In this document: piece after piece, positions 1 through 64,000 of the stretch | How positions within the stretch are numbered: position 1 is the stretch's first letter | How the letters are laid out: each line of letters opens with the position of its first letter | Assembly (NCBI GenBank): GCA_029262455.1 | Contig: JAJCZJ010000002.1 | Coordinates: forward strand, 1 to 64,000 | Reading direction: 5' to 3' | DNA: 64,000 nucleotides | DNA from: Deltaproteobacteria bacterium | GTDB taxonomy: Bacteria > Desulfobacterota > Binatia > HRBIN30 > CADEER01 | Translations under genes and position numbers: made by a program | Notes under the pieces: generated by a model | Database searches by the model: none | Told to the model about the DNA's origin: nothing | What the model saw: only the letters and a program-made list of their open reading frames with translations

Positions 1-214
1 TCAGTACTTCGCGCACCCGACCTGCCGGCCTCGCCCACCCATCGATAAAGCTAATCAGCTTTGCTTCGAGCGTTTCTCCGCTCAAGATGTTGTCGACGAT
101 CACGCCGTCCATATGCAGGACGAGCCAACTCTCCAGCGCCTCAGTCGAATGAAACGCGTTCTGCAACGCCTCGACGAGAAGGCTGAGCTTGCCATCTAGA
201 TTAACGTCCGCCAC
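1..214 (-). CDS. Partial EAD1-type protein, N-terminus only
   Basis: An open frame begins at a GTG at 214 and runs off the left edge, so only 71 residues are visible. The frame is closed upstream by the TGA of the EAD1-trypsin gene, 15 nt before the GTG, so the start is well bounded and the two genes are surely co-transcribed. The peptide is helical with the spacing of an effector-associated domain of the EAD1 type: a leucine-rich first helix (LSLLVEALQNAF), HS, a second helix (LESWLVLHMD) and a last helix ending in GRVREVL. It lines up by eye with the first 75 residues of the neighbouring protease. In known systems EADs are small adaptor domains that bring effectors together with NTPase or protease partners. 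Whatever this protein carries after its EAD lies outside the window, so its activity is unknown. Confidence 0.72.
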   Translation of the reverse strand, partial: MADVNLDGKLSLLVEALQNAFHSTEALESWLVLHMDGVIVDNILSGETLEAKLISFIDGWARPAGRVREVL

Positions 215-229
215 TGCCCTGCTCCGCGC

Positions 230-1303
230 TCACTCCCGCCAAAATCGCGGGACGCCTTTCGCTTCCAACCGGGTGATGATCTCCGTGATCGGAACCGCTT
301 GGTTCTGTTCGGGCTCCCCGATCGCCGTCTGGTTGTAGAGAAGGTCTCCCGCGTGATGCAAAGCGACCGCCTCCAGTTTGGCGTTGAGAACCACCGACCC
401 CGAAGAGCCTCCGATGGTATTGGCATCGTGATAAAGGCGGAGGCTCTGCTCCGCCCCCTGCCTGACAACGCCAATCGTCAGTTTTGCCGGCTCTCCGTCC
501 GGGTGCTGGACGATGAGGATCACGCTCCCCTGTGCCGGCATCGACTGAACCTCGCTCACTTCGACCGAGCCGCGATCATTGATCGGATCGGCTAAGCGGA
601 TCAAGGCGTAGTCAAGCGTATCGGCGGTCGGCGTCTCTGGCCCTGCCCCGAACTCCGAATTGCTCGCTGGACTCCAGTCGGCGCACCAATCCGTTGCTAG
701 CCGATGAACGGATCCCTCCTGCGTGACGCCGTCGTTGACCGCATAGTCGAACCGGCACGCAAAGTCTCCGGGAGCCCATGTCGCTTCAATGTCGCCAGCG
801 CCCAAAGCGTGCCGCACCACATGCCAGTTCGTCAGAACGAGATCCGGCGCCACTAGCCACCCGGTGCCCCTCGCCCGGCCAACCGGGTGCTCGACCCGGC
901 AAACACCGCGGGTCACTTCTGTTAGCTTCTCTATCCAAGGAAACGGATCGCTGAAGCCGGACTCGACGCGGACGATGTCCTCGAGGGATCCGCCCGCAGC
1001 GTCTGGAACCTCGACACCCGTGAGGTCGTAGGAGTTGTCCAGCAAAACGAGAAGCGGACTATTCGGCCGGTCGCGAAGAGCGTTCTTGACAAGGCCCGCG
1101 AGCCATCCACCGGCTTTCGCGAGAACCAAGACCTCGAGCATCTGGTCCGTGTAGCCCAGCCCATCCGGAGCGATCTCGTCCCATCGCTTGTCGAGCCGCA
1201 GTAGTAGGAAGGTCTTGAACTTGGCTCGGCTAGGGTAGGCAAACAGCAGCGCCTCATGAAGGGCCGTGAGCTGAAGGTGGTTGGGATTCGACCAGTCCGC
1301 CAT
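230..1303 (-). CDS. EAD1 - trypsin-like serine protease fusion
   Basis: This is a 357-residue protein without a signal peptide, so probably cytosolic. Residues about 8-75 form a small helical EAD1-type adaptor domain. Residues about 130-350 form a trypsin/V8-fold protease with a complete triad: His161 (in LTNWHVV), Asp231 (in TLDYALIRL) and Ser301 (in GGSSGSVV, with the oxyanion glycines). EAD1-protease fusions are known parts of NTPase- or protease-centred bacterial conflict systems, where the EAD pairs with a matching EAD on a partner. The next gene downstream starts 15 nt after this stop and also begins with an EAD, which makes it the obvious partner. A subtilase lies 147 nt upstream on the same strand. 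It is probably a regulated protease that cleaves cell targets or activates its partner; the substrate is unknown. Start ATG at 1303. Confidence 0.88.
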   Translation of the reverse strand: MADWSNPNHLQLTALHEALLFAYPSRAKFKTFLLLRLDKRWDEIAPDGLGYTDQMLEVLVLAKAGGWLAGLVKNALRDRPNSPLLVLLDNSYDLTGVEVPDAAGGSLEDIVRVESGFSDPFPWIEKLTEVTRGVCRVEHPVGRARGTGWLVAPDLVLTNWHVVRHALGAGDIEATWAPGDFACRFDYAVNDGVTQEGSVHRLATDWCADWSPASNSEFGAGPETPTADTLDYALIRLADPINDRGSVEVSEVQSMPAQGSVILIVQHPDGEPAKLTIGVVRQGAEQSLRLYHDANTIGGSSGSVVLNAKLEAVALHHAGDLLYNQTAIGEPEQNQAVPITEIITRLEAKGVPRFWRE

Positions 1304-1450
1304 GACTCAATGAAACCTCTCAATTCGACAGAAAACCAGGATCGAAAATCTGCTTCTCCTGAACAACTCCACCCTCATCCGAAAAAAACCCGTTGAAAAC
1401 AGGACACGCGCCGAACACGGCCACGCGCGCCTGCTGTTCAACGTCCGACC

Positions 1451-2626
1451 TCAGTTGCGCGGCGCCTGACAAATCCCAGTACCCACGTCTTCCTCTTCCG
1501 ATCCCGCCAAGAGCGGGCCCATTTGTCCGCTCGCAATCAGCTTGGCGGTGAGCGTCTCGCTGTCGACCCGACCATTCTCGGCAAGCAGCTTATGCGCCCA
1601 AAGCGAGGCAACGCCAGCGATGTGCGGGGTCGCCATACTCGTCCCGCTCATTATGCGCAGTCCACCGCCGGCCTTCGCGGATACGATCCTCACTCCCGGC
1701 CCGGAGACGTTGACTTGGGAGTTTGAGAAGTCGGCAACCCTAAGCCCGCCGGCTGCCTCACCAAGAGCCCCCACGGCGATGACACCCGTGCCGGCGGCTG
1801 GAGGCGCGACGGCGATCTCGAAGTCCGGCCGATCGCTCTCGTTGCCAGAGGCGGCGATGATGACGCTGCCTTGGTTGAAGGCGCCCTGCGCCCGCACAAA
1901 TGACGCTAGCTCTGAGAACAGGTTGATATTCGCTCGGTACGCTTCAAGAGCGAGAGACGTGGCCGGCTCGATTCGCATGTTCCGTTCTTCGACGAGACGC
2001 TGAACGAAGCCAGGAAAATCGATGCCGAGCGACATGGACACGACGTGTGCACCTTCGTTGACCGCCCACTGGATCGCTCGAGCGATCGAGGCAGACGAAC
2101 CGCCGCCAGCACCCAGCACCTTGCCAATGAGCGCACGGCGAATCCCGGGCGCGACGCCGATGCGAAGGCCGTCAACTTCGCGGCCAAAAATGGTGCCGGC
2201 GCAATGGGTGCCGTGACCGTTCAGGTCGTCGTCGCCTTCGTCGGTAAAGTTCCTCCGGGCCAGTGTCACCCCACCGAACGCGGGATGATTCGGGTCGATG
2301 CCTGTATCCAAGACCGCGACGGTGATTCCATCACCGGAGAAACTCGATTCATCGGCCCCCACAGCTTTCACGCCCCAGGTGACGGAATCGGCCATCGCCG
2401 TGACGGGCTCGGATTCAGTCGGCGCGATGAGCTTCATCGGCATGGACTCGGCGACGGCACGGGTCCGCGGGTCACGACGGAGGTCATTGCGTTCCGCGAG
2501 TGACAGCTCAGCTTCGTCGATCTCTAGGGTACTCGGCTCCGGCCCAAGACCTTCCAGACCGAGGTTTTCAGCCGCCGGGACAACCGCGGCACGGCTGCGA
2601 AGAACGACATACTTCTTGTCTACCAT
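1451..2626 (-). CDS. Cytosolic subtilisin-like (S8) serine protease
   Basis: A 391-residue subtilase with all catalytic parts: Asp107 in VAVLDTGID, His138 in NGHGTHCAG, the oxyanion Asn262 in AASGNES, and Ser330 in SGTSMATPHIAG. The first ~80 residues contain a short prodomain-like stretch (LRRDPRTRAVAES). There is no signal peptide, so it probably acts in the cytosol or leaves by a non-Sec route. A strong Shine-Dalgarno (GAGGAGGT) sits just upstream of the ATG at 2626. It is the first gene of a minus-strand operon that continues into the EAD1-trypsin and EAD1-X genes. Intracellular subtilases of this size are recurrent effectors or processing enzymes in EAD-containing conflict systems, and that role fits here by context. 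An ordinary intracellular housekeeping subtilase remains possible. Confidence 0.9.
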   Translation of the reverse strand: MVDKKYVVLRSRAAVVPAAENLGLEGLGPEPSTLEIDEAELSLAERNDLRRDPRTRAVAESMPMKLIAPTESEPVTAMADSVTWGVKAVGADESSFSGDGITVAVLDTGIDPNHPAFGGVTLARRNFTDEGDDDLNGHGTHCAGTIFGREVDGLRIGVAPGIRRALIGKVLGAGGGSSASIARAIQWAVNEGAHVVSMSLGIDFPGFVQRLVEERNMRIEPATSLALEAYRANINLFSELASFVRAQGAFNQGSVIIAASGNESDRPDFEIAVAPPAAGTGVIAVGALGEAAGGLRVADFSNSQVNVSGPGVRIVSAKAGGGLRIMSGTSMATPHIAGVASLWAHKLLAENGRVDSETLTAKLIASGQMGPLLAGSEEEDVGTGICQAPRN

Positions 2627-2853
2627 GGCGTTACCTCCTCATGCTGCATCGCCGACAATGGGTTGTCGAGGAATCGTGTTCGTTCGCCGAAGCTCTGTCG
2701 AACCACGGCAACCCAGGCAATGTCTATAAGGGATACCGCGTACGGCGATCGAGGGACGGTTCGCTCCCTCAAAGGCCAGATTCATTTGCGGGAGGCATCG
2801 CTTGGATGCGTAGCGCGGGTTGACTATGGGTAGAGCGTCCCCCTGCGACACCC

Positions 2854-3615
2854 ATGACCAAAATGAAGAAACCAAAACAGTACCAGCACCTCGACGCCGA
2901 CAAAGTCGAGCTGTCGATCGAGAAGCTTGGCCGCCGCGTCACCGAGCGCTTCCCAAAGTCAGGGCTGAGCGAAGTATGCGCCGAGCTCCTCGATGTGAGT
3001 GAGCGCGCAAAGGAACGCGCGCAGTGGATCGCCAAGCCGATCCTGTGGCTGCGCGCCTCGATCGGGGGTCTGATCCTCGTGATGATCCTGGGGGCCATCG
3101 CAACCGCCGCCAGTTTGCCGCTAAACCGCGAAAGTCTCGGCCTCATCGAGTTCATCCAAGTTCTCGAGTCCGGGATCAACGACCTCGTCCTGATCGGGGC
3201 GGGTATCTTTTTCCTGGCGACCATCGAGACCAGGATCAAGCGCGAACGGGCACTCGCGGCGCTCCACGAATTGCGATCAATCGCGCACATCATCGACATG
3301 CACCAGCTCACCAAGGACCCCGAGCGCGTGATGCATTCCGGCACACGCACAGAGCACTCGCCGAAGTCGACTCTCACCAGCTTCGAGCTAGGACGATACT
3401 TGGAATACTGCAGTGAAATGCTTTCCATGACCGGCAAGGTTGCGGCAATCTACGTCGAACAATTCGAGGACTCCGTCGCGCTCGACGCAGTGAACGAAGT
3501 CGAGGCCCTCACCACCGGCCTCTCTCGCAAGATCTGGCAGAAGATCATGATCCTCTACTCACTCGACCCCGGCATTGCCCCAGCCGCGATGCCAAGCATT
3601 CCGTTGAACCAGTAG
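2854..3615 (+). CDS. Conserved two-helix membrane protein, unknown function
   Basis: A 253-residue protein with two predicted transmembrane helices (about 65-88 and 107-125), joined by a short loop that includes LNRESLGLIEF. A charged ~60-residue N-terminal region and a ~125-residue C-terminal region flank them. The C-terminal part carries a strongly patterned block (LHELRSIAHIIDMHQLTKDP, then FELGRYLEYCSEMLSMTGKVAA and LTTGLSRKIWQKIM). I recognise it as a recurring but uncharacterised family found in many proteobacteria, without a name I can give. It is transcribed divergently from the subtilase operon, 227 bp away. Two nearby methionines (positions 1 and 4) are possible starts, and neither has a strong Shine-Dalgarno. 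Nothing ties it to the protease operon except proximity. Confidence 0.8.
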   Translation: MTKMKKPKQYQHLDADKVELSIEKLGRRVTERFPKSGLSEVCAELLDVSERAKERAQWIAKPILWLRASIGGLILVMILGAIATAASLPLNRESLGLIEFIQVLESGINDLVLIGAGIFFLATIETRIKRERALAALHELRSIAHIIDMHQLTKDPERVMHSGTRTEHSPKSTLTSFELGRYLEYCSEMLSMTGKVAAIYVEQFEDSVALDAVNEVEALTTGLSRKIWQKIMILYSLDPGIAPAAMPSIPLNQ

Positions 3616-3814
3616 GGGCGCGGCCGGAGTATCGTTGAGGTCGTCAGCCTCGACCGGTCGCCGTTCGATCACACCCGCTGGCGAAGGAATGCGGACACTC
3701 AAAAGCCATCCATCCAGGCCATGAAAAAAGATACTACGGCACTTTCTCACCAGATCTTGCACAAGCGATCAAATACATGCTCTACGTCCGACTATTCAAA
3801 AAAAGGGGGCAGAC

Positions 3815-4183
3815 ATGAGAACGCTCGCGATTACAGCTGTCGCGTTATCTATTTTCGGTAGTCAGGGGTGCACGATTCGCCAAGCGGATCTGACGGCTAT
3901 CTCAACCCGCAGCGTCAACTTGGATCGGGTCGACCTCGACTCCCTGCCTAGAAAAGGGCGCGTCGAAGGTCGAACAAGCAAGTGGATGATCCTGGGTATC
4001 CCACTCGGCATCCCACATCTCGAAGACGCAGTCGACGATGCGCTGACCGAAGGCCAGGGAGATCTGCTGACCGATGCCGTTGTGTACCAGAGTGGTTGGT
4101 CAGTGATCTTTTTCGGGCAATCCACCATCTCCGTAGAGGGCGAGGTAGTCAGCACCAGGGATAGACAGGGAGGCGGCTTATGA
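3815..4183 (+). CDS. Small lipoprotein, tandem paralogue 1
   Basis: A 122-residue protein with a lipoprotein signal peptide (MRTLAITAVALSIFGSQGC; lipobox Cys19), so it is probably anchored in the outer or inner membrane. The mature part contains DLTAISTRSV near the N-terminus, then LEDAVDDALTEGQGDLLTDAVVYQSGW and a FGQSTISVEGEVV strand near the end. The same pattern is repeated in the next gene, so the two are paralogues. A good Shine-Dalgarno (AGGGGG) precedes the ATG. Its stop overlaps the next ATG (ATGA), which indicates translational coupling. The family is recognisable as a common small proteobacterial lipoprotein, but I do not know its function. Confidence 0.8.
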   Translation: MRTLAITAVALSIFGSQGCTIRQADLTAISTRSVNLDRVDLDSLPRKGRVEGRTSKWMILGIPLGIPHLEDAVDDALTEGQGDLLTDAVVYQSGWSVIFFGQSTISVEGEVVSTRDRQGGGL

Positions 4184-4542
4184 GGACACAAACCAGACGA
4201 CTGCTGTGCTGCGGGCTGATGGTCGGCTTATCGGCATGCACGGTACGCCACGGCGACTTCACTGTGATCTCGAACAAACTCGTGCGTACGTCCGACTTCG
4301 AACTCTCCACCGCAGATCGACGCAGGGGAATCGTCGGAGAAGACAAAGCCCACATCATCATCCTCTTCCCGACCAAAGCGCAGGTCACGCTCGAGGAAGC
4401 CATCGACGACGCCCTCCGACAAGGCGAAGGTGACGTATTGACTGACGCCGTCATCGAATTCACCAGTTGGTACATCCCGTACGTCTACGGGCAGACAAGC
4501 TGGAAGGTCACTGGCGACGTCGTAAAGACACGTCGAAACTAA
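4180..4542 (+). CDS. Small lipoprotein, tandem paralogue 2
   Basis: A 120-residue paralogue of the preceding lipoprotein. The signal peptide ends in a clear lipobox (VGLSAC, Cys20). The mature protein repeats the family pattern: DFTVISNKLV, LEEAIDDALRQGEGDVLTDAVIEF, then a YGQTSWKVTGDVVKTR ending. The start ATG overlaps the upstream stop as ATGA, so the two products are probably made in a fixed ratio and may form a hetero-oligomer (inference). A strong hairpin follows five bases after the stop. Function unknown. Confidence 0.8.
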   Translation: MRTQTRRLLCCGLMVGLSACTVRHGDFTVISNKLVRTSDFELSTADRRRGIVGEDKAHIIILFPTKAQVTLEEAIDDALRQGEGDVLTDAVIEFTSWYIPYVYGQTSWKVTGDVVKTRRN

Positions 4543-4547
4543 ACACC

Positions 4548-4585
4548 GCGAGACTTGGCGACCGTTCGCGGTCCCCAAGTCTCGC
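4548..4585. terminator. Bidirectional hairpin with UUCG loop between convergent genes
   Basis: An exact 11-bp inverted repeat (gcgagacttgg at 4548-4558 and its complement at 4575-4585) encloses a second 5-bp stem (gaccg/cggtc) capped by the tetraloop ttcg at 4565-4568, with one unpaired C on each side. It starts five bases after the second lipoprotein stop and lies between genes reading toward each other, so it fits a shared terminator. No clean T-run follows on the plus strand, so it may act as an RNA 3'-end stabiliser instead. Confidence 0.7.
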
Positions 4586-4656
4586 TCAGAATATCTCGCT
4601 CAGAATATCTCGCTCAAGATATCTCGCCCGAGACAACTCGCTCAAAACAACTCGCC
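4580..4656. repeat. 14-bp tandem repeat array, about 5.5 copies
   Basis: Units read tctcgctcagaata, with the same unit again, then tctcgctcaagata, tctcgcccgagaca, actcgctcaaaaca and a partial actcgcc. The first unit starts inside the 3' arm of the terminator hairpin, so the array seems to have grown from that arm. Its last copies contain the stop codon (4642-4644) of the minus-strand FG-GAP gene. Confidence 0.85.
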
Positions 4657-6609
4657 AACCGTCGCAACAATATCGTCCCGGACCACCATCGAGCATCCGA
4701 GCAAGACACAGGTGAGATCGTTCGCCCTCACCACACCGTCCCCATCGCAATCACCCCGACACACTGGCGAAGGTGTTTGCACGGGAGTGAACGGCGTCGG
4801 AGATGTTCGATTCGGGGAGGGGGTTGGAAGCTGAGTATTAGTCACTGCAGTCGTCGTTGCCACGAGATCCACCGTCGGCGTCGGTGAACCGGCAGCCGAG
4901 CAACCTCCCTCCGGTTCTCGCGCTACCAGAGTCGTGTCGATCTGGACATTATCGAAACTCTGCCAGCACCCGCTCGGCCACCAAATTTCAACCCGGTGAA
5001 CAGCGCCGCTCAACTTCCCCAGCCCAAAATGCGCCACCCGCTCACTCTGTCCGAGAAAGTGTGAAACCGAACCAATCTCTCGAAGCTGCGGCCGTCCGTC
5101 GGGCTCGCCCGAGACCTTGACCCGCGCGCCGATGCCATCTCTATTCGACGTTGATCCAACTGTCCGGACACGCAACCAGCTATTCTGATTTCCCCCGTCA
5201 TTGCGATACAGCACGGGCCCCGCCCCGTTGTTAACGACAAAGACGTCCAAGTCACCGTCATCGTCGTAGTCGAAGACTAGAAGCCCCTTCCCGCTTCGTC
5301 TGTCAGTAAGCCCGACCCTCGCGGACATCTCGGTCATCAGACCCGTGCCGTCGTTCTCCCAGAAGCGCATAGGATCATTGTTGAACAGATCGTCAGTCCC
5401 GGAGTGCGGGAAGTCGACACCATTCGTCATTACTAGGTCGAGAGTCCCGTTGTTGTTGTAGTCGAAGAACGCTGCTCCCCAACCCCACTGGCCATCTTGC
5501 ACGCCCACCACACTTGTCGCATCGCTGAAAACCCTGTCGCCCTCGTTGCGGTACAGCCGGTTCCCTGTGTACCCCCACGAGCAGGCAACCGATTCGCAGG
5601 TCTCGGAAGCGTCAAAGATCGACGTCACAAACCAATCAAGATCTCCATCCCCATCAAAGTCAGCTATCGTGGACCCCATACCATTCTCGTCAGTACCCAC
5701 GCCGGCCAAATCCGTCCCCTCAGAGAATGTGCCGTCTCGGTTGTTCCAAAACAGGCGACTCGTCGCGAAGTCAGCCGCAACTGCAAGATCCGGCCATCCA
5801 TCGAGATCCAAGTCTGAGAAGCTTGACGCAAACGCATGAGAGCCACGCAAAGAGAGACCGGCGGCCGAAGTCACGTCCTCAAAGTGCCCAGGTCGCATCT
5901 CTCCCAGGTTGCGCAACATCCGAGAGTGCGAACGATCACCGGGGAGCCACTCTGTTGCGTGTAGATCGAGCCATCCGTCGCGGTCGTAGTCGCCAAACGT
6001 TGCGCTAAACACTCGTCGCGACTGTTCACCCATGGACGCCGCACCCCGCGCGATAGCCTGTTCTGAAAACCGGCCGCTGCCATTGTTGATGAAGAGGTGG
6101 TTGCGGTTGTTCTGCACATCGCCGGCGTCTCCGAGGACTGTGACGTAAAGATCGAGATCTCCGTCGTTATCGATATCGCCGAAGGCCGCACCGTTGGACT
6201 GCAGGCCGAAAGGCGCAAGGCCCGCAGCTTCGGTACCATCTGCGAAGCTCCCATCACCCGAGTTTAAGAAGAGTATGTCAGGCTCTCCAAGTCGTGTAAC
6301 AAACAGATCTAGATCTCCGTCCGCCTCCACGTCGCCTACCGCCGCTCCGCCAGTTATCCTCTCAGGCTCACACGATGAACCAAGCTCAAAAATGCAATCG
6401 GGCCTAGTCCGCAGAACGTGCTGGACGTAGTCCAAACCGGCGCCAACAGTAACATCCGTGAATCTCGGTTCGGCGTATCCGGCGGATGGCTTTCCGCCGA
6501 TCGGGCACGACAACAATACCGCCGCCGAGACAACGCAACATCTTCGACGGAAGTGCATTTTTCTTGAAACTCCGAGAAAATTCGGCAAACGGATGGCAAT
6601 CCCTAGCAT
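4642..6609 (-). CDS. Exported FG-GAP/VCBS protein with ASPIC/UnbV domain and half dockerin-like motif
   Basis: A 655-residue exported protein. Most of it is made of FG-GAP/VCBS beta-propeller repeats, recognisable by motifs such as GDVEADGDLDLFVTR, GDIDNDGDLDLYVT, ADFDGDGDLDWFVT and FDYDDDGDLDVFVVN, each a calcium-binding loop. An ASPIC/UnbV (CRTAC1-like) domain follows at roughly 490-580 (GIGARVKV, HFGLGKLSGAVHRVEIWWPSG). After a Pro/Thr linker it ends with a single dockerin-like unit (CRGDCDGDGVV); the usual second unit is degenerate. The end of the gene lies in the 14-bp array. A signal peptide follows Met18 (ATG at 6558). The upstream ATG at 6609 has AAGGAG only 2 nt away, so the start is uncertain. 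It is the last gene of the minus-strand run. Confidence 0.85.
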   Translation of the reverse strand: MLGIAIRLPNFLGVSRKMHFRRRCCVVSAAVLLSCPIGGKPSAGYAEPRFTDVTVGAGLDYVQHVLRTRPDCIFELGSSCEPERITGGAAVGDVEADGDLDLFVTRLGEPDILFLNSGDGSFADGTEAAGLAPFGLQSNGAAFGDIDNDGDLDLYVTVLGDAGDVQNNRNHLFINNGSGRFSEQAIARGAASMGEQSRRVFSATFGDYDRDGWLDLHATEWLPGDRSHSRMLRNLGEMRPGHFEDVTSAAGLSLRGSHAFASSFSDLDLDGWPDLAVAADFATSRLFWNNRDGTFSEGTDLAGVGTDENGMGSTIADFDGDGDLDWFVTSIFDASETCESVACSWGYTGNRLYRNEGDRVFSDATSVVGVQDGQWGWGAAFFDYNNNGTLDLVMTNGVDFPHSGTDDLFNNDPMRFWENDGTGLMTEMSARVGLTDRRSGKGLLVFDYDDDGDLDVFVVNNGAGPVLYRNDGGNQNSWLRVRTVGSTSNRDGIGARVKVSGEPDGRPQLREIGSVSHFLGQSERVAHFGLGKLSGAVHRVEIWWPSGCWQSFDNVQIDTTLVAREPEGGCSAAGSPTPTVDLVATTTAVTNTQLPTPSPNRTSPTPFTPVQTPSPVCRGDCDGDGVVRANDLTCVLLGCSMVVRDDIVATVGELF

Positions 6610-6735
6610 CGCTCCTTAGCAGGTCGAGATATGAATCTGCCTACGCTCGACTCATTTCCCGAGCGCTCGCTCCAGAATCGCCGCCGCGAGGCACAAAGTC
6701 GCCCCGCACAGACTCGCCGCGCTGTCTTCATTCAA

Positions 6736-8037
6736 CTACGGCTGCCACTCTGCCCGCACATAGGCTCTGGTAAAACCGGTCGGAAAGGTGACCGTCACCG
6801 TCGCCGTCGACTCGTCGGCTGTCCCTGAGAGAGGGGTGGATTCAACAGTTTCGTCTGGAGCATTCTCGGAGAGCAAGTGTAGATTGACCACGGTCGGAAC
6901 GGCAGGGTCACCGCTAGTGGTCGGAATGTTGCGCGCCTGAATTGCCACGCTGACAGGCGCAGTCGTATCGATCGTTACATCGGCAGGAGTGAAACTCCCG
7001 GTCGGATCTTCCAGGGGAATGCCATTGACACTCACAACGACCAAAGAGGGAGGCAGCCCTTCCGGTAAGAACACTCCGTAGGGCCTGCGGAAAGGAAACG
7101 ACGGTGACATCGTGCCGCTGAAGTCACTCTCGAACGCTTCGAGGCGAATCCGACCACTTGACCCTCCACCGGCACGGCCCCCACCGCTCGCCCCGCCCAG
7201 AGCAGTGAGAGTTCCCTCACCACTAATCGTTGGTGCTGCCAATCGAATTGCGCCGCCGCTTCCTCCCCCGCCTCCGCGGCCGCTGAACCCCCCACCGGCG
7301 CCACCGTTGGCCTGCACCGTTCCATCGACGGTTATCGAAGTATCGCTCGCGATGAGCAAAGCTCCACCACCGGCGCCACCACCACTGAGGTTCCCCCCAC
7401 CGCCGCCCGACCCAGCCATCAGCGGCACGAGCAGCTCGTTGCCATAAGTCGCGCCGCCATCGTTGCAGCACGAATCATTAAATGTACCGCAAACCGTCCG
7501 ACAGCCACCGCGACCGCGGTATCCAGCCCCCGCGCCGTCGTTTCTCCCCCCCCCTAGGCCCTTCCCGGGGAAAGAGGATGACCCTTCCGATGCGCCAACT
7601 CCTCCACCAAATCCCCCCGCACCCCCGAATGAAGGAACTCGATCTCCCCGGTTCAGCACCTCGCTCCCAGATTGTCCGTCCTCACCATTGAGGTCGATCG
7701 TCCCATCAATCTTGACAGCCCCGGAAGCAAGCCAGAACACCGGGCGCGTGAAGACTCGAGCCGACATCCGTACGACGACGTCCTCGGCGATGTCGATCGT
7801 GGTGAAATGAAAAATCCCGTCGCCATCCGAATCCAGCCCGAGCGCGACCGGGTCGAAATTAATCATCCCAGGGGTCGTGAGATTGAGCGCGCCATCCGTT
7901 CCATCCGAACCACTTGCGAACGTCTGTGCCTGCAGCCCAGCCGCGCCCATGAACACCAGTAGCGCAACGAGACAGCTTACAAACGTCCGCGACAACGCCC
8001 CAAAATATCGAAGGTCCTGCGAGAAGAGTAACACCAT
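6736..8037 (-). CDS. Exported glycine-rich protein
   Basis: A 433-residue protein with an N-terminal hydrophobic signal (TFVSCLVALLVFMGAAGLQAQ). The middle (about 145-300) is extremely glycine-rich, with long GGxGGG tracts broken by a Cys-containing island (GGCRTVCGTF, SCCNDGG). The flanking parts show beta-strand patterns such as AVKIDGTIDLNGEDG and SITVDGTVQANGGAG. Similar glycine-rich exported proteins occur in Myxococcota and Acidobacteria; no enzymatic motif is visible. It starts 24 bp after the stop of the RHS-leader gene, so it is probably in the same operon. It is probably a structural surface or matrix protein (inference). Confidence 0.75.
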   Translation of the reverse strand: MVLLFSQDLRYFGALSRTFVSCLVALLVFMGAAGLQAQTFASGSDGTDGALNLTTPGMINFDPVALGLDSDGDGIFHFTTIDIAEDVVVRMSARVFTRPVFWLASGAVKIDGTIDLNGEDGQSGSEVLNRGDRVPSFGGAGGFGGGVGASEGSSSFPGKGLGGGRNDGAGAGYRGRGGCRTVCGTFNDSCCNDGGATYGNELLVPLMAGSGGGGGNLSGGGAGGGALLIASDTSITVDGTVQANGGAGGGFSGRGGGGGSGGAIRLAAPTISGEGTLTALGGASGGGRAGGGSSGRIRLEAFESDFSGTMSPSFPFRRPYGVFLPEGLPPSLVVVSVNGIPLEDPTGSFTPADVTIDTTAPVSVAIQARNIPTTSGDPAVPTVVNLHLLSENAPDETVESTPLSGTADESTATVTVTFPTGFTRAYVRAEWQP

Positions 8038-8061
8038 GACTGTAGTCTCCTTCTGCCTAGC

Positions 8062-9504
8062 CTATTCGGCCAGATTCTCCACACTGAACAGGTGACTCGA
8101 AGATTCACCTTCGAACAGCCCCAAATCAGGTGTTTCGCCCGGCGCCGGCAGGCCCGGATCGATCGAATTCAATACTGAAAACAGCGGCCCCTCCGTCTCA
8201 CCAACCAACAACAACGGATTCATCGGCTCGCCTTCAACCGGCAGGCTCGGGTCAATCGTATTCAACACCGAAAACAGCGCCCCCTCCGTCTCACCAACGA
8301 ACAACGACGAATCCACCGGCTCGCCCTCCGACGGCAAGCTCGGGTCACTCGTATTCAACACCGAAAACGGCTGCCCCTCCGCCTCACCGACGAACAGCAA
8401 CGGATCCATCGGCTCGCCCTCTGACGGCAAGCTCGGGTCAATCGTATTCAACACTGAAAACGGGCGCCCTTCAGCTTCACCGACAAACAGACCGGGATCC
8501 TGAGGCTCTCCGGGAGGAGGTAAACTCGGATCAATCACGTTCAGCACCGACCATACCCGCCCCTCGGCCTCGCGAGGCAGCTCCAACGGGTCGACTGGCA
8601 GGCTACCCGGATCAGTAGGATCCGAACCGAACGCAACCTCGTCCCCGTCGCCGAAACCGTCGCCATCCGAATCGCCATCAAACGGATCAGTCCCAATCTC
8701 AGCCTCTTCGAGGTTGTCCAGAAGATCAGCGTCCTCGTCAAGCACAGGATCGAGCACATGCAGCGTGTTTTCTTCCGATTGACTTGTTTTCGAACTACCG
8801 GCTCTGCTGACTGCAACCACGACGTGGTCACCAACGCTCTCGGTGTCGGGTGAAATTGTGAGGCTCACAGAAGCCCCATCCACGCCGAAGCCCGCCAGTA
8901 TCACGGTCGGTCCAACCGGCTCCAACTTAAACTGTGCATCCAGCAACCCGGTACCCGTCACTACATGCGTCCCAACCCGACCGGCTATCCCGAAACTCGG
9001 TGCGAGTCCTGCAACCGTCGGCGCACCGATCACTATAAAGTCCTCCATCGAGCATGCCTCAACGGCTGCAATCGTTACGCAGATCGGCCCCGTGTCAGCG
9101 CCAGAGGGCACCTCCACTACTAAGGTGTCAGGACCCCGCCCGGCGATGACCTCCCCCAACGCCCCCCCAATTTCAACCGATGCTTCTGATGTTGGGTCGA
9201 ACCCCTGCCCTTGGACCGTAATCGTCGAGCCTATGGTCCCGCGTCCCGGAACAAATCCAAACACCGCGAGACCAACCTGCGTGGTCTCCGATACCTCAAA
9301 CAAGTTCCCGGCCGCGTCGTACGAATAACTGACGACCGAGCCGTTGTCGTACACCGCCCTAACCAGCTGCCCCGCATCGTCGTAGACGTACCGAACCTCA
9401 GCACCGACCGTCACGCTCACGAAGCCCGCGAACGCAAGAGTGAACCACGGCAGGTTCCTTTGAACCACCGTCAAAACCCAGCCAATGAGAGGTGGAACGC
9501 TCAT
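8062..9504 (-). CDS. Short RHS-leader / IPT protein with 31-residue SVLN repeats
   Basis: A 480-residue exported protein. After a hydrophobic N-terminus come two YD repeats (VRYVYDDAGQLVRAVYDNGS, YSYDAAGNLFEVSE), then IPT/TIG immunoglobulin-like domains (VGLAVFGFVPGRGTIGSTIT) and a calcium-binding thrombospondin-3-like piece (DPFDGDSDGDGFGDGDEV). The last third is five 31-residue tandem repeats of the type GEAEGxxFSVLNTIDPSLP. It lacks the RHS beta-barrel and core that usually follow such a leader, so it is either a free-standing leader or a truncated RHS protein. Its ATG overlaps the stop of the upstream 1675-residue RHS gene as ATGA, so the two are translationally coupled. Confidence 0.85.
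   Translation of the reverse strand: MSVPPLIGWVLTVVQRNLPWFTLAFAGFVSVTVGAEVRYVYDDAGQLVRAVYDNGSVVSYSYDAAGNLFEVSETTQVGLAVFGFVPGRGTIGSTITVQGQGFDPTSEASVEIGGALGEVIAGRGPDTLVVEVPSGADTGPICVTIAAVEACSMEDFIVIGAPTVAGLAPSFGIAGRVGTHVVTGTGLLDAQFKLEPVGPTVILAGFGVDGASVSLTISPDTESVGDHVVVAVSRAGSSKTSQSEENTLHVLDPVLDEDADLLDNLEEAEIGTDPFDGDSDGDGFGDGDEVAFGSDPTDPGSLPVDPLELPREAEGRVWSVLNVIDPSLPPPGEPQDPGLFVGEAEGRPFSVLNTIDPSLPSEGEPMDPLLFVGEAEGQPFSVLNTSDPSLPSEGEPVDSSLFVGETEGALFSVLNTIDPSLPVEGEPMNPLLLVGETEGPLFSVLNSIDPGLPAPGETPDLGLFEGESSSHLFSVENLAE
8065..8574 (-). repeat. 93-bp tandem repeats encoding 31-residue SVLN units
   Basis: Five in-frame 93-bp units plus a partial last unit form the 3' end of the RHS-leader gene. Each encodes a 31-residue unit with the invariant core FSVLN or WSVLN, then xIDPxLP, then a GE(P/T) turn and DxxLF. 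Copies differ by scattered substitutions only. Confidence 0.9.
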
Positions 9505-12500
9505 GGCTTACAGGGCTCGCCTTCTGAATCAGAACCACCGCCTGGCAAGGGGATCTCCCGGCCAATCCTCGACCCAAGAGCTGTGGATAGCGGAGGGGAG
9601 ACCGCTTTGGCGAGCGTACCTTGCGTCGCGCCAAACGCCGCTCCCGCCAAATTGATCCCGGCATCCCGCTGGAAGTCCCCTAGTGCGCTAGCGTAGTCCC
9701 CCTCCTCTCCCCTGAGGGGGGCAGATGCCCCCTCCAAAACTCCAATAGCCCCGCCAATCAACTGTTCCGGTAAGTCGAAGCAGAAAATCCAGAGGATACA
9801 CCCAAACCCCAGCGGATCAGTGCGGCTAACTGGGTCGTTTCTGACGTACGAATAGAGATTGCTGCCTCCGAAAACCCCAATCGGGTCCTCGCTCACGAAC
9901 CGGGCAACCGACGCGTCATAGTATCGTGCACGGAAATAGTAGAAGTCCGACGCTACCGGGACGCGCCCGGCGAATCGGAATGGGAGGGCTTGCTCACCCG
10001 CCCCGGGAGTTCCCCCGAATGGCTCGTACGAGGTTTTCGAGACCAAAAGACCAGCATTGTCCACTTCAGCGACAGTACTCTTGATACTGTTTCGGAGGGC
10101 GAAGAAGACTCCGCCGTCAGGCGACGCGACCGCGTAATGTTCATCGATGCCGGCTCCAGTAAGAAAGGACAGCCCATCGCCCGGTGCAGACTGAAATACG
10201 ACATTTGTATAGGTATCGTACAAGAAGCTCGTCTTCGCTTGCGAGGAGTCGGTCACGTACTCCATCGCAACCAAACTCCTCGTGAAATCATACTCCAGGT
10301 TTGTCGTCGTTCCGTTAGGCTCACGAATTCCGACTAAGCGGTTTCGAGAGTCCCATTCAAAATTGGTTGACCCGAGCCGTGTCTCTCTAGAAAGCCGGTT
10401 GCCGTTACGATCATACGTGAGTCCCTGACCGTCCTGCTCCAGAATCCTATTGGACTGTGGATCTATAACGATGCTCGACACCGAAGGTTTGGCAAATGAG
10501 CCGAGCTCAGACGACGCTCCCACAACCTTGCCACTCGCGTCGTACTCATACGTCTGAACATCAAGGCTGCCGGCTTCGCCCTCGTGGGACAGCCTGACCA
10601 GTCTACCCAAGTCGTCGTAACCATACGTAGTGACCACCCCGTTCGATCGGACAATCCGCTCAACCAGACCGCGCTCCTCATATTCGAGGGTGACGGAGGC
10701 CGGTAAACTGACAGCCTCCTCCAAACTACCTACCTCGTCGTAAACGTAACCGACGCTTGGCTGCCCGACGACTTGTCTGACCGAGATGCGTCCCAGTTCG
10801 TCACGAACGAATAGCACCGTGCCATAGGGTCCGGCAGATTTTACTAGATCACCTGCCCGGTCAAATTCGAACGAAAAGCCTCCGCTCGCTGAATCCTCTA
10901 CACCAGTAAGCCGCCCGCGTGAATCATACGAGCGGATCACATTCGCATCCTCATATTCTTCCGAGATCAACCGACCAAGGGGGTCATACTGGAAGAGACT
11001 CTCTCGGCCTCGGCGATCCAAGAAACGGATCAAGTTCCCTCGGGCATCGTACTCACGCAGGTCACTGTTGCCAACTGGATCAGCGTGTGAGACGAGCCGA
11101 TTACGTGAGTCATAAGAATAGTTGCGCGCATTCCCCCTGCCATCGACAACCGTAAGAAGGTTCCCTACCAAGTCGAAGCGAAGGTCGGTCCTTTGCCCAA
11201 GACCGTTCGTAAGACTAAGGAGTCGGTCCTCCCTATCCCAGGTGAGGAGAGTTTGTCGGCCAAGAGGGTCCGTCACTCGAATCGGTCTTGAGTTACCATC
11301 GTAGACAATGTGCGTCGAATTCCCCTTTGGGTCCCGAATCTCACTAGGGTTTGATGCAGCATCGTGCTCGATGCGCCACTGATTGAGCAGCGGATCGCTA
11401 ACAGACATGAGCACGCCATCTTCATTGTACTCAAACTCCCACGTCTGCATTCTCGCGTTCGTAATTGAGACAACGTTTCCTCGGTCATCATAAGAAAGTA
11501 CGGTCTCGTTACCCAGAGGATCTACAATCGAGGCGAGTCTATTGAACGTGGCCTCGTAATCGAACGTGTAGGTTTGACCACGTCCATCGACTAACTTGAC
11601 CGGATTACCGACTTCGTCGTACTCGAACGACTGATCGCCCGCTGAAGATTCGCCACAAACCCCACACGACGCGCACCCCTCGACCCTCGTCACTAGATTC
11701 GTACCGGCCTCACGAGCGAAGACTCGAGTCTGCCCGAGGGCATTCGTTATGTCCGTAACGAATCCTTCCGGGTTGAATCGGTACGTCATCCGCCTAAGCA
11801 GAGGATCAACAATCGTCTCAGTTTCGGGCAAGAGCACCGCAGTTTCCAACACAGGCCCCGAAGGCACCTCTGGGTTCGCCAACTGGTACTCAAAACGCAG
11901 AACACTACCATCGGATCGAACCTGCTCGACAACTCTGCCGTTCTCATCGTAGGTATTTCGCTCGGTCACAACGCCCCGAGGATCAGTGATCTTCGTCAGG
12001 CGGTTCTGGTCGTCGTAGCCATAGCGAGTGACGCCACCCGCGGAATCGGTAACCGCCTCGAGTGTTCCCTGACCGTTGTATCGATAGAAAACCCTACTAC
12101 CGATTCCATCCGACAGCTCGGTGACCCTACCGGCCCCGTCGTACTTCAGTCGCAGGCTTCGGCCCACCGGATCGACAACTTCCGCAATTTCAAGAGCAGT
12201 GTTCCGCATCAAGGTGATCTGATTACCCACCCGATCGGAAATTGCCGCAAGAAGAGCCCCTCGCGGTGTGCCGCTTCCGATAAACCGAAAGACAGTCCCA
12301 TTTTTCCAGCGCAACTCAGCCTCGCCCGCCGACGGAACGGTGATCGCGGCACCACGCAGGCCTGGAACCGTAGAGTTTCGCCAGACACCGTCAGCAGTCA
12401 AAGCGAAGGGAAAGCGATTACCGTCCGGCATGACAACGTCGATCAACGCTTCCGACTCAGGACTATTGGTATCCAGGCGGTAGCCGTAGTTGTGACTGGA

Positions 12501-14528
12501 GCCAAGTCCGAATGGTCCAGCCTCTTGCGAAAGCGTTCGGTACACGCGTCGAATCGCGATCGAACCTCGCAGTCCGTTCACCTTCAAGTCGGTCTCGACC
12601 AATATCGCTACTCCAGAGGAGAGATCGATAGGGTCCCCCGCGCATGGCGGCGCACCCGGGAGAGGACCCTCCGGCCCCCCAACCGGCGGACTGTTAGGGG
12701 GGGCAGGGTTTTCCTCGGGCGGTCCCGGTGGAGGCGGCGGTATCCGCGGGCCGTGCCAATCGAAGTGGACGAGGCCGAACCTTTTGCCCGGATTGCTCGG
12801 GTCGAAGTTCGGTACGATCTGCAGACCGTTGGCAGAAACAGTGCCGCTTCCGTAGACGACCATCACGCCCTTCGTTGGGTCGAGGGTCGAGAGGTCGACA
12901 ATCGTCCCTGGCGGGGTGTTGAGAAGATTCGGAAACGACACCGCTACTGGCTGGCTGGCGATTGTGTTCGCCGGCTGGAACGCCACGATGAATGGCTCTA
13001 CCGTTGCTCCCGGCGGCATCTCGTCGGGCAAACGGTCGACCGGCACGTCGACGGCTATCAACGGATAGAACCCGTCCTCGCAGTCGTGAATGGGCATCCC
13101 GATTTCCGGTGGTGGCGGTGTGAAGGTCGTGCCTGCGTATACGGTGGCGGTGAGGTTTGGGATGGTTTCGAAGGTGATCTCTTGGTCTTCCGCAGCGTTC
13201 TGCTCGACGCACACGGTCTCGGCGTTGTCGATCCGCGGCAGGTGAATCAGAACCGGCGACTCCGTTACTTGCCCAGGCACGATGTCGTAGAGCAGATCGA
13301 CACCGGCGAATTGTCCCGGCGCGGTGGCGGTGAGGCCGTTGTAACGGATCAGCTGGGGCCCTTCACACTCGGCCCGGAGGTTGGTGAACGCAAAGTTGCC
13401 GGCCTCGTCGGAGACTGTCTGGCCACTGCATCCCGTCGCATTGGCTTCGCCGTCGACGCCCAGGAGGGTGATCGTCACGCCGGGCAACGCCGTTTGCAGC
13501 GCATCGTCGACCACAGTTCGCCCCATGAACGATGTCGTCACCTCTTCGACACCAAGCGTCAGACTCGCCACTTGACTGATCGCCATTCCGTCGACCGCAG
13601 CGGAAGCACTTACCTGGAATTCGATCGGTCCAATCGGTTGCTCCGCCGATGGTACGACCTTGAGTAGCGAGCAGCCGCCTGCGGCAAGCATCTTTGGCGT
13701 GAGAACGGCAGCCACGCTCTCCGGCAAGCCATTTACAGTCAGCTCCGCGAGCTGGACGAAACCATTCGAGCTGCTGAGGCACACCCGATAGCTCGTGCCG
13801 TGACCCCGGATCGCCGACGCATTGGCCGGCACACCCGTCAACGAGAAAGTAGATGAGGGCTCGATCGCGAACTGGTCGTTCGATGTGTCAGCGTTGGGCC
13901 CGACCGTGACCGTCAACGGACCAGTCGCGGCTCCGGTGGGAATCGTGACCACGACGGAGTCGTTCCGAAAACTCGCGACTGGAACACTGATCGCCAAGCC
14001 ACGCTGGCCGGACATCGTCACCAGTGGAAACAAACCCGCCCAGGGGGCAAAGTTGCTTCCTTCAATCGTCACGAGAGTGCCTGCTGATCCCGCTTTCGGA
14101 TTGAAGTCAAAGATCTCTGGCGGCACCGGGATCGGTGTTTCAGTCGGGGTGCTCGTTGGTCCCGGCGGCGTCGGGGTACTCGTAGGTGCCGTCGGCGACG
14201 GCGATGGCGATTCCGTACTGCCGATTGGAGTGGGCGTCGGACTTGGACTGACGGTTGGGCTTGGGCAGCCTTCGAGGGCACGCATCACTGCTTGGACCAG
14301 CTCGTTGACGCGGACGGAACCTCCTCCGTCAGTGTCGAGAGAAACACAGTCTGTGACCGGAGCACGCCCTAATAGGATGTTTACTCCTATCACCAGTTCG
14401 TTGATCGCGACCCTGTTGTCCGAATTACAATCGCCGACACACTGCGCCTGAACAATTTGTGCCGCGGCGATGATCGATATTCCGAGCACCAACGTTCCGA
14501 GTGCCCGTCGACCTGCAAGGTAGATCAT
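9501..14528 (-). CDS. Exported dockerin-like / IPT / RHS (YD-repeat) giant
   Basis: About 1675 residues. In order: a Sec signal peptide (MIYLAGRRALGTLVLGISII, cleavage before QCVGDCN), a paired dockerin-like module with flanking cysteines, a Pro/Ser/Thr linker, an IPT/TIG domain (PPEIFDFNPKAGSAGTLVTI), a carboxypeptidase-regulatory-like fold (FMGRTVVDDALQTALPGVTI), a stalk module, and a proline-rich linker. Then come the RHS entry (GLGSSHNYGYRLD) and many YD repeats, ending in the RHS core (FYYFRARYYDASVARFVSED, DPIGVFGGSNLYSYVRNDP). The C-terminal tip is about 110 residues with a Gly/Ala-rich patch and no recognisable toxin motif. The frame opens at a TTG at 14573, but the ATG at 14528 places the signal peptide properly. 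The downstream gene overlaps its stop (ATGA). It is probably a surface-displayed or secreted shell protein. Confidence 0.92.
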   Translation of the reverse strand: MIYLAGRRALGTLVLGISIIAAAQIVQAQCVGDCNSDNRVAINELVIGVNILLGRAPVTDCVSLDTDGGGSVRVNELVQAVMRALEGCPSPTVSPSPTPTPIGSTESPSPSPTAPTSTPTPPGPTSTPTETPIPVPPEIFDFNPKAGSAGTLVTIEGSNFAPWAGLFPLVTMSGQRGLAISVPVASFRNDSVVVTIPTGAATGPLTVTVGPNADTSNDQFAIEPSSTFSLTGVPANASAIRGHGTSYRVCLSSSNGFVQLAELTVNGLPESVAAVLTPKMLAAGGCSLLKVVPSAEQPIGPIEFQVSASAAVDGMAISQVASLTLGVEEVTTSFMGRTVVDDALQTALPGVTITLLGVDGEANATGCSGQTVSDEAGNFAFTNLRAECEGPQLIRYNGLTATAPGQFAGVDLLYDIVPGQVTESPVLIHLPRIDNAETVCVEQNAAEDQEITFETIPNLTATVYAGTTFTPPPPEIGMPIHDCEDGFYPLIAVDVPVDRLPDEMPPGATVEPFIVAFQPANTIASQPVAVSFPNLLNTPPGTIVDLSTLDPTKGVMVVYGSGTVSANGLQIVPNFDPSNPGKRFGLVHFDWHGPRIPPPPPGPPEENPAPPNSPPVGGPEGPLPGAPPCAGDPIDLSSGVAILVETDLKVNGLRGSIAIRRVYRTLSQEAGPFGLGSSHNYGYRLDTNSPESEALIDVVMPDGNRFPFALTADGVWRNSTVPGLRGAAITVPSAGEAELRWKNGTVFRFIGSGTPRGALLAAISDRVGNQITLMRNTALEIAEVVDPVGRSLRLKYDGAGRVTELSDGIGSRVFYRYNGQGTLEAVTDSAGGVTRYGYDDQNRLTKITDPRGVVTERNTYDENGRVVEQVRSDGSVLRFEYQLANPEVPSGPVLETAVLLPETETIVDPLLRRMTYRFNPEGFVTDITNALGQTRVFAREAGTNLVTRVEGCASCGVCGESSAGDQSFEYDEVGNPVKLVDGRGQTYTFDYEATFNRLASIVDPLGNETVLSYDDRGNVVSITNARMQTWEFEYNEDGVLMSVSDPLLNQWRIEHDAASNPSEIRDPKGNSTHIVYDGNSRPIRVTDPLGRQTLLTWDREDRLLSLTNGLGQRTDLRFDLVGNLLTVVDGRGNARNYSYDSRNRLVSHADPVGNSDLREYDARGNLIRFLDRRGRESLFQYDPLGRLISEEYEDANVIRSYDSRGRLTGVEDSASGGFSFEFDRAGDLVKSAGPYGTVLFVRDELGRISVRQVVGQPSVGYVYDEVGSLEEAVSLPASVTLEYEERGLVERIVRSNGVVTTYGYDDLGRLVRLSHEGEAGSLDVQTYEYDASGKVVGASSELGSFAKPSVSSIVIDPQSNRILEQDGQGLTYDRNGNRLSRETRLGSTNFEWDSRNRLVGIREPNGTTTNLEYDFTRSLVAMEYVTDSSQAKTSFLYDTYTNVVFQSAPGDGLSFLTGAGIDEHYAVASPDGGVFFALRNSIKSTVAEVDNAGLLVSKTSYEPFGGTPGAGEQALPFRFAGRVPVASDFYYFRARYYDASVARFVSEDPIGVFGGSNLYSYVRNDPVSRTDPLGFGCILWIFCFDLPEQLIGGAIGVLEGASAPLRGEEGDYASALGDFQRDAGINLAGAAFGATQGTLAKAVSPPLSTALGSRIGREIPLPGGGSDSEGEPCKP

Positions 14529-14578
14529 CACGGTCAATTGCTTCCCTTGTTCTCCACTCTCAGTGCTCGTCAATGAGA

Positions 14579-17500
14579 CTAATCGGAGCCGAGGTCAAAC
14601 GTCACCGGCACACCTCTCGCCACAGCTCGCACCAGCCGAGTCACCTCCGACGAAGACTGGGCCGACTCATCGGCGAGTTCAGAAGCCGTGGCGCCGAAAG
14701 CGGCGGCCGTTACATCGTCTGCGCAGCGTAGAGGAATCGCATTGCCGACCGGGTCACTGGCGCCTAGGCGCGAACAACTCTCCAAGACCGAGCTGCGGTC
14801 CAGGGCCTGCGGGCCAACCTGGATATTGCAGGTGAACAGAACCGACTCATCGCGAATCGCCCGGAGGCTCTTGAACGATAGGACCAACGAAAACGCGCCG
14901 GTACAGTTGCCCTGCGACTCACATCCAGGATCCCCAAAGCGGAAGAACCCTCCCTTTCTCGTCATTGGGTTCGCGCGACAGTCCGGATCTCCATTATCGT
15001 TCGCCATGACTGCGGCTCCGCTCGCCAGCTCAAATCCGAACTCGATTCCAGCGACCAGCAATCCGTGTGTCCGCAGGGCAAAATCCAAGGGAACCACCGT
15101 ATTCGCCGTCCCCACAAACGCTCCGATTGTCATCTCAGGATCGTCACCGGTCGTGGTCTCGCAAATCCTCGAGCAAGCGTCCTCGCCCACGTCGTTGCCA
15201 TCATCGCACTGCTCGCCATCGTCGAGCATACCGTTGCCACACGTTGCGCCGAGGCCAACGTCATCCGCCACCAGCGTCTCAGACACCGCCCCCCCGTTGC
15301 TGGACGCCGTAATCGAGTAGCGGGCAACCCCGCACTGATCAAACGTGTCAATGCCGCAGTTCTTCACGACGACTCGACACTGTCCTGATTCGCCCGCGAC
15401 GAAATCCACGCGCGGACAGGAGAGGCTCGGCGAGTCGGGGCCAAACGTGCATCGAAAACTGTCATCCGGGTACGCGGAAGTACCTGGACAATGAATGTCG
15501 AAACAAAGATCAGATGCGGACGCCAGGTCGGTCGTGTCTACCGTGACCGAAACGTCGTCGCCCGATGAGACATCGAAAGCCCATTCATCTTCGACGACAC
15601 AAGGTGAGAGCTCGCCGAAAGATGGTCCCACAATAATCGTCGGACTCGGTGTCGCGGTCGCCCCCGGGAACGGAGTCGGAGTCGGGATCGAAGACGGGTC
15701 GCCAACAACCAACACGCCGTCACGCGCCAGGCACGTGCCGCCCTGGCATATCGAGTCACCTTCCGCAGTCGAGAGCCCCACATTCGACGTCGCCAAAACA
15801 TACTCTCCTTCTGGTGTGTTAGCGGCGATGTCCACCGGGCAGGTGTAGAGCATCGCGCCATCCGCAATCGAATCGGTATTCACAAACGACAACACCAGCG
15901 CTCGCATTCCCGAACAGGAACCTGGAGCGCACCCCGGGGGCTGATGCGCCCCCAAGGTTTCTTCTCTGCCAATGGCAGGGTTCGCCGTACAATCTGGGGC
16001 GGGTTCACAACTCTCGAATGGCGAACAATCGGAATCATTTGCGCATGGCTGGTTAAATCGGTTCGAACACCGAAGCGCGCTCGGGATACTAAAGAACCGA
16101 GGGTCGAGCCCGATATCATTTTGCGAACCGGCAACCGCCTCACCTCCCGCAGACAGGATCGCACTGATCGTGACACGGTCCCCCGGACTCCCCGCCGCAC
16201 CAACCACGATAATGCCCGGGACATCTCCCCCTACCGGTGTAGGCGTCGGGGGAAAATCAGGGGTCGAAGTCGGCGCCTGGGTTACCGGCACCAAAGTCGC
16301 GGTCGGCGTCGGCGCCGACGTCGCAGAGCAATCAACACGCAGCTCGTACGCGAATTCGCTAGCAAACGAACTCGCCTCGACTACGTACGCTCCAGCGTCG
16401 AGGACGACCCGTATGAATGGCGCAAACGTCCTCGCACTGTTGATCACCGTGCCCTGCGAATCGCGCAGAACAAGTGACGCAAAGTCGTCCACGTTCATCG
16501 AAAATACAACCTCTTGCCGGCGATCGAGTGTCACTCGCATCCAGTCCACATCATCGGCTGGGGCGATCGTTCTCGCGAGAGTTTCTCCGCACGAAACATC
16601 CAAGGGATTGTCGGCGCCATCGGTGGTCTCGAGAACGTCCGCACAGAAAATGCCGGCCGCAGCCAGGTAGGAACAAATTGCAGCGGAACTCAGATCCGCC
16701 GCAACGCCTCCAAACGTCGGATCGGGGAACTCATGTGAGAACCGCACCTCACTTGAGACGGGATGGCGGGGCAAGAATTGCCGCAACGACGTGAGGCCCC
16801 CGCCGAAAAATTCACTCAGGTCTAATCGCTGCGGGGTGTCGAGACCGTGCTCCGGCAACAGTGTAACGCTCCCACTGAGCGAAGACCGCACCAATAAAAG
16901 TATATCGCGCGTCCGCTCGAGGCCTGCCAGATCTTCCGAAGCAATGACCAGAAAATCGGCACTCTGGTCGTCCAACTCGCCCAGGATCGAAGCGATCGCT
17001 TCGAGCACCGAAGCCAGACTGGCGTCGAACCGAGTTCCACCACTGGTCATTAGGGAAGGATCCTGCAGTGTGAGGAAACTCACACTCTCTTCGACGACCG
17101 TCGTCAAATCGCCGACCAATAGATCGACCAGCGGAGCATCCAAATCGTACCCATTCAACACGTCGAGGAGACTGCCCAGCCCTTCCAAAGCCGCGCGAAA
17201 CAGAATCAAATCGCCGTCGTCTACCTCGAATGACAATCCAGCGACCGCCGATCGGATGCAGGACGGCAAGTCCTCGGCACGTACCTCGATCGCAACCCCA
17301 GAAGGCAGAGCCTTTAGCGCTTCGATCGCACCGTCGACAATCGGCAACACTTCGTTGCGCAAGGCCACCAGAATCTCGCCACTGCTCGGCGCGTCGCCGG
17401 GAGGGGGCTCCAAACGCCCACTGGGAAAATTCAAAAGCGCGAGTTCGCAAATGTCACTCGCATCGCCGACCAAGTCGACTCCGGAGTCGCTCGCCAATCC

Positions 17501-17920
17501 GCGCAAGACTTGATTATCGACAGCATCCACCACCAGCTGAGCGAACATCTGATACACCTGGGTTCGCGCGTCCGAGGGGTCCTCGCTGGCCAACTCGGAA
17601 AGCCGCTGACTCGCCCTCAGGATGTCGCCGCTTGCCAAGATCTCGAGGGCTTCCTCGATGCCACTTGGACAACCGCGGAGCGCAGCATTGACAGCGGACA
17701 CCAGCTCGTTCACCGCCACCAATCCGTTTCCATTCAAGTCAAACGAAGGGCAAGCGTCGACCGGTTGTGAACCCAAGGCGATGTTCACCCCGCGCACGAG
17801 CTCGCTAACCCTGACGGCACCGTCGCCATTGCAATCCCCAGTACAGGCCGCCGACGCCGACGACGCCAGCGACACGAAAACCCAAATTCCCAGAACCCCA
17901 AGTCCCAACGCCTTCTTCAT
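14579..17920 (-). CDS. Exported dockerin-like protein with two cohesin-like modules
   Basis: About 1113 residues. The ATG at 17920 is chosen because it overlaps the upstream stop (ATGA) and begins a proper signal peptide (MKKALGLGVLGIWVFVSLAS). Then come a paired dockerin-like module (ACTGDCNGDGAVRVSELVRG, then DLNGNGLVAVNELVSAVNAA), a helical ~300-residue region without known motifs, a pre-peptidase-like beta domain (VDWMRVTLDRRQEVVFSMNV), and two related cohesin-like modules. The first (about 15700-16240) begins IIVVGAAGSPGDRVTISAIL; the second (about 14690-15150) begins MTIGAFVGTANTVVPLDFAL. Both share LSFxxxxxIxDxxxLFTC. A Cys-rich DUF4215-type repeat (CGNGMLDDGEQCDDGND) sits between them. 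Cohesin identity is inferred from pattern. Carrying both dockerin-like and cohesin-like parts makes it a candidate scaffold for the other dockerin-bearing proteins here. Confidence 0.85.
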   Translation of the reverse strand: MKKALGLGVLGIWVFVSLASSASAACTGDCNGDGAVRVSELVRGVNIALGSQPVDACPSFDLNGNGLVAVNELVSAVNAALRGCPSGIEEALEILASGDILRASQRLSELASEDPSDARTQVYQMFAQLVVDAVDNQVLRGLASDSGVDLVGDASDICELALLNFPSGRLEPPPGDAPSSGEILVALRNEVLPIVDGAIEALKALPSGVAIEVRAEDLPSCIRSAVAGLSFEVDDGDLILFRAALEGLGSLLDVLNGYDLDAPLVDLLVGDLTTVVEESVSFLTLQDPSLMTSGGTRFDASLASVLEAIASILGELDDQSADFLVIASEDLAGLERTRDILLLVRSSLSGSVTLLPEHGLDTPQRLDLSEFFGGGLTSLRQFLPRHPVSSEVRFSHEFPDPTFGGVAADLSSAAICSYLAAAGIFCADVLETTDGADNPLDVSCGETLARTIAPADDVDWMRVTLDRRQEVVFSMNVDDFASLVLRDSQGTVINSARTFAPFIRVVLDAGAYVVEASSFASEFAYELRVDCSATSAPTPTATLVPVTQAPTSTPDFPPTPTPVGGDVPGIIVVGAAGSPGDRVTISAILSAGGEAVAGSQNDIGLDPRFFSIPSALRCSNRFNQPCANDSDCSPFESCEPAPDCTANPAIGREETLGAHQPPGCAPGSCSGMRALVLSFVNTDSIADGAMLYTCPVDIAANTPEGEYVLATSNVGLSTAEGDSICQGGTCLARDGVLVVGDPSSIPTPTPFPGATATPSPTIIVGPSFGELSPCVVEDEWAFDVSSGDDVSVTVDTTDLASASDLCFDIHCPGTSAYPDDSFRCTFGPDSPSLSCPRVDFVAGESGQCRVVVKNCGIDTFDQCGVARYSITASSNGGAVSETLVADDVGLGATCGNGMLDDGEQCDDGNDVGEDACSRICETTTGDDPEMTIGAFVGTANTVVPLDFALRTHGLLVAGIEFGFELASGAAVMANDNGDPDCRANPMTRKGGFFRFGDPGCESQGNCTGAFSLVLSFKSLRAIRDESVLFTCNIQVGPQALDRSSVLESCSRLGASDPVGNAIPLRCADDVTAAAFGATASELADESAQSSSEVTRLVRAVARGVPVTFDLGSD

Positions 17921-18570
17921 TGCCCATTCGCTTTTCTGATGCTCGCAAGCATCCACAAGTCCACCGAAATTCCGGCCCCGCTGCTCTGTACGAGCTGCCC
18001 ACTGCCGGCTCCGAATACTCCATTCCTGAAACTGAGAGCGCCGCTGTCGCCCACGATCCGCCCGTTGTCACAGCTCAGCTTGCCGCGCTTTGCAGTGCAG
18101 CGCTCCGCGACCAAGAACGGCCGTCGATTTCCACAATCGTTCGCCAACACGATCCGCAGCTCTTCGACCGAGACCTCCGAGACCACCCCCCCGAGGCGTC
18201 GGCTAATCTGCTCAACGATCGCATCCGTGGCCGGAGCAAGAACATCCTCGGCAAGCGCTCGGTCGTCCGCTCGCAAGACCACCTCTACGCCGTGCGCCCG
18301 AACCGAGCGCAAGAAACCGAAACGGAACGGTCCGAGGGCCCTACTGCGAGAGACACTGAGTCGATCCGCCGTCAGGGCACAGACCCGATCGGAGCCAGAG
18401 AACCGCGTCTTCACCCCAAGGACATCGATCAGATTGCCGGCAACCAACGCCGGAAAGCGGTCCGTCACTCGGGGTGTATCGCCCACTGCGCTCTCCGCCA
18501 AGACGAGGACGAAAACCAGCAAACACAACAGCCCGACAATACGAGTCCGATACTCACTAGCAGGACTCAT
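17917..18570 (-). CDS. Exported protein of unknown function, first gene of the operon
   Basis: A 217-residue protein with a signal peptide (IVGLLCLLVFVLVLAESAVG, about 11-30). The mature part has alternating beta/helix patterns, two cysteine pairs (one around NDCGNRRPFLVAERC) and no motif I recognise. A purine-rich Shine-Dalgarno (AAGGGGG) precedes the ATG. Its TGA overlaps the ATG of the dockerin/cohesin-like gene, so the two are translationally coupled. It may be a small partner of that scaffold-like protein (inference). It heads the minus-strand run that continues to 4642. Confidence 0.75.
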   Translation of the reverse strand: MSPASEYRTRIVGLLCLLVFVLVLAESAVGDTPRVTDRFPALVAGNLIDVLGVKTRFSGSDRVCALTADRLSVSRSRALGPFRFGFLRSVRAHGVEVVLRADDRALAEDVLAPATDAIVEQISRRLGGVVSEVSVEELRIVLANDCGNRRPFLVAERCTAKRGKLSCDNGRIVGDSGALSFRNGVFGAGSGQLVQSSGAGISVDLWMLASIRKANGQ

Positions 18571-19103
18571 TAAGAACCCCCTTTACATTCGTCAAACAAT
18601 ACCCGCGTCCCCCACCGCAAGAACCGCCCTACTCCCTAACGCTACTGTCCGTCAAGATAAGAAATACCCGAGACGTTCTTCGCTAGTACGTAAACTTTCA
18701 TCTCGCGATACAAAGACAACGATCTCAATTTAGCGAAATTGTTTTCCCGAAATGGAATCCTCAAATTGATTTCCCAACGCTGCGACGATCCGACACTTCC
18801 GGACTCCGTCGCCGAGCTGCGGACCCGTAAAATGAATCGCGCGTGACTCTTTGAGTCGGTGCATCGGAACGCGCTAGCCTGAGATTCAAGCATGCCAGCC
18901 CCGTCGAGCATCTCGCTAGATTGCAGGATTGACCCAGACCGGCCGATGGCCGAAACCAAACCGCTGATGAACGCCGGTAAACACAGATGCTACGCACGAC
19001 CCGACCAACCGCCTCACCAATCACGAATCACGAATCACCACGAATCACGAATCACGACTCACCGGCGCCGCGACGATCAAAGCCCATCAATCGGGAGACA
19101 ACG
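18571..19103. promoter_or_regulatory. Divergent intergenic region
   Basis: These 533 bp separate two divergently read operons of exported giants, so both promoters should lie here. I see no gene. The only structure is a run of short direct repeats at 19019-19062. The Shine-Dalgarno GGGAG about 9 nt before the ATG at 19104 supports that start for the plus-strand gene. Confidence 0.5.
19019..19062. repeat. Short direct repeats (aatcacg / ccacgaatcacg)
   Basis: The heptamer aatcacg and close variants recur six times in 44 bp just upstream of the second RHS giant, partly separated by one extra codon-length spacer. It could be simple slippage or a cluster of operator-like sites. Confidence 0.7.
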
Positions 19104-22100
19104 ATGAAGGCAACGCGAGTACTTGTTCAAACCACCCTGATCTGCCTGCTCTGGCAAACACCCGGACTCGCCCAGTGCGTAGGCGACTGCAACGGCAACG
19201 CCGTAGTCGCGATCAGCGAGCTCATTACCGGTGTGAACATCACACTAGGCCGGACAGGTGTTGAGCAGTGCGCCGCCGTCGATGCAAACGACGACGGCAG
19301 GGTCACCATCTCCGAACTGATCAGGGCCGTGAACAATGCTCTCAGCGGCTGCCCTCCGACACCGAGTCCAACCAGCACCGCGACACCTCTTCCGGCCACG
19401 GTAACCCCCATACCTCCGACGGACACACCTGTGCCTACGGCGACTGCCTCCAGTACGCCGACTGCGACTGAGATTCCGCTCGTCGAACTCGCACCCGTCG
19501 GCAACCGCGCCATTCCGCTCGGGCAGTCGCTCTCCTTCCAGCTGTCACTTGTGACACCGACTGGGCGGCCTGTGACCTTTTCCGTTTCGCCGCTGCCCCT
19601 ACCCGCGAATGCGCAGTTGAATTCACGCTCGGGCCTTTTCTCCTTCGCACCAACCGAAGCGCAGGTCGGGGACTACGAGCTCATCTTCGGCGCGACGGAT
19701 ACGATGAGTGCGGACGCGGAAACCATCACCATCTCCGTGCTGCCTCCGGCGATGGGATCCTCAACCGCCGTGAGCGGCCGCCTGCTCGATACAAATTCCG
19801 CGGCCACGGGTCAGCAAGTACCGGTCGTTGGAGCCACCGTCTCCCTCATCGGAACGGCCGCCACGGCAACCAGCGATGCCATGGGGCTCTTTACCATCGA
19901 GAACGCGCCCGGGGGTATTCAGATCCTCGATATCGCTACCTCAGGCGCTGCCCCCGCTCCCGACGGGTCGTCGTATGCGGGCTTTCGAGAGGCCATCGAG
20001 CTGATCGAATCCGTCGACAACGTCATCCGTCGACCAATCTATTTGCCAAGAATCGACGCTGCGAGTCTCACCAGGGTCATTCCCGACGCAACGACGATGG
20101 TCAAAAACCCCAACCTCGGGGTCATGGTCGAGATACCGCCCGGAACAGCAAAAGCCGAGGACGGTACCAACTTCGACGGCATGATCTCGATCTCCGAAGT
20201 CCCGATGAACCTGGCGCCAGCTGCGCTTCCGGCAGAGCTCAATCCGGAGATGCTCATCACCATTCAACCGGTCGGCGTAACATTCTTGAACCCAGTGCCC
20301 ATCACATTCCCGAACAACGAAAACCTTCCAGTGGGAAGCGAAGTGGACATTTGGTCCCTGAGTCCCGAAACCGGTGAGTTCGGGATCGTTGGGGTCGGCA
20401 TGGTCGTCGCCCTGCCCGACGGCTCGACAGTCATCGAGACGATTGAGGGTGGCATCCGCGCCGCCGATTGGCATTTCATCCTCTCGCCGCTCCTCGATCT
20501 TTTCAACGACCTGACAAACTTCCTGCGAGAGCTCGGACAAAGCCCCTGCTCCGCGGTAACCGGATCGTCCACAACCATCGGTTGCGGAAACCTCGCAATT
20601 ACTCATGCCCTTCCCGCACATCGTTCGCTTGATCAGCAACGCGCGGTTCAACTCGCATACAACAGCTATCGAGCCGACCCGCAAATTGTCATCCAAACAC
20701 AGACGACGATCGAGCGACGTTCGGCAGTGCCGCAGAGCATCTCCACCATCGCAACGGTAGGCGGCGTCGAGCAAGACCTCGACGTCTTTACCAACACGTC
20801 CGATCTGAGCGAGAGCGTCGACGTGGATCTCCGCCAAGCAACGCTCTTCGACGCCCGCCCTCTGGCAACCGGCGTCTACGATTACTCCCTCTCGGTCACA
20901 AGCCACTACCGAGCTTCGTCGGTCTCCAGTACAATCAACGGGCCTCTCCTCGTCGACAATCGATCCGAGGCGCCAGAAGGATCTGGATGGGGAGTCGCCG
21001 GAGTTCAACGGCTCCGCGAAGGGGTCAACGGAACGGCTCTGATCAGCGACGGGTCAGGTGAGTCCCTCCTGTTTCGGGCACGTCCCTTTGATCTGAGAGA
21101 GTGGACGTCGGAAGGCTTTCCCGCAGATTGGCGCCCCTCGGACGACGGGAGATCCGTCGTTCAGTTGGAAAACGGAGAACCCAGCTTTTTCGTCAGCCCA
21201 GAGATCTTCGATCGCGCAGTCATCCGTGGCACCTTCCGCATCAACACCGGCACTGACGACGACTTTGTCGGATTCGCCCTCGGATATTCGGCGCCCCTGT
21301 CCGAAGCCGGGGACACACCGAACGACTTCGATCTCGTCCTATTCGACTGGAAGCAAGGGAACCAAACCGAGGGGGGCTTCACCGGGTTCGAGGGATTCTC
21401 ACTGTCTCGGATACGGGGCAACGTCCCCGACGAGAGGCGTATGGAAGCTTTCTGGGGCCACCAACCCAGCGAATTGCTCGAATTCCTAGCTACGGACTAC
21501 TCTACGGCAAAGGGATGGCGCGACAGAACCGCCTACAGATTCGAAGTTGTCTACAGTCCCACCCGCATCGTAGTCCGCATCGATGAAGAGACCATCTTCG
21601 ACGTTGCCGGCACCTTCCCCGCTGGCCGCTTTGCTTTCTACAACTACTCGCAACCAAACGTCACCTACGGCGACGTCACGGCTGAGTTCACCGGTGTCTC
21701 GTCGACTACCTTTCTATCACCACCCGGCGACTACTCGGTATTGCGCAGGAACGTCGACGGTACGTTTACGCGTTCCTTGAAGAACGGGACGCGATTTCAC
21801 TTTGATTCGACTGGCCTGCAGCAGTCGATCGTCGACAGGAACGGAAACGAAACAACGTTCGAGTACGACGACCAAGATCGCTTGACCAGGATCGTCTACC
21901 CGACGTCAGCAACCACTACGTTCGCATACACCGGCCAGCATCTATCCTCGACCACCGACCCCGCCGGTCGAGTAACGCTCTTCGAGCACGATTCGGCAGG
22001 CGACCTCCGTGCGATCGTCGATCCCGACGGTAGCCGCCGCGAGTTCGATTACGATGATCGCCATCGGATGGTAGCGCAGCGCTCGAAACGCGGATTCGAG

Positions 22101-25100
22101 ACTCGCTACTTCTACAATTTCGCCGGGCGCCACGTTCGCTCCGAGCTCCCCGACGGCTCGACTCGCGAGGTCACACCGCTTGAAACGATGGGCCTCGAGG
22201 CTCTGGCCGCCGGGATGGGGACCGAAGCCAATCCCCTGCCGGTGATGCGACCCGACGACGCCGTTGGCAGCTTCCGCGACGGCAACGGACACGAGTCCCT
22301 GATCCGCACCGACCGCTTCGGCTCGGCCACGACCGTAACCGACCCAATCGGCCGCACCACGACCACCACCCGAAACGACGAGGGTCTCGCCGAAGAAATC
22401 ACACGTCCGGGCGGAGACGTCACAGAGATTGCATACGACCCCTTGGGCAACCCAACTCTCATCACTGAGGCGGCTGGAACCACCTTGGCCCGCCAAACAC
22501 AGCTGGTCTACGACCCTGATTTTAGTCAAGTCGTTGCGATCACCGACCCACTCAATCGAGTCACGACCCTCGAGTACGACGACAGCGGCAATCTGGAAAA
22601 GATCACAGACGCCGAGGACGGGCTCCGAACCTTCACCTACACGGGCGTAGGGTCGGTAGAAACAGCGACCGACGAAAACGGCAACCCGACGTCGTTCACC
22701 TACGACGCGAAAGGCAACCTCGAGACCATCACGGACGCCGAGAACAACACAACGCGACTCATCCGCGACGATTCGGGGAACGTGATCGAGCTGATCGAAG
22801 GCGTGGCAAGCGCCGACGAGCGTTCGACCTTGTTTCGCTACGATGACCTGTCGCGGCTGATCGAGGTCGAGGACGCGCTTGGCGCCAAGACCATCTTCCG
22901 CCGCGACGAGAACGGCAACGTCACAGAAACGGAGCTTCCGACCGGGGAGATCGTTCGCCGGACCTACGATACACTCGATCGGCTCATACAAATCGACGAC
23001 CCGGTTCGCGGCACTTCCACGTTCGCCTACGACGACGCGGGCAACGTGCTGTCCGTCACCGACGCACTCGATCATACGACGCGCTTTGCCTACGACGACG
23101 CCAACCAGCTCATGGAGGCGATCGACGCGCTCGATGGGCGTGAGCGCTTCACCTACGACGACAACGGCAACCTCGAAACCTACACCGATGCCCTCGATCA
23201 CCCGACGACATTTTTCTACGACGTGCTCGACCGCCTCGTTCGGCGACGCAATCCGCTCAATCAAGACATCGTCTTCGAGTACGACGCAGTCGATGACCTG
23301 CGTCTGCAAACCAAGCCAAGCGGCGAAACGATCGCGTTTGACTACGACGACTTGTCGCGACTGAGCTCCATCACAATCTCGGGCGACACTCTACGCTTCA
23401 CATACGACAGCGTCGGCAATCTCCAGACCGCTACAGACGCCGACAGCCAGCTCGCGTTCAGCTATGACAAGGTCAATCGGCTCCTCAACCAGCAAACCCT
23501 CGAAGACGGCTCGCAGCCGGCCCTCACTCTCACCAGCGGCTACGACGCCGTCGGCAATCGCACAGCTCTGGTCGGCTCCGAAGGCTCCAACTGGGCCTTC
23601 GACCACGACGTCGTCGGTCGCCTCAGCGAGATCGAAACTCCCCTCATGGACACAATCGTCCAGGAGTACGACCCGACCGGTCGCCTCACGCGCATCGGGT
23701 ACCCGAACGGAACCGACTCGACCCTCACCTACACCGGAGACGGTCGGCTCGACACGATTACGCACGCACGAGGCGCCACCGCCATTGAGCTTCTCGAATA
23801 CTCGCACAATGCAGTTGGCAACGTGGCGGAGATCAAAGCCAACGCCGGAACCCGCACCTTCGGCTACGATGATCTCCACCGCCTGATCGCCGCCGGACTC
23901 CCCGGCAGCCCCGAATCCTACACCTACGACGCACTCGGCAACCGAGTCACCTCACACTTATCGAGCACCCACGTCCACGACGCCGCAAATCGCCTACGCG
24001 AAGACGACACCTTCGAATACGAGTACGACGCGGACGGAAACCAGACCGTCAAGCGCCGCAAGTCGGACGACACTGAAACACTCTACACCTACGACGACCT
24101 CGACCGTCTCGTTCAGATCGACCTTCCCGACGGCTCGACAGCCACGTACGGCTACGACGCCCTAGGGCGCCGCACGGAAAAGGCAGTGGCGGGTCAAACG
24201 ACACGCTACATCTACGACGGCGACGACCTCCTTCTCGAGTACGACGGAGCAGGAACCCAAGTCGCCCGCTACAGCCACGCGGCGGGAATCGACGAGCCCC
24301 GCAGCATGGAGCGCGGAGGACAGACGTTCTTCTACAACTCCGATCACCTCGGGTCCGTCGTCAGCCTGACGAACAGCTCCGGTCAGATCGCGGCGAACTA
24401 CTCATACGGTGCCTACGGCAATATCGAGTCGCCACCGACCGCCCCAATTAACCCCTTCGCCTTCACAGCGCGCGAAGTCGATCCAGAGAGCGGCTTACAC
24501 TTCTACAGAGCGCGCTACTATGGCCCAACAACGGGTCGGTTTCTTGCCGAGGACCCTGTGGGCTTCCTTGCCTCTGACCCAAACCTCTATCGGTATGTCT
24601 TCAACAATCCGACAAATCTAAAGGACCCCTCCGGCGAACTGGTTCCCGTCGCGGTGATTCTCGCGGGTGCGGTAATCGGGGGCACGGTCAACGTCGGAAT
24701 TTCAGTGTTGGCAAACGTCGCCAGCGGAGAAAAATTGACGACGGGGATCGGCGGGGCGTTTCTTGGCGGCGCGATCGCCGGCGGCATCGGGTCGTTGAGC
24801 GGGCCACTCGGGGGAACAATCGCAAAAGGAGTATTCGGAAGTGCAACTAAGGCCAACGGCGCTTTTGGTATCGGCGTATCTACCGTAATTTCCGGGGTCG
24901 GGGGCGCTCTCGGTCAGAGTCTTCAAAACGCAGTGAACGGCACCGACAACAGTATAGCCGCCTCAGGAGGATTCGCGGGCGTCGGCGGCCTGGCAGCCTC
25001 ATTGTCGGTTCCTTCCAAAGGACTGTTCACTCTTCTGCAAGCTTCTTTTTTCGCTCCCAAAAGTCTCGTGAGCGCACTCATGAGCCCGAATGTTTTCCGA

Positions 25101-25199
25101 CCAGCACTCGTATCTGCAGGACTCGGCTCAGCACCAACTCTGGGCGAGATCTTCGAGCGGTTTTTCGACCCGTGCTCCGAACTGGGCTCCGGAGGCTAA
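19104..25199 (+). CDS. Exported dockerin-like / TSP-C-like / RHS (YD-repeat) giant
   Basis: 2031 residues from the ATG at 19104, which has a good Shine-Dalgarno and starts a signal peptide (MKATRVLVQTTLICLLWQTP); the frame is open further upstream but without export signal. In order: a paired dockerin-like module (CVGDCNGNAVVAISELITGV), a Pro/Thr linker, a putative Ig/cadherin-like domain (LAPVGNRAIPLGQSLSFQLS), a carboxypeptidase-regulatory-like fold, a ZU5-like stalk (MVEIPPGTAKAEDGTNFDGM), a short RHS-entry region, and a thrombospondin-C-like lectin domain. About 1000 residues of YD repeats follow, ending in the RHS core (GLHFYRARYYGPTTGRFLAE). The ~190-residue tip is rich in Gly/Ala helices (IGGTVNVGISVLANVASGEK, AIAGGIGSLSGPLGGTIAKG), which suggests membrane-active or glycine-zipper segments. 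No nuclease or deaminase motif is seen in the tip. Confidence 0.93.
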   Translation: MKATRVLVQTTLICLLWQTPGLAQCVGDCNGNAVVAISELITGVNITLGRTGVEQCAAVDANDDGRVTISELIRAVNNALSGCPPTPSPTSTATPLPATVTPIPPTDTPVPTATASSTPTATEIPLVELAPVGNRAIPLGQSLSFQLSLVTPTGRPVTFSVSPLPLPANAQLNSRSGLFSFAPTEAQVGDYELIFGATDTMSADAETITISVLPPAMGSSTAVSGRLLDTNSAATGQQVPVVGATVSLIGTAATATSDAMGLFTIENAPGGIQILDIATSGAAPAPDGSSYAGFREAIELIESVDNVIRRPIYLPRIDAASLTRVIPDATTMVKNPNLGVMVEIPPGTAKAEDGTNFDGMISISEVPMNLAPAALPAELNPEMLITIQPVGVTFLNPVPITFPNNENLPVGSEVDIWSLSPETGEFGIVGVGMVVALPDGSTVIETIEGGIRAADWHFILSPLLDLFNDLTNFLRELGQSPCSAVTGSSTTIGCGNLAITHALPAHRSLDQQRAVQLAYNSYRADPQIVIQTQTTIERRSAVPQSISTIATVGGVEQDLDVFTNTSDLSESVDVDLRQATLFDARPLATGVYDYSLSVTSHYRASSVSSTINGPLLVDNRSEAPEGSGWGVAGVQRLREGVNGTALISDGSGESLLFRARPFDLREWTSEGFPADWRPSDDGRSVVQLENGEPSFFVSPEIFDRAVIRGTFRINTGTDDDFVGFALGYSAPLSEAGDTPNDFDLVLFDWKQGNQTEGGFTGFEGFSLSRIRGNVPDERRMEAFWGHQPSELLEFLATDYSTAKGWRDRTAYRFEVVYSPTRIVVRIDEETIFDVAGTFPAGRFAFYNYSQPNVTYGDVTAEFTGVSSTTFLSPPGDYSVLRRNVDGTFTRSLKNGTRFHFDSTGLQQSIVDRNGNETTFEYDDQDRLTRIVYPTSATTTFAYTGQHLSSTTDPAGRVTLFEHDSAGDLRAIVDPDGSRREFDYDDRHRMVAQRSKRGFETRYFYNFAGRHVRSELPDGSTREVTPLETMGLEALAAGMGTEANPLPVMRPDDAVGSFRDGNGHESLIRTDRFGSATTVTDPIGRTTTTTRNDEGLAEEITRPGGDVTEIAYDPLGNPTLITEAAGTTLARQTQLVYDPDFSQVVAITDPLNRVTTLEYDDSGNLEKITDAEDGLRTFTYTGVGSVETATDENGNPTSFTYDAKGNLETITDAENNTTRLIRDDSGNVIELIEGVASADERSTLFRYDDLSRLIEVEDALGAKTIFRRDENGNVTETELPTGEIVRRTYDTLDRLIQIDDPVRGTSTFAYDDAGNVLSVTDALDHTTRFAYDDANQLMEAIDALDGRERFTYDDNGNLETYTDALDHPTTFFYDVLDRLVRRRNPLNQDIVFEYDAVDDLRLQTKPSGETIAFDYDDLSRLSSITISGDTLRFTYDSVGNLQTATDADSQLAFSYDKVNRLLNQQTLEDGSQPALTLTSGYDAVGNRTALVGSEGSNWAFDHDVVGRLSEIETPLMDTIVQEYDPTGRLTRIGYPNGTDSTLTYTGDGRLDTITHARGATAIELLEYSHNAVGNVAEIKANAGTRTFGYDDLHRLIAAGLPGSPESYTYDALGNRVTSHLSSTHVHDAANRLREDDTFEYEYDADGNQTVKRRKSDDTETLYTYDDLDRLVQIDLPDGSTATYGYDALGRRTEKAVAGQTTRYIYDGDDLLLEYDGAGTQVARYSHAAGIDEPRSMERGGQTFFYNSDHLGSVVSLTNSSGQIAANYSYGAYGNIESPPTAPINPFAFTAREVDPESGLHFYRARYYGPTTGRFLAEDPVGFLASDPNLYRYVFNNPTNLKDPSGELVPVAVILAGAVIGGTVNVGISVLANVASGEKLTTGIGGAFLGGAIAGGIGSLSGPLGGTIAKGVFGSATKANGAFGIGVSTVISGVGGALGQSLQNAVNGTDNSIAASGGFAGVGGLAASLSVPSKGLFTLLQASFFAPKSLVSALMSPNVFRPALVSAGLGSAPTLGEIFERFFDPCSELGSGG
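21085..21720 (+). other. Thrombospondin C-terminal-like domain inside the RHS giant
   Basis: About residues 661-872 of the encoded protein. The key patterns are DDDFVGFALGYSAP, DLVLFDWKQGNQ, FEGFSLSRI, a Trp-rich middle with KGWRDRTAYRFEVVYSPTRI, and GRFAFYNYSQPNVTYGDV. These match the lectin-like fold that ends animal thrombospondins and recurs in bacterial exported proteins. It sits immediately before the YD repeats, an unusual place. Confidence 0.6.
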
Positions 25200-25274
25200 C
25201 ATTGACGCTAGAGCCGGAGATTCAGCGCATCTCCTTCGAACTATCTACAACTCAGAAAATACCGCGATGGGCAT

Positions 25275-25556
25275 ATGGCCGAGATCATAGTAGGGAGCGC
25301 GTTCGGAGCACTGATGGGACGCAGCATGCCTTGGAGCCTGCGTGCGGCGCACTGGTTGGTGAAGTGGTCTGGATCCGACGGGAGGCACGTTGGCACGTTG
25401 GAGTTCCTGCTCCTCTGGCCGTTGATCTGGCTAGTCCCCAGTGCAAGCTTATTTGCCCTGGGCCGATGGCTGCTGGACGGGACATCTGTCTTCTTGAGTT
25501 CGTGGCTAGTCGGCCTGTCTGTGGGATTCTTGATCGCCGCGGCAGCTCACAAATGA
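25275..25556 (+). CDS. Small membrane protein after the RHS giant
   Basis: A 93-residue protein with two likely transmembrane helices (about 43-62 and 72-91) and a hydrophobic N-terminal stretch (MAEIIVGSAFGALMGRSMPW). It starts 75 bp after the RHS stop on the same strand, which is the usual place for a protein that protects the producer from an RHS tip. The tip of the RHS protein is itself Gly/Ala-rich and probably membrane-seeking, so a membrane immunity protein would make sense, but this is inference. It has no recognisable family and only a weak Shine-Dalgarno. Confidence 0.5.
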   Translation: MAEIIVGSAFGALMGRSMPWSLRAAHWLVKWSGSDGRHVGTLEFLLLWPLIWLVPSASLFALGRWLLDGTSVFLSSWLVGLSVGFLIAAAAHK

Positions 25557-25637
25557 GTCTCCATCTGATTGGACTTCCGGTCGGTATCGTTTGAACCATG
25601 TCGCAATACACGGAGGCACCGGGGGCGAGAAATCCAT

Positions 25638-27731
25638 TCAACAAGACGCGCTATCCGGTTTCGACACTCTATCCCCCAACTCCTCAAGGCTTTGCTGCAT
25701 CGCGCGGCTGGAGTCACGCCCGCTACGGGCGGCGCTGCGAAGCGAAACCTCAATCGCGTCCACCAGCGCATCCATCATCAGCGCATGATCCACTTCAGGC
25801 CCAAGCACCTGCCGGCCAACTATTCCTGCCTGCGATGCCGCCCTTGGATGGTCGGTGATCACAACATCGGCGACGTGCATCCAAATCCGCCACTCCCAAT
25901 CCAACACGATACGCTGCCGGATCCGCAACACCTTTTCCCAACGAACCAAAGACTCGATTCTTCTTACGTAATCGACTTCCTGCGGTGCGACGATCAAGTT
26001 CCATCCGCGCCGTGCACTAACCGCTTGTACTGCACACAATTCCGCGTCCATGGGCTCTTCGTCCGAGATCCTATTCGGAATGTAGAGGATCGTAGGGGAG
26101 GACGGATGCATCTCGAGCGCCCGCAGTACCGACACTTTGTCCGGCCCCTCCCCCCTCGGCCAAGTCGCGAGGAAGCTATCAACCTTGCGACACAGCCGTG
26201 CAGATTCGAGCAGCCGCGGAGCCGGAGACTCGTCGGAACTCTCGACACATGCCAGCGCGATAGGCGTGGTATCGGGTAGACGTAGGCCGGCTGATTCGCC
26301 GCGGATTAGAACCATGTTGCGGGGCAAAGAGCTGTACAGGCGAGCGTCGGAATCGCTGCCCCATACGACAATCGCCGGTGACTCCGATGACAGACGTCGC
26401 ACTAGGGCGGCGTCGTCGGGGTAGAAGTCGAAGGCAATACAATTCCTGCGAAAAGCAGTCCCCATCAGCGGATGCCACTGCCGAACTAACACAATTGGAT
26501 CGTGCCGATGGTCCAATCCAAGAAGTATCCCCAACATGTCGGCAGCATCTGTTTCGGTGGACGCAACGAAGGCGACTCGCACCGGCGAAGCCTGAGGAGC
26601 GACGACACCACCGGTGGCGCGCTGGTTCTCTACAGATGCTGCACCTTTAGACGAGGGAGATCCGTTCGCAGACACGCGCCAGCGTTGGCTGTCTGTGACG
26701 CGTTCCGTTGATGCGACCAGGCTCGGCCGGGGGTTGCTCCAGGCCCCACGAGAGCCATTTGTCCGAGCCAGCACGCGCTCGCATGCTTGCAGTACAGAGT
26801 CGACCTCTAGGTCTTCCAAGCAACGCCGGTGCGGGCACCGACCGGCGACACCGTATCCGCAAGCGGGACAGGTCGGCGGCCGATGCCACAGGATTTCCTG
26901 TACGTCCGACACCGGTCCCCATACATCGGGAGACGTCGGTCCGAACAATGCGACGACGGCGCAGTTTACCGCGGAGGCGAGATGCATCGGCCCACAGTCC
27001 GCGCTGACAAACAGATCACATTGTTCCATCACCGCCGCCAGCACATCCAATCCAAGATCACGCGCGAGGCAAAGCTCTGAACCGGCCGCCTGCTGTACTC
27101 GCGCTGAAACATCGTCATCGTCCGGACCTAGCGACAGGATGACAATGGCCCCTAAGCGGCGATGCAAGGCGTCCGCCAGCATTCCGAATCGTTCGGGCGA
27201 CCAACACTTCGCGCGAAACCCCGCCGAACAGTGCATCAAGATCAGTGGTCTCTTCTCTTCGCCGAAAGCCTGCGCACCAATCCAGCGGGCGCCTTCGCGC
27301 CGGGCGAAATTGGTCGGGACGATTCGCGGTCGCGTCTCCGGAACGACAAAACCCTCAGCTGCAGCCTGCTCGCGCAGCGATTGCCACACACGCTGCGAGC
27401 GGTCTTGAACTCCAAACGTTTCGAGACAGGCACAGCGCCGTGCATCGAGCACCGAAAGATTGCGGTGGTGACGGCCAGAAACGATTTCGATCGCTAGATC
27501 ATAACGTTGAAGGCCCGGCCGCATCCCCTCGGCGACAAGTGCGCCGCCCAACAGCGGCGCGAGAATCGGGTGACAGTGCTCCGGGGCCGAGACATCGATC
27601 CGCGAATGACGGGAGTGATCGTGAAGTGACTCGAGAAACGGAAGCGAATTGACTACATCGCCGATGCCAAGGTTGTGGATCGATACCCACAGGCTCCTGT
27701 CCCTAGAAGTAGTAGGCGTAGTAGTCGCCAT
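25638..27731 (-). CDS. Two-unit glycosyltransferase: GT9 heptosyltransferase-like + CDP-glycerol-transferase-like
   Basis: About 697 residues from the ATG at 27731. The N-terminal ~340 residues are a GT9 (heptosyltransferase-type) GT-B enzyme. They contain the acceptor-loop GIGDVVNSLPFLESL, the second-domain start LMHCSAGFRAKCWSPERFG, the nucleotide-sugar motif SADCGPMHLASAVNC followed by VALFGPTSPDVWGP, and a Cys cluster (CPACGYGVAGRCPHRRC). After a Ser/Arg linker, the last ~310 residues form a second GT-B-like unit. Its ending (MHVADVVITDHPRAASQAGI) resembles the CDP-glycerol phosphotransferase / UDP-GlcNAc epimerase superfamily. There is no signal peptide, so it is cytosolic or peripheral. 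The start overlaps the end of the upstream small dockerin-like gene by about 28 nt. The acceptor is unknown: lipopolysaccharide or the neighbouring protein. Confidence 0.82.
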   Translation of the reverse strand: MATTTPTTSRDRSLWVSIHNLGIGDVVNSLPFLESLHDHSRHSRIDVSAPEHCHPILAPLLGGALVAEGMRPGLQRYDLAIEIVSGRHHRNLSVLDARRCACLETFGVQDRSQRVWQSLREQAAAEGFVVPETRPRIVPTNFARREGARWIGAQAFGEEKRPLILMHCSAGFRAKCWSPERFGMLADALHRRLGAIVILSLGPDDDDVSARVQQAAGSELCLARDLGLDVLAAVMEQCDLFVSADCGPMHLASAVNCAVVALFGPTSPDVWGPVSDVQEILWHRPPTCPACGYGVAGRCPHRRCLEDLEVDSVLQACERVLARTNGSRGAWSNPRPSLVASTERVTDSQRWRVSANGSPSSKGAASVENQRATGGVVAPQASPVRVAFVASTETDAADMLGILLGLDHRHDPIVLVRQWHPLMGTAFRRNCIAFDFYPDDAALVRRLSSESPAIVVWGSDSDARLYSSLPRNMVLIRGESAGLRLPDTTPIALACVESSDESPAPRLLESARLCRKVDSFLATWPRGEGPDKVSVLRALEMHPSSPTILYIPNRISDEEPMDAELCAVQAVSARRGWNLIVAPQEVDYVRRIESLVRWEKVLRIRQRIVLDWEWRIWMHVADVVITDHPRAASQAGIVGRQVLGPEVDHALMMDALVDAIEVSLRSAARSGRDSSRAMQQSLEELGDRVSKPDSASC

Positions 27732-28035
27732 CCTCCAGGTGTGCCGAAAAAATCTGGTTGACGATGAAGGGGATGTCATACTGCGCCGCTTCGCCTTCTT
27801 GAACGAGAGCCACTAAGTCGGCAACGTTGGTACGACCGTCTCCATTCACATCGCCAAGGGGGCCAGGCGACTGCAGCAAACCGACGTAGAACAAAGACCC
27901 TGCCCGCACGACCGTCGTCGCCTCGACCATGAACTCACGCCGCGAGAGTTCCGCGGGACCAGCCTCCGGAGCACCCTCCGGACCACCCTCCGGAGCATTT
28001 GGGCCACCCTTCTTCTTCGACCCGCCACCTGACAT
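27703..28035 (-). CDS. Small protein with SRREF motif, dockerin-like loop and aromatic tail
   Basis: A 110-residue protein. The N-terminus is Gly/Lys and then Pro/Glu/Gly-rich (GGPEGAPEAGPAE, from a 12-bp DNA repeat). Then comes SRREFMVEATTVV, which resembles a twin-arginine export motif but is followed by only a weak hydrophobic stretch (AGSLFYVGLL). A cysteine-free dockerin-like unit (LGDVNGDGRTNVADLVALVQ) follows. The protein ends in GDYYAYYF, an unusual aromatic tail. Its 3' end overlaps the glycosyltransferase start, so the two are coupled and this protein could be the acceptor (inference). It has no clear Shine-Dalgarno and no family I recognise. Confidence 0.6.
   Translation of the reverse strand: MSGGGSKKKGGPNAPEGGPEGAPEAGPAELSRREFMVEATTVVRAGSLFYVGLLQSPGPLGDVNGDGRTNVADLVALVQEGEAAQYDIPFIVNQIFSAHLEDGDYYAYYF
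27963..27998 (-). repeat. 12-bp tandem repeat encoding Pro-Glu-Gly units
   Basis: Three units of the form cctccggagcac lie side by side (27963, 27975, 27987), with two substitutions among them. They encode the PEGGPEGAPEAG stretch of the small dockerin-like protein. Confidence 0.8.
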
Positions 28036-28411
28036 GGACGGGGCTTACCAAACGCTAAACCATTCATCAACCAAGAGTGCCTTCGGATCTTAGCTTTCTG
28101 GGTTGCCTAGGCTAGGTCTCGATCGATGCTACTGGTCGCTTCACTCAATGAACCTCAGCCAGGTCCTAATCCGAGAAGCGGCACTCTCTACGGAGGCGAG
28201 CCACTCGACACCAAGACGGCGCTCCGGTTCACAACCGGAACCGCCGATCCGTCGCGTGCTGCCGAAGCGCATCCCGAGCCATTTCGAAGCCGATGGATAC
28301 TATCCCGCAACGCTGGAGTTCGCATCAACCGACCTGGGGCACTTGACCATGGGGATTCAGGGAGATGACAACCTGCTGCGCATTCCACTGCTGCCGAGTC
28401 TGCTTGACGCC
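28036..28411. other. Intergenic stretch, no convincing gene
   Basis: These 376 bp lie between two minus-strand genes. A plus-strand frame crosses them (starting near 28103), but it continues as a shadow through the Asp-box gene and has no Shine-Dalgarno. The promoter of the small dockerin-like gene should be here. Confidence 0.4.
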
Positions 28412-31400
28412 TCAGCGGCCCGTCGCAGATTTAGACTCAGAGGTGGGGCCGAACCTCTGGCCAAAGATTCCGTCGGCGTCGCCGTCCTGATCCTCGCTCG
28501 ACCAGACCACCACGTAAGCTCCCGGTCCGGTCGAGGTCAGCGCCGCGCTGGCCTGCGCCTCTTCGGAAAACGTGTTGACGTGAAACTCCGATCCAACACG
28601 ATTGCCTTGGAGATCGAACGCATGACCATAGATACCTTCATCGTCACTGCCCTCGGGCAGCAGACCCCCGTCGGTCTCCCAAACAACGAAGAAACCTTCA
28701 GAACTCGCGGCAACCGACGACGCCGTGCGATACCCCAGGTCCTCTGAGTCGGCGCGAAACTCAGTGCCCAACGGAACACCCGAAGCAGCGAGGCGCCGAA
28801 CGAGAATCGCACTCCCCGCACTCGGCCCATCGGTCGAGGTACTCCATGTGGCAATGAAGCCTCCCCCGGGGGCCTTCACGATGACGGGTGAGCTGGCCAG
28901 ATCACCGGTCCCGCTCAACCGCACCGCCGATCCCAGGGCGACGCCATTAACATCATAGAGTCGGATTTCAATTACTCGAGCAACTTGGGCTCGATCCAGA
29001 TCCCTCTCCCAAACCACAGCGAAGGAGCCATCTTCCCCGACCGCAACATTCGGATACGCAACGGGCCCTTCGGCGGCTGAAGCGACCACGAATTCGGCTC
29101 CGACGAACCCCCGCTGGGTATCGATACGCCTACCGACCACTTGCTCGACGCCCTGCACCGTCGACGTCCAAACCACCACCAGCCTCCCGTCAGGCCAAGA
29201 GCCGACAGACGGTCCCGATTCGACAAAGAACCTCTCTACTCCTCGATGAACCTCGAACTCTTCGCCAATCGACGCACCGTCACTTCGGAACCTCTGCGCG
29301 GAGAGAAAGGTCGGCGTGGCGTCGGTTACCCACGCTACGGCAAAGCCGTTGTCGTAGTGCGCAATGTCCGGCTCTACCTGGTCGCCGATGGTGAAAGTGT
29401 TCGCCTGAAACTCGCTCCCGACTTCGCCGCCGTTTTGATCGAAGCGCTGCCCAAAGATGCCGGAACCATCGCCATCCTGGGAAGCCCCAGCGCGATAGAG
29501 GTTGTCCCATACAACAACGAACCCGCCGGCTGAATTGGAGGCAATCGCAGGGAAAGTCTGAAACCCTGTCGTATACGTATTCACCTGGAACTCACCGCCG
29601 ATCGCGGCAACCATCCTAGCCGCACCGGGGGTAGAAGTCGGAAAAGTCGAGGTCGGAGTTGACGTCGACGTTGCGGGAGTGATCGGCGTCGGAGTCCCCC
29701 CCGCCGCCGGGCAACCAGACAAGGCAGCATTGACCGCCCGAACCAGCTCGCTGATCGAAACAATGCCGTTTCCATTGACATCAAACGCCAAGCAGGCGTC
29801 GGCGGCAAACCGAAGTAAAGCAATATTGACGCCGCGGACCAACTCGGAAATCGAGACCATCCCGTTCCCGTCGCAATCGCCAGCACAGCTCGGAGTGGGC
29901 TGCTCCGTCACGGTTGCTGTAGCGGAGGAAGTTGCCTCCGGTGTCTCCGTCGGAGTTCGTGAGTCCGGCGTTGATACCGTCGGAGTATGAGAGGACGTGG
30001 GTGTTGCCGTGGGAAGCTGCGTCGGCTCGCGAGAAGCGGTCGGTGTCGATGCCGGCGTCATTACCGTGGAGGACGTCGCCGTGCTCGTGGCGGTAGAAGT
30101 CGCCAGCATCGTCGGGGTCGAAACGGGTGTGCCTGAAGCGCACAATCCGTCGCGACAGATTCCACCGCCGTCTGCGCAGGCTAGCCCCTCATTGACCGAT
30201 TGGAATCGACACGCGCCGGATCCAAGATCACAGGTATCGACGGTGCACTCGTTGCCATCATCACACACCAAATCATCGGCGCACACTTCGTCGAAGCTAT
30301 AGACACCCGAGACGAGTACGCCAGCGTAAGCCCGCCCAGGACGGGTCGGATCGAAAGCGATCGGCGAAACGACCGACGTTGGCAGCTCCAGGCCGGCGTT
30401 GAGCGGCGACCAAGTCTGGGCCGCGTCAGCGCTCATGAAGATCCCCGACCGATCGGTGCCGGCGAACATCCTCGCCGGGGCCGCCGGGTCGATCGAAAGA
30501 GAAGAAATGAAGCGAGTCGTCAATCCGGTTTCGGCCCGAGACCATGACGCGCCCCCGTCGCTACTCCTGAACAACCCCCCACCGAAGAATCCGCTCAAGC
30601 TACCGACATAGAGGGTTGTCGAAATCGTCGGATCGACCGCGATCGAGGTCACGAATGGATCCACTGGGTCCGAATCGATGCGAGTCCACGAGTTGCCGCC
30701 GTCCACCGTCCTGAACAAGCCGTCGCCACCGGTCCCTGCGTAGACCACGTCTCGAACGGAAGGGTCCGCGAACACAACATTGACCCGCCCCTCAGGCAGA
30801 CCGTTGTTCATCGCCAGCCAGCTCGCACCGGCGTCGACCGACTTGAAGACGTTGCCATCGTTTCTTGCCACGCCGCTGCCGGCGTACAGAGTATTCGAGT
30901 CGAACGGATCGATCGCGACCGACAAGATGGACAGTTGCGATATCCCCGAATTCACCGCATCCCAGGATCGACCTCCGTCATTGCTCTTGTGAATTCCCGT
31001 CGCGGTGCCTGCATAAACAGTGTCGGGTTCGTTCGGGTGAATTGCTAAGGACCGAACCCAGGAAAGCGACCCACTCCAAAACCAGCTCTCGCCCGCGTCG
31101 AGGCTCTTGAAAACGGCGCCAGGACTCGTGCCGGCGTACACCGTTGCGGAAGTCGTGGCGACCACCGCTAGCGCCGTAACATTTACAGCGCGCAGACCGG
31201 AGGCGGCGATACTCCAGGTATCGCCCCCATCCTCGGTCTTGAGAACCCCGATCGAAGTCGTCGCCAAATACACGATGTCCGGCACAAGCGGATTGATCGC
31301 GAATTCGCCAACGTTCTCAGGACCGAAACCCAAATCGACAGGGGTCCAGCTCGCCCCGTCTACACTCTTGAATGCGCCACCTTGAGTACCGGCGTACAAA

Positions 31401-32269
31401 ACTCCCGGACGCGAAGGGTCGACAATCAAACCTCGAACGAAAGTGTTCGTAAGGCCACTGTTGATCGGGGCCCATGTCGCGCCGCCGTCATCGCTCTTAT
31501 GAACGCCGGCAGCGGGAGAACCAGCGTAGAGGATCATCGGGGAGCTCGGGTCAACCACCAAGTGTTCGATCGACACGTCCGGCAGTCCCTGATCCGACGA
31601 AACCCAAGTAGCGCCCCCGTCGGCGCTCTTGAAGACACCTTCGCCTGCAGCGAACAGCACCGCGGCCGAGGAACCAGCCTGCATCGCCATCGCTGAAATG
31701 AATGCGCCACCCAGGCCATTGCTGACGGATCGCCAGAGAGCGCCAGAGTCATCGCTCTTATAAACACCGGAGAACGTCGCAGCATAGATTGTCGTCGGAG
31801 TTGCCGGATCAATCAGCAGGTCAAAAACCAACGCCGACGGAAGCCCCACACTCGACTCCGCCCAACTCGCCCCCTGGTCTGTACTCTTCCAGACCCCACC
31901 AAAAGACCCCAAGTACACATTCCGAGAGTCGCTCGGATCGACCTCGATCGTCTCGACATCGCGAAAGAGCTCCAGCTCGATCTCGGATTCAATCCATGAA
32001 GCGCCACCGTCGATGCTGCGAAACAACGCCCCAAACGAAACGCTCGCGTAAAGGTTGTCCGGATCCGTCGGATCGATCGCCAGCGCACCAACCCCGCCGC
32101 CATCAGGACCATTGGTCGACCAGACCCCGGGCGCAGCAGAGACGTTCGTCGCCGCAAAAAGAAGGGCAGAAACAAGCAAGAGAACAGCTAGGCGAAGCCT
32201 TTCGTCAAATGCGCAACAACAACGTCGATAGAATCGTATTCCGATCACGCTCGCCAGGACGCTACACAT
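28412..32269 (-). CDS. Exported Asp-box (BNR) propeller protein with dockerin-like module
   Basis: 1285 residues with an N-terminal signal peptide (RLAVLLLVSALLFAATNVSA) and a Shine-Dalgarno (TAGGAGT) before the ATG. Residues about 50-680 are a long series of Asp-box repeats (FRSIDGGASW, WKSTDQGASW, YKSDDSGALW and similar). Each alternates with DPSxPxxxYAG, as in the sortilin/Ycf48-type beta-propellers. A Cys-rich repeat follows (CDDGNECTVDTCDLGSG), then a Thr/Pro linker and a paired dockerin-like module (CAGDCDGNGMVSISELVRGV). The C-terminal ~370 residues repeat a pattern with GIFGQRFDQNG, VVWDN and FQVNTYTTG. It is not an obvious sialidase, as I see no RIP motif or catalytic set. It is probably a ligand-binding surface protein. 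Confidence 0.87.
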   Translation of the reverse strand: MCSVLASVIGIRFYRRCCCAFDERLRLAVLLLVSALLFAATNVSAAPGVWSTNGPDGGGVGALAIDPTDPDNLYASVSFGALFRSIDGGASWIESEIELELFRDVETIEVDPSDSRNVYLGSFGGVWKSTDQGASWAESSVGLPSALVFDLLIDPATPTTIYAATFSGVYKSDDSGALWRSVSNGLGGAFISAMAMQAGSSAAVLFAAGEGVFKSADGGATWVSSDQGLPDVSIEHLVVDPSSPMILYAGSPAAGVHKSDDGGATWAPINSGLTNTFVRGLIVDPSRPGVLYAGTQGGAFKSVDGASWTPVDLGFGPENVGEFAINPLVPDIVYLATTSIGVLKTEDGGDTWSIAASGLRAVNVTALAVVATTSATVYAGTSPGAVFKSLDAGESWFWSGSLSWVRSLAIHPNEPDTVYAGTATGIHKSNDGGRSWDAVNSGISQLSILSVAIDPFDSNTLYAGSGVARNDGNVFKSVDAGASWLAMNNGLPEGRVNVVFADPSVRDVVYAGTGGDGLFRTVDGGNSWTRIDSDPVDPFVTSIAVDPTISTTLYVGSLSGFFGGGLFRSSDGGASWSRAETGLTTRFISSLSIDPAAPARMFAGTDRSGIFMSADAAQTWSPLNAGLELPTSVVSPIAFDPTRPGRAYAGVLVSGVYSFDEVCADDLVCDDGNECTVDTCDLGSGACRFQSVNEGLACADGGGICRDGLCASGTPVSTPTMLATSTATSTATSSTVMTPASTPTASREPTQLPTATPTSSHTPTVSTPDSRTPTETPEATSSATATVTEQPTPSCAGDCDGNGMVSISELVRGVNIALLRFAADACLAFDVNGNGIVSISELVRAVNAALSGCPAAGGTPTPITPATSTSTPTSTFPTSTPGAARMVAAIGGEFQVNTYTTGFQTFPAIASNSAGGFVVVWDNLYRAGASQDGDGSGIFGQRFDQNGGEVGSEFQANTFTIGDQVEPDIAHYDNGFAVAWVTDATPTFLSAQRFRSDGASIGEEFEVHRGVERFFVESGPSVGSWPDGRLVVVWTSTVQGVEQVVGRRIDTQRGFVGAEFVVASAAEGPVAYPNVAVGEDGSFAVVWERDLDRAQVARVIEIRLYDVNGVALGSAVRLSGTGDLASSPVIVKAPGGGFIATWSTSTDGPSAGSAILVRRLAASGVPLGTEFRADSEDLGYRTASSVAASSEGFFVVWETDGGLLPEGSDDEGIYGHAFDLQGNRVGSEFHVNTFSEEAQASAALTSTGPGAYVVVWSSEDQDGDADGIFGQRFGPTSESKSATGR

Positions 32270-32539
32270 GGGTACTCCTATCCGTCAGTACTGCCACAGA
32301 CCGCATCCGCCTTAGCGCGCCCGTCCCGCATCGCACAAGCTCGACGACGCTTTGCGCTGGCAACACTCGAGCAACCACCCAAGTAGAGCTGCCGGAGCGA
32401 ATGGCCGGTAGGTCGGAATGAGCCGATGCGATGAGTATTCGAAAAGGTCGCTCAAGTCGCTGCCCTGGGTGAGTTCGGATCTACCAGAAAGACGCAGCCG
32501 GAGCCTCGCTGGGTGTGAAGCGGTCTCCTCTTGCAGTAT

Positions 32540-34369
32540 TCAGTCGCAGCCATCTAGCGCACTCCGAACCGCTCTAACGAGCTCTGCAACCGAGACGACT
32601 CGGTCTCCGTTCAGATCGCCTGGACACCCGTTCTGGCAACCCAGCGTCGGCAATTCAGACGGCGCGCCACTCGGCGAAGGAGTCGCGGTCTGAGTAGCTG
32701 TTGCGGTCGCCGTGGGAGGAACGCAATTGAACTCCATTTCATCGATGAGTCCATCGCAGTCGTTATCAATCGAGTCGCTACATGAGCCCTCGGCGTCAAG
32801 GCTTTCGACGCCATTCGGATTGGCCGTCGGCTCGTGATCCAGACAGTCAGTGTTGTCGGCCACATATCCCGCGTTGCATTCCGCCAACAGTGCAAATTTT
32901 CGTTCGTCCCCGAAGCCGTCCTCATCCGCATCGCGGTAGCACAGCGGCCGTTCCCACTCGGCCCCAGCAGACCCACCAGTAATTCCCATATCGTTGCGGG
33001 TGCTACCCAACCCAGGAGGAACTGAATCCTCGTACTCAGCCCCAGGATGGCCGGCATCTATCGACGGAGATGGCGGTAGAATTCTGAAGTGCGGGTCAAA
33101 GATCGGATTCTGCGAAATATTTCCGTCACCAGGGTAAATCTCGTGCTGTACGTTCGAATAGGAGATCGTAAGGTCTCCCCGAATCTCGTCATCCCCGCCG
33201 TCGTTTCCAAACAAGATCGAGTTGAGAATTCCGACCTCGCCGAGATGATTGTGTATTGCCGCGTCGACAGAGTTTTCTGCAAACGTGCTATTTACGACAG
33301 CCATCTGCCCCTCCGCGATGTAGACCGCGCTGCCCTCAAAGGTCCATCGTCTGTGCGCAGAAAGAAAATTCCCGTTAAACAGTCCGTTCTCGATACGGAG
33401 CGCACCCGACTGAAGGAAGACCGCACCACCCCTCGTGTAGCTACGGTCCGGCGTTTGACCATGCGCTGTCATGGAGCACGAGTTGTCACTGAACAAGCTC
33501 GCGACAATCTCGCAGCTCCCGTCACGAGTGTAGATCGCCCCTCCCGACGTGTGCCTGCCGGACGCCGTGAAGATAGTATAGGCGTTGGCCTGATTGCCTC
33601 TGAAAGTCGATCTGACGATCCTAGAATCGCCCGCGACCCAAATCGCTCCTCCCGCGGCGTTGTGCCCCCCGAAGTTGAAGTTAGCCCGATTTCCCTCGAA
33701 TGTGCTGTCTTCAACGACAAGGGCCGCTTCCCCAACAACACTCTGCACATGAATCGCTCCGCCATTGTTGTGCGCCAGGTTTCCGCGGAAGTGACATCGA
33801 GAAACGATCAGATCGGTGTCGGAAAGCTGGGCACGGATGGCTGCACCGAACGTGCCCCGATTGTTTTGAAAAATACCGTTGGAGAACGTGGGTGCCGTAC
33901 GTACAAGATCGAACGCCGACTCCGTGGCATCCTCGATCACGAACCACTCGAACACGCTACCAGGCGCAGCATCCTCGGCAAAGAATCCCCTCCATCCGTC
34001 CATGTTGTCGGCGGAGCTCCGAAACACGACGGGTTCCCCGCGGAGGCCGTTCACGCGAATGACGCCGTTGACCGTAACGCGGTACGGTCCAGTAAATTCA
34101 ACGACAACACCTTCTGTTATCGAGAGCTCAGCGACATCCAAGTCGCAAGTGACACTCACTGGCGAATCCTGAAGAGTCCATGCGGCCCCGACCACATCGC
34201 CACAAACGCTAAGAGCCCACGAGGCGCGAGCAGACATCAGCAAAACCGCGACCCAAAGCGTCGGCGAGAGGGACGAGGACTTCAACCGCGACCGATTCTT
34301 AGCCCCCCACTGTAGTGTCGCCCGTGTCACCCTCGAAGCGTACAATCTCCAACAGCTTGCATGACCCAT
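32540..34369 (-). CDS. Exported right-handed beta-helix protein with dockerin-like end
   Basis: 609 residues. The hydrophobic export signal is at about 35-52 (TLWVAVLLMSARASWA). The body (about 75-430) shows parallel beta-helix repeats with the usual asparagine ladder and left-right repeats (GGAIHVQSVVGEAALVVEDS, GGAIWVAGDSRIVRSTFRGN, GGAIYTRDGSCEIVASLFSD). Then come a calcium-binding-type motif (YRDADEDGFGDERKF), a putative metal-binding repeat (SCSDSIDNDCDGLIDEMEF), a Pro/Thr linker and one and a half dockerin-like units (CPGDLNGDRVVSVAELVRAV). Such helices often bind or cut polysaccharides, but no catalytic residues can be assigned. The ATG at 34369 has GGGGG upstream. Confidence 0.85.
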   Translation of the reverse strand: MGHASCWRLYASRVTRATLQWGAKNRSRLKSSSLSPTLWVAVLLMSARASWALSVCGDVVGAAWTLQDSPVSVTCDLDVAELSITEGVVVEFTGPYRVTVNGVIRVNGLRGEPVVFRSSADNMDGWRGFFAEDAAPGSVFEWFVIEDATESAFDLVRTAPTFSNGIFQNNRGTFGAAIRAQLSDTDLIVSRCHFRGNLAHNNGGAIHVQSVVGEAALVVEDSTFEGNRANFNFGGHNAAGGAIWVAGDSRIVRSTFRGNQANAYTIFTASGRHTSGGAIYTRDGSCEIVASLFSDNSCSMTAHGQTPDRSYTRGGAVFLQSGALRIENGLFNGNFLSAHRRWTFEGSAVYIAEGQMAVVNSTFAENSVDAAIHNHLGEVGILNSILFGNDGGDDEIRGDLTISYSNVQHEIYPGDGNISQNPIFDPHFRILPPSPSIDAGHPGAEYEDSVPPGLGSTRNDMGITGGSAGAEWERPLCYRDADEDGFGDERKFALLAECNAGYVADNTDCLDHEPTANPNGVESLDAEGSCSDSIDNDCDGLIDEMEFNCVPPTATATATQTATPSPSGAPSELPTLGCQNGCPGDLNGDRVVSVAELVRAVRSALDGCD

Positions 34370-34654
34370 TTAAGCCCCCATGTCGTTTGGCCAACAATCG
34401 TCGGCGTTCTCAATAATTGCACCGGGACGACCCTACCCGCTACGATTCGGGAATAACGAGGAAGAGCGACCCATAACCCCTGACCGAACGCCTAAGACGC
34501 GAATGCACGAAACGGCCAATTCACACTCGATCCCATCACGTGGCGAAACAAGGCTCTATGCAATTTTCGTTTTGTTCTACTGAAAGAAATTTCCTGTACA
34601 CGCTCTGCGACACCATCTTGCGTTACTGTCAATTGTCCTTCACATCTCACACCT

Positions 34655-35764
34655 ATGCCCGGGAAAAAGGTCACGGATATCGAGAACGTCCACAAGGCGG
34701 CTCTTCTCGCCAGCAGGGGCGAAACACCGCGCGACATCGCTGGAATTCTCAGGGTCAGCGAACCCACAGTATCTAGACTTCTCCGAGACGCCCGAGACAA
34801 GAAGGTGCTCACACTCGAATGCAACCTGCCCCCGTCAGAAATCCGGGCACTCGAGGTGTCACTACAACCAGAAAAACTCCGAAAGCACCTCGACCATATC
34901 GCCGGAACCAAGAAGCACCGCTTGAAGAACGTCAAGGTCGTCGACACTCTGCGATTGGACCGAACAATGCTCGGACAGGTTTTCGCAGCTGAGGTCGCCC
35001 GCTACTTACTGAATTACGTATTTCCAAAGTCGAAACAGCTTGGCGTCGCGTGGGGCGAGAACCTCTTCCGGATTAGCCAGGAGGTTCACCAACAGCTCAA
35101 AGGCTCCGACTTCCAAGAAAGACTCAACGTCTTTCCAGTAGTTGGAGACCCTCCGCAAGTTGGGCGCACGCCGGAGTGGAGCGCGTCGAATATCGCAGCA
35201 CTTCTCGATTCAGCATTCAACGGGAATCAAGTACACGAGAATTCCCTGACAGGAGTCGCCGCTTCTGTTCCGGAAGAGTACCTAGAAGAAGAGGTTAAGG
35301 CGATTTTCAAGTTCTTCCGAGAGATCGCACCGTACGACGAGGTGTTCGGCGGCAGGAAACCCGGACTTGTCGACCGCATCGACTGCTTCCTAACCGGAGT
35401 CGGCACGACCGCATCAAAAAATAACCCGCTCTTCGGTGCGAACAGCAAGGGCGCACTGCAGAAGTTTCTCAAGAGAACTACCTTCGGTAACATCGGCGGC
35501 ATTTTTCTCAAGCGACCAAATCTCTCTCCCAAGGACGCCTCACGCCTCGACGCGCTCGGAGAGCGATGGACCGGAATTCAGCTCAAGCACGTCGAGAAGC
35601 TGGCTCGGCGTTCCTCCGAAAAGAATCAACCGGGCGTTGTGGTGGTGGCAAACAGCGGAAAGCGAGAGGTTGTCGAGCAATGTGTCCGCCTGGGACTCAT
35701 CAACCAGCTGATCGCCAATACGACACTATCCGCCGAGATTCTCGCACCACGACCTCGCCGTTAA
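34655..35764 (+). CDS. SorC-family transcriptional regulator
   Basis: 369 residues. The N-terminal helix-turn-helix (about 13-48) reads LLASRGETPRDIAGILRVSE followed by PTVSRLLRDARDKKVL, the pattern typical of SorC/DeoR-type regulators. The remaining ~270 residues match the sugar-phosphate-binding SorC domain: GVAWGENL at about 130-137, LNVFPVVGD, FLTGVGT and a long C-terminal helix. It is longer than the usual ~320 residues because of inserts around 195-220. These proteins are effector-responsive repressors or activators of sugar catabolism. There is no sugar operon nearby. The region upstream is shared divergently with the beta-helix gene at 34369, a possible target (inference). Confidence 0.88.
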   Translation: MPGKKVTDIENVHKAALLASRGETPRDIAGILRVSEPTVSRLLRDARDKKVLTLECNLPPSEIRALEVSLQPEKLRKHLDHIAGTKKHRLKNVKVVDTLRLDRTMLGQVFAAEVARYLLNYVFPKSKQLGVAWGENLFRISQEVHQQLKGSDFQERLNVFPVVGDPPQVGRTPEWSASNIAALLDSAFNGNQVHENSLTGVAASVPEEYLEEEVKAIFKFFREIAPYDEVFGGRKPGLVDRIDCFLTGVGTTASKNNPLFGANSKGALQKFLKRTTFGNIGGIFLKRPNLSPKDASRLDALGERWTGIQLKHVEKLARRSSEKNQPGVVVVANSGKREVVEQCVRLGLINQLIANTTLSAEILAPRPRR

Positions 35765-35890
35765 AATATCGCAACCTTCGGCAATCCCGTGCGTCCGCCG
35801 AGCGGCTGACACGTGTCCCCCGAAGGCCGAGTTTCAGTGCTGCGTGAAAGAACATGGGCTTAGCGGGGAACACTCAAACCCACCCAAATA

Positions 35891-35912
35891 GGCTGCGGAA
35901 CAGCCAGGTTTT
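35891..35912. terminator. Weak hairpin between convergent genes
   Basis: A 5-bp stem (ggctg / cagcc) around the loop cggaa, followed by aggttttc, lies 127 bp after the SorC gene and 118 bp before the end of the minus-strand LamG gene. The stem is short, so termination is only a possibility. Confidence 0.3.
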
Positions 35913-36029
35913 CTGGAAACATTGGCCTGGGCCTCTTCCACCACTGTGTTTACTCGGAACTCTGTACCCAACCCGGTTTCACCGCAGTAACCAACCAACG
36001 TAAGGCGTCCTCGACCACACTCCGCAAAT

Positions 36030-37664
36030 TCACTGCCTCAGCCTGGGATTGTCCAGGGCCCACGCCGCGCCGCCAGCAAGCGAAGCGTCGTTACCGTTTA
36101 CGCTTCGGTCGGCTGACACCTCTCCTTGGCCTTCATCGAAAGACCAGAAACCTGCCAATCCAGCTTCCGTGCCGCTCAAATCCTGGGCGAGCATTGAGCG
36201 AACTTGATCCTCTGAAAGTGCCAAGGTCCAGATGCTGAGTTCATCCACTCGTCCGACGAAGAACCTTTCCCCGGAGGGGAATCCGACACGCAGGTTGCGA
36301 TTCCCTGCGACAATGTTTCCAGAAACGCCCCGGCTGAAGAACAGCGCGCCATCCAGGTATAGTCGGATCGCCGCGCCGTCATAAGTGTAGGTCAGATTCG
36401 CCCATCGCTCCGCAAACGGCGGCAGCGAGATGCTGTCGTTGAAATATGAGGTCCGGGTCGTGTTAAGACGCGCGAAAACCCGTCGTTGTCGCGGAGAGAC
36501 CCCGAGGTAGAAGCTGCTTGTGTTAAACTGGGTGCCATCTTCGAGAAGCATATGCATCCCCGAAACATCGTCCGCCTTAATCCAAACTGAAATTGTGAAC
36601 GCGTTCGTCACGCCAAATCCACGCAGCGTGGTCGGGATCTCCAGGTAGGCTCCCGAACCATCGAGATCCAGCGCATATCCGACATCTTCCAGGACCAAGA
36701 TGCCCACATCCGTAACGCCGTCAGCGACCACTACCCCGCGACCAACCCCGAGAAGCCCCGTGCCACCAACATCGGCCGTCGCGACAGCAGTGACTGACTC
36801 ACCCGAGGGGACCTCAATGTCCGTAAACGAAAAGATCCCATCAGGCGCGAGCGAGGGCACACTCTGGCCGAACAGTGTTACGTTCGCATCCACGACAGGG
36901 GTCCCGTCAAGCAATTGAGTGCGGCCTTCCACCGAAGTCGTCACGAGTTCTTCCTCAACACGCATCCGGTAGACTGCTGCAGCGCCGTCGTTGACTGCAG
37001 TAATGAAAGCAACGCCCTTCCCGTTTCCAGACACCAAGCCATCTTCATCGACCGATGCGATCGCAGCGTTGCTAGTCCGGTACACAGTCCACGCGACACG
37101 AGCGCTAAGATCCGGGCGCGAACCGTCCCCCAGTAGTCCGGTCGTCACAAGCTGCGCCGCACTTCCAACCATCAGAAGGCTAGTATCTGCGGTGATCACC
37201 AACGACTCCGGTAACGGAGGTGCAATCGTCGTATAGGTGAGATTGCCGATCGTGAACGTTTCTCCTTGCCGAATCTGAAACGGTTCGCTGAAGACATACT
37301 CCGTGCGGCCTTCTATCGTCCTAGACCCGACCAACCTGAGGAAGTCATCGCTGAGGAAGTCGGGCCGCGTCCCCGGACCTCCCGCACCAAAACGATCCCC
37401 CGCGGAAAGGTTCGGGATCCTGAAACTCCCGTCCGGATTAGGACGCACCGAGCGACCGTTAACAGTCAGAGTCCAAGATTCGTCGAGCACCTGGCAATCG
37501 CCTTCCGTAACCAGGATGACGCCGACGATCGTACACAAGACAAGAAGGAGCTGCAGCAGCTTCGCCAAGCTCTCAGAGCATGAACAGGCGAGACCTGGCA
37601 CCGGTCTCACAAGAGCGACAAGCTCCTGAACATCGTATACAGACATAGCCAAACGCTTGTGCAC
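36030..37664 (-). CDS. Exported protein: unnamed N-terminal module, Big_2 and LamG domains
   Basis: 544 residues (GTG start; an ATG six codons later is also possible). The hydrophobic export signal is near residue 37-58 (LLQLLLVLCTIVGVILVTEG). The first ~110 mature residues form a module shared with the gene at 43055: SWTLTVNGRSVRPNPDGSFRI, FGAGGPGTRPDF, LRLVGSRTIEGRTEYVFSEP. A Big_2-like immunoglobulin domain follows (AQLVTTGLLGDGSRPDLSAR, AIASVDEDGLVSGNGKG), then a carboxypeptidase-regulatory-like stretch. The C-terminal ~210 residues are a LamG/concanavalin-like domain (AFTISVWIKADDVSGMHMLL, FFVGRVDELSIWTLALSED, GFWSFDEGQGE). It is probably a carbohydrate- or matrix-binding surface protein. 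Confidence 0.85.
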   Translation of the reverse strand: MHKRLAMSVYDVQELVALVRPVPGLACSCSESLAKLLQLLLVLCTIVGVILVTEGDCQVLDESWTLTVNGRSVRPNPDGSFRIPNLSAGDRFGAGGPGTRPDFLSDDFLRLVGSRTIEGRTEYVFSEPFQIRQGETFTIGNLTYTTIAPPLPESLVITADTSLLMVGSAAQLVTTGLLGDGSRPDLSARVAWTVYRTSNAAIASVDEDGLVSGNGKGVAFITAVNDGAAAVYRMRVEEELVTTSVEGRTQLLDGTPVVDANVTLFGQSVPSLAPDGIFSFTDIEVPSGESVTAVATADVGGTGLLGVGRGVVVADGVTDVGILVLEDVGYALDLDGSGAYLEIPTTLRGFGVTNAFTISVWIKADDVSGMHMLLEDGTQFNTSSFYLGVSPRQRRVFARLNTTRTSYFNDSISLPPFAERWANLTYTYDGAAIRLYLDGALFFSRGVSGNIVAGNRNLRVGFPSGERFFVGRVDELSIWTLALSEDQVRSMLAQDLSGTEAGLAGFWSFDEGQGEVSADRSVNGNDASLAGGAAWALDNPRLRQ

Positions 37665-37829
37665 GTGCGCCTCGATTCTTCTGGTCGCTCTCCGATCAAC
37701 TCAACTATCAGCGTTGAGCCGCCTTGCGCCAGCGATATGTCGCTAGCTAAAAGCGAGTAAGCCACAATCTGTTGCCGAGCCCCCCCGTCTCATGCCATCA
37801 GTAGTTGCACCAGCGGGAGGTAACGCATC

Positions 37830-40800
37830 GTGACAGTTCGGTCGGTTGCTGTCGTATTCGTGGCAGCTCTACTAGGGGCCTCGTCCGCTCAGGCGGTCTG
37901 TGATGGAGACTGCGACAACAACGGCACCGTCTCGATCAACGAGTTGGTCCGCGCCGTCGGCATCGCGCTTGGCAACAACGACCCCAAAAGTTGCTCGCGG
38001 GCTGACTTCAACGGTGATGATACCGTTGCCATCAACGAGCTGATCACCGCAGTCAGGAGCGCACTCGATGGGTGTCCTGCGGAACTGCGCATCGTCGAGC
38101 CACCGTCCGGAACGGTCACCCCGAACGATGCAATCAACATCCTCGCCCAAGTCCCCTCGGAGGCCCTGTTCCTAGAAGTGCAAGCTCCTTCCGAATCACG
38201 CCGGCTCGATTTGGCGGAGATCGAGGGCGATCCTTTATCATTCTCGGTTGCGCTGGGCGCCAATTCGATCAACGACATCTTCCTCACGCCGATTTTCGCG
38301 AACGATGAAAGGGGGCGGGTAAGCAAGCTCTCAATCACCCAAGACGGTGATGGCCCCAAAGTCTTCATCGATTTCCCACAAGATGAAGCGGAGCTAACGA
38401 CGGAAACAACCGACGTAGCAGGTCGGGTGTCAGACCTCCTGAGCGGCTTCGATGGGCTGACAGTCTCGGTCAACGGAACACCAGCAATCGTCGATCGCGG
38501 GATTGGAACAAACGGGACATTCTTTCTGCCGAACGTTTCTCTTGAGACTGGAATGCCAACCGAAGTCACCGCAACAGCAACTGACTCGGTCGGCAACGAG
38601 ACGTCAGCCTCGATCGAGATTACACGAGTCGAGATCCCAGCGGACGCTCCAAGAATGGTGGTCGTGTCCGGTAACGCACAAGAAGCACAAGTGGAAACGG
38701 AACTGCCTCAACCGGTAGTGGTACAGGTTCTTCGAGCGGACGGTTCCCCCTTTGCCAACAAGATCGTGACGTTCAAAGTCACCCGTAGCGACGGCCGATT
38801 GAGCATGGAGCCGGGCCAAGAAGGTTCGATGATGCTTCAAGTTCGAACCGATGAATCCGGCGAGGCCGCTGCGTCCTGGACACTTGGAACCAACGCGGGC
38901 TGTGGGAACAATCGCATCGAGGCGACGTCTACTGATATCGTCGGTACCACCTTCTTCTGTGCATCTGGCAACCCCGCACCCGCTGCCCAGATCAACATCG
39001 GCTCGGGCAACGATCAATTGGTCGAGGTCGGCGCTGTGACCCCGGATCCTTTGAGAGCCTGGGTCAGCGACTCCTGCAACGGCGTTGCTGGAATCCCAGT
39101 AGTGTTCGACGTCGTCTCAGGGGATGGGCGGGTGAACGGACAACAACGAACGACAGTCACAACTGGCCCGACCGGACACGCCGAGGCCGAGTTCACCACA
39201 GGCCCCGATGCTGGCAACCACAGAATCACCGCATCTTTCGAAGGTAACCCCAGCGGGCCAGCAGAGTTCGTCGTGCGAGCCGTCAAACGCGAACAATCGC
39301 AACCGACCGCCTTCCAAGGCGTCGTTCTAGACAATGCAAATCAGCCGATCGGCGGCGCAGAATGCACCATCACGATCAATGGCGCAGCCCTACCTCCGCT
39401 AACGACCAACGATTCTGGGTTCTTTGAGTTCACCAGCATTCCCGCCGGCCCTGGTCACATCGCAATCAACGGACTTGTTGCGACGAAACTCGGAGGTGAA
39501 GACATACCGCCCGGATCGTTTCCTTCACTAGCATTCGACATCGCGTTGGTCCCAGAAACGACCAATACACTCCCAGGTCCAATCCTCCTCCCACGACTCG
39601 ATCCCGCCAACGCACGAGAGTACAGCACGACCGACGATACCGTGTTGACGATCGAAGGCATGGAAGGACTCGTCATGACCGTCATTGCCGGATCGATGAC
39701 TATCGACGGTGAACCGGCACCCGACGGGACCATTCTGTCGTTAAACCAGGTCCATCACGACGACATTCCGATGCCCATGCCGGATGGCGCCGCTCCTCCG
39801 TTCGCTTGGACGCTCCAACCGCCAAACGCCCACTTCGATCCGCCAATCAAGATCGAGTATCCGAACATGACCGCACTTCCGGCCGGCGCTATCTCCTACT
39901 TTCTTAGCTTCAATCACGCCACGAACGAGTTCGAGATCATCGCTACCGGCACGGTCTCAGAGGATGGATCAACCATTACAACCGACCAAGGTAGCGGTCT
40001 GGAGATATCTGGCTGGGGCTGCAATTGCCCACCGTACGCAGTGACTGGGAGCTGCGAGAGCTGTGACCCGTGCTCTGAGTGCAGCGATGGAACACTGGGG
40101 CTACCAAACGGAGGACCGTGCGATGGCGGGGACAGCTGCCGTATATACCAGTGTCAGGACGGAGTATGTGTTGAGGTCGCCTCGAAATTGGACGGCGCCG
40201 AATGCGAGGATGATGAAAACCAGTGCACGGCCGACGTTTGCAGGGAAGGCGTCTGTACGCACGAGCCCATGCCCGCTGCACCATGCGACGATGGCAATCC
40301 TTGCACCGCAAACGACATTTGCAACGGGAACGTTTGCGCGAACGGTATCCCGCTGGCCGACGGATCCCCGTGCCAGAGCGAACGAAACAGTTGTGAGCTC
40401 GCCGTTTGCCTAACCGGGAGCTGCACCCCCGTTGCCTCTTTAGTAGACGGGACGCAATGCGAAGACGATGACGACCCGTGCACCTCGGACATCTGTCAAA
40501 TGGGCACATGCGCTCATCCCATAGCCCCTGGCACGCCGTGCGAAGGCGACGACGACTGTACAGAGGACGCCTGCAACAGCGCAGGTGTGTGCGAGCCCAT
40601 TACCGTATTGATGGATGGTCTTCCATGTTCACCTGACTCTGAGGGGTGCACCTTGGACATTTGCCAAAGCGGTTCCTGCAGTCATCCACTTGCGCCAGCC
40701 GGTTCACCTTGCGAATCCGACGGAAACGAGTGCTTCGAGGATGCATGCAGCGAATTCGGGGACTGCGTTCCGACCGCACCGGCCCCCGACGGCACAGAAT

Positions 40801-42761
40801 GTACGGACGATGGCAACGCCTGTAGATCGGACTTGTGCATGGGCGGAACGTGTCAGCACCCGCCGAGGGCCGCCGGCTCACCCTGTGAGTTGGATACCGA
40901 CAATTGCACCGTCGACGCGTGCAACGGTACCGGCACTTGCCTCCAGGTAGACATCGCACCAGATGGGACACCGTGCCTTGAGGACGGACGGTCCTGCACC
41001 GACGACGTGTGCAGCCAAGGTGGCTGCAACCACAGTCACCGCCCAAACGGAACGGCCTGCGATCTCGACCGCGATGAATGCACTGACGACTTCTGCATGT
41101 CTGGCGATTGCATTGCCGGCGATACTCTACCATCGTGCAACGACACAGATGGTGACGGCGTTGAAGACGCTGTCGATAACTGCCCCTACTTCGCGAACGC
41201 CGATCAGGCTAACCTAGATGGCGACGGAATGGGCGATGCCTGTGATAACGATGACGATGGCGACGGGATAGAAGACGGGATAGACAACTGCCCGGACAAC
41301 GCCAATGAATCACAGGAAAACTCCGACGGAGACGCTCTTGGGGACGCCTGCGACAATTGCCTGAACACATCAAACGATAGCCAATCCGATATTGACGACG
41401 ACAGCGTAGGGGACTTGTGCGACAACTGTCCGGAGCAACATAATCCAGACCAAGTCGATTCCGACGGCGACGGTCTTGGTGACGATTGCTCAATCTGCCA
41501 GTTCACGCTGACTACCGACCGAGGGCCAAGCCCCACACCGTGCACCGCTGCAATCCAAGAGATTTGGTCGGAGCAATTCGGACAAACCAACAACCCTTCA
41601 TTCAATGCGATTCCAGGTCGCGCGGGGACACTAGAGCAAGAGGAGAGGTTGCTCGCAATCGGTGGTGATCGAGCCAAGGTTGCGCGGGTTGGCTTGAAGT
41701 TGGCCGTCACTCCGCCGGAAGCTGATGCCAACCTGATCGTCGCAATAATCGATCCTGTCAGCCGGCTAGTCGCGGCTTCGACTACTGTAACTCAATCTCA
41801 GGTCGATTTCCGGGGAATCGCCATAGCTCACCTCTCCGTATCGAGCCCGTCACCGCAAAGACACCGCGTCATAGTTGTGCACGACATTGGTCGCGATGGG
41901 AGAATCTCGGCCAGCGATCCAACGATATACACGTCACCCTACGAGTTGCGACTTGTTGGGAAGGCAGAATACCAGTCCGCTGCGAACAGAATCAGCGTTG
42001 CCCTTCCTTTCGCCTTGCGAATTTATCCGGTCGCCGGGGCGTTCCTTCAATCGTTCTTCGACGATTCAGTTGCCAGTGTCCCTGGACTCGGATGCGAGAG
42101 CAGGGCAAGCGGGAGCACAGCAAAGCTCAATATTGCTGATCCGCGGCTCAACTCGGCCACTGGCTTCCGCCCATCGGGCGCTAGCGCCCGAATCCGGGTG
42201 AACTCATTCTCCAGCCAAAGCTGCGTCGCACGGAAGATTCTCGCTAGTAGCGCAGTCAAATCTGCAGTTCGAAGTGCCCTCGCACGTCAAAGCGCAACAG
42301 GAATATTGATCAGTGGAGGCAGTCGGTGCGAAGAGAAAGGACGCCTACGGTTCTGTGCATTCGACCTCAAGTACACCGATTTTCAAAAGAAGCGTTCCGA
42401 TCTCATCAGATCGGGGGAAATCGGCTTCGAGGAGCAAGTTGACCCAGATCTCTTTTACGCGTTCGACCATGTCAAGTTTACTAACGGGTCGATCCTCGTT
42501 GCCGTAGACCCAACAAGCCTACAAGTAGTGGCCGTCAACGTCAGCGCCGATCTGGAAGATCTCTACGATTGGGACATAGCACTAGAAGACTGCCACCCCA
42601 GCCTGAAGTACTGCTTTGTGAAAGACTCCGACCTCGGCGAGCTACAGGCGGGATACAATACCCTCGGGAAGCACGGGCGCATCCATAGGAGCGTCGTCAG
42701 AATCGACGGGACTCTGCCGGGTTTCGACTATTGCCTTTCCGAATGTAAGCTGGGCGGGTGA
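37830..42761 (+). CDS. Exported dockerin-like protein with long Cys-rich and TSP3 repeat arrays
   Basis: 1643 residues. The GTG at 37830 follows a strong Shine-Dalgarno (GGGAGG) by 9 nt. The signal peptide is SVAVVFVAALLGASSAQA. A paired dockerin-like module (CDGDCDNNGTVSINELVRAV) follows, then Ig-like/invasin-like beta domains (about 90-510), a carboxypeptidase-regulatory-like fold and the stalk module also seen in the RHS giants. Next come about fifteen Cys-rich repeats (CxDDxDPCTxDICxxGxC; nucleotides about 40010-41120) and thrombospondin type-3 calcium repeats (DGDGIEDGIDNCPDNANESQ; about 41130-41500). The last ~420 residues end in a patterned domain (DLYDWDIALEDC, LQAGYNTLGKHGRIHRS) like the extreme C-termini of some polymorphic toxins, but no catalytic family can be named. 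Confidence 0.88.
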   Translation: MTVRSVAVVFVAALLGASSAQAVCDGDCDNNGTVSINELVRAVGIALGNNDPKSCSRADFNGDDTVAINELITAVRSALDGCPAELRIVEPPSGTVTPNDAINILAQVPSEALFLEVQAPSESRRLDLAEIEGDPLSFSVALGANSINDIFLTPIFANDERGRVSKLSITQDGDGPKVFIDFPQDEAELTTETTDVAGRVSDLLSGFDGLTVSVNGTPAIVDRGIGTNGTFFLPNVSLETGMPTEVTATATDSVGNETSASIEITRVEIPADAPRMVVVSGNAQEAQVETELPQPVVVQVLRADGSPFANKIVTFKVTRSDGRLSMEPGQEGSMMLQVRTDESGEAAASWTLGTNAGCGNNRIEATSTDIVGTTFFCASGNPAPAAQINIGSGNDQLVEVGAVTPDPLRAWVSDSCNGVAGIPVVFDVVSGDGRVNGQQRTTVTTGPTGHAEAEFTTGPDAGNHRITASFEGNPSGPAEFVVRAVKREQSQPTAFQGVVLDNANQPIGGAECTITINGAALPPLTTNDSGFFEFTSIPAGPGHIAINGLVATKLGGEDIPPGSFPSLAFDIALVPETTNTLPGPILLPRLDPANAREYSTTDDTVLTIEGMEGLVMTVIAGSMTIDGEPAPDGTILSLNQVHHDDIPMPMPDGAAPPFAWTLQPPNAHFDPPIKIEYPNMTALPAGAISYFLSFNHATNEFEIIATGTVSEDGSTITTDQGSGLEISGWGCNCPPYAVTGSCESCDPCSECSDGTLGLPNGGPCDGGDSCRIYQCQDGVCVEVASKLDGAECEDDENQCTADVCREGVCTHEPMPAAPCDDGNPCTANDICNGNVCANGIPLADGSPCQSERNSCELAVCLTGSCTPVASLVDGTQCEDDDDPCTSDICQMGTCAHPIAPGTPCEGDDDCTEDACNSAGVCEPITVLMDGLPCSPDSEGCTLDICQSGSCSHPLAPAGSPCESDGNECFEDACSEFGDCVPTAPAPDGTECTDDGNACRSDLCMGGTCQHPPRAAGSPCELDTDNCTVDACNGTGTCLQVDIAPDGTPCLEDGRSCTDDVCSQGGCNHSHRPNGTACDLDRDECTDDFCMSGDCIAGDTLPSCNDTDGDGVEDAVDNCPYFANADQANLDGDGMGDACDNDDDGDGIEDGIDNCPDNANESQENSDGDALGDACDNCLNTSNDSQSDIDDDSVGDLCDNCPEQHNPDQVDSDGDGLGDDCSICQFTLTTDRGPSPTPCTAAIQEIWSEQFGQTNNPSFNAIPGRAGTLEQEERLLAIGGDRAKVARVGLKLAVTPPEADANLIVAIIDPVSRLVAASTTVTQSQVDFRGIAIAHLSVSSPSPQRHRVIVVHDIGRDGRISASDPTIYTSPYELRLVGKAEYQSAANRISVALPFALRIYPVAGAFLQSFFDDSVASVPGLGCESRASGSTAKLNIADPRLNSATGFRPSGASARIRVNSFSSQSCVARKILASSAVKSAVRSALARQSATGILISGGSRCEEKGRLRFCAFDLKYTDFQKKRSDLIRSGEIGFEEQVDPDLFYAFDHVKFTNGSILVAVDPTSLQVVAVNVSADLEDLYDWDIALEDCHPSLKYCFVKDSDLGELQAGYNTLGKHGRIHRSVVRIDGTLPGFDYCLSECKLGG

Positions 42762-43054
42762 CACACCGAAATGGCAGATCACACAGCCAACTTGCGACCT
42801 TCATCCAGGATCGCACCGAATTCCATGCCTGTGACAATTGAGCCGTGCACCGCTGCCGAACTTCTGAAGTCCGGTGAGCCTGCATCGATCGCAGTGACTG
42901 GCGGACCGTGGCATGGCTCGGCACCAAGAAGAGCCCCGGGCCCACGCCCTAGAATGACCGAAGGCCCGACGGGAAGTCGCTCTGAACTCAACAGCCTTAG
43001 TTGGGCGCGCGCGTGCGCGATCCGCATCGGCGCAGGCCTCACGATACTGGCACC

Positions 43055-44455
43055 ATGGCCTCGCTGACTAGTAAAGGCGCAGGTTGTCCCCTCGCTGCTT
43101 CGGCCCATGTGGTGCCCCTGTGGCTCGGCGCGACCCTAGCCATTCTGATGACAGGTAGCCCTCTCCTCGGCCAAGTCCTCGACCCAAGCTGGTCATTGAC
43201 TGTGAACGGGCGGACCGTCCAAGCCAACCCCGGTGGAAGTTTTCGGATCGCAAACGTCTCGGCTGCGGACAGCTTCGGCGCCGGAGGACCGGGAACTCCA
43301 CCGGACTTTCGCAGCGACGATTTCTTGCGCCTCGTAGGAACTCGCTCCGTCGATGGCAGGACTGAGTACGTGTTCAGTGAGCCGTTTCAGATTCGGCAGG
43401 GGCAGACATTCAGGATCGGGGGTCTCACGTTCACCGACGTGCCGCCCCCGCAACCCCGGTCGATACAGATCGAAGTCCCTAGCGATTTCGTAGTTCTCGG
43501 CAGCCAACTTCCGCTCACGGTCATCGGTGTCCTTGCGGATGGGTCAGAGAAGGATCTATCTCCGCAAACCTCTTGGACAATCTACAGAACCAGCAACAGC
43601 AGTGTCGCGTCGGTAGACGAGAACGGTTTGGTGATTGGGCGCGCGGCCGGCGCAGTCTTTGTTACAGCAGTAAACGAAGGGGCCACCGCGACGAAACTCC
43701 TGATCATTACCGAAGAGATCCTCGACACCACGGTCGAGGGCTTTGTCCAACTACCGGATGGCGCCCCAGCTGATGGGGCAAACATCCACGGTCCGTTCGG
43801 GTCATCGGCAGTTGCCGATGCATCCGGACATTTCACTTTCGGCATCGAGCTCCCCTCCGAGATCGGGTCGATAACGGTGATCGCAAGGGCGGATGACGGG
43901 ACACCAGAGTTGGGGGCGTCCCCACCTGTTCCACCGATCGATAACGGCATCACGGACATGGGCCTCATCACGGTTCAACCCAATACCGATACGTTCTTTG
44001 CAGATTCCAGGTCGTCATCTGGGAGCGGTTCGTCACCACTCACACCGGGCGAGCAGTACCTCGTTCAGGTGCAAGGCACCTATAGTGAATGGGAAACCAA
44101 TGATTGGCGGTCGTTCAACAATTGCGGAACCAGGGAGGGCCGCCCCATCTTCCCCAGCTCTGGTGGCAGCAATCAGAGCGTGGGGCTAGACGCCCAATAC
44201 ATCTTCGCTACCCCGGATCGGCGTTGCCGCTTTTCGCAGATGCCGCACCAAACAAACAATCTAGCGTTGAGCACAAACGGGGGTAGTTCCTGGACTCGAG
44301 TCTCCGCGCTGGACACAGAGTTCAGTGCCGAACACTCGTACGTCTTTATGATTGTAGGCGGTGGTTTCCCGCTGCGCGGCCGAACGGTCGGCGAACCGAG
44401 ATTCGACAACTACGGTCGACTCCGAGTTGGAGTATTTGGGCCCTCCCCCGAATAA
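43055..44455 (+). CDS. Exported protein: unnamed N-terminal module and Big_2 domain
   Basis: 466 residues from the ATG at 43055, which gives an export signal (VVPLWLGATLAILMTGSPLL). The first ~105 mature residues are the same unnamed module as in the gene at 36030 (SWSLTVNGRTVQANPGGSFR, FGAGGPGTPPDF, LRLVGTRSVDGRTEYVFSEP). A Big_2-like domain follows (PLTVIGVLADGSEKDLSPQT, SVASVDENGLVIGRAAG), then a carboxypeptidase-regulatory-like stretch. Instead of LamG it ends with a ~145-residue beta domain (LTPGEQYLVQVQGTYSEWET, RDNYGRLRVGVFGP-like ending), possibly carbohydrate-binding. The two paralogues flank the 1643-residue gene on either side. No strong Shine-Dalgarno is seen. Confidence 0.8.
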   Translation: MASLTSKGAGCPLAASAHVVPLWLGATLAILMTGSPLLGQVLDPSWSLTVNGRTVQANPGGSFRIANVSAADSFGAGGPGTPPDFRSDDFLRLVGTRSVDGRTEYVFSEPFQIRQGQTFRIGGLTFTDVPPPQPRSIQIEVPSDFVVLGSQLPLTVIGVLADGSEKDLSPQTSWTIYRTSNSSVASVDENGLVIGRAAGAVFVTAVNEGATATKLLIITEEILDTTVEGFVQLPDGAPADGANIHGPFGSSAVADASGHFTFGIELPSEIGSITVIARADDGTPELGASPPVPPIDNGITDMGLITVQPNTDTFFADSRSSSGSGSSPLTPGEQYLVQVQGTYSEWETNDWRSFNNCGTREGRPIFPSSGGSNQSVGLDAQYIFATPDRRCRFSQMPHQTNNLALSTNGGSSWTRVSALDTEFSAEHSYVFMIVGGGFPLRGRTVGEPRFDNYGRLRVGVFGPSPE

Positions 44456-44984
44456 CGACAGCTGCCAACGGCGAACTCCATTCAAGCAGGCATCCTGCCT
44501 CCTTTGTCGGTGTCGCCGAACCTGGGCCACGCAGCATATCAGGATCGATCGACAGGCGATCGGCTGCTTCCCTCCCGGGAAGAAGAAGGACATCCACTCG
44601 CAGGGCCTTGGTAAGCTGTTGATTTCGTGCCCGTTTGGCGATGTCGGGAAGTGAGTGTCACCTATCTCCCCTTCCGGTGGAAAATACCTTGTGAGCCATT
44701 CGCGACCGGCTTCTTCGCCGGTGTCATGTTGCAGTATTGGGCCGATGGCGCCGAGTCGGTCAGTACGGCAGCAGACCGCAAACCCGACACAATGTTGTGC
44801 ATCTTCCGTGTACATTTGCAGAGTGACGTAAGCTCAATTAGGAGAAGGAGGGTGGAGCAGTTCCGATCACGTAGAAGATCTTCTCCGCGGACCTTCCTCC
44901 AGTGCTCGAAACCAGACTCGGCCATCTGCGCCTGAGATTAAGGTAGGAGCGACTGTCATGCAGTAACGATGAAAAAGGAGATCA
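44456..44984. other. Intergenic region, no convincing gene
   Basis: Several short frames exist on both strands here, but none has a Shine-Dalgarno, family-like pattern or export signal. The 3' end holds the Shine-Dalgarno (AAGGAG) of the next small gene. Confidence 0.4.
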
Positions 44985-45212
44985 ATGATGCTCAAACTCG
45001 TCGCCACAGTCACCGCGGACGCGCGGCGAGAGGTGATGTTGACCCAAGCGCTCCAGAAGGCGCTCGACGAGGCGCCTCCGCCGCCACCAGGGAATAGCAT
45101 TCAAACTTTCACCCTGCAGACGGTCGAAATCGAGTACGGCGGATTCGTGGGGAGCACGCGCACTCGCGTGACCCTAGACGTCAGCAACGGCCCGTTGCCG
45201 GAATCAGAGTAA
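44985..45212 (+). CDS. Small hypothetical protein
   Basis: 75 residues, starting MMLKLVATVTADARREVMLT. A strong Shine-Dalgarno (AAAAAGGAG) lies 4-5 nt upstream of the first ATG (two tandem ATGs). The middle has a proline run (EAPPPPPGN) and the end a beta pattern (QTVEIEYGGFVGSTRTRVTL). There is no signal peptide or known family. The good translation start is the main reason to call it real. It lies 667 bp upstream of the next plus-strand gene, so the two are probably independent. Confidence 0.5.
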   Translation: MMLKLVATVTADARREVMLTQALQKALDEAPPPPPGNSIQTFTLQTVEIEYGGFVGSTRTRVTLDVSNGPLPESE

Positions 45213-45878
45213 GGGCCAGCATCATATCCTCGGGGGCAGTGCGAGAACTAAGGCTATAAGTTAACGCTTCGGGCCGTCTTGGGAGCGAACCGGCGTAGGC
45301 ATCAGAATTCAATCACTATACTTTGAATGCGAACCCGCTCTGACCTGATTAGTGAGAGGAAGACATAGGCGACGTGTGCCCGACTGCCCGAGTTGTAGCA
45401 GGCGTGCGAGATGGACAAGCTCGCCCAAGTTGAATTCAACCTCCACCCCCGAGGCCGGTCCTAGGAGCTGAAGAACTGCGACGGGTCGAGATCCGTCCGC
45501 TTCTCCACGTCGGCAATCCGAAGCAACGCGCGTGAAACGCTCTTTCGGGGCACCCACATGAAACGGCCGGCGGCACAACGGGATGGTCGATAGTGATGGA
45601 TCGCGATGTAACCCATGATTGCCCTCGCATCCAGGGCGCACCGTCTCAAGCTAGCGCCGCGGAGCTCGTCGCCGCTGCCATAGATGAGGCAGTGAGAATT
45701 GAGAATGCCCTCCGATCTCGTTAGATCCTCCGAGGATCGGTCACCGGCATGCCTGATCGAACTGGCGACTAGATGAAGTGAAAGCCGTCTCCCGCCCGTC
45801 GCAGAATGCGTCAGTTTTCATGTCTCGGTTCCCCTTGCCTGTTCGCACCAGACCTCAAGTTGAAGGGCACGGCTAGAA
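45213..45878. other. Intergenic region with a start-less open frame
   Basis: These 666 bp lack a normal gene. The minus strand contains a 115-120-codon frame (see the pseudogene entry). The last ~60 bp hold a weak Shine-Dalgarno (AAGGG, then GAAGGA) for the gene at 45879. Confidence 0.4.
45461..45820 (-). pseudogene. Possible gene remnant without a start codon
   Basis: About 118 codons are open between a TGA and a TAG on the minus strand. Parts of the peptide look protein-like (RRLSLHLVASSIRHAGDRSS, CALDARAIMGYIAIHHYRPS, KSVSRALLRIADVEKRTDLD). There is no ATG or GTG in the first 60 codons. An ATG just upstream lies in another frame, so a frameshift may have broken it. It has no family I recognise and may be chance. 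Confidence 0.22.
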
Positions 45879-46583
45879 GTGTTTGAAGGAACCGTGCCGA
45901 CTCGGACTCTGTTCAGCGCAAGAAAAGTCAGCAAGCTGCGCCGGCGGGCCGGCGACGCCGCCACCTTCCCAGAGTCGCTACCGCAGGGTTGGTCCAAGAG
46001 CCCAGTCGACCCGATGGAAGTTCTCGCGGTGTTCAAGCCACTTCGCATCCGTGAAGGCTACACGCTTTGCGCTTATCAATTCTACGACGGCGGCAACGGA
46101 AACGGTTTCGTCTGGGCCGTACCCACCGACATCGAACTTCCATCACCGGAGGAGTGCACCGCCGCCCAAACGGCCGGCTTGTTCGCAGCTCCAAAACCCG
46201 CTGGGGCGCTGGACGACGTAATGGAAGCCATCGAGGGCAACGGCACACCACTGTCTTTCCTCTGCGCCTCGATCTTCGCCCGCGAGATGGCAGAGTTCGG
46301 AGCCATCTGGCATGGCTGCAACTGGTCCACCCACAAGGTGCTCGACAAAGATAAAGTCGGCTCAACGCAAGCGCCATACTGGGAATGGCAGGAACCCTTC
46401 CCAGAGGAATGGAAACCCGCAGTCACCGAGTCCGAACACGAGGTCCAGGTCGAGTTCATCACGCAGAGCGCCCTGGGCCAAGAGACCATTTATCGGTTCG
46501 TCGACACCTACCGGCCACCGAGTTACACGTTCACGTCGAAAGAAAGCCCGATCGCGTACGGACAAGCTGGTTTTGTCTTCTAG
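45879..46583 (+). CDS. Hypothetical protein, probably cytosolic
   Basis: 234 residues without a signal peptide or membrane helix. It is acidic and aromatic, with blocks such as LCAYQFYDGGNGNGFVWAVP, LCASIFAREMAEFGAIWHGC and YWEWQEPFPEEWKPAVTESE, which suggest a folded alpha/beta protein. I recognise no family. Start GTG at 45879; a second GTG at 45894 lies just after GAAGGA and is an alternative. The DUF429-like gene follows 47 bp downstream on the same strand, so the two are probably co-transcribed. Confidence 0.65.
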   Translation: MFEGTVPTRTLFSARKVSKLRRRAGDAATFPESLPQGWSKSPVDPMEVLAVFKPLRIREGYTLCAYQFYDGGNGNGFVWAVPTDIELPSPEECTAAQTAGLFAAPKPAGALDDVMEAIEGNGTPLSFLCASIFAREMAEFGAIWHGCNWSTHKVLDKDKVGSTQAPYWEWQEPFPEEWKPAVTESEHEVQVEFITQSALGQETIYRFVDTYRPPSYTFTSKESPIAYGQAGFVF

Positions 46584-46633
46584 CCTCCTTCAGTGTTTGA
46601 TTCAGCGTTGAAGCTCGAAGGCGCGGCCCTGTG

Positions 46634-47788
46634 ATGGAACCAAAAAAGCCCCCCAACCTCATTATTCATGCCGACTGGGGCAAGGAACCCAAGAAGCGGT
46701 GGATGGCCAACGCCAGATTGAATGAGGCTGGCAGCTATGTGGCAGCCGCCGCTGAACCAGTCAGCAACACTAGCCACCTTATGTCGCGAGTCCGTACAGA
46801 GGTCTCACCTTCGGGCTGCGCCCTTCTCGGCTTCGATTTCCCGATCGGCCTGCCCGCGTCCTACGCAGCTGCGGCAGGCATCTCCGACTTTCGGAGTTTT
46901 CTCGTGGACGTCGGTAGCGGGGAATGGACGGACTTCTTTTCAGTCGCCGAGAAACAAGAAGAGATTTCTCTACATCGGCCTTTCTATCCACACAGCTCGC
47001 AGCGGCCCGGTAAACCTAAGCGCGAACATCTAATCAGAGCTCTGGGAGTGGCCGACATCGACGCTCTTCGACGCCAATGTGAGCGTCGCCACGCAGACCG
47101 AGGGGCGGCGTGCCCGTTGTTTTGGACCCTGGGCGGCCAGCAGGTCGGTAAGGCCGCCATATCTGGATGGAAAGAGATTATCGCGCCTGCGATTCAGGCA
47201 GAGCAACAAGACGTCCGCCTCTGGCCATTTGACGGATCCCTCGAAGAACTCCTCCACAACGGTGCAATCGTACTCGCCGAAACCTACCCAGCAGAATTCT
47301 ACGGTCACTTGGGAGTCAAGTTTCCGCCATCCCGCGCCGGCAATCGCACCGGTAAGCGCATCAAAGCCGACCGAGCGATGAACGCAACTGCACTACTGAG
47401 TTGGGCTGTATCGGCCAGTGTCGAAATCACCAATGATCTTCGCGCCGAGATCGAAGACGGTTTCGGCAACAGCGCCGACGGTGAAGACAGATTCGACGCG
47501 GTCGTCGGACTGTTCGGCATGATAAACGTGGTGCTCGGCAATCGAGTGGCCGGTGCGCCGAGCGACACGGACACTACGAATGTCGAGGGCTGGATCCTCG
47601 GGCAAACATCCAATCCTCCACCGCGACCAAGAGAGCCGCGCCCAACGTTGCCGACCGCTGGAGCGCAGCCGGTCATGAGTGAACTCGACCGCCTTACTGG
47701 CCTTGTCAATGAGGCGATCGATGCTCTTCGTGCCGCGGGCGCTACAGACGAAGCGTTGAGAATTGAGCATATTCTTCGGTCGAAATAG
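46634..47788 (+). CDS. DUF429-like predicted RNase H-fold protein
   Basis: 384 residues from the ATG at 46634 (a GTG directly before it is the other option). The pattern fits the DUF429 family, predicted to have an RNase H-like fold. An N-terminal strand carries an acidic residue (LIIHADWGKEPKKRWM). A second acidic strand follows (GCALLGFDFPIGLPASYA), then ETYPAEFYGHLGV, and a late DRFDAVVGLFGM where the last catalytic Asp would be. About 60 extra C-terminal residues form a proline linker and a helix (MSELDRLTGLVNEAIDALRA). If active it would act on nucleic acid, but the activity of this family is not established. It is probably co-transcribed with the gene at 45879. Confidence 0.65.
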   Translation: MEPKKPPNLIIHADWGKEPKKRWMANARLNEAGSYVAAAAEPVSNTSHLMSRVRTEVSPSGCALLGFDFPIGLPASYAAAAGISDFRSFLVDVGSGEWTDFFSVAEKQEEISLHRPFYPHSSQRPGKPKREHLIRALGVADIDALRRQCERRHADRGAACPLFWTLGGQQVGKAAISGWKEIIAPAIQAEQQDVRLWPFDGSLEELLHNGAIVLAETYPAEFYGHLGVKFPPSRAGNRTGKRIKADRAMNATALLSWAVSASVEITNDLRAEIEDGFGNSADGEDRFDAVVGLFGMINVVLGNRVAGAPSDTDTTNVEGWILGQTSNPPPRPREPRPTLPTAGAQPVMSELDRLTGLVNEAIDALRAAGATDEALRIEHILRSK

Positions 47789-48090
47789 GGGTTGGACCAA
47801 CTGGGTTGGACTAGCGCGGTCCATCCAGCAGCCCTTGGCCTCCCAACTCTCGGAGCCCCGGAAAACACCTGGGGCGGTTCCTCCAATCAGTCGTTTTACT
47901 CGCTTGGGCTCAATCATCCCGTCGACGAGCGCGCTCGGCATGCGAAACGAGTGCGGCCACATAAGCTCTGTCGAAACTCAGGATCGGGTCGTCGCCCCCG
48001 CTACCCGCCGTGAGAGTGCCGAGAACTTGGAATCTCCCAAAAGACCACGTCCACCGTAACCCCTCGCGACCTGCCCCCCCGAGGATGCAG
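47789..48090. other. Convergent intergenic region
   Basis: These 302 bp lie between genes reading toward each other. I see no gene and no strong terminator; short overlapping frames have no start signals. Confidence 0.4.
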
Positions 48091-49536
48091 CTAGCAATGT
48101 GACGACGCTTCGATCACCGCGTTCGCGAATTCTTCAGATGCTAGCGGAACCTGTGCATATACCAACCCACTTTCACCTTCTAGCTTCGCGAGTAAGTGGC
48201 CTTTGCCGAGTAGTTTTTCGGCACCCTTTTCTCCCAAAGCAATCTCCGAGGTGCCTTCACCGTCGACCCGAAGGATCAGGCGGTTACCTAAGTTGGACCG
48301 AAGTTGCATCGGCATGACGTTCGCATCAGGACGTTGAGCTGCAAAGATCAAGTGGATGCCTGCTGCACGCGCTTTCACGCCAAGGCGCTGCACACTCTTT
48401 GAAACCGCCTCTTTGTAATCATCGACCATCATCCATTCAGCGAATTCGTCGTGGATGAGCCAGATCGTCGGCATCCGCTCTGAGGAATCGACTTTTGAAT
48501 TGAAGGAGGTGATGTTATTGGCTTTTGCCGATCGGAATCTCTTGTAGCGGTCGTCCATTTCTTGAACCAAAGACTGAAGGCGCTGGATGGCTTGCTCTTC
48601 GTCGACGATCAAACCGTCCCCAAGGTGCGGAAGATCCTCGAATTGGAAGTAATCGACGCCCTGCTTGGGATCGATGAGAAGGATGATCGCTTGCTGAGGC
48701 GTGTTAGTCGCCACGATCCCCAGCAGGATGTTCTGCATAAGAACCGATTTGCCGCTGCCGGTCGATCCCGCGATAAGCGTATGCGGTGCGTGCTTTTTGC
48801 TCGGATCTAAGTACAAGACCGATCCGTCGTTTTCTCGGACCGCGATAGCGATTTCCTGGTTGCCACGGCTGCTACGTTCTGGGCTCCATCGCATCCAAAT
48901 TGACGCCAGGTTCACAACTTCCCGTTCAGGTCTCTCAATCGCAATTGAAACAATTCCCGGCTCAGGCTGAATCGCAATGATGTTCAAACGATGAGTTGTC
49001 AAGAATTCTGAACGGCGTTTTGCGACCTGCTCGACCGTCATGTGAGCGCTACCAGCAAACTTCAGCAAGGCAGCATTAGGCGTCATCTTTGACTCGAGCA
49101 GCTTCGCCTGCAAATTGAACTGTTGAAGCCCCGTCTTCGCGGCGAACTCTGTCTTCTTGAGCCACTCAACATCAGCCTGGGACGACTGTCGTTCCTCAGC
49201 ATGGTGCTCCACGATCGACGACAGTCCCGGGTATACCCATCGGCCGTCGCCCGCTGGTCCATTCTGCTGGTCTTCCTTTACGTGGCTCTGATGACCGGTT
49301 TTCGTCATCGTCGCCTCGGTTGTAGTATTGCTCTCATCGGATTCCGATTGCTGTTGCTCATCCCGTCCTTCTAAATCGACGGGCGTCGAAGAAGTCACAT
49401 CCCGCCGCACAACATCCGCTTTTCTCTTGAGGGCTGTTGGCGGTTTGAATTCGTGCGAATTGCCAGAAGGAGGAAAATCAAAACACCGGTTTCTCGCACC
49501 CGCCGGATCTTCGTCGTTCCAGTACGCCAGCACCAA
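48091..49536 (-). CDS. DptH-like C-terminal FtsK/HerA ATPase, apparently truncated
   Basis: 481 residues. The last ~240 form an FtsK/HerA-type motor. Walker A is GSTGSGKS at 257-264, Walker B is in PTIWLIHDEFAEW at about 356-368, the sensor region is RAAGIHLIFAAQRPD, and a GEKGAEKLLGKGHLLAK ending follows. The ATPase and the region before it (LTTHRLNIIAIQPEPGIVSI, MTPNAALLKFAGS) match the end of DptH, the ATPase of phosphorothioation-dependent restriction. DptH is normally far longer (over 1500 residues). Here the N-terminal bulk is missing, replaced by a ~100-residue charged linker. The frame is open upstream to the transposase stop, and the best starts are TTG 49536 or GTG 49533, without a Shine-Dalgarno. 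No dptF, dptG or dnd gene is in the window. It is either a decayed restriction gene or a rewired motor. Confidence 0.75.
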   Translation of the reverse strand: MVLAYWNDEDPAGARNRCFDFPPSGNSHEFKPPTALKRKADVVRRDVTSSTPVDLEGRDEQQQSESDESNTTTEATMTKTGHQSHVKEDQQNGPAGDGRWVYPGLSSIVEHHAEERQSSQADVEWLKKTEFAAKTGLQQFNLQAKLLESKMTPNAALLKFAGSAHMTVEQVAKRRSEFLTTHRLNIIAIQPEPGIVSIAIERPEREVVNLASIWMRWSPERSSRGNQEIAIAVRENDGSVLYLDPSKKHAPHTLIAGSTGSGKSVLMQNILLGIVATNTPQQAIILLIDPKQGVDYFQFEDLPHLGDGLIVDEEQAIQRLQSLVQEMDDRYKRFRSAKANNITSFNSKVDSSERMPTIWLIHDEFAEWMMVDDYKEAVSKSVQRLGVKARAAGIHLIFAAQRPDANVMPMQLRSNLGNRLILRVDGEGTSEIALGEKGAEKLLGKGHLLAKLEGESGLVYAQVPLASEEFANAVIEASSHC

Positions 49537-49593
49537 GTCCCGTGCAAGGCCCAGGCCGGTGTCACCGGCGCAACCGTTCGATATGACTTGGGT

Positions 49594-50370
49594 TCACCCC
49601 GAATCAGGGCCCGAATTTCGGCTTAGCGTATCGATTTCGGGGTCGGAATGAACACTGTAGTGCGCACTGGCCTCGCGCAGAACCGAGATGCCGTCGATGT
49701 CTTCGATCCGACGGGAACGCGCACGGTGACCCATCTGCTCTTGCACTTCCTCGACGAACGAGCGCCGTCCAACGGCCAACCCTTCGCTCCAGTGCGCCTC
49801 GCGCTCAAGGTCGCCCCGCCGCAGCCGCGCCTCGATCCACTCGTTCTGCACGCGGGCCAGTCGGCTCGGATGAACCGCCAGCAGCTCCGACAGAGCTTCG
49901 CGGTCAATGACGCGATAGCGTTGCGGCGGATTTTGGATCTCCTGGTAACCTGACTCGCGCCACTCTCTCGGATGATCGACCACGCCGGCGCGGACCATGT
50001 TTAGATCGATGTACGTGAAGCAGCGTGCGAGGTGGTCGTCCGTGTCGACCACCGTCGATTGATAGAAGTCCTCCCAGAAGGCGCCTCGTCGGCCCTTACG
50101 CACGTTGTAGGCCTGCCCGGTACAACCCGCGACGAGCTGCATGCTACGAGCGACCTCCCCGTTGCCGCGGTCGTGCACCAAGAGATGAACGTGGTTCGAA
50201 GTAACCTGATGGTTGAGAACGCACAGTCCGAACCTCTTACGCGCCTGATATAGCCAGCGCATCCAAGCGCGCCGATCTCGGGCAAACTTGAGCAAGAACT
50301 GCTTGCGATGGCAGCGGTCGGTGATGTGACAGACCTGGCCATCGAGATGGAAAAGATGCGCTCTCGGCAC
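49594..50370 (-). CDS. IS200/REP-associated (Y1, HUH) transposase
   Basis: 258 residues. The HUH motif (SNHVHLLVHD, His60 and His62) and the likely catalytic Tyr88 (TGQAYNVRKGRRGAFWEDFY) are present, followed by the family hallmark FTYIDLNMVRAGVVDHPREW. The length and C-terminal extension (helical, Arg-rich) fit REP-associated tyrosine transposases, which move or maintain REP palindromes by single-strand transfer. The GTG at 50370 follows a strong Shine-Dalgarno (AAGGAGG), so it is likely expressed. Its stop is directly in frame with the DptH-like fragment downstream. Intact by all visible criteria. Confidence 0.88.
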   Translation of the reverse strand: MPRAHLFHLDGQVCHITDRCHRKQFLLKFARDRRAWMRWLYQARKRFGLCVLNHQVTSNHVHLLVHDRGNGEVARSMQLVAGCTGQAYNVRKGRRGAFWEDFYQSTVVDTDDHLARCFTYIDLNMVRAGVVDHPREWRESGYQEIQNPPQRYRVIDREALSELLAVHPSRLARVQNEWIEARLRRGDLEREAHWSEGLAVGRRSFVEEVQEQMGHRARSRRIEDIDGISVLREASAHYSVHSDPEIDTLSRNSGPDSG

Positions 50371-50756
50371 TTGCGTTCCTCCTTAGAGTTGCGATTTCGA
50401 CAGTAAAATCGTACTCCTAAGGGGCTAGATCAACAAGTAATACAATACTTATCTAGCGAATCTAGTCACTTGCTCCGGTGACACCGGCCCTGGCCCCCTC
50501 TCGCGGGCCTCGCGAACGGCTGCCGCACCCACGCACTTGGAAGCGATGCAGAATCGAGCACGATGCGCGCGCGAAGGGACGGGAAACGCGACAAGAGAAC
50601 GGGGAGGCCTAGGGAATGTTGTCGCACTCGAGCGTTCCCCCGGTCGTATCGACTGTCCTAGGACGGACGCCCTCTCTAATGCCGCGCTTCCTGGCGAGTC
50701 TGCTCGGCTCTTGCATCGGATGCTTCGGTATTCTCCGCTGACGGGACCGGCACCCA
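50371..50756. other. Intergenic region upstream of the transposase
   Basis: These 386 bp lie between the transposase and a small minus-strand gene. An Arg/Ser-rich frame on the minus strand (about 50449-50832) shows no start signal or family pattern. Nothing else is seen. Confidence 0.4.
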
Positions 50757-51062
50757 TTACTGTAATGCGGCAACAGCTACCGAAACGATCAGCGATGCCA
50801 GAGCCAAGTACACGCTGGCCTTCCCCCACCACAGCGCTGGATTGGAGAATCGCTCCTGCCCTGCCAAACGCCTGACATCACGAAGGAAGGTGCGGAGCGC
50901 CAACTCCGCCACCTCAGTTTTGCCACTCCTAATCGCGCCCCGGGTCTCCAGGATACTCTGCCTCTCCCCCTCTGTCAGAAACCCCAAGTCAGGGTCAGTC
51001 GTTCGGGCCAGATGGTTCCGTTCGCATACCTGCGCGACGTCATCGACCGTGTGAGCACGCAT
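50757..51062 (-). CDS. Small tail-anchored membrane protein (hypothetical)
   Basis: 101 residues, beginning MRAHTVDDVAQVCERNHLAR. A charged helical N-terminal domain is followed by one C-terminal transmembrane helix (ASVYLALASLIVSVAVAALQ), so the protein would be tail-anchored with its domain in the cytosol. It has no Shine-Dalgarno and no known family. It sits in the transposase island, so it may be a passenger gene. Confidence 0.45.
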   Translation of the reverse strand: MRAHTVDDVAQVCERNHLARTTDPDLGFLTEGERQSILETRGAIRSGKTEVAELALRTFLRDVRRLAGQERFSNPALWWGKASVYLALASLIVSVAVAALQ

Positions 51063-51191
51063 CCGATGTCACGCATCGACGAACTCACGCCGCGGCGCTG
51101 GAAAGAGCTTCGAGCTCAAGCTGTCAGCGCAGCCGCATAGGCTGCCCCGGAACAACCTCCGGCCAATCCGACCGTGTAGTTCGTCGGACGC

Positions 51192-51545
51192 TTACCCCGG
51201 GGAAAGTCGGGAACTAGCGCGGTCCGACGGCACGAGTAACAGCAACTCCGTAAGGAAATTCAAACCGGCGATGTTGGCGGCATCCTCGCATCTGACATCA
51301 GTCGCTTCGGTCGCAACGCGATGGAGTTGATCGCACTCAATCAAGATCGCCGAGACACCGCCACGCTCATCAATCTTGAACGGGGAGGTCAACGACCCCA
51401 ACAACCCTGCCCGCTCCTGGGGAAGGAGAGGGACGTAGAGGGCGACTCGGGCGAAGCTCATGCACGTCAGCAGCGCGCCTTCGTCGAGCAGCGCCTGACT
51501 GCGAAATCGCCCCTCCCAGAACCGGCCGGTACAACCTAATACGGA
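51192..51545 (-). pseudogene. Fragment of a second Y1-type transposase joined to unrelated DNA
   Basis: Between about 51545 and 51459 the minus strand reads [20 protein letters not shown] then LTCM. This is the signature centre of IS200/REP-type transposases, where YVDLNPIRA normally follows. Here the match stops and the frame continues into an 89-residue stretch ([20 protein letters not shown] and on to 51192) without transposase features. A TAG lies just upstream of the fragment. It therefore looks like a broken element. Confidence 0.6.
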
Positions 51546-51587
51546 CTATCCGCGTAGCGGCGCAAATTGACCCTCTAGGGGCGACAC

Positions 51588-54500
51588 TCAACGTGCCAGC
51601 TGATAGTTTCGGTAGGCCCAACTGAACTCGACAGCGGCAGGCGGGAAGCGCCAAGAACGACCCACGACTGCGCTTGCCGCGTTGCCATTGCACATCCCCT
51701 CTCGCGGAAGCAAAGTGCCGACGGCAGTGCTTGCGAATCCCGGTCCAATCGAGACTGCGGATTCCCAGAACGGTCCAGAGTAGTCGCTCGCGGTGCAGAC
51801 GTTCCAGACGGGTCCCGCTCCCACAGATTCAGACACAGTCGGCCCCAGCCCGAAAGACCCGACCGCAAAACTGATAAACACTCCCCTAGATAGATAACTG
51901 TCGCCGACCACACTCGGGAACTTCCTCAGTGTTTCGAAGGAGCCCGAGGCTCCTTGCGCACCGATCGCGTCACCAAATCCCAGACTAAACCCGAGCGCCG
52001 AAACTGAATGAGTGGGCACGGGCCCGGAAAGGATTGCCCGCAAGCTGGCCAGAGTCGTGAAAGTGAACCCGGAAACGGTAGCGGCAAGTCGCTTGGCTGT
52101 CAGGACTTGGTTTAAGGCAAGGCTCGCATAGCCTGCCATGGGGCTACGGCCAGTGGGATCTCCATTGGTGGTCGGGTCAAGTCGCCCGTACTGGTAGGGG
52201 TGGACAGTGAAGGGGTCGTGGGGATCACCTTCTTCCGGGTCGCGCGAAATGAATCGTCCCGCAGAACTATCAAAGTACCTCGCGCGAAGATAAATCAGGC
52301 CTGTTGAAGCGGATTGCTCCTCGCCGGCAAAACCGAAACGGAAATCGAATCCGTCGTCGGCCAGAATCTTACCAAAGGCATCGTAACGCCGTTCTGCCGC
52401 CAAAGAGCCGGTCGAATCGGAATACGCTCGAATATTGTTCCATGGATCTCTATGGGGTACTTCAAGCGCGCTGCTGGCTAGCGCAAAGAGCACAGCGTCG
52501 GCGTACGCAAAGCGCGTGGTCCCTTGCTCGGAGGTTTCTTCGATCGATCGAGACATCAAAGTCGATGCGTCGACAAGGAACGAAGCAGACTTGTCGTCAG
52601 TAGTCTCGGAAAGTCGGATCCCCGCGTGACCGTACTCGTAATTGAGCAGCAGCCCATCCGAGCGGCTGATCGAAGTAAGTCGATTTAGCGCGTCAAATGT
52701 GTAGTCCGTTGTTTCAGAAGGGGACACTACTCTTCGGACATTGCCGTTCGCATCGCACTCGTACAGCGCGTCACCAGCGCTCTCGATGCAGTAATTCGCG
52801 TCGTAAGTATAGGTCAACTCCGCCAGCGAATCCTCTCGAGAGATTCTATTTCCAACTGCGTCATATGTGTAGCTAATCTTCTCGCTGCCAAATGCGGGGC
52901 CTGACGTTACTTCCTCGACAACCCGATGTAATCGGTCGTACGTGTATGTCGTCGTCTGCCCGCTTCCTTCCTGAATAATGCGGACAGGTGTATCAGTAGT
53001 TTCGTAAGAAACATCGTAGGAGGCCAGCACTTCCCCTGTCGTGCCTCGATGTTCAGTGCGAACGATCCTGCCCAGGGCGTCGTAGTCGTACTCTGAGCTG
53101 GTGCCATTCGGGAGGCTGGTGCTCATTGACCGAAGATCTGAGTCGTACGAGAAGACTGCTCGATGCGCGCCGTCTATCTCTACGGACTCGATCCGATTCA
53201 GCCGATCGTAAGTGTAATCGAATCGACCGCTTTGAGTCTCAATTGCGGTTCGGTTGCCGCGCTCGTCGTAGGTGTTCTCAATAAACTGCCCGCCAGGAAA
53301 ATCCGTCCGGACCGGGCGCCCGAAAGAATCGTACTGGTGGGATGTCGTTCCGCGAGGGCCTACGATTGTGCTTAGCCGACCCGATTCATCGTAAGAGAAG
53401 TCGTGTCGAACGCCATCGGAGACCGAAGTGCGGCTAATGACGCGACCCGCCGAGTCGTTCTCGTACACGATCTCGTCACCGCTAAAATTGGTCCGAGAAA
53501 TGAGATCCCCAAATGTGTTGTAACGAAACGATTCCGTTTGGCCTCCTGGGAGAATCTTCTCCTCGACCTTGTTTCGGTCGTTGTAGCGCCAGCGGGTCGT
53601 GTTTCCATTCGCGTCAGTCTGGGAGATTCGATTGCCCAATTCGTCGTACTCGAAAGTGGTTCGGTTACCTAACTGGTCAAGAACCTCGGTGATCTGTCCG
53701 TCTGCGTCTCGTGAATAGGTATAAGTTGGACTGCTTGATGAGGCGCTCGCGATTACGTTTCCTGCTTCGTCGAGTTGGAGGTCCCGGAAGACGTGGTCGC
53801 CCGAGGTGAATCGTGTCGGGAGATTCACTTCGTTGAAACTTGCGGAAACCCGCATGCCGTCAGAGGATGCCATCTCCTGCAGGTTTCCGTTCGAGTCGTA
53901 GGCAAGAGAAACGTCATACTCGCCGTCGTCGATATGGATCTGCGACATCCTCCGGCGCTTGTGATGGGGGGGCGACCCAAACGGCTCTGGGCTAAACACG
54001 GTGCCTCCATCGTATTCGACCTGGATTGCCGTCCCGGCGGCCGTATACCTCTGCGGTCTCCCAGCCCTGTCGTAGCTGATGGTTGTCTCCCGGCCGAGAT
54101 CGTCAACAAGCATGACCGGTCGACTTGCGTTATCGAAGCGGTAGGAGAACTGACGTCCAGACCGATCGCGGCGCGAGAGGAGGTTCCCATTTGCGTCGAA
54201 CTCGCGGGACTCGAAGGATCCGTCGGAGTATTCCGTCCGGGTGTTGTTGCCTCGCTCGTCGTAGTGAAAGACGCCGGTAACGCCGCGGATGTCTGTTGTC
54301 TCTTCAATCGCCCCGTCAGGTCTGTAGCTGATGGTAGATGTTTGTCCCACCATATCGTGGAAGACTACTGGCCGGCTCTCGTTGTCAAACTGAGTGCGCG
54401 TGGTGAGAATCCTAACGGTTCCGTCCGAATCAGCACGGTACCGGCGCGTGGCTGTTCTGTTGCCGAGCGCATCGTATTCGTGCTCCCGGCGATTTCCTGA

Positions 54501-57500
54501 TGGATCGACGACCGCCAGGAGGTTGCCGGATGCGTCGTACTCGAAGTTTGCGAAGTTGCCGCGCCGATCAGTCTGAGTCGTCACGTTACCGGCCGAATCA
54601 TACGTCCATGTCCGAGCATTTCCAGCAGGATCTCGCTCCTCGACGAGGTTGCCGGAGGGGTCGTACGCGTAGGTGTAGATATTCCCAAGAGGGTCTGAGA
54701 TGGTTTCAACTTGATTGTTCGCGTACGTGTAGGTGGTGGTGTTACCGAGATCGTCGCGACGCTCGAGCACATTCCCGTCGCGGTCATAGGAGCGAAAAAC
54801 AATCTCGCCCTCACCGTTGGCTTCGGTTCGAAGGTTGCCAAGGGCATCGTATTCGAAAACAATTTCGTCGCCGACAGGGTTAACGATGCGCGTGACATTT
54901 CCGAGGGTGTCGTAAACATATGTCATGGGGTTACCGAGCAGGTCCCGAATCACCTCAGTGTTCGAGTCGGTCTGATGTTCGAACTCAAGGCGTGTGCCTC
55001 CTGCTGTGGTTAAAGCCAAAAGTCGGCCAGTCTCATCATACTCGTTCCTAGCGACCCTTCGACCGAGCGGGTCAAGGTAGTCGAGAAGGTAGTGAGCCGG
55101 GGTGGCGAGATACGTAAAGGTAGTCTCGTTGGACTCACGATCCGTGACTGAGACCAAATCCCCATTTGCGTCGTAGCGATAGATGATCGAGTTGCCCGCC
55201 GGATCGGTAATCGAGGCGATCCGTCCTTCCGTGTCATGAGTGACCGCGACGGAGACCCCCGACGAGTGTGTGATTCCGGCGGCTTCAAACGCGAGGCTGT
55301 TCCCATTGCGGTGGACTACGCGGAGCAGCCCAGCTGTTTCATTGAGCGTATACTCGACGGCATCCTTCGTCGTAAGCACGAAGGTGCTAGGGTTATAGCT
55401 CCCGAGAAGGGTGAAGTAACCGCCGCCACTACGGAAAAGGAGCGTGTTAGGCACGCTGAGTGTATCGAAAACACCGGAATCGGCGCGGAAACCGGGGGAG
55501 CAGCCGAAGAATCCGCAGCTTGGCGTGAAGGTGAACCCTATGCGGCGGCCGTCAGGCTTGGTCACGTAGACCTTTGTGCGATCTGTGAACGGTTCAAGCG
55601 GTGATTCGCTAGCGGAATCAACAACCTGCCCGGGATAACCCAGTCGCCAGCCAGCGCCGAAGTCACCCGGAGAGGTGTCGAGGCTGTCGTAGGTGCGTGT
55701 GATCGTGATGGGGATGCCCGCTAGGGGAATCGATAGATCGGTGAACGAGATTCGGAAGTTGCCCAGCTTGAGGTTGCCGCTGATGCTGTAGCGGCTGAGA
55801 GCTGAATTGCTCTTGCCGCCGAGGTCAAACGCGACTAGCTCGACGAAGTAGACACCGTTGGCGATCAGGGTCGGGTCCAAAGTGCCGAGCACCCCTTCAC
55901 GAACAGGACCGTCGCCAGCGCCGATTTCGCGAACGAAGTTGCGGTCGCTGTCCAGCAGACGCAGCTCGTATCGATAGAAGTTGTCGTCGGTTGCAGTTCC
56001 GATGATCTCGACAGGACTCGTGATGTCTGTATCGACAACTGGCGACGTGATCGCGACCTCTGGGAATGTATCGTCCTCCACACGGGCCAGCACGGACAGC
56101 TGGGCCGCTCCCTCAATCCCATCCAGGCGTGCCGTGAGGTTCGCGGCTCCTTCGGAAAGCGCTTGCGCGAGACCACTCGAATTGATGGACGCGATTGCCG
56201 GTGCGTCAGTGTCCCAGGACGCGGCAACCGTGACGTCCTGCGTGGAGCCGTCGGTTAGGGTGGCGATGGCCGAGAATTGCCGCGTATCGCCCTGGAGGAC
56301 CTCAGCCTGGGCGGGCCGCACTTCCAGCGAGCTGGGCTGTGGCGCTTCGTCGGATCCGCTGCAATCGTCGTCGATTCCGTTCCCCGAGATCTCTGGCGCA
56401 CCAGGATTGATCGCCGAATCCATATCATCGCAGTCGCCGTCCCGTTCCGTGAAGCCGTCTTCGTCGTTGTCCTCGGCGTCGTCCCAGCAGCGTCTAGCCA
56501 CGCCGTACTGCCCATTGGTGTCAGCCCACGTTCCCGCCATACAGCAACCGTCTTCCGACAGAATCATCTCGTTCATCGAAACGTAACAGCATCCAGAGTT
56601 GATCGTGAGCGCGATTGGATCGCCCGGGCTCGGGGCGACGGAGGCTTCAAAGGTTGCGTTGACTAGAACCCCGGTGGTTGTCGTGAGGTAAGTGAGGTGT
56701 GCACTGCAACCTGCGGTCCCCGTGCAGGCGCCCGTCCAATCCCCCAGCGGGTACGCCGGGTCGGTCGAGCAATCGACATTGCAGGTGCAGTCCGGCCTAC
56801 ACTGCGCAGCAGGGCAGGCTTGGGGTCCGCCCCCGGAAGACGGATCGCATGACTCGACTGCGTCGAGTTTGCCGTTGCCGCAGGTGGATTGGCTGGACAT
56901 GTTGACGGCCCGGACACTGCCCAGGTCAAAGCCTTGAGAGGAGCCAATGAGATCCTTTCCAACGATTTTGACCGCAGTAACAGGTTCTGCGAACTGAGCG
57001 GTCGCCAAGTCTACACCGATCAGAGCCGTTGAGGATTTCACCGTCTGGACGAAGGTGAAGTCGACGCCGTTGCTGCTGACGAAAACGTCAGCTTCTTCGT
57101 TGGCCGCGAAGAGTTCGCGAATCTCGAAGTCGTCTCCTGGCCCGTCGATGATCGACTCGTCAATGAAACCGAGAGTGATCTCCGCACCCGTAGGGAGCGA
57201 CAGGTAGTCGATGGCTCCGGTCGGTCCGGGTTCGTCACCGGTCGCGACACAGACATCGATGGGCACCGCATCCGTGAGCGAGATCGGACTGCTAATGGAT
57301 CCGCCCGCAGTGCCTCCTGAGGGTCCCGGCAGGTTTCCGGCACCACTGTCTTCGTACCTCAGCACAACGTCAGCGAATCCAAGTCGGGTTACGCCCTGAC
57401 AGTCGCCGATGACCACTCGTGCATCGACGCCGTCGCAGTCCTCGTCGATCCCGTTTCCTGGAATTTCCGTTGCATCGGGGTTCACTGATGCATCGTTGTC

Positions 57501-60500
57501 GTTGCAGTCCCCGTCCGACGGGGAGTAGCCGTCACAATCGTCGTCGACGGGAACGAGGAGCTGGAAGCTCTGCTCATCGCGGCCGCCTCTCCCATCATCC
57601 ACCGCGACGATGACCGAATGCTCACCGCGCTGGTCTCGGCGTGGGTTCCAACTCACAAGTCCCGTCTGTGGGCTGATGACCATGCCAGCGGGGTGTTCTT
57701 CGAGTGTAAACGTCAACGAATCCCCGTCGGGGTCGAACGCTTCCACCTCGTAACCATACGAGCGCTCGTCGCAATTACCCTCGACGAATACCAGGCCGGT
57801 CACGCCAACGAATCCGATCGGCCCAACTTCACTTACCGCACCTGTATCTGGATCAATCCTCACTAATGTTGCAGGTCCGATGTTACTCGTGGTCGGATTC
57901 GTTGCCCCGAAGAGCTGGTCGCCCTTGCCGAAGTCCAGCGCCAGGAGAATGGAAGGTAGAATCGCAACCGATTCCCGCACCAAGGTCGCCGGGTCTACGC
58001 TAAAGAGCTCCCGTGTCTGAATATCCTGCGCGTAGAGCCTGCCATTCGACGACCGATATGCCAGGGAATCGATGTCCGCGCTGCCCGCCGGGCCAATGGG
58101 CCCCAGAACAGATGCGCTCGAACCCACGACGTCGATAGTGGTTAAGCTCTCCGACCACTCCGCGAACGGTTCAGCGTCGGTTGCAGAAGCACCGTAAAGG
58201 ACGTCAGCAGCGGTGGCCAGACCCTCGACCATGAGGACCCCAGAGAGCGGACTGCCCGCTAGCACCTGGCCGCTCTCGTCGTCCACGGTGTAGATTGCTG
58301 GCTCATTGGTAACGGCTACCAGATCGCCGTCATCGCCCATGCCGAGCGCATCAGCCGAGACGAGGCCGGCCTCTCGAAGCAGCTTGCCTTCACCTGTGGA
58401 CGGGTCAATCGAGATGAGCGCACCGGAGAAGGTGATGCCGAGCAGGCGATCATCTCGACAAAAGCCGTCGTCACCCGGCCCGAAAGTATTCAGTCTGAAG
58501 TTGTTCAGTTCTGGAACAAGCCAATTGGGTCGCTCCGCCTCCGGGATCGAACCATCCTCTTCCACGTTTGTGATGTGGTAGCTGTGCTGGTTCCAAATTC
58601 CCCGAGTGCTAGCCCAGCGTGTTCCACCTGATCCATACACGAACACGCCCTCGGGAAGCTCAACGCCCAATTGGCCTTCAAGGAAGTCGCCAAACCCAAG
58701 AATGTTGTTTCGCGCAACAACGATCTCCGCCTGCCCGTCGCGATCGACATCCGCGATCACAGGGTATTCTGTCGCGGTTCCGGTGGGATTCGGCACCTCG
58801 GCAAGTACCTCACCGTCGCTGCCTCGGTAGATTCTCAGATACAGCTCGTCGTTGTAGAGAACTTCGGCGTTTCCGTCCCCATCAAAGTCGAACACCGATG
58901 AGCCAGTCAGGCTTGAGGAGAAATCACGCGTCGGCTGGCGCCATTTCAGTGAACCATCCGTCTCGAACACCGAGTAGAATGAACTCCCAGCAACTCCAAC
59001 TTCGGCCATACCGTCGTTGTCAAAGTCCGCTACCGTCGGCGGCCCTCCCCTGCCGCCGCCGATCGACGACGGTCCCCATTTGAGGGTCCCATCATGCTCA
59101 AGAACGTAGACGGCTCCCGCAGCAACCACGACAATTTCTGGGTTTGGATCTTCATCAAAGTTTCCGATTGCGGGATATGAACCGGCGTCGGAAAAACTGT
59201 AGAAGAGTGTCCCGTCGGAGCGAAACGCACGAAAACCCGTGACGATCTCCATGTCCCCGGTAAGGTCCAGGTCGGCCGCTGTCGAGATGGGGCCGAATCC
59301 CGGACCCACGTCCGAATTTGGAAGAAGAAGGTTCCCAGCGTTGTCAAAGACCGCTGTGCCGTAGATCAGCTCTGGCGTACCGTCGTGATCGAGGTCTGCG
59401 ATGGATGGCGCACCTGTTGCGTTGATATTACCAATCAGGAAGGCGTCGGAGAATTTTTTTATTGTGCCATCGTTCTCGAATATCACGAGGCGAGTCCCCT
59501 GCTGGGCGATCACCTCCGGTAGGCCGTCGAGGTCGATGTCACCGATCGCCGGAGCGACGCAGGGAGACACCCACGGGTCTGCTACATCGAAGATTGAGCT
59601 GCCGTCAGATCCGCTCACGGCCCGCAACACACCTTGACTCGCGCATACGATTCCCGCGGTCGAGGACGTTGTTGCGAAGATGATATCGGGAATATCGCTG
59701 ACGTCGACACGTCCATCGCCGTTATCATCGTTCAAGTTCGCCACCATTGGGGCGACGACGACTTGCACCGATGCAGGTTCAACATCGCTGCCCGTCCAGG
59801 ACCATTCGAGCACAGGTTCGATTGTGAAAGTCGGCTCCGAGCTGGAGTCGCATTGCACCGAGCTCGGGGGATCACTCGTGATCACCGGCGGGTTGTTCGG
59901 CCCTATATCGTCACCGTCGCAGTCTTCGTCCACACCGTTCCCCGGGATCTCCGGTGCGTTCGGAAAGACTCCGGAGTTCGAGTCGTCGCAGTCGCCGTCC
60001 TCAGCTGTAAAGCCGTCGCAGTCGAGATCCCTCGTAACTACCAAGTCAAAGCTCTGCACCGAGGCCCCACCGCGGCCATCCTCCGCTTGAACGCTTACTT
60101 GGAACCGGCCAACCTGTGGCTGCCATTGAAGAAGGCCTGAATCCGGGTCTACCTCCATGCCCGAAGGGCCTTCGATCAGGACAAATCCAACAACGTCGCC
60201 GTCAGGGTCGACGGCATCTACGCCGTATAGGTAAGGATCTCGCGGGGCAGCTACGTCCAGAATCGTGGGGAGAGCGATCTCGATCCATGTAGTGACCGCG
60301 AGCCTCCTCTCCAGCGGCGCAGAGAACCATGAGCCATCGATCGCCTGCGTCTTGAGCAGGTACTCCGCACCGCGGAGAATCGCAGTGTCGAGCGTCGAGG
60401 AGGCGAGGGAAATCGCTTCCAGGGCCTGGGCGCTCTGAAAGGGTCTTGGAGCTCCAGCGCCTGCAAGGCTATCGGACCAGCCACCTTCGAACTGTTGAGC

Positions 60501-63500
60501 TGCGCGGAGCGCTTCGTCCGCCTCATGGATTCGCGCCGTTGCCAATGCCTGCGCTGCCTCATCGAGGAAAGGCAAAGCTGCGTGGAGACCGATGATCGTT
60601 TGCGCAGCCGTTCGCACGTTGAGAGCGAAGTTCCAGGACGCACCCGAGAAGAACGCGGCATGCCTCTGAATCGCACCGAGGTAGTCGTCCCTGCGAGCGC
60701 CCAGCTGGAGCCCGACATCACTCACCGTGACGGGGTGGAAGGTGCTCGCGAGAGTGGGTGCTGGATCGGTGGTATACTCCAGGACCATCTCACGAACGTG
60801 ATGCTCCGGCTCCCAGATCTGCGTCAACCGCAGCCGGGAGATATCCTCGGGCACCGCAAAGGTCCAGAGGCCTTCTGCGGGCGTGATCAGGCTATTCAAC
60901 GGCGAATAGGCCCAACCATCGTTCCTATCGTTCAAGACGCCGTTGATCGTTTCTGGAGAGATTGGGAAGCCGCTCTGAGAGAAATTCGCTACGGCGCCGT
61001 CGAAAACACGTAGAGTTTCACTACTGAAGGCCTGTAATTCGTTGAGCACGAAGTTCTCGTTGGAGGCGAACGTATCCGAGATGGTGATCTTGAATCCGGT
61101 CACCCCGGAAATGTTCGGAAAGAGGATGTCGACGTTGGTGCGGGGAGCCTGCTCAAACAGAATGCGCGAGCCTTCGATCGTCACGTCGTTGAGCGCAAGA
61201 AAACTCTCTCCGTCCAGCGACATCGCGACACTGGCTAGAGCCTGGAGGTTGCCAGCTGTGTGAGTTCCGCTGACCCCGCCCGGGTTGTCATTGTATAGCC
61301 TCGTCCCGGCGGAGTGGGTGTGATCAGGCAACCAACCGCCGCCAACGACTTCCTGCGTCAGCAGCCAATCCAGGGCACGCACCAGAGGCAACGTTAGTCT
61401 ACCTCCAATGGAGGCCTCCTGACTCGCCACCGCCCACGCCCACAGTGAAGTTTGCGTCTTCGGGTGAAAGCTAGTCCCAGCCTGCTGGGGAACGAATCCT
61501 TCTCCCCCCAACCAGAATCGGGACTCGTACGCATCAGCCAGCTTCGTTTCGAGACCGCCTGAGATTGGGAGATCTGGCACCTTCTTGCGTGATTGTGCCA
61601 GACCGGTGCTCGCTTGAGTCTGAACGTGGCAGCCGAAACAGTTGTAGTCGGTGCGGGAGATCCAGGTTCCCCATCCGGCTAACTCTCCCTGCTCCCACAA
61701 GATGCCCCGGGTCATCGCGTCGCGTACCCGAGTGAGCAGGCTGTCGGTAGGTCCAGAGAGCTGGGTGAGTTGAAAGGACTGACTACCTCGGTTGTCTCCG
61801 GGTACGGAGTCCGGGAATCTAAAAAAGACGTTTGCATGAACTGGCAAGTGGATCTCGAAGAACTGGCCGGAGCTGGCCTGCTGGGCTTGCGCGGATGTTG
61901 CGAAGGAGCTCAGAGTGTCGTGAACGAACCCGAACCGGTACTCCTTGCTCGCGCCGGGAGCCGTAACGACAACATCGACAGCCCAAGAACGCCCGGCGTT
62001 GTCGCTGTCGGTTGCCCACCGGGACACAGCCCCTTCGAAATAGGAGACGCGGTAGACACCCGCATTGAGCTCAGCGAGCTGCCCATCCGTAACGGACGTG
62101 CCCGCGGCCGTTACGGCGTCCACGACCACGACCTGAACCTGTTCGGGCGACGCGTCTGATGTCCCGATGACCCGGATCTCGTCGATGAGATGGAATGCGT
62201 CGTTTAGGCTGCTGTGTGTGCCAATGACTCGGAGATAACGGGCAGCCGTCGGCAGCGGCAGAAAAACGCGTTGGAATCCGCGGTAGTCGCCAACAGTCCG
62301 ATCAATGACCTGCTCGAACGTGATGCCATCCACTGATGCTTCGATCTCGTAACGAAAGAAGCGATCATCCTCATAGAGGTGTAGATGGATCTCATCGACT
62401 TCGCGCACCACGCCGAGATCGAGTGAGACGGGTTGCCGCGCAGAAATTGTCGTGGTGCTGAATAGCTCGTTGCCGCCACCGATCTCGTCTATCAAGAAAG
62501 GCGAACTTGGAGAAATTGTTCCGCCGCGACTGGCCGCGGCCCAGTTGATGCGATCGACGGTCGCAGGGAGCGCGGGAGCCGTGCCGGCAGTTCCTTGCAG
62601 GGACGAAGGCTCGTGGCTTGCGATTGGCTCAAACACATTCTGCGCTACGGGTGAGGATTCCCCGTTCGATAGAGAGACCTGAACGGCCTGGACAATCGCG
62701 GAACCGGGCCCACACCCAAAGAGGGGCCGCGGTTCCGTGGTAATCAGCGGCGGACGGTTGGGCGCCTCCTCGACGCGGACAGAGAAGCTTTGCTCATCGG
62801 TTAGACCCTTAAGATCACGCACGACGACCGTCACCGCGTGAGTCCCAACTTGTTGATCTGTCGGCGTCCACTCGATCACCGCAGTCTTTGGATTGATCGT
62901 CATCCCGAGCGGCGCATCGGGTAACGAGGCTTCCAGAACGTCTCCAACATCCGGGTCGAAGGCTTCAACCGGGTAGCGGTAGAGATACCGGGTCCCACTA
63001 TCCGTGACCGGCTCGGATACAATCCTCGGTGCGGTATTCGGATCGGTTGTGGAAGTAGCTGTGGCCGTAGGGGTCGAGGTCGGGCTAGCCGTGTCCGTCC
63101 GCGTCGGACTCGCGGTGTTCGTCGAGGAAGGAGTGCTCGTCGGACTCGCGGTGTTCGTCGAGGAAGGAGTACTCGTCGGACTCGCTGTGTTGGTCGAGGA
63201 AGGAGTACTCGTCGGACTCGCGGTGTTCGTCGAGGAAGGAGTGCTCGTCGGACTCGCGGTGTTCGTCGAGGAAGGAGTACTCGTCGGACTCGCGGTGTTC
63301 GTCGAGGAAGGAGTACTCGTTGGGCTCGCGGTCGAGGTTGGACTGGCGGTATCCGTCTCGGTCGCGCTCGCTGTGCTGGTCGAGGAAGGAGTACTCGTTG
63401 GGCTCGCGGTCGAGGTCGCGGTTGGTGTAGGCAGCTGAGCCTGTAGATGCACGTCCACTCGCAGGAACATGCCGTCTCCACCAGGGGCCGCAAGAAAAAT

Positions 63501-64000
63501 CGCACGCAGATCGGAACCCTCGAGAGTCGCATCTCCGACCGCATCCCGGCCAGCGATGCTATCGCCATCCCAATCGCCGATCTCGCCGTCGAGCATCATT
63601 ACTGCCCACACCGGAAGTGCGACCAAAACCATCCCAGCAATTCCCGCTCGCCAAGATACGCGCCATGACGCGCGCCGGCGCGCCGAGACCAGAATCAATG
63701 CAAAGAGTAATAGCGCGAGCCCCGCTGCCGAGAGGACTGGGGCGGGGGCTGCTAGTAGGGCTTCAGCGGGCAGCAAAGCATCCTGGCTGCCATTGTCGTC
63801 GATGACGTCGACCCCGAATCTGGCGGCGTCACTCAGGCCTTCGCTCCGAGGCATCAGGGCCAGGAAGAGCTCGACGACGTCGGCGCCATCAATCCCGTTG
63901 CCGAGCCCGATGGGCCAGCCGCCCGAGTCGACCAACTTGGCGGGACCGAAGCTTCCAGACGAAGGAACACAGGAACTGAGCTGTATCGACCCAACCACCC
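51588..64000 (-). CDS. Giant exported RHS multi-domain protein, N-terminus beyond the window
   Basis: At least 4136 residues; the GTG at 63998 may be internal because no signal peptide is seen. In order: two membrane segments (about 86-106 and 117-135), the first like an IPTL-type sorting signal; Pro/Ser/Thr repeats; an Ig-like domain; a discoidin-like (F5/8 C) domain (nucleotides about 62150-62500); a CxxCH haem-binding motif; an alpha-toroid region like terpene cyclases (ALDWLLTQEVVGGGWLPD, AEYLLKTQAIDGSWF); three DGDCDD-type metal-binding repeats, with FG-GAP repeats (about 58500-59750) between the first two. A Big_2-like domain (PSSLEVRPAQAEVLQGDTRQ) follows, then about 1100 residues of YD repeats with the RHS core (RARYFDSSAGRFISRDPEEG). 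The ~200-residue tip is Gly/Ser-rich and beta-like (ISFAVGSFGLGPTVSESVGA) with no known toxin motif. It is probably surface-anchored. Confidence 0.92.
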   Translation of the reverse strand, partial: VVGSIQLSSCVPSSGSFGPAKLVDSGGWPIGLGNGIDGADVVELFLALMPRSEGLSDAARFGVDVIDDNGSQDALLPAEALLAAPAPVLSAAGLALLLFALILVSARRRASWRVSWRAGIAGMVLVALPVWAVMMLDGEIGDWDGDSIAGRDAVGDATLEGSDLRAIFLAAPGGDGMFLRVDVHLQAQLPTPTATSTASPTSTPSSTSTASATETDTASPTSTASPTSTPSSTNTASPTSTPSSTNTASPTSTPSSTNTASPTSTPSSTNTASPTSTPSSTNTASPTSTPSSTNTASPTRTDTASPTSTPTATATSTTDPNTAPRIVSEPVTDSGTRYLYRYPVEAFDPDVGDVLEASLPDAPLGMTINPKTAVIEWTPTDQQVGTHAVTVVVRDLKGLTDEQSFSVRVEEAPNRPPLITTEPRPLFGCGPGSAIVQAVQVSLSNGESSPVAQNVFEPIASHEPSSLQGTAGTAPALPATVDRINWAAASRGGTISPSSPFLIDEIGGGNELFSTTTISARQPVSLDLGVVREVDEIHLHLYEDDRFFRYEIEASVDGITFEQVIDRTVGDYRGFQRVFLPLPTAARYLRVIGTHSSLNDAFHLIDEIRVIGTSDASPEQVQVVVVDAVTAAGTSVTDGQLAELNAGVYRVSYFEGAVSRWATDSDNAGRSWAVDVVVTAPGASKEYRFGFVHDTLSSFATSAQAQQASSGQFFEIHLPVHANVFFRFPDSVPGDNRGSQSFQLTQLSGPTDSLLTRVRDAMTRGILWEQGELAGWGTWISRTDYNCFGCHVQTQASTGLAQSRKKVPDLPISGGLETKLADAYESRFWLGGEGFVPQQAGTSFHPKTQTSLWAWAVASQEASIGGRLTLPLVRALDWLLTQEVVGGGWLPDHTHSAGTRLYNDNPGGVSGTHTAGNLQALASVAMSLDGESFLALNDVTIEGSRILFEQAPRTNVDILFPNISGVTGFKITISDTFASNENFVLNELQAFSSETLRVFDGAVANFSQSGFPISPETINGVLNDRNDGWAYSPLNSLITPAEGLWTFAVPEDISRLRLTQIWEPEHHVREMVLEYTTDPAPTLASTFHPVTVSDVGLQLGARRDDYLGAIQRHAAFFSGASWNFALNVRTAAQTIIGLHAALPFLDEAAQALATARIHEADEALRAAQQFEGGWSDSLAGAGAPRPFQSAQALEAISLASSTLDTAILRGAEYLLKTQAIDGSWFSAPLERRLAVTTWIEIALPTILDVAAPRDPYLYGVDAVDPDGDVVGFVLIEGPSGMEVDPDSGLLQWQPQVGRFQVSVQAEDGRGGASVQSFDLVVTRDLDCDGFTAEDGDCDDSNSGVFPNAPEIPGNGVDEDCDGDDIGPNNPPVITSDPPSSVQCDSSSEPTFTIEPVLEWSWTGSDVEPASVQVVVAPMVANLNDDNGDGRVDVSDIPDIIFATTSSTAGIVCASQGVLRAVSGSDGSSIFDVADPWVSPCVAPAIGDIDLDGLPEVIAQQGTRLVIFENDGTIKKFSDAFLIGNINATGAPSIADLDHDGTPELIYGTAVFDNAGNLLLPNSDVGPGFGPISTAADLDLTGDMEIVTGFRAFRSDGTLFYSFSDAGSYPAIGNFDEDPNPEIVVVAAGAVYVLEHDGTLKWGPSSIGGGRGGPPTVADFDNDGMAEVGVAGSSFYSVFETDGSLKWRQPTRDFSSSLTGSSVFDFDGDGNAEVLYNDELYLRIYRGSDGEVLAEVPNPTGTATEYPVIADVDRDGQAEIVVARNNILGFGDFLEGQLGVELPEGVFVYGSGGTRWASTRGIWNQHSYHITNVEEDGSIPEAERPNWLVPELNNFRLNTFGPGDDGFCRDDRLLGITFSGALISIDPSTGEGKLLREAGLVSADALGMGDDGDLVAVTNEPAIYTVDDESGQVLAGSPLSGVLMVEGLATAADVLYGASATDAEPFAEWSESLTTIDVVGSSASVLGPIGPAGSADIDSLAYRSSNGRLYAQDIQTRELFSVDPATLVRESVAILPSILLALDFGKGDQLFGATNPTTSNIGPATLVRIDPDTGAVSEVGPIGFVGVTGLVFVEGNCDERSYGYEVEAFDPDGDSLTFTLEEHPAGMVISPQTGLVSWNPRRDQRGEHSVIVAVDDGRGGRDEQSFQLLVPVDDDCDGYSPSDGDCNDNDASVNPDATEIPGNGIDEDCDGVDARVVIGDCQGVTRLGFADVVLRYEDSGAGNLPGPSGGTAGGSISSPISLTDAVPIDVCVATGDEPGPTGAIDYLSLPTGAEITLGFIDESIIDGPGDDFEIRELFAANEEADVFVSSNGVDFTFVQTVKSSTALIGVDLATAQFAEPVTAVKIVGKDLIGSSQGFDLGSVRAVNMSSQSTCGNGKLDAVESCDPSSGGGPQACPAAQCRPDCTCNVDCSTDPAYPLGDWTGACTGTAGCSAHLTYLTTTTGVLVNATFEASVAPSPGDPIALTINSGCCYVSMNEMILSEDGCCMAGTWADTNGQYGVARRCWDDAEDNDEDGFTERDGDCDDMDSAINPGAPEISGNGIDDDCSGSDEAPQPSSLEVRPAQAEVLQGDTRQFSAIATLTDGSTQDVTVAASWDTDAPAIASINSSGLAQALSEGAANLTARLDGIEGAAQLSVLARVEDDTFPEVAITSPVVDTDITSPVEIIGTATDDNFYRYELRLLDSDRNFVREIGAGDGPVREGVLGTLDPTLIANGVYFVELVAFDLGGKSNSALSRYSISGNLKLGNFRISFTDLSIPLAGIPITITRTYDSLDTSPGDFGAGWRLGYPGQVVDSASESPLEPFTDRTKVYVTKPDGRRIGFTFTPSCGFFGCSPGFRADSGVFDTLSVPNTLLFRSGGGYFTLLGSYNPSTFVLTTKDAVEYTLNETAGLLRVVHRNGNSLAFEAAGITHSSGVSVAVTHDTEGRIASITDPAGNSIIYRYDANGDLVSVTDRESNETTFTYLATPAHYLLDYLDPLGRRVARNEYDETGRLLALTTAGGTRLEFEHQTDSNTEVIRDLLGNPMTYVYDTLGNVTRIVNPVGDEIVFEYDALGNLRTEANGEGEIVFRSYDRDGNVLERRDDLGNTTTYTYANNQVETISDPLGNIYTYAYDPSGNLVEERDPAGNARTWTYDSAGNVTTQTDRRGNFANFEYDASGNLLAVVDPSGNRREHEYDALGNRTATRRYRADSDGTVRILTTRTQFDNESRPVVFHDMVGQTSTISYRPDGAIEETTDIRGVTGVFHYDERGNNTRTEYSDGSFESREFDANGNLLSRRDRSGRQFSYRFDNASRPVMLVDDLGRETTISYDRAGRPQRYTAAGTAIQVEYDGGTVFSPEPFGSPPHHKRRRMSQIHIDDGEYDVSLAYDSNGNLQEMASSDGMRVSASFNEVNLPTRFTSGDHVFRDLQLDEAGNVIASASSSSPTYTYSRDADGQITEVLDQLGNRTTFEYDELGNRISQTDANGNTTRWRYNDRNKVEEKILPGGQTESFRYNTFGDLISRTNFSGDEIVYENDSAGRVISRTSVSDGVRHDFSYDESGRLSTIVGPRGTTSHQYDSFGRPVRTDFPGGQFIENTYDERGNRTAIETQSGRFDYTYDRLNRIESVEIDGAHRAVFSYDSDLRSMSTSLPNGTSSEYDYDALGRIVRTEHRGTTGEVLASYDVSYETTDTPVRIIQEGSGQTTTYTYDRLHRVVEEVTSGPAFGSEKISYTYDAVGNRISREDSLAELTYTYDANYCIESAGDALYECDANGNVRRVVSPSETTDYTFDALNRLTSISRSDGLLLNYEYGHAGIRLSETTDDKSASFLVDASTLMSRSIEETSEQGTTRFAYADAVLFALASSALEVPHRDPWNNIRAYSDSTGSLAAERRYDAFGKILADDGFDFRFGFAGEEQSASTGLIYLRARYFDSSAGRFISRDPEEGDPHDPFTVHPYQYGRLDPTTNGDPTGRSPMAGYASLALNQVLTAKRLAATVSGFTFTTLASLRAILSGPVPTHSVSALGFSLGFGDAIGAQGASGSFETLRKFPSVVGDSYLSRGVFISFAVGSFGLGPTVSESVGAGPVWNVCTASDYSGPFWESAVSIGPGFASTAVGTLLPREGMCNGNAASAVVGRSWRFPPAAVEFSWAYRNYQLAR
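61626..61640 (-). other. CxxCH haem-c motif in the RHS giant
   Basis: The codons for CFGCH (in TDYNCFGCHVQTQ) form a c-type haem attachment site within the exported part of the giant, just before the alpha-toroid region. A single isolated motif can occur by chance, but CFGCH is a common cytochrome context. Confidence 0.5.
63111..63326 (-). repeat. 36-bp tandem repeat, six copies
   Basis: Six near-identical 36-bp units start at 63111, 63147, 63183, 63219, 63255 and 63291; degenerate copies follow to about 63420. On the minus strand each encodes a 12-residue STPSSTNTASPT unit of the linker near the N-terminus of the giant. It is a potential length-variable (VNTR) linker. Confidence 0.92.
63672..63743 (-). 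other. IPTL-CTERM-like transmembrane motif near the N-terminus of the giant
   Basis: Residues about 86-109 read APVLSAAGLALLLFALILVS followed by ARRR: a Pro-x-Leu-Ser-x-x-Gly start, a single hydrophobic helix and an Arg cluster. This is the layout of the IPTL/PEP-type sorting signals that normally end a protein. Here more than 4000 residues follow. Confidence 0.5.

Follow-up and report, generated by a model that had tools for sequence, protein, structure and literature searches.

The frame at 48091–49542 on the minus strand of the window (the whole 64,000-nucleotide stretch of contig JAJCZJ010000002.1 analysed here) encodes the final ~483 residues of SspH, which is the FtsK-type subunit of a restriction module, SspFGH, linked to phosphorothioation. 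This restriction gene is cut precisely at the end of an element carrying a RAYT (REP-associated tyrosine transposase) gene. The tail is probably a relic, left when an SspFGH module was recently truncated at the RAYT element, a reading to which we give a probability of roughly 80%.

The truncated gene and its break point

The open reading frame at 49593–48091 (minus strand) remains open down to a stop at 48091, and its SspH part comprises 483 codons plus the stop (PADLOC, BLAST and ORF list). The SspH profile (PADLOC PDLC02806) matches it with 650 bits (E 1.9e-195) over positions 1277–1763 of 1766, whereas the DndH profile reaches only 15.5 bits and the best generic FtsK/EssC model ~110 bits; Pfam reports an FtsK/SpoIIIE domain (E 1.7e-37). 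The first-pass annotation had described a frame matching only the C-terminal motor of DptH. The headless, C-terminal nature of the frame stands, as does a similarity that goes beyond generic FtsK motifs, but the scores make SspH the better name and rule out DptH/DndH, of which neither the profile nor, on the contig, a DndB-like partner is present.

The nearest proteins found are both full-length SspH, from a gammaproteobacterial symbiont of Ctena (L050, 1,769 aa) and a member of the Pirellulaceae (L051, 1,771 aa). The tail aligns from residue 1286 of each, at 71% and 70% identity, respectively. In the symbiont the genes are ordered SspC-SspD-SspF-SspG-SspH-SspA. A full SspH from the same class as the host (G064, L030:9623-14905) is 53% identical to the tail over its residues 1273–1755, starting from window position 49542. 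Alignment to the full protein thus locates the break at residue 1273 or 1286, depending on the relative used. Since full-length relatives have ~1,750–1,830 aa, a protein of 481 aa is not of the usual SspH size. The tail resembles SspH of the SspABCD-SspFGH system (PMC8092258) over all 483 kept residues, and differs from it in being without the first ~1,285 residues, about three quarters of the gene, and without all the partner genes tested.

DndH/DptH proteins (~1,700 aa) combine DNA-binding domains with an inactive methylase and a REase, and have a HerA/FtsK domain at the C-terminus; some DndH carry FtsK-alpha (PMC10853773). The general layout, with a HerA/FtsK ATPase after the REase, is comparable despite the gap in profile scores. 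If it carries over to SspH, the tail would be without the recognition and nuclease parts; full length with such domains ahead of the motor is not what the frame offers.

Directly upstream lies an apparently intact RAYT gene of the Y1/IS200-like type (49594–50370, minus strand; 258 aa; Pfam Y1_Tnp), with the HxH and tyrosine motifs visible as HVH and YIDLN. The NCBIfam model REP_Tyr_transpos matches with E 4e-12, yet below the family cut-off. The two genes share a reading frame, as first annotated, with a TGA stop between them. A RAYT-SspH fusion protein is ruled out by this stop and by a RAYT relative whose alignment runs to the same last residue; because of that shared end, the common frame is a chance juxtaposition.

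The RAYT gene is enclosed by two inverted, REP-like palindromes, downstream at 49548–49573 (core CCGGTGTCACCGG) and upstream at 50470–50495, which form a 26-nt inverted repeat (88% complementary, spaced 896 nt). An intact element thus spans ~49548–50495. According to published work, two inverted REPs always flank a RAYT gene (PMC2817692), and the arrangement of a Y1 transposase gene between inverted palindromes is the same here. The locus differs in its NCBIfam score and in having few extra palindrome copies: the core occurs at 11 sites in the genome, and the match extends past the core only in the two sites beside the RAYT gene, so that the palindrome is not scattered in many genome-wide copies. 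The energy of the REP hairpin is unremarkable compared with shuffled sequences.

RAYT homologues are present in all four genomes of the genus examined. In five of the seven copies with both flanks available, the ends match within the copy (scores 12–21), while pairs between copies score 12 or less and the 99th percentile of shuffles is 11. The gap between the gene and the upstream palindrome is ~117–119 bp in four copies and 259 bp in the fifth; on the downstream side it is 23–48 bp. Because the ends covary within copies, the SspH break coincides with a border of the element. Homology to SspH begins at 49542, 5 bp outside the downstream palindrome; at the break region L050 reads ...EVFARKELRDLVLAYWNDE, and likeness of the window to it starts at RDLVLAYWNDE. 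The earlier placement of a transposase at the break is thereby borne out. An exact 13-nt direct repeat (ACTAGCGCGGTCC, 47810–47822 and 51213–51225) brackets the tail together with the RAYT gene, possibly by chance.

The retained motor

The kept tail begins with a short helical piece and a disordered linker, followed by an FtsK-alpha-like region and an FtsK-type motor. In the structure model (mean pLDDT 76), two short helices and the linker precede FtsK-alpha (49165–49542, minus strand); residues 36–98, the linker, have pLDDT below 50, and the model is confident across most of the FtsK-alpha-like region and motor. An alignment of 34 sequences shows Walker A (GSTGSGKS, 48745–48768, at its invariant positions) and Walker B (TIWLIHDE, 48445–48468), and both the arginine (KARAAG) and the sensor glutamine (FAAQRP) within 48328–48375 are kept (all on the minus strand); the significance of the latter two in HerA/FtsK ATPases is taken from PMC10853773. 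Foldseek matches the model to FtsK motors, with DNA (PDB 6t8b, E 3e-24; 2iut, E 8e-25). With these motifs and the common alpha and RecA-like motor fold the tail belongs to the FtsK/HerA ATPase superfamily, although it is only about 26% identical to FtsK and has neither its membrane part nor a recognisable gamma domain.

The sequence is undecayed. All 483 codons are open, and one of 102 near-invariant sites is changed, compared with 0–4 changes in full proteins. The tail has a terminal branch of 0.28, shorter than those of L050 (0.36) and L051 (0.32); its motor differs from these sisters by a dN of 0.133 and 0.148, and they differ from each other by 0.152, with synonymous sites saturated. No relaxation is seen in the tail, but a truncation would escape notice if it fell within the last few percent of so long a branch. 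Since no close relative dates the break, the undecayed tail fits recent truncation and retention alike. The intact Walker motifs, taken at first as a hint of retention, lose their force for the same reason: the whole tail is intact, as recent truncation would equally give.

The first possible in-frame start is a TTG at 49536, with no obvious ribosome site, and no promoter-like site was found ahead of the tail. An internal ATG (49306–49308) is preceded by GAGG. Using a start of this kind, or through re-initiation behind the RAYT gene, a freed motor might be kept as a stand-alone FtsK-alpha/FtsK ATPase. The completeness of the motor, with every catalytic residue present and no acceleration, speaks for this, as do low branch dN/dS in headless relatives and the gathering of their breakpoints at the nuclease/motor junction (see below). 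The breakpoints, lengths and neighbours of those relatives differ, however, the tail has no operon partner at its locus, and there is no close relative to date the break. Surviving bacterial pseudogenes are moreover expected to be young, which also counts against a freed motor. We consider its retention unlikely, and the same low probability applies to a role, be it translocating DNA together with another host partner or acting as a dominant-negative factor against SspFGH-like systems.

The missing head and the origin of the truncation

The search for the rest of the module was negative. The 96.9-kb contig has no detectable SspH head, SspC, SspD, SspF, SspG or DndB-like protein, no SspA was found in the window, and the tail forms no operon with sspF and sspG or any other partner gene at its locus. 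The genome, a 127-contig draft rated 100% complete, yielded no second SspH or head (only FtsK- and EccC-like matches) and no SspD, SspF or SspG, so that the absence of partners in the first-pass annotation is borne out for these Ssp proteins. The SspF query was silent in the host genome and four relatives and positive in two other genomes, which served as a control. SspH itself has no match at E 1e-30 in three genomes of the same genus.

No recognisable large gene lies in the DNA upstream of the RAYT element. At the expected place of the SspH head is a probable remnant of a second transposase, presumably of the Y1 type by its resemblance (51192–51545, minus strand); it has no NCBIfam hit, and 82-bp pieces similar to it occur on two other contigs (C91 and C121). 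Further upstream is one of the window's three giant YD-repeat ORFs, a YD/RHS-repeat frame (51588–63998, minus strand) with a length of at least 4,136 aa. Downstream of the tail, a convergent ORF of 385 aa (46631–47788, plus strand) has no Pfam match, a weak NCBIfam hit and no assigned family.

Because the 5' half of sspH is not on the far side of the RAYT element, simple insertion is ruled out as the sole event. The first-pass suggestion that an insertion destroyed a restriction gene is thus right about the break at an element border and insufficient as to the rest. In the relic reading, the lineage would have acquired the ssp cluster, or inherited it from an earlier acquisition; it would then have lost sspF and sspG as well as ~1,285 codons from the start of sspH. 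The break lies at the outer border of a RAYT element that is mobile in the genus, and would have arisen through insertion plus further deletion or through transfer of the tail alone. The remaining FtsK-type DNA-translocase unit, without nuclease and recognition domains, SspF and SspG, would carry out no restriction by the known mechanism, and its healthy look would reflect a break that is young relative to the tail's divergence. Protection requires each of SspF, SspG and SspH, and SspFGH is harmful to hosts that lack the modification (PMC8092258); defence is therefore not expected of a lone tail, and the module could plausibly be lost. A relic is favoured by the abrupt end of homology (49542) beside the element end at 49548, by the missing head and partners, by the lack of SspH matches in the three genomes of the genus, by the missing promoter-like and ribosome sites, and by the recurrence of independent 5'-truncations elsewhere. 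Its undecayed sequence speaks against it, as does the concentration of six of eight breaks in a single 12% stretch of the protein, which is unexpected under random erosion.

That the draft wrongly joins tail and transposase, or that the SspH head sits on an unassembled contig, has a precedent of sorts in L054, where the head of an IS66-interrupted sspH is on another contig. The fragmentation of the host draft would allow it. The junction here, in contrast, is internal to its contig, and the RAYT copy beside the tail is unique in the genome (the next is 76% identical) and is therefore no collapse point. With head, SspD, SspF and SspG all lacking from a genome rated complete, an assembly or binning artefact is very unlikely. 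A split SspH, with head and motor acting in trans as separate polypeptides, would suit a break near the nuclease/motor junction. It is extremely improbable, since the host genome has no head, nor do those of L069, L110, L118, L124 and L099, and the genomes of L063 and L075 hold only a few residues adjoining their own tails.

Truncated relatives of SspH

Eighty relatives were retrieved by the motor. Over 1,700 codons are in one frame in 59, three are complete across frame breaks, nine are cut by contig ends, and one is the L054 gene interrupted by an IS66-like transposase. In the other eight (L063, L069, L075, L087, L110, L118, L119 and L124) the 5' truncation lies within a contig, although L087 retains most of the protein and could have a divergent start instead. 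Six of the eight break at residues ~1,211–1,424, near the nuclease/motor junction (P 0.003 under uniform breakpoints, in this small, tail-selected sample).

Headless relatives are mostly about 325–540 aa, and their settings vary. The tail neighbours an rve integrase in L124 and a HIT protein in L075; L110 has a deletion inside sspG-sspH, L119 an SspF-SspH join with a frameshift, and L063 a stop codon upstream of the tail. In Leptolyngbya FACHB-321 (L118:930-12294), a 351-aa motor stands directly behind a SAV_2336-NTD conflict protein, with DISARM drmB/drmC beside the SAV_2336-type gene and SspA/DndA following. These stand-alone copies have no shared start and no shared neighbours; the differences argue for recurrent 5' erosion rather than one stand-alone family. 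In this small survey, loss from the 5' end of sspH appears to be frequent, the motor being the last part to remain.

Branch dN/dS is 0.02–0.06 in the headless L110, L118 and L124. The clustered breaks could reflect a pull to keep the motor, or one to lose the nuclease given the damage that SspFGH does to unmodified hosts. Should the clustering prove real, it would speak to the question of whether the FtsK motor in SspFGH-type systems has a life of its own. It is doubtful that motors are repeatedly released at this junction and kept as free DNA translocases, the present locus being one case; their service as, for example, inhibitors of incoming SspFGH-like systems or the motor of a new partner is just as doubtful.

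Across the phylum, two full SspH among 395 genomes are too few for a comparison of head-only with tail-only genes. Candidate phage copies of a stand-alone motor proved to be generic FtsK (below 35% among the matches listed). Plasmid copies were likewise rejected: at least 31 records cover 80% or more of SspH, with one small C-terminal remnant among those listed. The SspH motor sequences of two Zoogloea species and Aromatoleum tolulyticum (L066, L067 and L068) are identical, which points to horizontal transfer in the very recent past. Finally, a histidine-kinase/ATPase-like protein of ~780–840 aa and a partner of ~640–700 aa recur beside SspFGH loci of different phyla (L069:5547-10079, L054:4196-8475 and L119:11283-15715), and are possibly an unrecorded accessory pair.
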